Positions 1 through 64,000 of a stretch of 64,000 nt of DNA are shown here, one piece after another. Numbering within the stretch: the first letter of the stretch is position 1; each line of letters opens with the position of its first letter. The stretch is from positions 186,001-250,000 of the forward strand of contig CACIMN010000001.1 of assembly GCA_902587755.1 (NCBI GenBank), read 5' to 3'. The position numbers and the translations under genes were made by a program. The notes beneath the pieces are model-generated. The model was not told the DNA's origin. It saw only the letters and a program-made list of their open reading frames with translations, and ran no database searches. This stretch comes from an uncultured Pelagibacteraceae bacterium (GTDB lineage: Bacteria; Pseudomonadota; Alphaproteobacteria; Pelagibacterales; Pelagibacteraceae).

Positions 1-829
1 ATTTTTTCATATCCTCAAACTTAGCATTACCTTTATTAACAAAAAAATTACAGTGTTTTTGAGAAATTGATGCATCCCCAAATGATTTTTCTAACGGCAC
101 AGACTCTTTAATTAATTGCCAAACTTTTTTATCAGATTGATCTATTGGATTTTTAAATGTGCTACCACTAGTTTTAATTTTTGTTGGTTGGGCTTGCTCT
201 TTTTTTTCTTTAAGTATCCTTATTTCATTCTCTATTATACTCTTACCTTTCTTAAAACCTTTAAAAGATGCACTTAAAAAAATAAGATCTTCTGATAATC
301 CACAATCTCTATATTTAAAATTAATATCTTTTGCAGGTATAGTAATTACTTGACCTGATCTATTCAATGCTTGAATAGAAATAAGAATATCTTTGAACTC
401 TCTTTGAAAACAACCTGCATTCATTTTAATGCCACCACCTATTGTTCCAGGTATACAAGAAAGAAACTCAAAACCACCTAAACTATTTTCCATTGCAAAC
501 TCAGATAAAGATTTATCTGTAACAGCACTGCCAGCAACTATAATTTCTTCAGAATGTAAAGAAATATTATTGAAATTTTGAGTAAGTTTAATTACAACTC
601 CATCAAATTTATTATCAGATATAAGTGTATTAGAACCAGCTCCTAATATAAATATTTTTTCTTTATCTTGAATTTTTTTAAGAAACCTAATTAATTCTTT
701 TAAATCACTTGCCTTATAGAAAGCTTTAGTTTTGCCTCCTATATTAAACCAATTTTTTTTTTTTAGATCATAATCTAACTTTAAATTGTTATTAAATTCT
801 GGAATAAGTTCTTTTAAATCAATTTTCAT
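1..829 (-). CDS. murB: UDP-N-acetylenolpyruvoylglucosamine reductase, 3' part beyond window
   Basis: Minus-strand reading frame starting at ATG (cat 827-829), overlapping the murC stop (ATGA); position after murC in the dcw cluster; runs off window start. Confidence 0.8.
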   Translation of the reverse strand, partial: MKIDLKELIPEFNNNLKLDYDLKKKNWFNIGGKTKAFYKASDLKELIRFLKKIQDKEKIFILGAGSNTLISDNKFDGVVIKLTQNFNNISLHSEEIIVAGSAVTDKSLSEFAMENSLGGFEFLSCIPGTIGGGIKMNAGCFQREFKDILISIQALNRSGQVITIPAKDINFKYRDCGLSEDLIFLSASFKGFKKGKSIIENEIRILKEKKEQAQPTKIKTSGSTFKNPIDQSDKKVWQLIKESVPLEKSFGDASISQKHCNFFVNKGNAKFEDMKK

Positions 830-2223
830 GATAACAATTTAGGTAATTCTCGCATCCAGCTTGAGATTGTGCCTGCACCCATTCCTATAACAATTTTTTT
901 TCCAAAAATGTTTGCTTTAATGAATTTTGCTAATTGAAATCTATCATCTACTAAAAATAACTGAACTTTCGAGTTTTTAATTATTTCTTTCGCAAAATTT
1001 ATATAACTAAATCCAAGTTTTAATTTTTCTCCAGCAGTATAAATTGGAAACAAGATAACTTTATCTGCATTTTTAAAAGCGTAAGTAAATTCTTTTTTTA
1101 AATCTTTTAATCTTGATATTCTATGGGGTTGGAAAATACATACTTTTTCATAATCTTTATAAACATATTTTACACCATCCAGCACCTCTTTGATTTCTGT
1201 TGGATGATGAGCATAATCATCATAAAAATCTACATTATTAAAATTGAAGATTTTATTAAATCTTCTTTGAACACCTTTAAAATTTTTAAGTCCATTTTTT
1301 ATATTTTTTATTTGTAGACCGACAATTAAAGATAATGCAGCTGCAGCTACAGCATTTTTAATATTATGAGTTCCTAATAAAGGAATTTTGAATTTTTTAA
1401 TTAATTGATTTTTTTTATTAGGCAATTTTATATTTAAGTCAAACTCAGAATGCTCTTTTAATTGTTTTATATTTTTAATACAAAAATTTGATTTAATATC
1501 CAGGCCATATGTATAGAAGTTTTTATTTTTAATATTTTTAATTAAATTTTTGTTATTTTTATCATCTAAACAAATAAATGATTTTCCAAATGAAGGAACT
1601 TTATTTACAAAATTTTCAAAATAGGTATTTAATTTATCCATAGTGCCATAATAATCCATATGCTCTCGATCTATATTCGTGATAATTGAATATGTTGGAG
1701 GTATAAAAACAAAACTTCCATCGGACTCGTCTGCCTCTAATATAGACCAATCACTTTTACCAAGCTTGGCAGAATTATTAATTGAATTTATTACTCCGCC
1801 ATTGATTATTGTAGGGTCAATTTTTGTCTCTTGAAATATAGAAGCTATCAATGATGTTGTTGTAGTTTTGCCATGAGATCCAACAACTACAATATTTTTT
1901 GTTAAAGAGACAATGTTGGCTAACATTTCTCCTCTTTTATAGATGGGTAATTGTTTTTTTTTCGCCGCAAGAAGCTCTGGATTATTTTTTTTAATAGCTG
2001 ATGATATAACTAGGATAGTTCCCTTATCTATATTTTGTTTCCTATGTCCGATAAAAACTTTTATTTTTTCTTTTCTTAATCTTTCAATATTTTTATTATT
2101 TGCAATATCGCTACCTTGAACTTTAAAACCTTTACCTTTCATTATAAGTGCTAAGCCACTCATACCTATTCCACCTATTCCTACAAAATGTATAAGTTCT
2201 GTTTTTGCTAATTTAATTTTCAT
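826..2223 (-). CDS. murC: UDP-N-acetylmuramate--L-alanine ligase
   Basis: HFVGIGGIGMSGLA N-terminus, GSHGKTTTTSL ATP loop, YDDYAHHPTEI motif. Confidence 0.97.
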   Translation of the reverse strand: MKIKLAKTELIHFVGIGGIGMSGLALIMKGKGFKVQGSDIANNKNIERLRKEKIKVFIGHRKQNIDKGTILVISSAIKKNNPELLAAKKKQLPIYKRGEMLANIVSLTKNIVVVGSHGKTTTTSLIASIFQETKIDPTIINGGVINSINNSAKLGKSDWSILEADESDGSFVFIPPTYSIITNIDREHMDYYGTMDKLNTYFENFVNKVPSFGKSFICLDDKNNKNLIKNIKNKNFYTYGLDIKSNFCIKNIKQLKEHSEFDLNIKLPNKKNQLIKKFKIPLLGTHNIKNAVAAAALSLIVGLQIKNIKNGLKNFKGVQRRFNKIFNFNNVDFYDDYAHHPTEIKEVLDGVKYVYKDYEKVCIFQPHRISRLKDLKKEFTYAFKNADKVILFPIYTAGEKLKLGFSYINFAKEIIKNSKVQLFLVDDRFQLAKFIKANIFGKKIVIGMGAGTISSWMRELPKLLS

Positions 2224-3277
2224 TAATAATTTTTAATATTTTTTGATTAACATTATTCCATGTATTTTGATAATTTAATTTCTGTAAATTATTTTTTTTT
2301 GTCATGTAATCCTGACTTTTATTTGTCAATTTTAATAAAAATTTCTCAAATTTTTGGTCATCAAAATTTTTTTGATTAATTATCCAACAACAATCCTGTT
2401 CCTCATAATATTTTGCGTTTTCATATTGATGATTATCTTTTGATGACGGAAGTGGTATTGCTATAAATGGAATATTTAAAAAAGATAGTTCAGCTAAACT
2501 TGAGGCACCTGCTCTTGTAATGCATAAATCTCCTTGTTTTAAAACCTCATTAAGATTGTGATCAAAACTGAAAACTCTACTTTCAATATTATTTTGAAAA
2601 TAAAAATCTTTTAAAAAATTTATATTTTTCTTACTTGTTTGATGAATAATTTTTATAGATACTTGTTTAGCTACACTCACAAAAGATTTATTTAAAAGCT
2701 CATCAAAGATTTTTGCACCCTGACTTCCTCCCATGATTATAATTGTAAATAAATTATCTTGTTTTTGATACGTACTAGTTTCATAATATGCTTTTCGTAT
2801 CAAAGGTTTAATAGTAGTTAATTTGTGATTAATTTCAGATGGTAAATTAATTAAATTTTTTGAATAACATATTAATTTTCTTGAAAAATTTAAAAAAAAT
2901 TTATTTGCTCTTCCAAGAACTATATTTGGTTCAATTAAAAAAATATCAATTCCTAGTATTTTTGCTGCCAAACATAGTGGCAAAGACATGTAGCCTCCTG
3001 TAGAAATTAAAATCGAAATATTGTTTTTTTTTAAAAGAAAAAAAGATTTAATAGTAAGAAAAAATATTTTTAAAAATGAAAAAGGAATTAAAAAATAATT
3101 ATTTAATTTTGGAGTGTTGATTACAAATGCTTTATAATTATTGTCTAAATATTTAAGACCTCTTTTATCAGTAGAAATCATGATTTCATAAGTATTTTTC
3201 AAATGATTATAAAGTGTAATTGCTGGTATCACATGACCTCCAGATCCACCTGTGGATATTAAAACTTTTTTTTTCAT
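2213..3277 (-). CDS. murG: UDP-N-acetylglucosamine--N-acetylmuramyl-(pentapeptide) pyrophosphoryl-undecaprenol GlcNAc transferase
   Basis: STGGSGGHVIPA N-terminus, MGGSQGAKIFDE, TRAGASSLAEL motifs. Confidence 0.96.
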   Translation of the reverse strand: MKKKVLISTGGSGGHVIPAITLYNHLKNTYEIMISTDKRGLKYLDNNYKAFVINTPKLNNYFLIPFSFLKIFFLTIKSFFLLKKNNISILISTGGYMSLPLCLAAKILGIDIFLIEPNIVLGRANKFFLNFSRKLICYSKNLINLPSEINHKLTTIKPLIRKAYYETSTYQKQDNLFTIIIMGGSQGAKIFDELLNKSFVSVAKQVSIKIIHQTSKKNINFLKDFYFQNNIESRVFSFDHNLNEVLKQGDLCITRAGASSLAELSFLNIPFIAIPLPSSKDNHQYENAKYYEEQDCCWIINQKNFDDQKFEKFLLKLTNKSQDYMTKKNNLQKLNYQNTWNNVNQKILKIINEN

Positions 3278-3280
3278 TTA

Positions 3281-4402
3281 TTAAGTTATTTTTCTTTTTG
3301 TTAAGTTTAAAATTATACCAGCTAATATTGATGTACTTATTATTGATGAACCACCATAACTTAAAAAAGGTAATGTCATTCCAGTAGTTGGAAATAATCT
3401 TATATTAACTCCAATATGAATTGTGGCCTGCATTAATATTAAACTAATAGATCCGATTAAAATAAGTTTAGCTTTATCATTTGTCTCAAAACTTATTTTT
3501 TTGAAAACCATATAAATTAGAATTAAAAACAATAATAATATTAACATTATGGCAACGACACCAAACTCTTCAGAAATTACTGAAATAATATAGTCAGTAT
3601 GAGCTTCAGGAACTCTGTTTTTAAGAACTCCTTCACCTATGCCCTTTCCAAAGAAACCTCCACTTGTAATTGACTCCATCGCTTTATCAGATTGAAAATT
3701 ATGTGAGCCTATTTCTCTGTTAAAAAAAGAAAAAATACGTCCTTGAATATAATCAAACTTAGGAACATAAATAATAAGATAAGCAAGCAAAGACATGCTT
3801 GCAACAATTATTGCCAGAAGAATATATATATTAATTCCTGATATGAAGATTAGAACTGCCCAAGAAAATACCACTAAGAGGGTTTGACCAATATCAGGTT
3901 GAATTATTAAAAACAAAGAAATAGCAGTTATTAAAATTGTAGATATTAGATATTTAAATAATATATTTGATTTACCGCTACATAAAATAGTTGCCAAAAT
4001 TACTATTAAAAATGGCTTTAAAACCTCTATTGGTTGAAATCGCGGTAAGAAAAATAAGTCTATCCATCTTTTTGAGCCTTTAACTTCAACACCAATGAAT
4101 GGCACTAAAAATAAAGAAACAAGAGAAATAAAAAATAGATAAATAGAATATTTGTATAATTGTTCTGAATTAAAAGAAGAAAATATAAAAATAAGAGAGA
4201 TTCCAATTAAAACATAAATCAAATGTTTAAAAAAAAAGAAATAACTATTTGTATCTAATTTATCAGAAACTATTAAAGAGGTTGAAGCTAGAGAAAAAAA
4301 TAATCCAATAATAAATAATAAACTTATTAATAAAAAAAGAGATTTATCTATATTTTTCCACCATTGGTAATAAAATTTGTAAATAAAACTATCACTTTGC
4401 AT
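3281..4402 (-). CDS. ftsW: Peptidoglycan glycosyltransferase FtsW (SEDS family)
   Basis: Polytopic membrane protein, SEDS motifs (KGSKRWIDL, FLPRFQPIEVLKP, LPFLSYGGSS); dcw position. Confidence 0.95.
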   Translation of the reverse strand: MQSDSFIYKFYYQWWKNIDKSLFLLISLLFIIGLFFSLASTSLIVSDKLDTNSYFFFFKHLIYVLIGISLIFIFSSFNSEQLYKYSIYLFFISLVSLFLVPFIGVEVKGSKRWIDLFFLPRFQPIEVLKPFLIVILATILCSGKSNILFKYLISTILITAISLFLIIQPDIGQTLLVVFSWAVLIFISGINIYILLAIIVASMSLLAYLIIYVPKFDYIQGRIFSFFNREIGSHNFQSDKAMESITSGGFFGKGIGEGVLKNRVPEAHTDYIISVISEEFGVVAIMLILLLFLILIYMVFKKISFETNDKAKLILIGSISLILMQATIHIGVNIRLFPTTGMTLPFLSYGGSSIISTSILAGIILNLTKRKIT

Positions 4403-5687
4403 TGGTATACTTTTTAATTAATTGATTAAAATAATATCCTCTATGCTCAAAATTTTTAAAGCTATCAAATGAAGCTCCAGCCGGGCTGAAAAAAATATTA
4501 TTTTTTTTTGATTGCCGCATATTTATTTCTGAAAAGATAACTTTAAGAGTTTCTTTTAAATTTTTAAAATATTTAATTTTTAGTCTATTTTTTAAAATCT
4601 TTATAAATTCTCTATGATGTAATCCAAAAATAAAAGCTTTAATATTTTTACACTTTATTTTTGATAGTTTAAATTTATCTCTTTTTTTTGGAATTCCTCC
4701 TAAGATCCAATATACATCATTTAAATTTTTTAATATATTTTCTGACGAAGCAAAGCTTGTGGATTTTGAGTCATTAATTATTGTGAGATTTTTTTTATCA
4801 AATATAATTTGTTGTCTGAAATCTAGGCCTTTGAATTTATTAATGGTTTTAATTAATTTTTTGTAATTAAGTTTTAATCTTGGAGCAATTTTAAATATAA
4901 ATGATAAATTTTCTTTATTGCCATCAGATAAAAAATATTTATTAGAAATTTTACTAAACTTTTTATTTATATTCGAAGTCTGCACTCTGTAGATTTTTGA
5001 ACTATATTTATTTTTATTTAATTTTTTAGTTATTAGTTCATCCTCTTTTTTTACGTATGCAAAAGATCCCCTTATTTGAGATTTTAATAATTTAAATTTT
5101 GCATTTACATAATTTTTTAAACTTTTATGTCTCTCAATATGGTCTGCAGTAATGTTTAAAATTACCGCATATTTTGATCTAAATACGCTACTGTAATCTA
5201 GCTGATAAGAAGAAGCCTCTATTACAAAGATTGTTTTTTTTGTAATATTTTTTTCTGATAATGCTGGGTTACCAATATTTCCAATAAGTCTTGAGTCTCT
5301 TTTTTGATCTATTAAAGCATCATGTAAAATTTTAGCAGTTGTAGATTTACCGTTGGTTCCGGTAATTGTAATGCTTTCATTATTATAAAATGAAAACAAA
5401 ACATCAAGATCGGTATGAATTTTTTTTAAATTTTTCTTTAAAAATTTTGATAATTTACAATTTGAGATATCAATTCCAGGACTAATAATAATTCTATCAA
5501 AATTTATTTTTTGAATTTGCTCTAGTTTAATTATTTTTTTTTTAAGTTTTAATTTAATTTTTTGATTGTCATCAAACAAATATACATCCGACTTGTTTTT
5601 TAAAAACTTATAAGATGAAATACCACTCTTTCCTAAACCGTAAATTAATATTTTTTTTCTTAAAAAAATATTATTAAATATATTCAT
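4392..5687 (-). CDS. murD: UDP-N-acetylmuramoylalanine--D-glutamate ligase
   Basis: ILIYGLGKSGISSYKFL, ITGTNGKSTTAKIL, NDSKSTSFASS motifs; ATG at 5687 preferred over ORF-track start 5744. Confidence 0.93.
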   Translation of the reverse strand: MNIFNNIFLRKKILIYGLGKSGISSYKFLKNKSDVYLFDDNQKIKLKLKKKIIKLEQIQKINFDRIIISPGIDISNCKLSKFLKKNLKKIHTDLDVLFSFYNNESITITGTNGKSTTAKILHDALIDQKRDSRLIGNIGNPALSEKNITKKTIFVIEASSYQLDYSSVFRSKYAVILNITADHIERHKSLKNYVNAKFKLLKSQIRGSFAYVKKEDELITKKLNKNKYSSKIYRVQTSNINKKFSKISNKYFLSDGNKENLSFIFKIAPRLKLNYKKLIKTINKFKGLDFRQQIIFDKKNLTIINDSKSTSFASSENILKNLNDVYWILGGIPKKRDKFKLSKIKCKNIKAFIFGLHHREFIKILKNRLKIKYFKNLKETLKVIFSEINMRQSKKNNIFFSPAGASFDSFKNFEHRGYYFNQLIKKYTNAK

Positions 5688-6772
5688 TATCTTAATTTTA
5701 AGGTAGCTAAACCAATCATTGCTAGAATGATAGAGATAATCCAAAACCTAATTACAACAGTAGACTCTGGCCATCCCTTTTTCTCAAAATGATGATGAAT
5801 AGGCGCCATTCTAAAAATTCTTTTTCCAGTAAGTTTAAACGAAATCACCTGAACCATTACTGAAACTGCCTCTAGTACAAAAAGTCCACCAGTAATAGCT
5901 AAAACAATTTCATGCTTTGTGATAATTCCTACTGCACCTAAAGATCCTCCTAGAGATAATGAGCCTGTGTCGCCCATAAAAATTTTAGCAGGTGGAGCAT
6001 TAAACCATAAGAAACCTAAACAAGAGCCAATAATTGCCCCACAAAAAATTGATACTTCTCCAGTCCCTTCTATGTAGGGTATCTGTAAATAATTTGAAAA
6101 TACTATATTGCCAGTAACATAACTGATAAAAGCAAAACATGCTGCAACTAATATTACGGGCACCGTTGCTAGACCATCTAATCCATCCGTAAGGTTAACA
6201 GCGTTAGATGAGCCTATGATTACAAATATTGCAAATGGTATAAAAAACCATCCAAGGTTTACAATTAAATTTTTAAAGAATGGAAAATATAAATTATTTA
6301 AATCTTGATAGTCGTTAAAATAAACAAAAAAACTTACACCAATAATTGCTATTATTATTTGTGAGGTTATCTTAAACTTTGAAGAAATTCCTGATGAGTT
6401 ACTATATTTAATCTTCTTAAAGTCATCATATGCTCCGAGCAAACCAAATGTAATTGCTATATAGACACAAAATACAATATTAATATTTGATAAATCTGCC
6501 CAAAATATTACAGATATTAATAAGCCGAATAAAATTATTAAACCTCCCATTGTTGGTGTACCAATTTTTTTAACTATATGATCTTGAGGTCCATCATCCC
6601 GGATTGGATTTAAAATTTTTTGTTTTGAAAAAAATTTAATAAAAGGACCTCCAATAATCAGTACAATAACCAATGAGGTGAAAAAAGATAAACCTGTTCT
6701 AAAAGTTAAATATTTAAATACATTTAAAAAACTAAAAGTGTCAACAAAATTTAATAAAAATTGATAAAGCAT
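5687..6772 (-). CDS. mraY: Phospho-N-acetylmuramoyl-pentapeptide-transferase
   Basis: GTPTMGGLIIL, NAVNLTDGLDGLA, FMGDTGSLSLGG, MAPIHHHFEKKGWPE motifs. Confidence 0.97.
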   Translation of the reverse strand: MLYQFLLNFVDTFSFLNVFKYLTFRTGLSFFTSLVIVLIIGGPFIKFFSKQKILNPIRDDGPQDHIVKKIGTPTMGGLIILFGLLISVIFWADLSNINIVFCVYIAITFGLLGAYDDFKKIKYSNSSGISSKFKITSQIIIAIIGVSFFVYFNDYQDLNNLYFPFFKNLIVNLGWFFIPFAIFVIIGSSNAVNLTDGLDGLATVPVILVAACFAFISYVTGNIVFSNYLQIPYIEGTGEVSIFCGAIIGSCLGFLWFNAPPAKIFMGDTGSLSLGGSLGAVGIITKHEIVLAITGGLFVLEAVSVMVQVISFKLTGKRIFRMAPIHHHFEKKGWPESTVVIRFWIISIILAMIGLATLKLR

Positions 6773-9615
6773 TACTGTAATCCTTTCAGTTCTTTTACTA
6801 TCTCGTTGAATCCTGTCGCAAGTGAAGCTTTAATCATTAAATAATCATTATTATTTATATCTTTTCTAATCAATTCAATTATTTGAGAATTGTTTAATAA
6901 AATCTTGCCTTTTTTGGCTTTTGAAATATTTGCAAATATTATAGATGCCATTTTACCTTTAACAAATAACTTATCTATCTTAGTTTGATTAATTATTGCA
7001 GCAATGGATTGATGAAGTTTTTTAGAATGACTACCAAGCTCTAACATGTCACCAATTAGTAGATATTTTTTTGATTTTTTTGAGTTTATTTTATCAAAAT
7101 TTTTTATTGCTGATTTTAGTGATAGAGGATTTGAATTGTAACTTTGATCAATTAAATTTATTTTTTTATTATCAATTTTTACTACAGAATGATCTCCTCT
7201 TCCTTCGGGAATTTTAAAATTGAGAAAAATATTTTCATTAAGTTTAAATATATTTTTATAAATACTGACAACCGCTAAAGTAGAAAGCGTATTGTATATA
7301 TTGTTTTGAAAATCATTAGATAACGCAAAATATTTTTTTTTATTATTTAATCTAATATTAATTCTAAAATTTTTTCCAAATGGCTGTATATTGATTAATT
7401 TAATGTCTGATTTCTGACTTTCAATTCCAAAAGAAACTACTTTAATTTCATTTTCTATGGCAATTTTTTTATGTAATTGAAAAAAGCTGTCATCTGCATT
7501 TAATACAACATAACCATTAGGTTTTATATTGTTAATAATTTCGGATTTTGCCAAAGCAATTTGTTTAATATTTTTAAAATTTTTAGCATGGGCATAACTT
7601 ATATTTGTTATCACACCAACATCTGGTTTTATAATTTTAGACAAATAGTCAATTTCACCTTTCTTATCCATTCCAATTTCTAAAATTCCAAATTCATCAT
7701 TTTGTTTTAAATTAAAAAGACTTAAAGGAACTCCAAATTTATTGTTATAAGATTTTGGAGAAATACTTACTTTTGAATTTTTGCTTAATACTTTACCCAA
7801 CAATTCTTTAAGTGTAGTTTTGCCACAACTACCTGTGATAGCTATAATATTAGTATCAATACTTTTTCTAAAAGTTTTTGAAATATCAGTTAAGAATTTT
7901 AAAGTATTTTTTACTTTAATTTGTCGACGTTTGTTAAATTTATTTTGAATTTTATTTACTACAGCTAAGGATGCTTTTCTATTGAATGATTGTGAAACAT
8001 ACTTATTACCATCATTTTTTTTTCCTCTAATAGCAAAAAAAATATCATTTTTAGTAACTTCTTGAGAATTAATTCTTGCTGTTTTTAAAGATATAGAAGC
8101 AGACAATTTTTTTATTTTAGCTGCCTCTTTAACCACATTTAATTTTAAATTATCTGATAAATTATTATTTTTATGCTTAACAGCGTTTAGAATTACCTTT
8201 CTATCTGAAAAAAAAATTTTTTTATTTCCAAAATCTTGGGTTTTCTCATGGCCTTTCCCGGCAACTAACAAGATATCACCTGAATTCAAATTATAAACAG
8301 CTTGTGTTATTGCTATTGCTCTATTAGATGTTTCAGTAATTCTCTTTTTTTTAATTCCCTTTTTTATATCTCTTCTTATTTTTTGGGGATTTTCAAACCT
8401 AGGATTATCATTTGTAAGAATGATATTATCTGCAATATCACATGCTATTTTTCCCATTTTTGATCTTTTACTTTGATCCCTATTTCCCCCGCAACCGAAT
8501 AGAACTGTGATTGTTTTATTAGGAAATTGTTCTCTAAGATTTAAAAGACACGTTTTTAGAGCATCAGGCGTATGAGAATAATCAAGAATTACTTTTGATT
8601 GATTTTTAATTTTACCAATTTTTTCAAATCTTCCCTCAACTGGTTTTAATTTTGAAATTGAATTTAAAATTTTATCAATACTAATACCACTATATTTTGC
8701 TGCAATTATTGCCATCAAAACATTTTTTATTTGTATCTTTCCAATTAAATTTAAATTTATATCCCTTATTGAGCTGTTTAATTTAATTCTTAGAAATTGA
8801 CCCTCTCCTTTAAAATTATGAGATAAGAGCTCGAGATTATTTTTCTTATCGTTAAGTGTATGCAATTTTAATTTCTTATTTATTGCAATTTTTTTTATAT
8901 ATTTAAACTCAGGTATTAATTGATCTGTAATTACATTTCCTCTTTTTGAGATTAGGTTTTCAAATAAATAAAGTTTTGCATTTAAATAGTTTTTTAAATT
9001 TTTATGATAATCAAGATGATCCTGGGATAGATTAGTAAATATACCTGAATTGAACTGTAAACCATCTAATCTATTTTGCTTCAATCCATGGCTTGAGGCT
9101 TCCATAATTACATTTTCTATTTTTTGATTTTTTAACTTGCTTAATATTTTGGCCAATTTGATTGGATCTATTGTGGTATTAGATAAATTCAAATTAATAC
9201 TTTTTGATTTAACACCTAATGTGCCAATTGAAGCACCTTTTTTATTATTTAATTTTAATATTTGATAATAAAAATCTGCAACTGAGGATTTTCCATTTGT
9301 CCCAGTAACAGCAATTAAATTTTTAGGTTTTTTATTATAAATTTTAAAAGCAGTTTCAGATAATAATTTTCTTACATTATTTGTACGAATATACAAAATT
9401 CCATTTTGGAATGGATTTACTTTTCTATCGGTTACAATAATTTTAGATCCTTTTTTGATTGCCTTAGGTATAAATTTATTACCATCAGTACTATTTCCTT
9501 TGATTGCAAAAAAAATATTATTTTTTTTGATACTCTTCGTATCAAATGAGATTCCTGAAAAAAAAAAATTTTTATAATTTTTATTTATGTTATTAAAGTA
9601 GTTTCCTAGAAGCAT
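6772..9615 (-). CDS. murE-murF: Fused MurE-MurF ligase (UDP-MurNAc-tripeptide synthetase / MurNAc-pentapeptide synthetase)
   Basis: Single 947-aa ORF with two Mur ligase modules: VTGTNGKSSVADF plus DNPR motif (meso-DAP MurE signature) in the N-half; ITGSCGKTTLKELLG and NSNPLSLKSAI in the C-half. Confidence 0.93.
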   Translation of the reverse strand: MLLGNYFNNINKNYKNFFFSGISFDTKSIKKNNIFFAIKGNSTDGNKFIPKAIKKGSKIIVTDRKVNPFQNGILYIRTNNVRKLLSETAFKIYNKKPKNLIAVTGTNGKSSVADFYYQILKLNNKKGASIGTLGVKSKSINLNLSNTTIDPIKLAKILSKLKNQKIENVIMEASSHGLKQNRLDGLQFNSGIFTNLSQDHLDYHKNLKNYLNAKLYLFENLISKRGNVITDQLIPEFKYIKKIAINKKLKLHTLNDKKNNLELLSHNFKGEGQFLRIKLNSSIRDINLNLIGKIQIKNVLMAIIAAKYSGISIDKILNSISKLKPVEGRFEKIGKIKNQSKVILDYSHTPDALKTCLLNLREQFPNKTITVLFGCGGNRDQSKRSKMGKIACDIADNIILTNDNPRFENPQKIRRDIKKGIKKKRITETSNRAIAITQAVYNLNSGDILLVAGKGHEKTQDFGNKKIFFSDRKVILNAVKHKNNNLSDNLKLNVVKEAAKIKKLSASISLKTARINSQEVTKNDIFFAIRGKKNDGNKYVSQSFNRKASLAVVNKIQNKFNKRRQIKVKNTLKFLTDISKTFRKSIDTNIIAITGSCGKTTLKELLGKVLSKNSKVSISPKSYNNKFGVPLSLFNLKQNDEFGILEIGMDKKGEIDYLSKIIKPDVGVITNISYAHAKNFKNIKQIALAKSEIINNIKPNGYVVLNADDSFFQLHKKIAIENEIKVVSFGIESQKSDIKLINIQPFGKNFRINIRLNNKKKYFALSNDFQNNIYNTLSTLAVVSIYKNIFKLNENIFLNFKIPEGRGDHSVVKIDNKKINLIDQSYNSNPLSLKSAIKNFDKINSKKSKKYLLIGDMLELGSHSKKLHQSIAAIINQTKIDKLFVKGKMASIIFANISKAKKGKILLNNSQIIELIRKDINNNDYLMIKASLATGFNEIVKELKGLQ

Positions 9616-9617
9616 AA

Positions 9618-11312
9618 TTAATTAACCTCTATATATTTTGTGGCTAAAATAGGCCCAATTTTATCTATGACTTTTCCAGCTACCTCTACTGAGGTCCAAC
9701 CAGCAGTATTATAAAGTGTACCCTTCCACCCTCCTTTTCGATGTCTATACTTATAATAATAATTTTCAGATTTTTTTGGAGTATCTAGCATTACAACAAA
9801 AACAAATTGAGGATTTGATGTGGGAAAAATGGAGGCAAAAGTATTTATTTTTGCCTCAGAATATGCTCCTCCCTCAGGTTGATCAGCAGTTCCTGTCTTT
9901 CCACCAATTTGATAATTTTGAACATTTGCAAATTTAGCTGTCCCTTCCTCAGTATTTACAATTTTTCTTAAAGCAGTAACAACTTGTTCTGAAATACCTC
10001 TGTTTAATATTCTTTTATTTTTTTTATTAAAATTATTTTCTTTATAAATTAATGTTGGCTTAATTTCATACCCACCATTTGATAAAACAGAATAACCTTT
10101 TGCTAATTGAAGAATTGTAGTTGCTATTCCATGTCCAAAAGAAGCTGTAGCCAATCTGCATTTTCCAAAATCATAATTTTTTTGAGGAGCAACTTCTTCA
10201 ATATCAAAATCAATATCTCTTAACACGCCAACTTTTTCTAAAAATAATTTAAATTTTTCTGAGCCAACTTTTTGGGCAATTTTTACTGATCCTATATTTC
10301 CAGATCTAACTAAAATTTGCTCTGCAGTTAAATCAGATGGTATTTCATTATCGTACTCACCTATTCTGTATTTGTCACATTTAATTGATTTGGGTAAATC
10401 TAAAAATTCAGTCTCTGGTTTAATTACCTTTTCATTTAAAGCACTAGCAAAAGTAAATGCTTTAAATACAGACCCAAGTTCATAAGTTCCTTTAGTTACT
10501 CTGTTAATATAATTTACATCTGTAATATTTTGTCTTTCATTTGGATTAAAATCTGGCAAAGAAACTAATGATAAAATATTGCCATTATTAACATCCATTA
10601 AAATGGCTGCACTACCTTTGCTTTTAAAAATTTCCTGATACTTAATTAATTCATTTCTTATTAAAAACTGAATATCTTTATCTAAGGTAAGTTTAATTGA
10701 CTCTTTTGATTTTCTAAGTTCGTCATTTAATGATTTTTCTAATCCAGAAATACCATTATTATCATCATCTATCTGACCTAAAACATGACTAAAAAGATTT
10801 TTTTGTGGATAAATTCTTAAAACTCTTTCTTCTGGAACTAAAGATTTATCCCCTAATTTCATTATTTTTTCATAATTTTCCTTCGAAATTTTCTTCTCTA
10901 AATAAAAAAATTTCTTCGTTTTTATTTTTTTTTTAATTTCATAAAAATTTTTATCTGGAAAAATAATATTTAAACTTAGAAGTAATTTTTTTTCATTGAT
11001 TATATCAGAAGTTTTTAAACCAATATCAATCGATTTAACCGTCTTAGCTAAATAATTTCCATTTATATCTGTAATGTCTGCTCTATAAAGTTTATTTGAG
11101 GATGTAGATAGATTGCTTCTTTGTACTGAATTATCTTTTCGCGAACCTAGATGAATTAAGTGAATTGTATAAATCAAATAAATAATAAAAAAAATGAAGA
11201 AAATAAAAGCTACACGATTAAATTGAATATTTAATCCATTTTCTTTTTTCTTAAATGTAAAATCACTTTTATAATCCTTTATAGTTAATTTCAATTTATT
11301 GTCAGCCATCAC
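9618..11312 (-). CDS. ftsI: Penicillin-binding protein / peptidoglycan transpeptidase FtsI
   Basis: N-terminal TM, SVFK (SxxK), SGN, KTGTAD motifs. Confidence 0.94.
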   Translation of the reverse strand: MMADNKLKLTIKDYKSDFTFKKKENGLNIQFNRVAFIFFIFFIIYLIYTIHLIHLGSRKDNSVQRSNLSTSSNKLYRADITDINGNYLAKTVKSIDIGLKTSDIINEKKLLLSLNIIFPDKNFYEIKKKIKTKKFFYLEKKISKENYEKIMKLGDKSLVPEERVLRIYPQKNLFSHVLGQIDDDNNGISGLEKSLNDELRKSKESIKLTLDKDIQFLIRNELIKYQEIFKSKGSAAILMDVNNGNILSLVSLPDFNPNERQNITDVNYINRVTKGTYELGSVFKAFTFASALNEKVIKPETEFLDLPKSIKCDKYRIGEYDNEIPSDLTAEQILVRSGNIGSVKIAQKVGSEKFKLFLEKVGVLRDIDFDIEEVAPQKNYDFGKCRLATASFGHGIATTILQLAKGYSVLSNGGYEIKPTLIYKENNFNKKNKRILNRGISEQVVTALRKIVNTEEGTAKFANVQNYQIGGKTGTADQPEGGAYSEAKINTFASIFPTSNPQFVFVVMLDTPKKSENYYYKYRHRKGGWKGTLYNTAGWTSVEVAGKVIDKIGPILATKYIEVN

Positions 11313-11614
11313 TCTTTAATAATTTTAAAATTTTGGATTTTATTTAGATCATTTGAAATATTATAGACTCTTATGTCGTTTATATTTTTTTGAATTAACT
11401 CATCCTCAAAATACTGAGACTGATATTCAAGTAACCTTTCTGAGGAACTTAAATAATTATACTCCAGGGATACATTTTCAAATTCGGTCTTTAAAATTCT
11501 AATATTCTCTTTTGCTGTAAATATTTCATCTTCAATCTGTTTAGTCGTATTTTTGATTATTGCAGTTGATAGGATTAAAAAAAAAATTACCACTGCTAAA
11601 GCAAACTTTTTCAC
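11309..11614 (-). CDS. ftsL: FtsL-like small bitopic division protein
   Basis: 101 aa, N-terminal TM plus coiled-coil-like region, located between rsmH and ftsI; assigned mainly by position. Confidence 0.6.
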
Positions 11615-12621
11615 AGTTTGTCCCCATAATTTTCAATTTCAATATAATTTCTGAATTGCTCTTCTATATCAGTATCAAAATTATAAAAATCTGTTTTTTT
11701 AATCACATATCTAAATTTAGCAGATCTAGATGGTGGATTTTCATTCACCTCCTCATCTGAGGGTGTTATTGGTTTTTTTTGAATCAAGTTAAACAGTGTA
11801 TCTACTTGTTCAATAACTGGGCTATATCGTGAAATACTTTTATTTTCAGATAGACTTTTAAAAAAATATTTTACTATTTTGTCCTCTAAAGAGTGAAATG
11901 TAACTACACCCAAAACACCTCCTTTTTTTAAAACTTTAGTGGCATTAATAAGTCCAAAAATTAGCTCACTTATTTCTTTATTTACAAATATTCTAAGGGC
12001 CTGAAAAACCTTGGTCGCATTATGAACTTTAAAATTTTTTTTTTTTTTTGATTTATCAATAATTTCAACTAAAGATTGAGTATCAATTTGATTTTTAGAT
12101 CTTTCTTTTATGATGTTTCGTGCAATAAATTTTGCCTCTTTTTCATCTCCAAAAAATTTAAAAATTTTTTCTAATTCTTTTGCCTCGAGTTTGTTGATTA
12201 CATTTTCTGCTGAATAACTATTTAATCCTAACCGCATATTTAATTTACCGCTAGCATCAAATGATAATCCTTTTTTTGGATTTTTTATTTGAGTAAAAGA
12301 ATAACCAAGATCAAAAATTACACCTCTTATATTTTCATTTTTGAGCTTTAAATTACTTAATTGACTAAATTTTATATTTTTAAAAATAAATCTATCTTCA
12401 AAGTTTTCTTTTAATTGATCGGCAATTTTTTCACTCTCTATATCTCTATCAATAGCTATTACTTTTGTATTTTTAAAATCTAAAATTTTTTTGGAATAAC
12501 CGCCTTGACCAAAAGTACAATCGATAAATGTGCCACCATGTTGAGGGGAAATAACGCTAATAATTTCTTTTAGCAGTACCGGATAATGCTTTTGTATTTT
12601 TGGTACTATGGTGGCGTCCAT
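11611..12621 (-). CDS. rsmH: 16S rRNA (cytosine(1402)-N4)-methyltransferase
   Basis: [52 protein letters not shown]. Confidence 0.96.
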
Positions 12622-12639
12622 TTATCTCTTGGAAGACCA

Positions 12640-14121
12640 TTAATTTTTTTGTCTTCTTAAGAATGCTGGTATCTCAAGATCATCTTCTTCCTCTTCATCT
12701 GAAGTCAATAAATCTTCGGAGCTTGAATTGTCAGATTCTGAACTAAATAAATCTGGTGCATCTGAGTCAACTCCGAATTCTTTTAAATCATTAGAGGTCT
12801 CTTCTTCATTGTTAATATATTGATGATCTTCATGAGTAGTTTCAATAGCCTCTTGTGCAAAAGATTTTTCCGTTTCATTTACTGAATTATCTTCAACTAT
12901 ACTTTCACTTCCCATGTTGGTATTTTGAACAAATTCTTCATTCATCATTTGATTATGAGAGCTTTCAGTTTGTTGCTCTTGGATAATCTCATTTTCAAGT
13001 TTTAGAGCATTAGCACCATGAGTAATAGGATTTGATTGTGTTGTATTTGAAAAATTGAAAGATTGAGAGGATCCTATATTTGAAAAATCGGAGTAACCAG
13101 GGTTACGATTTTGAATTCGATGAACCATGTTAACCACAGATTTTGACTCTGGTTGTTGACCATCTAATGAAGTCGCAACAATTGAGACTCTCATTTTTCC
13201 ATCTAGCTCTGTATCAGTGATTGCTCCAATAATTAATTCTGCTTCAGGATCAACTTCTGCTCTTACTTTATTTACTGCTTCATCAACTTCAAAAAGTTTT
13301 AAATCTTTACCACCAGTGATATTTACTAGTAATCCTTTTGCACCTTTTAAAGTATAGTCATCAATTAATGGATTACTAATTGCCATCTCAGCTGCTTTAA
13401 GAGCTCTACCTTCTCCCTCAGCTTCACCAGTTCCCATCATGGCTTTACCCATTGCTGCCATAACAGTTTCAACATCAGCAAAATCCAAGTTGATTAAACC
13501 AGGTCTTACCATCAAATCAGTTATACTTTGAACACCGTGCATTAAAACATTATTTGAAAGATTAAACGACTCTTCAAAAGTTGTTTGTTCATTAGCTATT
13601 TTGAATAAGTTTTGATTAGGAATAACAATTATTGTATCAACGTGTTTTCTTAACTCTTCCAAACCTTGTTGTGCTCTTCTCATTCTAGAGGGGCCTTCAT
13701 ATAAAAATGGAAGCGTCACAACACCTACGGTTAATATATTTAATTCTTTAGCAGCTCTTGCGATGACATGAGCAGCACCAGTACCTGTTCCACCTCCCAT
13801 ACCAGCTGCGATAAACACCATATTGGCACCTTGAAGTGTATTTACAATTTCATTTAAAGATTCATCAGCTGCTGCTTGACCAATATCAAGTTTTGCACCT
13901 GCACCTAAACCTTTTGTTAAATTTAATCCAATTTGAATTCTTGTTTTTGCTTTACTAAGCTTTAAATCTTGAGCATCAGTATTTACTGCAATAAATTCTA
14001 CTCCTTGAAGATTATTTTCTATCATTTCATTAATTGCATTTCCGCCAGCTCCACCAACTCCCAAAACTAGTAGTCGTGGCTGTAGCTCTTTTATCTCTGG
14101 TGCTTTAAAGTTAATTGTCAT
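12640..14121 (-). CDS. ftsZ: Cell division protein FtsZ
   Basis: [22 protein letters not shown] tubulin loop, acidic linker and C-terminal EIPAFLRRQ peptide. Confidence 0.98.
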
Positions 14122-14131
14122 CTTATATCCC

Positions 14132-14590
14132 CTATTGTTTGTTTTGTTGAAGCTCCCATTTAAGATTAGCTCGATTAATATTCGCTTTTTTTCTTGCTGT
14201 TACCTTAAATTTTTCAAATGCTGTTGGTTCCCATATTTGAAAGGTTTGACCTTGCCCAACAAATAATATGCTATTTTTAATTTTAGCATGTTTTAATAAT
14301 TTAGAAGGAATTGAAATTCTTCCTTCAGTATCAAATTGTAAATTTATACTTTCAGCTAAAATAGATGTTGCAAAATAATCTCTTTTTTCCTCAAAAGGGT
14401 TTAAAGAATCTATTGCTGAAGAAATTTTTTCAATTCTGTCTTGAGAGCATGCTTCTATTGAAGAATTATTAAAAGAAGGATAACAAATAACTCCGTTGTA
14501 GCCTAGATTTGATAAATGTGACCTAAAACTAGCAGGCACAGATACTCTCCCTTTTTTGTCTAATTTGTTTTCGTATGTTGATAAAAACAT
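14132..14590 (-). CDS. mraZ: Transcriptional regulator / division protein MraZ
   Basis: [23 protein letters not shown] and [13 protein letters not shown] AbrB-like repeats. Confidence 0.95.
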
Positions 14591-14620
14591 AAAACATAAA
14601 TTCCTTTATCCCCATATTAT

Positions 14621-14650
14621 TGGGAATTTATGGGATATTATGGGTTTTAT
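14621..14650 (+). promoter_or_regulatory. MraZ-box-like triple direct repeat TGGGA-N5-TGGGA-N5-TGGGT
   Basis: Exact 10-nt period TGGG at 14621, 14631, 14641; 31-60 nt upstream of mraZ; repeats read on the strand opposite to mraZ. Confidence 0.7.
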
Positions 14651-14769
14651 GACTAGACGTCAATACCTAATATTTTAGTGCTAATTGTGTTTTAATAAGA
14701 GAGAAAATTGACTCTACGGTTTAGAAATGAGAACAAACTAAGAAACTGATTTATAATAATAAATGTGGA

Positions 14770-15128
14770 GTGCCAGATAAACTATAAGCCGGGTTCTGTC
14801 ATTTAAACTTATCATTTGTCTAGGCCTAAGATCACTCTTAAGCTCAAGCAACTAACCCTGATGACTAGCCAAGGACGGCTTTTAGTTTTTAAACAATGTC
14901 ATCTCTACTTAGTCTTGCTCCCAGTGGGGTTTTCCAGCGTTCATTGTTACCAATAGAACCGGTGTGCTCTTACCACACCTTTTCACCCTTGCCATGTTAT
15001 GGCGGTTTATTTTCTGTGGCACTGTCCCTAGGGTTTCCCCCGCCAGGTATTACCTGGCACTGTGTCCTTGTAGAGCCCGGACTTTCCTCTTTAAAATAAT
15101 TTAAAGCGATAAGTCATTTATCTGGCAA
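14770..15128 (-). ncRNA. rnpB: RNase P RNA component (bacterial type A)
   Basis: Minus strand has GAGGAAAGTCCGGGCTC, GCCAGGTAATACCTGGCGGGGGAAACC, and ACAGAACCCGGCTTATAG; ends pair as TGCCAGATAAA/TTTATCTGGCA (P1 helix). Confidence 0.95.
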
Positions 15129-15166
15129 CTTCAACTTATAAGTTAAACTTAGAATTTCAAGAGAAA

Positions 15167-15898
15167 TTATTTTATTTTTTTTGCTATATTATTGCTGATA
15201 AGTAAGCATTCTAGGTCAATAGTACCATTAATTAATTCTTGTCTAAATCTTCTTTGAAACGCTTTTGTAATTAACTTTGTATATTTAGTTTCATAAATAA
15301 ATTTTATCTTAGGGTAGCCAATTTTAGCTAAATTTTTAAAAAATTTTAATTTGTCATTTTTTTTTAATTCTACATTTCTTTTTTTTTTAATAAAATTTTG
15401 ATTTAGATCATGCCACAAACCAATTTTCTTTTTAGATAAATATTTCCAAGGAAATTTTTCACCTGGGTCTTTTTTTCTATCCACTGCTATATCTGAATGA
15501 CCTAAAAAAAAAGATGGTTTAATTTTATATTTTCTAATTAAATATTTACTCAACTTAATTAGAGAGTTTATTTGTTTTTTTGGAAATTTTTTATAATTAT
15601 GTTCATGACCTGGATTACTTAACTCAATTCCTATAGAAGATTTATTAATTAGTTTATATTTCTTCCAGAATGAAATTCCAGCGTGCCAGGCAATATATAA
15701 TTCAGGTACCAAAATTAATATCTTACCATTATTTTTTATTAGATAATGACAACTTACTTTTGATTTTTTAGAAGTTAATTTTTTAATTGCATCATTTTCC
15801 CTTCTCATGCCAGTGTAATGAAATATTACAAATTTAATTTGTTTTACTCTTCTTTTTTTTACGTTAAAATTTGGGGAATAATTCAGGGTTGTATTCAT
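15167..15898 (-). CDS. N-acetylmuramoyl-L-alanine amidase (AmpD/amidase_2 family)
   Basis: FVIFHYTGM, SCHYLI, AWHAG, SIGIELSNPGH, GHSDIAVDRKKDPG zinc-amidase motifs. Confidence 0.88.
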   Translation of the reverse strand: MNTTLNYSPNFNVKKRRVKQIKFVIFHYTGMRRENDAIKKLTSKKSKVSCHYLIKNNGKILILVPELYIAWHAGISFWKKYKLINKSSIGIELSNPGHEHNYKKFPKKQINSLIKLSKYLIRKYKIKPSFFLGHSDIAVDRKKDPGEKFPWKYLSKKKIGLWHDLNQNFIKKKRNVELKKNDKLKFFKNLAKIGYPKIKFIYETKYTKLITKAFQRRFRQELINGTIDLECLLISNNIAKKIK

Positions 15899-16002
15899 TT
15901 TAATTTAAGCAACTATTTTGGCTAATTTTTAGACATTTTATAGTCATTTTTATAAAATAAATCTTAATTTACATTAAAAATTTATATATTATACAGGCTT
16001 AA

Positions 16003-16791
16003 ATGTTTAAAAAATTACTAATAACTATAACTATATTATTTTTATCGTTACTAAATGCTAACGCAGGTTCTGACGGTGAGTTAATTTTAAAAAAAAATCA
16101 ACCGTCTGAAGTAAAAGATTGTTTTGAATCTATAAATAGAGCAACATTTGCTTTTAACCAAGCTCTAGATGGTGTGTTGTTTAAACCTGCAGCAAGTATG
16201 TATAGAATTTTACCTAATCCAGTAAAAACCGGGGTAAGCAATTCTTTAGATAATTTATCTAACCTTGTAACAATTCCTAATAATATTTTACAAGGTGATA
16301 TAAAAATGGCAGGAGTAAACTCTGGCAGGTTCATTGTTAACACTACTATTGGTATTCTTGGATTAATAGATGTTGCTAAACTCCTAGGTATGCCCGAATA
16401 CGAAAAAGAGGATTACGGTCAATCAATAGCAAAAATGGGTGTTGGACCTGGTTGCTACTTGGTATTACCAGTTTTAGGGCCTAGTACGGTTAGGGACACA
16501 ACAGCATCATTTGCAAATTTTATAGGAGGAGATGCTTGGTACAATGTTACTGTTAATAATGACACTCAGCACTTTAGTGATTTTGATTATTACGCATCAA
16601 GAGTTACTTCTGGAATAGATTTCAGGGCAAAAAATTATGATGCAATAGATAATTTAGAAAAAAATTCTATAGATTTTTATGCTTCAGTAAAAAGCTTGTA
16701 TTTACAAGATAGACAACAAAAAATTCTAAACACAAATAAAATTATTGAAACCCAAGATGATAGCGATTGGGAAGAAATAGAGACACAATAG
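16003..16791 (+). CDS. mlaA: MlaA/VacJ-family phospholipid transport lipoprotein-like protein
   Basis: Signal peptide, FESINRATFAFNQALDG, GRFIVNTTIGILGLIDVA, DYGQSIAKMGVGPGCYLVLPVLGPSTVRD. Confidence 0.93.
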   Translation: MFKKLLITITILFLSLLNANAGSDGELILKKNQPSEVKDCFESINRATFAFNQALDGVLFKPAASMYRILPNPVKTGVSNSLDNLSNLVTIPNNILQGDIKMAGVNSGRFIVNTTIGILGLIDVAKLLGMPEYEKEDYGQSIAKMGVGPGCYLVLPVLGPSTVRDTTASFANFIGGDAWYNVTVNNDTQHFSDFDYYASRVTSGIDFRAKNYDAIDNLEKNSIDFYASVKSLYLQDRQQKILNTNKIIETQDDSDWEEIETQ

Positions 16792-16805
16792 ATATTAATT
16801 AAATA

Positions 16806-17396
16806 ATGAATTTAAAAAAATTTTTAATCATTATTTTCCTATTTAATATCAATTATGATGTTGCCTATTCAATACAGCCTGATGTTTTTGTTCAATCTAC
16901 TGTTAATAGAGCTTCTCAAATTCTATCCGAAAATCTAACAAAGAACGAAAAAATTAACAGACTTAAAATCATTGCAAAAGAAACTGTTGATATTAAGGCT
17001 GTAGGATATTACTCCCTAGGATCAGCTAGAAAAAACCTAAATGAAACTCAAAAACAAAAATATTCTGAATTATTTGAAGCATATTTTTTAAAAAGTTTCT
17101 CTAGTAGGTTAGCTGAATATACTAACCCAGAGATACAGGTAAATGGCAAAGAAATATTGAGTAAAAATTACACAATAGTTAATAGTGTATTAATTGCTAC
17201 CTCAGAAAGACCAGAGGTTAAAATAGATTGGAGAATTTATACAAAAAATCCTGAAAGTCCATTAATTAGAGATTTAATAATTGAAGGACTTAGTCTAGCT
17301 AGAACTCAAAAAGAGGAATTTGCTTCGATATTGAACTCAAATGACAAAGATATAAATATTCTTTTTAATATTTTAGAAAAATTTTCTAATAATTAA
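16806..17396 (+). CDS. mlaC: MlaC-family phospholipid-binding protein
   Basis: Signal peptide, ABC transport auxiliary (Tol_Tol_Ttg2) style sequence, immediately after mlaA. Confidence 0.82.
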   Translation: MNLKKFLIIIFLFNINYDVAYSIQPDVFVQSTVNRASQILSENLTKNEKINRLKIIAKETVDIKAVGYYSLGSARKNLNETQKQKYSELFEAYFLKSFSSRLAEYTNPEIQVNGKEILSKNYTIVNSVLIATSERPEVKIDWRIYTKNPESPLIRDLIIEGLSLARTQKEEFASILNSNDKDINILFNILEKFSNN

Positions 17397-17442
17397 TTGG
17401 TGGGCCCGCCAGGACTCGAACCTGGGACCAATACATTATGAG
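17397..17442 (+). repeat. Left 46-bp direct repeat (att-like; duplicated tRNA-Ile2 3' half)
   Basis: TTGGTGGGCCCGCCAGGACTCGAACCTGGGACCAATACATTATGAG identical to 19460-19505. Confidence 0.95.
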
Positions 17443-17504
17443 AGTCTTGTAGGAACTTAAATTAATATTGAAAAAATTTACTATTTATTAAAACATAAAT
17501 TTAT

Positions 17505-17525
17505 TTACACAATTTGGTATACAAT
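17505..17525 (+). repeat. Left internal 21-bp repeat (putative integrase arm-type site)
   Basis: TTACACAATTTGGTATACAAT; 19/21 match to 19367-19387; made of TACACAAT-N4-TATACAAT. Confidence 0.65.
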
Positions 17526-18088
17526 CAACTGTCTAAATTTTTAATATTTTTGCAAATTTTATTAGCCTCCAATAAAGATGGAACCAATTTATCTAATTTC
17601 CAATTGTTTACAGAAATATCGAAATATCTATTTACTTTAAAATCAATACCATCCACAATTTCAATTTCAAATTTTTGAAATTCCTCATAAAATTCATTCA
17701 AAAAGTAGATGTATTCCTTTATTGGAAATTTACCTAAACTAAAAGCTACTCTGTATCCCATTAAAAAAGGTGAAACACTTATTACTTTTGCAGTCAGATC
17801 TTCGCCGTTTAATTTAATAGGAATATTTCTATCTACTAATTGCTTTATGTCACCAGGTTTTTCATAAGTATAAAAAGTAAAATTGTTATGAACTTTTGTG
17901 CAATTGTCCTCTGCTGAAATAAAGAAATTTAAACTATCCCCATGAATTACTTCTCCAGATACTCTTGCAAAAGAAAGATCTTTAAATCTATCAATAATCC
18001 ATTCTTCCTCCTCTGCTTGAGCTTGATAGGCGAATACAATTAAAAAAAGAAATAAGTGAAGCGATATAATAAGCAAAACTCTTTTCAT
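17525..18088 (-). CDS. Hypothetical exported protein (island cargo)
   Basis: 187 aa with N-terminal signal peptide (MKRVLLIISLHLFLFLIVFAYQAQA); starts in a 4-nt overlap with the upstream 61-aa ORF. Confidence 0.65.
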   Translation of the reverse strand: MKRVLLIISLHLFLFLIVFAYQAQAEEEEWIIDRFKDLSFARVSGEVIHGDSLNFFISAEDNCTKVHNNFTFYTYEKPGDIKQLVDRNIPIKLNGEDLTAKVISVSPFLMGYRVAFSLGKFPIKEYIYFLNEFYEEFQKFEIEIVDGIDFKVNRYFDISVNNWKLDKLVPSLLEANKICKNIKNLDS

Positions 18089-18270
18089 GATTTGAGCTCC
18101 ACTTTGTATCCATTTTTTTTAAATATTTTTATGATTTTATCCCAGACTAAACTGTTGTGTTCACCTGGTAATATTTCGAATTTGAATGTTTTTTTATAAA
18201 CGGGGTCGCAGTTATCATACGCAACGTAAGCACTCACATGACAGTACTTACAGACACGGCCTATTTCCAT
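18085..18270 (-). CDS. Hypothetical 61-aa Cys-containing protein (island cargo)
   Basis: MEIGRVCKYCHVSAYVAYDNC; AGGAG Shine-Dalgarno 9 nt before ATG; ATGA overlap with next ORF. Confidence 0.55.
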   Translation of the reverse strand: MEIGRVCKYCHVSAYVAYDNCDPVYKKTFKFEILPGEHNSLVWDKIIKIFKKNGYKVELKS

Positions 18271-18333
18271 ATATTGGAACTCCTATTGTTGATTGATTTT
18301 TTGAGAGTTAAAAGTTTGTAATTGGTTATGGTC

Positions 18334-18410
18334 TCAATCCTTTTCGTTTTGATCGAATTACGCAACAAGGGAGATAACAAAAAAAGCGGAATACGATAGA
18401 AAAGGATTGA
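18334..18410. repeat. 12-bp inverted repeat TCAATCCTTTTC / GAAAAGGATTGA with 53-nt spacer
   Basis: Arms 18334-18345 and 18399-18410, perfectly complementary; between divergent island ORFs. Confidence 0.7.
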
Positions 18411-18505
18411 AATCCAATGCATGATTCCATTTAAATAATAGCTTATTGGTTTTATTTAGACTCAATTTTGTTTAAATAAAGACTTTAGTTTATTATATTC
18501 AAAAA

Positions 18506-18979
18506 ATGGTTTTTGGACTTTTTAAGGATTATAAAAAAATTGCTGCTGAAGGTATAGACGAGGAATTTAAAGCTTTTGAAAAACTTTTAAAAAGTAAAAA
18601 AGGCAAAATAACTCCAGAAGTTTTTAAAAAAGAATATGAAAAGAAACTTTTTTTCAGAAAAGTAAAATGTGACTTAGGTTTGCGGGATTTTGGCTATGAA
18701 TTTGCATTTAGTGTAAATGATGATTATGTGCCATTTTGGTTCTATGGCTGGTTTAAGAAAAAAAAAATTGATAGCTTTGAATTCTCATGCCTTGATGAAA
18801 GATTCTACAATATAGAGGGTTATTTAAGTCTTAAAGATGGTTCAAGATCAATTGCAGTTATTAATAAAGGTGGTATTGGGATGTATGGAGGTTCAAAAGC
18901 ATTAAAAAAACTATTAATAAAAGATTATGGTTTTGAGGATGAAAAAGGTGGCTTTGTAGATCAAGGTAAACATCTATAA
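18506..18979 (+). CDS. Hypothetical cytoplasmic protein (island cargo)
   Basis: 157-aa ORF, no family recognised. Confidence 0.6.
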   Translation: MVFGLFKDYKKIAAEGIDEEFKAFEKLLKSKKGKITPEVFKKEYEKKLFFRKVKCDLGLRDFGYEFAFSVNDDYVPFWFYGWFKKKKIDSFEFSCLDERFYNIEGYLSLKDGSRSIAVINKGGIGMYGGSKALKKLLIKDYGFEDEKGGFVDQGKHL

Positions 18980-19000
18980 AATTTAAAGATCAATTGTTTT

Positions 19001-19318
19001 ATGATAAATACTATTTTATTTGGTATCGGTATCTTTTTCGTTATTGCCTATGCTTATGGTTATTTAAGTAATCAAGAATACAAATCAAATACGATTTTAA
19101 GGACAATAGTTCATTGGATTATGGCTTTAGGTTTTTTTCTAGTTCATGATGTGCCAGCCATTCATTTACTTTATACTTTTCCGTTAGGTATTGGTTTGGC
19201 TTTTGCAGGTATTAAATTTTATCCACGCACTAATCCAATGACCATTCTTGTAGTGTCAGCAATAATTTGGTCTTTTGTATTGATGGGTTTATCTGATTAT
19301 TTTGGAACTTTTGCATAA
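19001..19318 (+). CDS. Hypothetical small integral membrane protein (island cargo)
   Basis: 105 aa with about four hydrophobic segments. Confidence 0.6.
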   Translation: MINTILFGIGIFFVIAYAYGYLSNQEYKSNTILRTIVHWIMALGFFLVHDVPAIHLLYTFPLGIGLAFAGIKFYPRTNPMTILVVSAIIWSFVLMGLSDYFGTFA

Positions 19319-19366
19319 ATAGTTTTTAAATTACTATCAAGACCAATACACTTCTGATTAATTTTA

Positions 19367-19387
19367 TTACACAATTTCGTACACAAT
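19367..19387 (+). repeat. Right internal 21-bp repeat (putative integrase arm-type site)
   Basis: TTACACAATTTCGTACACAAT; tandem TACACAAT-N4-TACACAAT. Confidence 0.65.
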
Positions 19388-30617: not shown

Positions 30618-31280
30618 TTATTTAACTTTCCAATCAGTCTGAAAAGTAACATAGTTTACTTGAATACATCGTCTTTCTTTAACGATTTTTTTTTTCTCCA
30701 TACCATGCCATGTGTTTGTTCCACTCGTAAAAAGATAGCCATAATTATGTTTGTAAGGAAGTGTCTTAACTTTTTCTAATTTTTCATTATAAAAATCTGT
30801 TCCTAAGTCCTCAGACTCATTTGTTTTATTAACAAATATCAACCCTGACATAAGTTTTTCTTTTATATCGCAATGAGGTTTAAGCCAAAAACCTTCTCGA
30901 TCACATATAACTTCAACTCTTACATAAGAATTTGATAAATCCTTATCTATCATTTTTGAAATTGTTTCATATGTTTCTTTAGACTGAAGTTCGTTTATAA
31001 ATTTTACTAAATTTGGAAATTTAGATGCGTTTTCTTTATTAATAAAACATCTAAACTTTATTGCTTTTCCACCTGATGCTATACCTTCTCTAAATTCTGC
31101 GGCTCCACCATCTATTGCTCTTGTTCCATCATAATTAAGATTATGTTTACTAACATCAGGAATATCAGCTTTAACTATTTCATCAATTGCTCCTTCTGAC
31201 AGAGGATCACTATACTCCCAGTGATCAAAAGGGAAATTATGTTGTTTTGAATTATTTTTAATTGAATTTAAAAATGACAT
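30618..31280 (-). CDS. 2OG-Fe(II) oxygenase superfamily protein
   Basis: HCD ... WHGM ... ERRCIQVNYV metal/2OG-binding pattern. Confidence 0.65.
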   Translation of the reverse strand: MSFLNSIKNNSKQHNFPFDHWEYSDPLSEGAIDEIVKADIPDVSKHNLNYDGTRAIDGGAAEFREGIASGGKAIKFRCFINKENASKFPNLVKFINELQSKETYETISKMIDKDLSNSYVRVEVICDREGFWLKPHCDIKEKLMSGLIFVNKTNESEDLGTDFYNEKLEKVKTLPYKHNYGYLFTSGTNTWHGMEKKKIVKERRCIQVNYVTFQTDWKVK

Positions 31281-32224
31281 TAACTTTGAATTTTACTTTT
31301 TAATATTTTTGCAACTCTATTAGTTTCATCAAGTTTTTCATAGTTCCAATTTTCTATTTCTTCTCCCAAATTTCTTATAATATTTAATTCTCTGAATAAA
31401 TTTCTAAAATTTTGGAATCTCTTATCATTTCTTTTCGGTAAAATATTTGCTACATAAATGGGTTTACCAGTCAAAGCTGCTTCAGATATCATTGAGCTAG
31501 AGTCACATGTAACCACAATATTTTCAGATAAACCAAGTGCTGATAAATAAGCTTTTTTATCAACACTCATTATAATAGTGTGATTTTCTCCAAAAAATTC
31601 TTTAGCATAGTGGATCGTATTCAATGGTGTTCTCATTGATGGAATTACAACAAGTTGAAAATTATGTTTTTTTAACAATTTATAAAATATTGAAAAGATA
31701 TGTTTCATGTTTTTTGTTGAGTAATCATAATATTTCGTAGGCCCACCCAAAATTAAAGACCAAATTTTTCTATCATCTCTTTTTATAAACGAGTTTAAAT
31801 AATTCTTATTTTCCTCGATTTCATCTTTGGTAAGATAATGTATGGCGCCTTTAGTGGAAATAACATTTGAGCCTTTTATTCCATCGTGTTCAGGAGCTAT
31901 TACAAAATCAAAATGATTTAAATCTACTTTTGGATCTTGTATGTGAATATTAAGTACTTTTTTATTTGAAATACTTTTTAAATGAATTGATGGAATTACA
32001 CTTTTTCTTCCACAAGATATAATTATATCAAAATCTAAATTATTTATTTTTTTATAAACATTTTGTGAAACAGGAGTAAATTTTGGTGGGAGCAAATTCC
32101 AAAAATTATTTAGTTCAACCTTATGGTGTGTGAATTCAATTTCTAGAGCTTTAGCCAATCCCTCAACTTGACTAATCATTCCATGCATGCCTTGAGTTAA
32201 TAAAATACCTTTTAATTTAGTCAT
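31280..32224 (-). CDS. ELM1/GtrOC1-family putative nucleoside-diphosphate-sugar-type protein
   Basis: SCGRKSVIPSIHL, IQDPKVDLNHFDFVIAPEHDGI, LGGPTKYYDY, CDSSSMISEAALTGKP. Confidence 0.8.
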   Translation of the reverse strand: MTKLKGILLTQGMHGMISQVEGLAKALEIEFTHHKVELNNFWNLLPPKFTPVSQNVYKKINNLDFDIIISCGRKSVIPSIHLKSISNKKVLNIHIQDPKVDLNHFDFVIAPEHDGIKGSNVISTKGAIHYLTKDEIEENKNYLNSFIKRDDRKIWSLILGGPTKYYDYSTKNMKHIFSIFYKLLKKHNFQLVVIPSMRTPLNTIHYAKEFFGENHTIIMSVDKKAYLSALGLSENIVVTCDSSSMISEAALTGKPIYVANILPKRNDKRFQNFRNLFRELNIIRNLGEEIENWNYEKLDETNRVAKILKSKIQS

Positions 32225-32245
32225 TAATCACTATATAGCTTTCAT

Positions 32246-33193
32246 ATGAGTCAAAATCCAACTAAACACACAAAAGTGTTAATAATTGGATCCGGTCCTG
32301 CCGGATACACAGCTGCAGTTTATGCTGCTAGAGCTATGCTCAATCCAATTCTAGTTCATGGATCTGAGCCGGGTGGTCAATTAACAACGACAACAGATGT
32401 TGAAAACTTTCCAGGATTTGCAGAAGTTATACAGGGTCCTTGGTTAATGGATCAAATGAAAGAACAAGCAAAAGCTGTTGGTACAGAAATGATAGAGGAT
32501 CACATTAGTAATGTTAATTTAAAAACTTCTCCGTTTGAGGCAACTGGAGATAGTGGTCAAAAATATACTGCTGACAGTATAATAATTTCTACAGGTGCTC
32601 AGGCAAGATGGTTAAATTTAGATTCAGAACAAGAGTTCAGAGGATTTGGCGTCTCTGCTTGTGCAACATGTGATGGTTTCTTTTTTAAAAATAAAGAAGT
32701 TGCAGTAGTAGGAGGTGGAAATGCAGCTGTTGAAGAGGCAATGTTTCTTACGAAGTTTGCATCTAAAGTAAAATTAATTCATAGACGAGATAGTTTAAGG
32801 GCTGAAAAAATGCTTCAAAAAAAATTAATGGAAAATAAAAAAATTGAAATTGTTTGGGACTCTGTAGTTGAAGATGTATTGGGTGATAAAGATCCTAAAA
32901 ATGTTAAAGGAATTAAAATAAAAAATGTCAAAACAAATGAAACCAAAGAATTAAAGCTTGATGGTGTATTTATTGCTATTGGTCACGATCCAGCAACCCA
33001 GCTGTTTAAAGATCAGCTGGAAATGGATAAAGAAGGATACTTAATCACGAAGGCAGACTCTACTGAAACTAATGTACCTGGAGTTTTTGCAGCTGGAGAT
33101 GTAAAGGACAAAATTTTTAGACAAGCAGTCACAGCTGCTGGTATGGGGTGCATGGCAGCTCTTGAAGCAGAAAAACATCTCTCTCACAATTAA
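32246..33193 (+). CDS. trxB: Thioredoxin reductase
   Basis: GSGPAGYTAAVYAARA, SACATCDGFFF redox centre, FAAGDVKDKIFRQAVTAAGMGCMAA. Confidence 0.97.
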   Translation: MSQNPTKHTKVLIIGSGPAGYTAAVYAARAMLNPILVHGSEPGGQLTTTTDVENFPGFAEVIQGPWLMDQMKEQAKAVGTEMIEDHISNVNLKTSPFEATGDSGQKYTADSIIISTGAQARWLNLDSEQEFRGFGVSACATCDGFFFKNKEVAVVGGGNAAVEEAMFLTKFASKVKLIHRRDSLRAEKMLQKKLMENKKIEIVWDSVVEDVLGDKDPKNVKGIKIKNVKTNETKELKLDGVFIAIGHDPATQLFKDQLEMDKEGYLITKADSTETNVPGVFAAGDVKDKIFRQAVTAAGMGCMAALEAEKHLSHN

Positions 33194-34216
33194 ATGTCAG
33201 AAAAAGTATTGCTAACTGGAATTAGCGGTTGGATAGCAAAACATACAGCAATAGAATTATTAAATTCTGGTTACGAGGTCCTAGGGACAGTAAGAAATGA
33301 AAGTTTAATTGAGCAAACTAAAGATACTATTAGTAAATACGCTCCTATAGATAAATTATCTTTTATTAAATTAGATCTTGTTAAAAATGATGGATGGAAT
33401 GATGCAGCTAAAGGATGTAAATATATATTTCATATTGCATCTCCTTTTCCAATAAAAGTTTCAAATAATAGAGAAAGCTTATTACCTCCTGCAGTAGATG
33501 GTACTTTAAGGGTATTAAATGCAGGGATAAATGCTGGAGTAGATCAAATTGTTAAAACTTCTTCTATTGTTGCTATGTTTAGAAAACCTAACAGAACTAA
33601 TCCTTATACATTTGGAGAACAAGACTGGACTGATGAAAATTGGGTAAAGGGGGTAAATGATTATTTTTTATCAAAAACTAAAGCTGAGAGAGTTGCTTGG
33701 GAATTGATGGAAAGCAAAGGATTAAAAAATAAATTAACAACAATTTGTCCTGGTGGAGTCTTTGGTGATGCTCTAGATAAAAAAGGAGGTACTTCAATTG
33801 AATATGTTAGACAATTCATGGCTGGTAAATTTCCTGGAGCACCTAAATTTGCTGTTCTAATTTCTGATGTAAAAGATATTGCAAAAGCACATGTTGCTTG
33901 TATAGGAAATAATAAAGTTGGAGGTAGAAGATTAATTGTTGGAAAAGAAGTAAAAAAATTAGTCGAATTATCCCAATTGATTGCTGAAGCAATGCCTGCT
34001 TATGCAAAAAAGCTTCCAAAAAAAGAGCTTCCAAATTTCATGGTTAAGTTGATAAGCTATTTAGACTCAAGTGCTAAAATGATGATACCTGATCTTGGAA
34101 TTTTAATGCAAACCGACCCCTCTTATGCTGAAGAGTTATTAGGTTTTAAATTTAAAGCTGCAAAAGATTGTATGGCAGAGAATGCAAAATCTGTTGTGAG
34201 ACTAGGTTTAGTTTAA
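33194..34216 (+). CDS. Extended SDR / NAD-dependent epimerase, dihydroflavonol-reductase-like
   Basis: LLTGISGWIAKHTAIELLNSG Rossmann motif, FHIASPFP, YFLSKTKAE. Confidence 0.8.
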   Translation: MSEKVLLTGISGWIAKHTAIELLNSGYEVLGTVRNESLIEQTKDTISKYAPIDKLSFIKLDLVKNDGWNDAAKGCKYIFHIASPFPIKVSNNRESLLPPAVDGTLRVLNAGINAGVDQIVKTSSIVAMFRKPNRTNPYTFGEQDWTDENWVKGVNDYFLSKTKAERVAWELMESKGLKNKLTTICPGGVFGDALDKKGGTSIEYVRQFMAGKFPGAPKFAVLISDVKDIAKAHVACIGNNKVGGRRLIVGKEVKKLVELSQLIAEAMPAYAKKLPKKELPNFMVKLISYLDSSAKMMIPDLGILMQTDPSYAEELLGFKFKAAKDCMAENAKSVVRLGLV

Positions 34217-34863
34217 TTATAAATTTAAAATTTCATCAGATTCAAACGTAATTTTTTGCAAATTTTCTTTAGCAATTTTGATCATTGCTTTTGCAACTAT
34301 TTCTGAACTGATTGGTCTCATTTTTTTAAATGGCCCAAATAACAAAGGCGACAATGCGCTAAAAGCAAAAATACCTATTTTTTCACCTACTCTGTTCTCT
34401 TTCCTTTTCCCCTTTAAAAAAGAAGGTCTTAATATTCCTAATTTAGAGAAGTTTAATCTTTTTAATTCTTCTTCAACTAAACCTTTAAATTTCACATAAT
34501 TCCCGGAACTATTTGGATTAGCATATATTGAAGAAATGAAAATAAATGACTTAACTGAATTAGCTTTTGCAATTTGTGCAATTTCCTTTGGAATATCTAA
34601 CTCTACTTTTTGGTAATCATTTTTATCAGGAGAATTTTGCTTTGTGGTACCAATACAAAAAAAACAATCATCCCCTGTAATTTCAGTTTTATGATCTCCT
34701 AAATTATTAAAATCAATATTTATAACCTCAGCTTTTTCATTATTAATTGAAGTTTGAGAGCGAACGAAAATCTTAATTTTATTGTAATAATTATCTTGGA
34801 TTAATTGATTAACTAAATGGCCACCAATTAATCCAGTGTAACCAAATACTATGGCTGTTTTCA

Positions 34864-34864
<1 letters not shown>
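34217..34864 (-). CDS. NAD(P)H-binding oxidoreductase (HTATIP2-like)
   Basis: AIVFGYTGLIGGHLVNQLI, IFISSIYANPNSSGNYVKFKGLVEEEL. Confidence 0.7.
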
Positions 34865-38255
<3,391 letters not shown>

Positions 38256-38274
<19 letters not shown>

Positions 38275-39008
38275 TAATTACTGGTGGAGCTACTCGAATT
38301 GGGGCAGCAATTGCAAGAAAATTATCTGGTTCAAACAAAGAAATCTTGATCCATTATAATAAGTCAAAATTAAAAGCTGAAAAGTTAAAAAAAGAATTGT
38401 CTTATAAAGGTACAAAAGTTTACTTAGTCAAAGGTGACTTAAGTAAAGGAAACGATGTAAATAAAATCTTAAAATTTGCAAAATCTAAACTTAAATATTT
38501 TGATTGTTTGATAAATAACGCTTCCTTATTTGAAAATGATAAATTAGAAAATTTTACAACAGATAGTTGGGGACAACATCTAAGAACTAATTTAAGAACA
38601 CCAGCATTATTGTCTAAAGAATTTGCAAAAAATGTTAGAAAAGGAAATAACAATATTATTAATATTATTGATCAAAGAGTTTTTAAATTAACTCCATATT
38701 TTTTTTCTTACACAATAAGTAAAACAGGCTTGTATACTTTAACTAAAACTAGTGCTATGAGCTTAGCTCCAAGTGTAAGAGTAAACGCTATTGCACCTGG
38801 ACCCACTATAAAAAATCAAAGACAATCTGAAAAACATTTCAAAAAGCAATATTTAGCAACACCTTTAAAAAGACAAGTTGATGTAGAACAAATCTGTAAT
38901 GCTGTTGACTTTTTTGTTAAAAATATATCTATTACTGGTCAAGTTTTAGCTATTGATAGTGGGCAAAATCTTAACTGGCAAACACCAGATGTTATGGGCA
39001 AAGAATGA
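38256..39008 (+). CDS. Short-chain dehydrogenase, FolM/pteridine reductase-like
   Basis: [26 protein letters not shown] catalytic YxxxK; abuts folB. Confidence 0.75.
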
Positions 39009-39430
39009 AAAAAAATAATTTGAAAATTGTTAAAATTGATAAAAATAAAATATTGTTTAACTATGAGAAAAAAATTCTTATAAATGAATTAATTTTAGAT
39101 TTAAAGCTTGGATATTACGATACGGAAAAAGAAAAATCTCAAAAAGTAAAATTTAGTTTAGAGATTGATTATGAAAATAAAAAACCATCTAGCGATAAAG
39201 ATATAAAATCTATTGTAAATTATGGAACAATTGTAAAATTGATAACTAAACTAGTAAAAAAGAAACATTATAACTTTTTAGAGACTTTGGCTGAGGCCGT
39301 TTTTGATGAACTCTTTAAGGACAAAAGAATTGCAAAAATAATGTTAAAAATTGAAAAATTAGAAATCTTAAAACAGTGTTCATCTGTTGGTATTCAAATT
39401 ACCAAAAAGAGAAGCCATGATAAGCTCTGA
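39005..39430 (+). CDS. folB: Dihydroneopterin aldolase family
   Basis: [42 protein letters not shown]. Confidence 0.82.
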
Positions 39431-41252
39431 AATAGGAAAACAAGTAATTAAAAGAGAGCTACCCCTAGTACCAAAACTTCCAGGTGTATATAAGATGCTT
39501 AATATGAAGAATGAAATTCTTTATGTTGGTAAAGCTAAAAACTTACCAAATAGATTAAAGAGTTATATTGCAGAAAAAAATCATATAATAAGAACTGAAC
39601 GAATGTTGTCTCAAACAAGAAAATTAGAGATAACAACAACATCTAATGAGAGTGAAGCATTACTTTTAGAAGCAAATTTAATTAAAAAGCATAAACCAAA
39701 ATTTAATATCCTTTTAAGAGATGATAAGTCATTTCCATTTATATTTATTGGTAATAAAGACAAGTGGCCTCAAATAAAAAGACATAGAGGAAAGAAAACA
39801 AAAGAAGGTTTTTACTTTGGACCTTTTGCCTCTGCTGGTTCAGCCAATTGGACAATTAAAATGATACAAAAGATTTTTCACTTAAGAGTTTGTGATGACA
39901 CTGTTTTTAAGAACAGGGAAAGACCGTGTATTTTATATCAAATAAAAAGATGTTCTGGACCTTGTGTGGGTTATGTAAAAAAAGAGGATTATAACCAAAC
40001 AGTTAAAAATGCTATTGAATTTGTTTCAGGCAAGTCAAGGAAGATTCAAAAAAATCTTTCTAACCAAATGGAAAAGGCAAGTGAAGAGCTTGATTTTGAA
40101 AAGGCTGTTATTTTAAGAGATAGAATTAAAGCTTTAAATATAATTCAGTCCTCTCAGAGAATTAATGAAGCAAACTTAGTAGAAGCTGATGTGATTGCTG
40201 GATATAAAGAGTCTGGAAAAACTTGTATTCAAGTATTTTTTTATAGATCAAAACAAAATTGGGGCAATCAAGCTTTTTTTCCAAAACATGATCCTGATGA
40301 AAAATTCAATGAAATACTAAATTCATTCGTTTCTCAATTTTATGAAAACAAAAGTGTTCCATCATCAGTTATTCTATCAGAAGAAATAAAGGAAAAAGCG
40401 CTAATTGAAAAAACACTGACTCAAAAAGAAGGTAAACAGATAAATATTACAGTTGCAAAAAAGGGATCAAAACTCAAGGTTATTAATCAAGCAATTAAAA
40501 ATGCAAAAGACAGTCTAAATAGAAAACTTTATGAAAGTCAGAATAACAAAGAATTATTTGATGCAGTGGCTCAAAAATTTAATTTAGAAACAAATATAAA
40601 TTTAATTGAAGTTTATGATAACAGCCATATTCAAGGCACAAATAGTGTTGGTGCTTTAATTGCATACGGTGATGAAGGATTTATTAAAAAAAGATATAGA
40701 AAATTTAATATTAAACATAAGAAAAATGAACAAGATGATTATGGAATGATGAAAGAAGTATTAAATAGAAGGTTCAAAAGAGCAGTTCAGGAAAAGGATA
40801 ATTATCTTACTTTTCCTGATTTAGTGCTAGTTGATGGGGGTAAAGGTCAATACTCAGTTGCTAGAGAAAGTCTTAACGAACTAGGTCTTCACGATATTCC
40901 CATTATTGCTATAGCAAAAGGTAAGTTTAGAAACAGTGGAAATGAAACCTTTTTTCATAATGGTAAAGAATATAAATTTTCAAGAAATGACCCTACCCTT
41001 TTTTTCCTCCAAAGGATTAGGGATGAGTCACATAGATTTGCTATAAGTGCTCATAGGGCGAAAAGGAAAAAAGGAATAAGCAAGTCTTTGTTAGACCAAA
41101 TAGATGGTATCGGAGCCATAAGAAAAAGGGCTTTATTGAACCATTTTGGATCTGCAAGATCTGTTGAGTCTGCTAGTTTAGATGAGATAAAATCTGTGGA
41201 TGGTGTTGAAGAAAAAGTGGCAAAAAAAATATATAACTTTTTTCACGAATAG
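39417..41252 (+). CDS. uvrC: Excinuclease ABC subunit C
   Basis: [34 protein letters not shown] domain, UVR motif, HhH C-terminus; ATG 39417 preferred. Confidence 0.97.
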
Positions 41253-41254
41253 TT

Positions 41255-41839
41255 ATGCTTAAAAAAATTCCAAACATATTGACTATTGGACGAATAATAA
41301 TTGTTCCTTTTTTTGTCTTAGCTTTTTATCTTCCAGGTTTTTATGGTGACTTAACTGCTTTAATATTATTTATAGTCGCATCTTTTACTGACTTTCTAGA
41401 TGGAATGTTGGCTAGAATGTTTGGAGTAGAGTCTAAGTTGGGAGAGTTATTAGATCCTATTGCTGACAAAATTATTGTTGCAACAGCATTAATATTATTA
41501 GTTATGGATGGAACTATTAGAAATTACGAAGTGATCGCAGCTATTATAATACTTACAAGGGAAATTTTAATTTCAGGTTTGAGGGAATTTTTAGCAAAGG
41601 GAAAGATAAAGCTTCCTGTCTCAAATCTTGCTAAACTTAAAACGGTATTACAAATGGTAGCTATAGCTCTTTTATTATCTGGAGAAACAGGAAATAAAAT
41701 AATTAACTTCCAAGATTATAATGCTCAAACAATTGGTATAATTTTTTTATGGTTATCAGCTGCTTTAACACTTTTTACTGCATATGATTATATGCGAAAA
41801 GGTATTGATCACGCAATGTCTGAGGATAGTAAAGACTAA
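41255..41839 (+). CDS. pgsA: CDP-diacylglycerol--glycerol-3-phosphate 3-phosphatidyltransferase
   Basis: DFLDGMLARMFGVESKLGELLDPIADK CDP-alcohol phosphotransferase motif. Confidence 0.94.
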   Translation: MLKKIPNILTIGRIIIVPFFVLAFYLPGFYGDLTALILFIVASFTDFLDGMLARMFGVESKLGELLDPIADKIIVATALILLVMDGTIRNYEVIAAIIILTREILISGLREFLAKGKIKLPVSNLAKLKTVLQMVAIALLLSGETGNKIINFQDYNAQTIGIIFLWLSAALTLFTAYDYMRKGIDHAMSEDSKD

Positions 41840-42717
41840 GCTGCTTTTTTCTTCCTAACTAATTTTTGATAACTTTCATTTAAATCAATAATAGTATCAC
41901 AAACTTTAAATTGATTTTCTGCAATACATGATACAGGAGTTACCTCTGCTGCAGTTCCTGTTAAAAAACAACCAACAAAATTTGGGAGTTCAGTTGGACT
42001 AATTTTTCTTTCATGGACTTTAATATTTTTAGATTTTGCTATTCCAATAACTGTTCTTCTTGTGATACCATCCAAAAATGAGTCTGGAATTGGGGTATGA
42101 ATTTCTCCATTTTTATCTTTAAAAAAAATATTTGCTCCAGTTGCCTCAGCAATATTTCCCTCGTGATCTAACATTAAAGAATCTGTATAACCTTGTTTTT
42201 CAGCTTCATGTTTAGAAAGAGTGCAAATCATATAAAGACCAGATGCCTTTGTATCCCATGGTATTGTATTTGGTGCTGGTCTTCTCCAATTTGAAATATT
42301 TAATCTTATTCCCTCAACCTTTAGTTTAGGATCAAAATATGACCCCCATTCCCAGGTTGCTATTGCAACATGAATTTTTGTATGTTGTGCAGAAATAGCC
42401 ATCATCTCACTACCTCTCCAGGCCACGGGTCTAACATAACCATTTTCTACTTTTTGTGTTGTAACAATTTTGTTTGATGCAATATTTATTTCTTCCTCAG
42501 TATATGGAATTTCAAAACCCATTCTTTTTGCAGAATAAAAAAATCTTGATGTATGCTCTTCTAATTTAAAAATTGAACCATCATAAACTCTTTCACCTTC
42601 AAATACACAACTAGCATAGTGCATACCATGGCTTAATACATGCAATTTAACATCTTCCCAATCAACTAATTCGTTATTGTACCATATTTTTCCAGATCTC
42701 TTATCGTAAGGTATCAT
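41836..42717 (-). CDS. ilvE: Branched-chain amino acid aminotransferase
   Basis: WEDVKLHVLSHGMHYASCVFEGERVY, EATGANIFFKDKNGEIHTP, FLDGITRRTV. Confidence 0.94.
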   Translation of the reverse strand: MIPYDKRSGKIWYNNELVDWEDVKLHVLSHGMHYASCVFEGERVYDGSIFKLEEHTSRFFYSAKRMGFEIPYTEEEINIASNKIVTTQKVENGYVRPVAWRGSEMMAISAQHTKIHVAIATWEWGSYFDPKLKVEGIRLNISNWRRPAPNTIPWDTKASGLYMICTLSKHEAEKQGYTDSLMLDHEGNIAEATGANIFFKDKNGEIHTPIPDSFLDGITRRTVIGIAKSKNIKVHERKISPTELPNFVGCFLTGTAAEVTPVSCIAENQFKVCDTIIDLNESYQKLVRKKKAA

Positions 42718-42789
42718 GTATGAAAATTTTTTTATTTATAACTGAAAAATATCTTTGTATCTTTAATATGTCAATATAACTTACCTATA

Positions 42790-43227
42790 ATGAAAGAACT
42801 TTTATATTTAAAGGATGAACAACTTAAAGATCTAATTGAAAAACTATTTGTAAGCTATAGGGAAACATTTTCTGACTCAAAAAAAATATTAGACAGATAT
42901 TCAATTGGATTAGCACATCACAAAGTAATTCATTTGCTGTCAATGTATGAAGGAATTTCAATTTCTGAATTATTAAAAAGGCTCAAAGTAACAAAACAAA
43001 GCTTAAATCGAGTTCTTAAAGACTTAATTAAACTTGAAATTATTCTTTATAAAAAAGACGATCAGGATACCAGAGTAAAGCATGTTTATCTAAATGATAA
43101 AGGCAAAAAAATTTTTAATGAAATTTTTAATATACAAAAAAAGAGAATTTATAATGCTTTGCTAAATTCAAGTTCTGAAGAAGTTATAAATTTTGATAAC
43201 GTAATTAGTAAAATTATTAATGGATAA
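42790..43227 (+). CDS. MarR-family transcriptional regulator (PetP-like position)
   Basis: ISELLKRLKVTKQSLNRVLKDLIKLEII winged helix, KKDDQDTRVKHVYL wing. Confidence 0.82.
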   Translation: MKELLYLKDEQLKDLIEKLFVSYRETFSDSKKILDRYSIGLAHHKVIHLLSMYEGISISELLKRLKVTKQSLNRVLKDLIKLEIILYKKDDQDTRVKHVYLNDKGKKIFNEIFNIQKKRIYNALLNSSSEEVINFDNVISKIING

Positions 43228-43897
43228 GTTTATTGCACATATTCTGGTTATTGACGATGATGAAGGAATAAGATCACTGGTTAAAAAATATTTAAATGAG
43301 AATAATTTTTTGGTCACTACTGCTGATAACGCAGAAAATGCTTTAGAAAAAATAAAAATAATAAAATTCGATTTAATAATCTTGGATATTATGATGCCGG
43401 GAAAAAGCGGTCTCGAATTTTTAAAAGAACACAAAAAAAAATTAGAAACACCAGTTATACTTCTGACAGCTAAGGGTGAAGCAAATGAAAGAGTTGAAGG
43501 TTTAGAGATTGGAGCAGATGATTATTTGCCGAAACCATTTGAACCAAAGGAATTAATTTTAAGAATAAATAATATATTAAATAAAACTATTAAAACTGAT
43601 CAGAAAAGAGTTATTGAATTTGAAAATGTTAAAATTGATTTAAATAAACTTTTAATCGTCAAAACTAATAAAGAATATAAAATTAATATAACGGAAAAAA
43701 AAATTTTAGAAAAAATGATTAATAATCCTGGTAAAACTTTTTCAAGAGAAATTATTGGCAAATTAATAAATTTAGACAAAGAAAGATCAATTGATGTAAT
43801 TATTACACGTTTGAGAAAGAAAATTGAAATAGATCCAAAAAATCCAAAATTTTTACAAACCATAAGAGGAGCTGGATATGTTCTCTGGATTGAGTGA
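43220..43897 (+). CDS. OmpR-family two-component response regulator
   Basis: HILVIDDDEGIRSLV, LDIMMPGKSGLEFL receiver, trans_reg_C domain. Confidence 0.94.
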   Translation: MDKFIAHILVIDDDEGIRSLVKKYLNENNFLVTTADNAENALEKIKIIKFDLIILDIMMPGKSGLEFLKEHKKKLETPVILLTAKGEANERVEGLEIGADDYLPKPFEPKELILRINNILNKTIKTDQKRVIEFENVKIDLNKLLIVKTNKEYKINITEKKILEKMINNPGKTFSREIIGKLINLDKERSIDVIITRLRKKIEIDPKNPKFLQTIRGAGYVLWIE

Positions 43898-45197
43898 TTA
43901 TTTAAAAAAAATATTACCAAAAAGATTATTTTATAGAGCACTTTTAATAGTTGCAATTCCAGTATTAGTTTTACAATTAGTTATAACAGTTGTTTTTTTC
44001 GATAGTCTTTGGATTAAAACAAATAAAGGCATGACAAGAACTTTGATAAATGAAATCAGTACATTTGTTGAAGCTTATGAAGCTGAGCAAGCAGATAAAC
44101 AAGAATTGCTGGATCTTTTCTCTATATTTTTAGATTTAAATATTGAATTCACTGATAACGAAAAGTTGAATAATACAGATACCGAACGTTGGTTTAGTCC
44201 CATAGATAGAACTTTAAGAAGAGAGCTTAAATCTAAATTTGGATTAAATAAATATTGGTTTGATACAACGAGTTATAAAGAATTGATTGATTTAAGAATT
44301 AAATATGAGGAAGGTTATTTTAAATTTTTAGTACCTAAAGATAGAGTAACAAGTTCTTCTGCAAGAATATTTGCACTTTGGATTACTGTGCCTGCATTTA
44401 TAATGGTGATTATTTCTCTAATATTTTTAAAAAATCAAACAAGACCAATCACTAACTTGGCTCGCGCAGCCGAAAGATTCGGTAGAGGAGAAAAAGTTGA
44501 GGAGTTTAAACCATCAGGTGCATCAGAAATAAGACAGGCAGGGCACGAATTTGATAAAATGAGAAAAAGGATTGAGAGACATATTAATCAAAGAACAGAA
44601 ATGTTATCTGGAATAAGTCATGATTTAAGAACACCATTAACGAGAATGAAATTACAACTAGCTTTCATAAAAGATGAAGAAACAGTTAAAAAATTAACTG
44701 AAGATATCAATGAAATGGAAAAAATGTTAAATGAATATTTACAATTTACCAGTTCATCTTATGTTGAAAAAGATGAAATGTTTAATTTATCTGAATTAAT
44801 TTCAAATATTATTGAAAAATATAATAATAAAAATATTTCAAAAAATTTAATTCCAAGAATTTACTTTAATGGTAGAAAAAATTTAATAAACAGATGTATA
44901 AATAATTTAGTTGATAATGCTCTAAAGTATGCAAATAAAGTTGAAATTAGCCTAAATAAAAAAAATTCAAGTTTGTTTGTTTCTATTGATGATGATGGTC
45001 CAGGAATATCCAAACATGAATATGAAAACGTTTTTAAACCTTTCTATAAAATAGATAAAGGTCGAGCAGATTCTAAATCAAGTGTTGGTCTAGGTTTATC
45101 TATATCATCTGACATTGTTAAGTCTCATGGAGGAAATATTGTACTAGAAAAGTCAAAAATGGATGGTTTAAGAGTTAAGATTTTTTTACCCGTTTAA
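43878..45197 (+). CDS. EnvZ-type sensor histidine kinase
   Basis: TM-HAMP, GISHDLRTPLTRMKLQ H-box, NLVDNALKYA, DDGPGI, GLGLSI. Confidence 0.94.
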   Translation: MFSGLSDYLKKILPKRLFYRALLIVAIPVLVLQLVITVVFFDSLWIKTNKGMTRTLINEISTFVEAYEAEQADKQELLDLFSIFLDLNIEFTDNEKLNNTDTERWFSPIDRTLRRELKSKFGLNKYWFDTTSYKELIDLRIKYEEGYFKFLVPKDRVTSSSARIFALWITVPAFIMVIISLIFLKNQTRPITNLARAAERFGRGEKVEEFKPSGASEIRQAGHEFDKMRKRIERHINQRTEMLSGISHDLRTPLTRMKLQLAFIKDEETVKKLTEDINEMEKMLNEYLQFTSSSYVEKDEMFNLSELISNIIEKYNNKNISKNLIPRIYFNGRKNLINRCINNLVDNALKYANKVEISLNKKNSSLFVSIDDDGPGISKHEYENVFKPFYKIDKGRADSKSSVGLGLSISSDIVKSHGGNIVLEKSKMDGLRVKIFLPV

Positions 45198-45441
45198 CTT
45201 TTTTATTTTTTTCTTTTTCTAATTTATTTATCTTATTTTCAAGATTTTCAACACGTTTAGATAGTACCTCAAACTCATCTTTACTAGTAAGTTTCATTTT
45301 AAAAACAAACTCATCCCTTTTAGATTTTAAAATATTAAGTAGTTCTGTAGTTAAATCTTTTGAAGATACTAACCCCTGCTCTATTAATTTTGCAAACTTA
45401 TCAATTATAAATTTAGAATTCTTCATAATTAAGATATACAT
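45175..45441 (-). CDS. BMFP/UbiK-like accessory protein
   Basis: 88-aa coiled-coil, EFEVLSKRVENLENKINKLE pattern typical of YqiC/UbiK. Confidence 0.65.
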   Translation of the reverse strand: MYILIMKNSKFIIDKFAKLIEQGLVSSKDLTTELLNILKSKRDEFVFKMKLTSKDEFEVLSKRVENLENKINKLEKEKNKKVKRVKKS

Positions 45442-45458
45442 TATAATTATTATTAAAT

Positions 45459-46229
45459 ATGTTCATTAATAATTTTGACCCAGTAGCCTTAGAGATATTT
45501 TCTTTAGAAATCAGATGGTATTCTTTAGCTTATATATTTGGAATTATATTGGGTTGGATAATCGCAAAAAAGTTATTTATCCAAGACATAGAAGTTAAAT
45601 ATAAATTTGATGATTATTTAACCTATTTAATTATAGGTATAATTTTAGGAGGCAGACTTGGTTATGTTTTTATTTATAACTTAAGTTTTTATATAAATAA
45701 TCCATTAGATATATTTAAAATTTGGCAAGGAGGAATGTCATTCCATGGTGGTTTAATTGGAGTTATTTTCGCATCTATATTTTTTGCAAAAAAAAATAAT
45801 CAAAACCCATTCTTATATTTAGATATTGTCGCTTTAGTAGCTCCAGTCGGATTATTTTTTGGACGAATAGCAAACTTTATAAATTCAGAGTTGTATGGAA
45901 CTATAACTAATGTGCCCTGGGCAGTAACATTTGTTCAGGTAGATAATTTCCCTAGGCATCCCTCGCAATTATATGAAGCATTATTAGAAGGTTTATTTTT
46001 ATTTTTATTATTAATTTATTTTAAAAATAAATTTTCAAACAAACCTGGTGTGATTTCAGGATTATTTTTAATAATTTACTCAATTTTCAGATTTATTATT
46101 GAATTTTATAGAGTACCAGATGAACAGATTGGATATATACTTTTAAACTTAACAATGGGGCAAGTAGTAAGTTTAATATTTATAATATCAGGAGTAATCT
46201 TATTTTATTTAAAATATGAAACTCGCTAA
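45459..46229 (+). CDS. lgt: Prolipoprotein diacylglyceryl transferase
   Basis: GGRLGYVFIYN, GGMSFHGGLIG, GRIANFINSELYG, RHPSQLYEA. Confidence 0.97.
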   Translation: MFINNFDPVALEIFSLEIRWYSLAYIFGIILGWIIAKKLFIQDIEVKYKFDDYLTYLIIGIILGGRLGYVFIYNLSFYINNPLDIFKIWQGGMSFHGGLIGVIFASIFFAKKNNQNPFLYLDIVALVAPVGLFFGRIANFINSELYGTITNVPWAVTFVQVDNFPRHPSQLYEALLEGLFLFLLLIYFKNKFSNKPGVISGLFLIIYSIFRFIIEFYRVPDEQIGYILLNLTMGQVVSLIFIISGVILFYLKYETR

Positions 46230-47268
46230 AACAAATAATTTACCATTAGATCAATTTATAAATTTCGCTCTTTACGATAAGGACAAAGGTTTTTATATGA
46301 AAAAAAATCCTTTTGGTGAAGATGGAGACTTTATTACTGCTCCTAATATTACAAGATTATTTTCAGAAATAATTGCAATTTGGACGATTACTTTTTGGAA
46401 AAGCATTGGCTCTCCAAAAAAATTTAATTTGCTAGAACTAGGAGCTGGAAATGGTGAAATGATGAAAGTCATAGATGAGACACTTGTAAATTTTTCTGAG
46501 TGTTACAATGCCTGTAGTTTTTTAATTCATGAAAAAAGTGATTTTTTATTAAATGAACAAAAAAAAAATTTAAATTCTAAAAAATTTTCATGGTTAAAAA
46601 ACATTGAAAAAATAAACACAAACCCAACAATTATTTTAGCTAATGAATTTTTTGACGCCATACCGATCAAACAATTTTTTAAAAAAAAAGACAGTTGGTT
46701 TGAAAGATTTGTGAATTTGAATGACCCAAACAAAGCTGAATTTAAAGAAGAAAAAATTGATATAGAAACAATTGAAAAACATCTTAATTTCGAAATATCA
46801 AAAAATCAGAGCGTTATAGAATATTCGCCAGAAACATTTAAATATTTAAGAACAATTTGTGACTTAATACAAAAAAATGATGGAGGAATGTTAGTTATTG
46901 ATTATGGTTATGCAGATAGCAAAATGCATGAAACTCTCCAGGCAGTAAATAATCACAAATATTCTAACGTTTTAGAAAATATTGGAGACTCTGATATTAC
47001 TTACAATATAAACTTTCATTTCTTTGAAAAATTTCTAAATCAGTTTAAAGAAGTTAATTCAATTTTTACAAATCAAAAAAAATTTTTAACAAATATGGGT
47101 ATTCTTCAAAGAGCAGAAATAATCAGTAAAAATATAGCATTTTCTAAAAAAGCAGATTTATTTTATCGAGTAAGACGTTTAATAGATGAAAATCAAATGG
47201 GTGAATTGTTCAAAGTAATGCTTGTAAAAAATAGGAGAAACAATTTTAAGACAGGTTTTCAAAATTGA
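46216..47268 (+). CDS. SAM-dependent methyltransferase, MidA/NDUFAF7 family
   Basis: NPFGEDGDFITAPNITRLFSEI, LELGAGNGEMM, ANEFFDAIPI. Confidence 0.92.
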   Translation: MKLAKTNNLPLDQFINFALYDKDKGFYMKKNPFGEDGDFITAPNITRLFSEIIAIWTITFWKSIGSPKKFNLLELGAGNGEMMKVIDETLVNFSECYNACSFLIHEKSDFLLNEQKKNLNSKKFSWLKNIEKINTNPTIILANEFFDAIPIKQFFKKKDSWFERFVNLNDPNKAEFKEEKIDIETIEKHLNFEISKNQSVIEYSPETFKYLRTICDLIQKNDGGMLVIDYGYADSKMHETLQAVNNHKYSNVLENIGDSDITYNINFHFFEKFLNQFKEVNSIFTNQKKFLTNMGILQRAEIISKNIAFSKKADLFYRVRRLIDENQMGELFKVMLVKNRRNNFKTGFQN

Positions 47269-48023
47269 TAAAGTCAAAAAAACTTTCGAAAATAAAAATA
47301 ATTAAACATGGTTTTTTTAATAAAACTGGAGGTAAATCAAAAAAAATTTATAAAAGTTTAAACTGTGGTTCTGGTTCTAAAGATAATCCCCCATATGTAA
47401 AAAAAAATTTACAAATAGTTAAAAAAAAAATAAAAAGCACCGCTAAAAATATTTTTTTACTTCATCAAATACATAGTAATAAGTTTGTTTATATTAATAA
47501 AAAAAATAAATTTAGATCAAAACCAAAAGCAGACGCAGTAATTACAAACCAAAAAAATATACCAATTGGTGTTTTAACTGCTGACTGTGTGCCCATTTTA
47601 ATCTGTGATGAAAGAATAAAATTAGTTGCAGCAATTCATGCTGGTTGGAAGGGTGCATACAAGGATATAATTAGCAAGGTAATCAAATTTATGATCAAAA
47701 AAGGATCTAATCCTAAAAATGTTACTGCAGCTATCGGACCTGCTATTTCGGCTAAAAATTATGAAGTCAAAGGAGATTTTAAAAGAAAATTTATTAACAA
47801 GAATAAAAAAAATAATAAATTTTTTAAAATTAAGCACAAAAAGCTTTATTTTGATTTACCTAAATATGTAAAATCATGTCTTTTAAAGAATAAAATAAAA
47901 AATATTGAGTCTATGAATATTGATACATTTGATATTAATAATAATTTTTTTAGTGCGAGAAGAGCTTTAAAATTAAATCATGATGATTATGGTAGAAATA
48001 TTTCAATAATTATGCTTAATTAG
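47265..48023 (+). CDS. pgeF: Peptidoglycan editing factor PgeF (multicopper polyphenol oxidase/YfiH family)
   Basis: TTG start; LLHQIHSNKFVYI, LTADCVPILICD, AAIHAGWKGA. Confidence 0.92.
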   Translation: MIKSKKLSKIKIIKHGFFNKTGGKSKKIYKSLNCGSGSKDNPPYVKKNLQIVKKKIKSTAKNIFLLHQIHSNKFVYINKKNKFRSKPKADAVITNQKNIPIGVLTADCVPILICDERIKLVAAIHAGWKGAYKDIISKVIKFMIKKGSNPKNVTAAIGPAISAKNYEVKGDFKRKFINKNKKNNKFFKIKHKKLYFDLPKYVKSCLLKNKIKNIESMNIDTFDINNNFFSARRALKLNHDDYGRNISIIMLN

Positions 48024-48032
48024 GTTTTTTTA

Positions 48033-48965
48033 ATGAAATTATTATCCGGAAATAGCAATAAACCATTAAGCAAGAATATTGCTAAATATCTAAAATCTAA
48101 ATTAGTCAACTCTAGCATTAGGAATTTTTCTGATGGGGAAATCTATGTGGAAATTAATGAAAATATTAGAGGGAATAGTATTTTTTTAATTCAATCTGTT
48201 TCATCGCCTGCCAATGATAACCTAATGGAATTACTATTATGTATTGATGCACTCAAAAGATCGTCAGCAAAAAATATTACTGCGGTTATCCCTTACTTTG
48301 GTTATGCTAGACAAGATAGAAAAGTTGCACCAAGAACATCAATATCAGCAAAACTTGTCTCGAATCTAATTACCAAAGCAGGAGCAGATAGAGTAGTTAC
48401 TGTTGATTTGCATGCAGGACAAATTCAAGGGTTTTTTGATATTCCAGTGGATAATTTGTTTGCAACACCAATATTTGCAAGACATGTGAAAAAAAAGATA
48501 AAAAGTAAAAATCTTATTTGTGTTGCACCTGATGTGGGTGGAACTGAACGAGCCAGAGCACTTGGAAAAATTTTAAATGTTGGATTGGCAATTGTTGATA
48601 AAAGAAGACCAAAGCCAGGTCAATCTCAAGTAATGAATATTATTGGAGACGTGAAAGGAAAAACTTGTATTCTTGTTGATGATATTATCGATTCTGGTGG
48701 AACAATAGTAAATGCAGCTAAAGCTCTTAAAGATCGAGGTGCCAAAGAAGTTTATGTTTACATAACTCACGGTGTACTTAGTGGAGAAGCTGTAAATAAA
48801 ATTAAAAATTCCGTAATTAAAAATTTAGTAATAACAGATACAATTGATAACATGAACAGGGTTAAAGGTGCTAAAAACATTGAGGTTCTGTCAATTTCTA
48901 GCCTTATGGGTGAAGCGATTAAAAGAATATCTAATTCAACTTCAGTATCAGATTTATTCAAATAA
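48033..48965 (+). CDS. prs: Ribose-phosphate pyrophosphokinase
   Basis: [46 protein letters not shown]. Confidence 0.98.
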
Positions 48966-49010
48966 ATACCTTGAGTTATTAAGGAACTTGAGCTAAAAAC
49001 CCTTGTTTTT

Positions 49011-49730
49011 ATGAATTTATTAGACGCTAATATCAGAAATACAAAAACTAAAGGTGAGCTTAACTCACTTAGAGGTAACGGAAACGTGCCTGCGATAATT
49101 TATGGTGGTGAGGCTCAAAATGAAAAGATTTCTATATCTAAAAAAATACTTAAATCACTTAGTGAAAGTGAAAATTTTTTATCAAGCATCATAACTTTAA
49201 ACGTTGATGGTAAGCCTCAAAAAGTTCTTCCAAGAGAAATAAAATATGACATTATTTCAGATGAACCAATTCATGTAGACTTTCTAAGAATAGTTTCAGG
49301 AATAAAAGTAAGAATTGAAGTTCCAGTAAAATTTTTAAATCACGAAAAATCCCCTGGATTAAAAAAAGGTGGTGTTCTAAATATAGTAAGAAGAAAAGTT
49401 GAACTAAAATGTCCAAGCGAAAAAATTCCTGAAAATCTTGTGATAGATCTTGATGGAGTAGATATTGGAGAAAGTTTTAAAATTTCTTCTATAAATCTTG
49501 ATGATGATGTCACACCCACTATTCAAGGAAGAGACTTTGTAATTGCAACACTAGCAGCTCCAACTGTTATGAAAGAACCTGAAAAACCTGCTGAAGCTGA
49601 GGGAACAGAGGGTGAAGAAGGAGCTGAAGGAACAGAAGCGGCGGGAGAGAGTGGCGATAAAGATAAACCAGCTACTGATGGTGACAAAAAAGAAGGTGAA
49701 GATAAAAAACCTGCTGAAGAAAAAAAATAA
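49011..49730 (+). CDS. rplY: 50S ribosomal protein L25/CTC
   Basis: LRGNGNVPAIIYGG, PREIKYDIISDEPIHVDFLRI; acidic low-complexity tail. Confidence 0.93.
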   Translation: MNLLDANIRNTKTKGELNSLRGNGNVPAIIYGGEAQNEKISISKKILKSLSESENFLSSIITLNVDGKPQKVLPREIKYDIISDEPIHVDFLRIVSGIKVRIEVPVKFLNHEKSPGLKKGGVLNIVRRKVELKCPSEKIPENLVIDLDGVDIGESFKISSINLDDDVTPTIQGRDFVIATLAAPTVMKEPEKPAEAEGTEGEEGAEGTEAAGESGDKDKPATDGDKKEGEDKKPAEEKK

Positions 49731-49771
49731 ATAAATTAAAATTGAATATTACTCTCCATTATTAATATTTT

Positions 49772-50332
49772 ATGCTTTTACTTGTAGGATTAGGTAATCC
49801 AACCCCAGATAGTGAAAATAATAGACACAATATTGGTTTTAAAATTATTGATGCAATCAACAAAAAATTTGGACTTTCAAAACAAAAACCAAAATTTAAA
49901 GGACTACTCACGACTGGAAATGTAGGAGACCAAAAAGTTTATGCTATAAAACCTTTGACTTTTATGAATAATTCTGGAATTTGTATTAGAGAATTAATTG
50001 AATATTTCAAAATAAATGCTGAAGATGTCATTGTTTTTCATGACGATCTTGATGTGGAGTTTGGAAAAATAAAAGCAAAATTTGGTGGATCTGATGCAGG
50101 ACATAACGGTATTGCATCTATAGATAAATTCATTGGTAAAGACTATTCAAGAGTAAGAATAGGAATTGGTAAACCAAAAGATAAAATGGAAGTAAGTGAT
50201 TTTGTTCTTCAAAATTTTGATGAGGATGAAATGCTTGGATTAGAAAAAATAATAAATAATATTACAGATACTATTTCAATACTTATCGACAAAAAATTAG
50301 ATTTATTCTCTAGCACTGTAAATAATAAATAA
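49772..50332 (+). CDS. pth: Peptidyl-tRNA hydrolase
   Basis: VGLGNPTPDSENNRHNIGF, PLTFMNNSG, VFHDDLDVEFGKIK, GGSDAGHNGI. Confidence 0.97.
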   Translation: MLLLVGLGNPTPDSENNRHNIGFKIIDAINKKFGLSKQKPKFKGLLTTGNVGDQKVYAIKPLTFMNNSGICIRELIEYFKINAEDVIVFHDDLDVEFGKIKAKFGGSDAGHNGIASIDKFIGKDYSRVRIGIGKPKDKMEVSDFVLQNFDEDEMLGLEKIINNITDTISILIDKKLDLFSSTVNNK

Positions 50333-51405
50333 TGAGTTTTAAATGTGGAATTGTTGGTTTGCCTAATGTCGGTAAATCTACACTATTCAATGCTCTAACA
50401 AACTCAAGTAAGGCTCAGGCTGCAAATTTTCCATTTTGTACTATAGATCCCAATGTGGGAGTAGTCCCTGTTCCAGATGAAAGATTAAGTAAATTATCAG
50501 AAGTTTCAAAATCCAAAAAAACAATAAACACAACTATTTCATTTGTAGATATAGCTGGTCTTGTGAAAGGTGCATCTAAAGGTGAAGGACTAGGAAATAA
50601 ATTTCTATCTCATATTAGAGAAGTAGATGCGGTTATTCATATGATTAGATGCTTTGACTCAGATGATATACAAAATGTTAATCCTGACGTTGACCCTATA
50701 AGAGATTTTGAGATCATTGAAACAGAGATGATGCTAGCTGACCTGGAGTCTATTCAAAAAAGACTAGAAAAAAATAACAAGAAAAATGTAGATGAAGATC
50801 AGCTTAGGATTTTAGAAATTGCATTAGACTGCATTAATAATGAAAAAGATATGTCAACATTAAAATCTCAATTTAATACAAAACAACTTAATCAAAGTGG
50901 TCTTTTGTCAATAAAACCAAAGATTTTTGTTTGTAATGTAGATGAGCAAAGCTTACAGGATGGAAATAAATATACTAAAAACTTTATTAAAAAATTTGGA
51001 AAAGATAACATCTTGATCATTTCTGCAGACATTGAAAACCAAATAAATGAATTGGCAGATGATGAAAAAAAAAATTATATGGATATGATTGGTTTAAAAA
51101 ATACAGGACTAAGTATGTTAATTCGGAAGGGCTATGAGATATTAGAACTTGATACTTATTTTACCTCTGGACCTGAGGAAACTAGGGCTTGGACTATTCC
51201 AAAAAATTGTACTGCTCCTAAAGCGGCTGGTGAAATTCATACAGATTTTGAAAAAGGTTTTATCAGGGCTGAAACTATATCTTATCAAGATTTTATAGTT
51301 AATGATGGGTGGGTAAATTCCAAAGCTAACGGGAAAATGAGATTAGAAGGTAAAGACTATATTGTGAAAGATGGAGACGTATTAAACTTCAGATTCAACA
51401 CGTGA
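50332..51405 (+). CDS. ychF: Redox-regulated ATPase/GTPase YchF
   Basis: CGIVGLPNVGKSTLFNALT, FVDIAGLVKGASKGEGLGNKFL, C-terminal TGS-like domain. Confidence 0.97.
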   Translation: MSFKCGIVGLPNVGKSTLFNALTNSSKAQAANFPFCTIDPNVGVVPVPDERLSKLSEVSKSKKTINTTISFVDIAGLVKGASKGEGLGNKFLSHIREVDAVIHMIRCFDSDDIQNVNPDVDPIRDFEIIETEMMLADLESIQKRLEKNNKKNVDEDQLRILEIALDCINNEKDMSTLKSQFNTKQLNQSGLLSIKPKIFVCNVDEQSLQDGNKYTKNFIKKFGKDNILIISADIENQINELADDEKKNYMDMIGLKNTGLSMLIRKGYEILELDTYFTSGPEETRAWTIPKNCTAPKAAGEIHTDFEKGFIRAETISYQDFIVNDGWVNSKANGKMRLEGKDYIVKDGDVLNFRFNT

Positions 51406-52161
51406 CCAGATTTTTTTCATACTAAAGTAAACTAGAACAGTAAGAATAATCAAATAAACAATTGATTTAAAGCCCATCTGATGTCGAGCTTCTAAGTGAG
51501 GTTCTGCAGACCACATTAAAAAAGTCGTTACATCTTTTGACATCTGCTCAACTGTTGCATTTGTTCCATCACCATATTCTACTAATCCATCTGATAATGG
51601 AGCAGCCATTCTAATTTTATTACCATACATATATTTATTGTAATAGACCCCATCATCTAAAGTTACATTGCTTGGAGCTTCTTCATATCCTTGTAACAAA
51701 GAATAAATATAGTCAACACCACCACCTCTTGCTTTTACCAAAACAGACATGTCAGGAGGATATGCGCCACCATTTGCAGCCTGTGCAGCTTTTACATTAT
51801 CGTAAGGCATTACAAATTTATCAGATAACTTACCTGGCCTTGTAAACATTTCACCATCAGAATTTGGGCCATCTGTTACTTCAAATGAGGCTGCTATAGC
51901 TTTAGCTTGAGCTTCAGAAAATTCTGGACCACCTTTTTCTGCTAAATTTCGATAACTTAAATACTTCATTGAATGACATGAAGCACATACTTCAGTATAA
52001 ACTTGATAACCTCTTTGAAGTGAAGCTCTATCAAATTTTCCAAATAGACCCTTAAAACTCCAATCAGTTTTTAGATATTCTGCTTTTTCAGCAGCTAATG
52101 AGTATGAATTTGAGGCAATAATTAAGATTATTATAGAAAATAATTTAAATAAATTTTTCAC
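51382..52161 (-). CDS. petC: Cytochrome c1
   Basis: VCASCHSMKYLSYRNLA heme site, signal peptide, C-terminal TM. Confidence 0.96.
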   Translation of the reverse strand: MKNLFKLFSIIILIIASNSYSLAAEKAEYLKTDWSFKGLFGKFDRASLQRGYQVYTEVCASCHSMKYLSYRNLAEKGGPEFSEAQAKAIAASFEVTDGPNSDGEMFTRPGKLSDKFVMPYDNVKAAQAANGGAYPPDMSVLVKARGGGVDYIYSLLQGYEEAPSNVTLDDGVYYNKYMYGNKIRMAAPLSDGLVEYGDGTNATVEQMSKDVTTFLMWSAEPHLEARHQMGFKSIVYLIILTVLVYFSMKKIWSRVESEV

Positions 52162-52162
52162 C

Positions 52163-53425
52163 CTATTCTATTTTACTTTCTTTATTTCTGGCAGCAGCTA
52201 AATTTGGAGAACCGCCGAGAACAGGTTCAGTAATACTTAGAGGCACTGGTAAGGTTTTTTCTTTAAACCCTAAAACTGGAAGAATAACTAAAAAATGTAA
52301 AAAGTAATATGCCGTAGCAATTCTTGCTATCAACAAGTAAAGTCCTTCAGCTGGCATCGCACCCACATAACCAAGTATCAAAACATCTGCAACTAGTATC
52401 CAGTAAAATTGTCTATATAAAGGTCTGAATACTGCAGATCTTATTTTTGAAGTATCTAGCCAAGGTAAAACTGCTAAAATTAATATTGCAGATAACATGG
52501 CTACAACTCCTAACAATTTATCAGGAACAGATCTTAATATTGCATAAAAAGGTAACAAATACCATTCGGGAACAATATGTGCAGGTGTTACCATTGGGTT
52601 AGCCTCTATATAATTATCTGCATGTCCTAAAATATTTGGTGCATAGAATACAAAGAAAGCAAAAACAATCATGAACATTAATAAAGCAAAACCATCTTTA
52701 ATCACAATATAAGGATGGAATGGAACTGTATCTTTTGAAGGTTTTTTAATATCTATTCCAACTGGATTGTTGTTACCGGGAACATGTAAAGCCCATATGT
52801 GTAAAACAACTAATCCTAGAATTAAAAATGGAATTAAATAATGCAAAGTGAAAAATCTGGTTAATGTAGGGTTGTCAACTGAATAACCACCCCATAACCA
52901 AGTAACTATTCCCTCTCCTACTAGAGGAATAGCGCTAAATAAATTTGTAATAACTGTTGCTCCCCAAAAACTCATTTGACCCCATGGCAACACATAACCC
53001 ATAAAGGCTGCAGCCATCATTAATAAATAAATTATTATTCCTAAAATCCATATTATTTCTCTTGGAGATTTATAAGAACCGTAGAATAATGATCTAAATA
53101 TATGAATATACACAGCTAAGAAAAACATTGAAGCGCCGTTTGCGTGAATATATCTAATTAACCATCCATAGTTAACATCACGCATGATGTGCTCTACACT
53201 TTCAAAAGCCATATCTGCATGAGCAATATAATGCATTGCAAGAGTTAATCCTGTTACAATTTGAGTGATTAAACAAAAAGTTAAAATTCCACCAAATGTC
53301 CACCAATAGTTTAAATTTTTAGGAGTTGGATAATCTGTTAAATGATTTGCAAGAGTTAATAGTGGCAATCGATCATTAAACCATTGTCCTACTTTCGATT
53401 TTGGTCTGTAATCATGGTCACTCAT
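52163..53425 (-). CDS. petB: Cytochrome b of the bc1 complex
   Basis: [66 protein letters not shown]. Confidence 0.98.
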
Positions 53426-53431
53426 TTTTCT

Positions 53432-53941
53432 TTATCCAATTTTAATTGTGTTTGCATCAACGAATTCATATTTAGGTACTTCCATATTCCAAGGTGCCGG
53501 TCCTTTTCTAATTCTTCCTGAAGTATCATAATGAGATCCATGACATGGGCAGAACCAGCCATTGTAATCGCCTTTACCATTTAAGGGCACGCATCCTAAA
53601 TGTGTGCAAACCCCTAACATTACAAGCCACTCAGGGTTTTTTGCTCTATCTTCATCTTTCTCAGGATGAATTAAATCCTCCAACTTAACTTTTCTTGCTT
53701 CATCGATTTCTTCTTGAGTTCTTCTTCTTATAAAGACTGGTTTACCTCTCCACAAAACAGTTAATGTATTTCCAGGTGTTAATGAACTTACATCAACCTC
53801 TGTACTAGCTAATGCTTTGACAGAAGCGTCTGGATTCATTTGATCTATCATTGGCCACACTACTGCAGCTGCACCAACAGCTCCAACAGCTGTGGTAGCT
53901 GTAAATAAAAAATCTCTTCTTTTTGTTTTTTTTTCAGACAC
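53432..53941 (-). CDS. petA: Ubiquinol-cytochrome c reductase Rieske iron-sulfur subunit
   Basis: TAT-like [23 protein letters not shown] and CPCHGSHYD. Confidence 0.98.
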
Positions 53942-54033
53942 TTTTAGTAGCTTTTGTTATTATCTCTTTTTGATTTAAAATAGTTAATATACGAATTCAT
54001 ATAATATAAAATAATTATTTTACTACTGAAAGA

Positions 54034-54507
54034 ATGACACAGAATTCAACAATTTTAGCACCCAAAATAGCTTTGTATGAGCCTGATATACCTCAGAATA
54101 CTGCTGCAATCATTAGAACCTGTGCTTGTTTGGGTGCTAAATTAGAAATAATTGAACCATGTGGCTTTCTATTATCAGACAAACGCTTTAAAAGAGTGGT
54201 TATGGACTATATGGACTATAGTCAAATAGAGTTTTATCAAAGTTCTGAAAAATTTTTTGAGGCAAAGAAGAAACAGAGAGTCGTATTGATGACAACTACG
54301 GGTTCAATAAATTATACTAGATTTAAATTTAAACCTGATGATACTATTTTGTTTGGAAGAGAAAGTGCTGGGGTACCCAAAAAGGTTCATAAAATAATTA
54401 AAAATCGTTTAAAAATACCAATGAATAACCAAGTAAGATCTCTTAATATAGCTTCGTCAGTTGCCATTGTTTTGGCAGAAAGTTTGCGTCAAATAGAATT
54501 AATATAA
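54034..54507 (+). CDS. trmL: tRNA (cytidine(34)-2'-O)-methyltransferase
   Basis: YEPDIPQNTAAIIRTCACLGA, LFGRESAGVP, SLNIASSVAIVLAE SPOUT motifs. Confidence 0.92.
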   Translation: MTQNSTILAPKIALYEPDIPQNTAAIIRTCACLGAKLEIIEPCGFLLSDKRFKRVVMDYMDYSQIEFYQSSEKFFEAKKKQRVVLMTTTGSINYTRFKFKPDDTILFGRESAGVPKKVHKIIKNRLKIPMNNQVRSLNIASSVAIVLAESLRQIELI

Positions 54508-54508
54508 A

Positions 54509-55336
54509 ATGGATATTTCAATCAAAAAAGACTTAGCGAGTAATTGGTTTAAACTATTACAAAATGCAATATGTGACGACATTTTGAAAATTGAAAAAAA
54601 CAAAGTTGATTTTGAATCAACTACTTGGCAAAGAAGTATTAAAAAAGATGAGGGGGGTGGTGAGTATAGAATTCTTAAAAATGGAAAAATTTTTGAAAAA
54701 GTAGGAGTAAATTTTTCAAAAGTTTATGGAAAATTTCCTAAGCAATTTCAAAAGAATGTACTAGGCGCAAGTAAAGATCCTAGATTTTGGGCATCAGGAA
54801 TATCAATAGTTATGCACATGCAAAATCCCCATATTCCTGCAATGCACTTTAATACCAGATTTATTTGTACAACTAAAAATTGGTTTGGCGGAGGTATGGA
54901 TGTAACCCCAGCAATAAGGGATGAAAAAGAGAAGAAAAACTTTCATAAAATATTAAAAGCAATGTGCGATAGACATAATAAAAATTATTATAAAAAATAT
55001 AAAAAGTGGTGTGATGAATATTTTTATCTACCTCACAGAAAAGAAGCCAGAGGCATAGGTGGAATCTTTTTTGACTATAAAAAAGATAATTTTGAAAATG
55101 ACTTTAAATTTGTCAGAGATGTTGGTGTTACATTTCAAATGCTATTTAATGAAATAATTAAAAAAAAATTAAAAAGGAAATGGACTTTAAAAGATAAAGA
55201 GTTTCAGTATATTAAAAGAGGTCGATACGCAGAATTTAATTTGCTCTATGATAGAGGAACAAAATTTGGACTACAAACTGGTGGTAATGTTGAGGGAATT
55301 TTAATGTCATTACCTCCGATTGCAAAATGGAAATAA
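54509..55336 (+). CDS. hemF: Oxygen-dependent coproporphyrinogen III oxidase
   Basis: GGGEYRILKNGKIFEKVGVNFS, FWASGISIVMHMQNPHIPAMHFNTRF, GRYAEFNLLYDRGTKFGLQTGGN. Confidence 0.97.
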   Translation: MDISIKKDLASNWFKLLQNAICDDILKIEKNKVDFESTTWQRSIKKDEGGGEYRILKNGKIFEKVGVNFSKVYGKFPKQFQKNVLGASKDPRFWASGISIVMHMQNPHIPAMHFNTRFICTTKNWFGGGMDVTPAIRDEKEKKNFHKILKAMCDRHNKNYYKKYKKWCDEYFYLPHRKEARGIGGIFFDYKKDNFENDFKFVRDVGVTFQMLFNEIIKKKLKRKWTLKDKEFQYIKRGRYAEFNLLYDRGTKFGLQTGGNVEGILMSLPPIAKWK

Positions 55337-55340
55337 AAAA

Positions 55341-55817
55341 ATGGACAAAGAGCCAATAACATTTAACGGATTAAATAAACTAAAAGAAGAATTAATTTTT
55401 TTAAAAGAAAAAAAAAGACCTGAAATAGTAGCTGCAATTGCTGAAGCAAGATCCCACGGAGACCTTAAAGAAAATGCTGAATATCATGCAGCCAAAGAAG
55501 AACAATCTCATAATGAAGGAAGAATAACAGAAATTAACGACATTATTGCAAGAGCAAATGTTATTGACGTTACAAAACTAAACAATGAAGGAAAAGTAAT
55601 TTTTGGATCTACAGTTTATTTAGAAGATTTAGATTCTGGTGAAAAAATTAATTATAAAATTGTTGGAAGAGATGAAGCAGATTTAAAACAAAAACTAATT
55701 TTCTTTCAATCACCAATTGGCAAAGGTTTGATTGGAAAAAATAAAAGTGATTTAGTTGAAATAAATACACCCTCTGGTGTTAAAAATTTTGAAATTAAAG
55801 ACGTCAAATATATTTAA
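55341..55817 (+). CDS. greA: Transcription elongation factor GreA
   Basis: RPEIVAAIAEARSHGDLKENAEYHAAKEEQ; ATG at 55341 preferred. Confidence 0.97.
   Translation: MDKEPITFNGLNKLKEELIFLKEKKRPEIVAAIAEARSHGDLKENAEYHAAKEEQSHNEGRITEINDIIARANVIDVTKLNNEGKVIFGSTVYLEDLDSGEKINYKIVGRDEADLKQKLIFFQSPIGKGLIGKNKSDLVEINTPSGVKNFEIKDVKYI

Positions 55818-64000: not shown

Follow-up and report, generated by a model that had tools for sequence, protein, structure and literature searches.

SAR11 bacteria are among the ocean's most abundant cells, and their streamlined genomes contain few recognised mobile elements. In the stretch of DNA analysed here (64,000 nucleotides from an uncultured Pelagibacteraceae bacterium, hereafter the window), a 2063-bp element lies at a tRNA gene; it has no integrase gene among its ORFs, and a similar 21-bp repeat stands just inside each of its ends. 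What are these repeats, and how would such an element move? The answer in which we place considerable confidence is that they are tandem arm-type sites of a lambda-Int-like integrase, carried by an integrase-less passenger from a family of 1–2.6-kb elements that the integrases of other elements move; both the binding and the movement are inferred.

The target is a tRNA gene with anticodon CAT (19461–19537, minus strand). ARAGORN calls it tRNA-Met, but the acceptor stem suggests tRNA-Ile2: it has the pairs C4-G69 and C5-G68, which, despite the Met call, we take to be the mark of tRNA-Ile2 (CAU, lysidine). A second ACTCATAA-loop tRNA is found elsewhere in the genome, on contig C5. The 3' part of the target gene, ending just past the anticodon, is present as two identical 46-bp cores on the minus strand, one within the intact tRNA (19460–19505) and one displaced (17397–17442), and these form the two element boundaries. 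They overlap a left terminal module of ~130 bp (17399–17528, plus strand) and a right one of ~137 bp (19369–19505, plus strand), which are respectively 77–93% and 84–94% identical to those of most family members. The cargo between them comprises a 187-aa gene (17525–18088, minus strand) whose product has a hydrophobic N-terminus, either a signal peptide or a membrane anchor, and no Pfam, PADLOC or PDB-fold match; a 61-aa ORF (18085–18270, minus strand), 97–98% identical in four other elements; and, on the plus strand, a 157-aa ORF of unknown function (18506–18979) and a 105-aa ORF for a hydrophobic (membrane) protein, also unknown (19001–19318). Neither an integrase nor transfer genes were found among these four ORFs in the ORF list and Pfam results, and PADLOC found nothing in the window cargo. 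Upstream of the 61- and 187-aa genes lies a conserved non-coding module that contains a long hairpin (18297–18482, minus strand), which could be a cis-regulatory RNA. This module (~190 bp) is common to seven elements, and in four of them (G106, G397, G307 and G478) it is inverted relative to the ends. Rfam matches at the right end (HPnc0260 and others) fell below the gathering score and were treated as chance.

The repeats themselves, TTACACAATTTGGTATACAAT (17505–17525) and TTACACAATTTCGTACACAAT (19367–19387), agree at 19 of 21 positions in the same orientation, and both have the layout TACACAAT-N4-TAYACAAT with a 12-nt period. The left one consists of the half-sites TACACAAT (17506–17513) and TATACAAT (17518–17525), the right one of two copies of TACACAAT (19368–19375 and 19380–19387), all on the plus strand; the gaps to the cores are 62 nt on the left and 72 nt on the right. 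Positions, orientation, identity, period and gaps are thus as the original prediction gave them, and its statement that both attachment sites are kept also holds, with identical cores and an arm pair at each end. The same prediction would have failed had the 21-mer been scattered across the genome. With up to three mismatches, the 64-kb window contains two matches against none expected (0 of 100 shuffles), and the entire 1.29-Mb genome holds no others. In 399 genomes of the genus, each of the 17 matches with up to two mismatches lies within ~120 nt of a copy of this tRNA core (proximity was judged by comparing match lists by hand); at three mismatches, sites associated with element ends are mixed with a scattered background. 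The motif pair, in short, occurs only at the element ends.

The window element is one of 21 related integrase-less elements—here called mini-elements—that occupy this CAT-anticodon tRNA in Pelagibacter-type genomes; 19 of the elements fall within the 399-genome sample. Fifteen, including that of the window, have two clear ends, two have strongly diverged arms (G478 and G307), and four are partial (G318, G227, G384 and G281). Complete mini-elements measure 1.1–2.6 kb; at least two cores occur in ~20 genomes of the genus, with readable core-pair spacings of 1.06–2.6 kb. Their ends align across most of the family (~130 bp left, ~137 bp right), but their interiors mostly do not. In all 15 clear-armed elements the arms stand at a fixed offset from the cores: with the core start taken 2 nt further in than above, it is +61/62 nt on the left and −73/74 nt on the right. 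Concordance between the left and right arms of one element is weak (P = 0.03) and was not used as evidence.

The cargo of the family includes secreted or membrane proteins, alpha/beta hydrolases, T5orf172/GIY-YIG proteins and PD-(D/E)XK-type nucleases, and none of the relatives' cargo ORFs was noted as a recombinase. Two cargo proteins, of 250 aa (L116) and 298 aa (L049), match the PADLOC candidate anti-phage families PDC-S02 and PDC-S57. Similar signal peptides (MKKLLGIVVLGLL...) begin otherwise unrelated cargo proteins in six elements (L044, L115, L116, L112, L009 and L111), which suggests, as far as sequence alone can indicate, shared leaders with exchanged mature parts. In a further three cases (L046 and second elements in L049 and L113), small elements carry tandem arms of the TACTCA type, apparently reversed with respect to the core (GTGAGTACC...); a second type of end thus uses the same target. 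A serine-protease-like GNSGGPV motif is present in proteins of two of these three. Among the carriers of mini-elements, only G397 has an integrase of the family discussed below, in a neighbouring island, although its absence from the others was counted on assemblies that are incomplete and in many cases derive from single cells or metagenomes.

In relatives whose site is empty, the core occurs once. The right-end sequence is missing from most loci with a single core, where the upstream gene runs almost up to the tRNA 3' end; that sequence therefore belongs to the element, and insertion was precise at the core. In two cases (G153 and L041) a short scar of end sequence is apparently kept. Elements that share cargo are mostly 90–97% identical over 0.8–1.2 kb, as against 65–77% for their upstream chromosomal flanks: 94.7% against 68.3% for G516/G527, 96.5% against 72.8% for G339/G401, 94.9% against 69.3% for G307/G478, and, for the window element, 92.9% against 77.1% with G516 and 90.0% against 68.0% with G527. 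Because element identity lies so far above that of the host flanks, these elements have moved recently between species. In 150-bp blocks, the identity of such pairs is usually much higher just inside the core than just outside it (98% against 70% on the left side of window/G516), a step that fits site-specific transfer and not linked homologous replacement. Averaged over all element pairs the step is small, since most pairs are old and have no cargo in common.

These data bear on whether the window element might be no more than the decayed remnant of a larger island, immobile after loss of its integrase, with arms that survive by chance. Decay to attachment sites only is the textbook origin of a CIME (PMC5704250), and the host genome has no integrase of the island family. 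Against this, 21 small elements have the same ends around cargo that mostly differs, arms and spacing are both conserved, and elements have recently passed between hosts whose flanks have diverged. Decay alone does not account for repeated recent movement of elements that keep their ends, and we regard it as unlikely. The original prediction had inferred from the intact attachment sites that mobilisation in trans is a better account than random decay; the many integrase-less relatives, with their conserved ends, differing cargo and recent horizontal transfer, favour that inference, with mobilisation and excision themselves still inferred.

It is also conceivable that cargo is moved or exchanged by homologous recombination through the conserved ends and the DNA flanking the tRNA, the 21-mers being mere homology. 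Ends of ~130 bp at 80–90% identity would offer substrate for such events, and the cargo modules are mosaic and sometimes inverted. Most cargo-sharing pairs, however, are much less identical just outside the core and have no linked flank, and homologous recombination leaves unexplained both the insertion into empty sites and the arms that stand beside integrase genes (below). As a full account it seems to us improbable. Because modules are mosaic and sometimes inverted, homologous recombination may nonetheless add to the shuffling of cargo, and exchange between the conserved ends of already resident elements cannot be excluded.

If the repeats are arm-type sites, as we prefer to read them, related sites would be expected beside integrase genes in the same tRNA; unrelated arms there would have counted against the original prediction. 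Integrase-bearing islands occupy this tRNA in four sampled genomes (G156, which belongs to the genus of the window, G397, G472 and G502) and in further records, of which L154 corresponds to the G156 locus. The integrase gene (int) starts ~95–100 nt beyond the core, and immediately 5' of it (~35 nt upstream) stands GTACTCACTCTCGTACTCAA, two half-sites with a 12-nt period, placed about as far from the core as the arms of the mini-elements. A matrix built from mini-element arms ranks this int-proximal tandem first at all seven integrase loci, among up to 17,892 positions. A matrix from the two 21-mers of the window alone places it first at six loci and second at the seventh, and one from arms without ACTC places it first at six and fourth at the other; with 20 column-shuffled matrices it was never first at any locus. 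Several of the seven loci are closely related, so these are not seven independent trials. The islands in the same site carry arms homologous to those of the mini-elements, and, together with the fixed arm-to-core spacing in the 15 clear-armed elements, this gives the arm-type reading good support. In G397 a mini-element directly adjoins such an island. The two complete islands (L181 and L182) measure 18.4 and 18.6 kb; L182 has a similar tandem near its other end too, and the far end of L181 lacks a clear second pair. By eye, both appear to encode DNA cytosine methyltransferases, a protein of 1128–1149 aa and MORN-repeat-like proteins; they are possibly defence islands.

A structural model of the island integrase predicts an N-terminal strand-strand-strand-helix fold, with lambda Int (1z1b) as the best PDB match. 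The model (mean pLDDT 80, pTM 0.54, poor C-terminus) is consistent with an N-terminal domain that binds arm sites. Tandem repeats of 11–13 nt, with other sequences, stand at the same position 5' of int in more distantly related members of the integrase family that use other tRNAs or tmRNA. The related SAR11 integrases L139–L153 have other targets, including a GCC-anticodon tRNA identified by eye, another CAT tRNA and tmRNA, and mostly their own tandem of 11–13 nt just 5' of int. Lambda-type arm regions also contain Xis and IHF/Fis sites, so the 21-mers might instead bind an excisionase, a host factor or a transcription factor, but the tandems 5' of int in the relatives at other tRNAs differ in sequence with each integrase, and a site that follows its integrase makes a pure role of that kind the least likely of the alternatives.

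Which integrase would serve the window element is less clear. Searches of the 399 genomes of the genus, of further genome contigs and of viral contigs yielded none whose arms are exactly TACACAAT, although the peptide patterns used could miss a divergent integrase. The arms of the mini-elements grade from TACACA to TACTCA, so the mover could be either an integrase closely related to the known ones or one with relaxed specificity. The host genome has a single tyrosine recombinase match (317 aa, C2:151143); it falls outside this integrase family, no tRNA occurs in the flanking DNA examined, and it is therefore not a likely mover. A viral origin finds no support: IMG/VR scans with the right end plus core, with the core alone and with the arm alone gave no SAR11 phage, and the four arm matches obtained lie on contigs that have neither a tRNA nor a core, and appear fortuitous. 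Integrases in phage records are too distant (the best, from Pseudomonas phages, is 36% identical), and a search of viral contigs for the integrase yielded one fragment only.

On the preferred reading, a mini-element would consist of two ends of ~130 bp each—core, fixed-length spacer and tandem arms, one pair per end—around exchangeable cargo. An integrase of the lambda Int type would bridge core and arms, and integrases encoded by other elements in the same tRNA would excise and integrate the mini-element in trans. Action in cis is an alternative, where a mini-element and an integrase-bearing island come to lie in tandem after accretion. That such an integrase binds the arms and moves the element is an inference, as is the mobility of the integrase-bearing islands themselves. 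The best model, for which there are no binding or excision data, is that of a CIME-like or MITE-like passenger mobilised by the integrases of these islands or of their relatives.

Carriers of cargo that are only 1–2.6 kb long and have no mobility gene would escape surveys based on integrases, and candidate defence nucleases are among the cargo of some relatives. The small pair of attachment sites (core plus tandem arms), together with the candidate integrases, provides a concrete basis for testing both trans-mobilisation and cargo exchange. We found no description of such mini-elements in SAR11 in the literature searched, which did not cover most subscription journals.

Several known systems share part of this organisation. 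The PICI and PICMI phage satellites (PMC10803314; PMC11389934) are likewise small and helper-dependent; the mini-elements differ in having no integrase, no phage-related gene that we found, and no helper phage in the viral contigs. The Dehalococcoides ssrA islands (PMC3146451) resemble them as multiple islands of variable cargo at one RNA-gene site with a conserved boundary sequence, but use a serine recombinase module that many of the islands encode themselves. Tycheposons, described in Prochlorococcus and also reported in Methylophilaceae, are elements of 4–200 kb with a tyrosine recombinase (PMC10872708). They share with the mini-elements marine hosts with streamlined genomes, a tRNA target and the exchange of cargo genes, and the 18-kb integrase-bearing islands resemble them; the window element, at 2063 bp and without a tyrosine recombinase, does not meet that definition.

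The closest parallels are those named in the model. The window element has the features of a lambda-type attachment site, with a tRNA core duplicated by insertion and distinct arm-type sites flanking the core on both sides. It also meets the structural definition of the cis-mobilizable elements (CIMEs) such as those related to ICESt1 in Streptococcus thermophilus (PMC5704250 and references 79 and 80 therein): mini-elements keep attL and attR without integrase or transfer genes, use an attachment site common to autonomous elements—in the window element, one related to those of the islands at the same locus—and in G397 stand in tandem with one. They differ from CIMEs in being only 1–2.6 kb long, in recurring as a family that has conserved ends of its own around exchangeable cargo, and in mostly lacking a resident partner. 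Nor does their cargo resemble remains of the 18-kb islands; the listed cargo has no obvious correspondence to the island genes, although ancestry by deletion from an ICE or IME is unresolved. With MITEs they share the principle of a short element that keeps only the ends recognised by another element's enzyme, but through a site-specific tyrosine recombinase and a tRNA target rather than a transposase and terminal inverted repeats, and with protein-coding cargo; the window element, with direct rather than inverted ends and with ORFs, is not a MITE in the strict sense. It is possible, though on balance we hold this only tentatively and at somewhat short of an even chance, that the mini-elements are an autonomous lineage of integrase-less cassettes, spreading in SAR11 wholly on borrowed integrases and outnumbering the islands at this tRNA, and thus the counterpart of MITEs in site-specific recombination.
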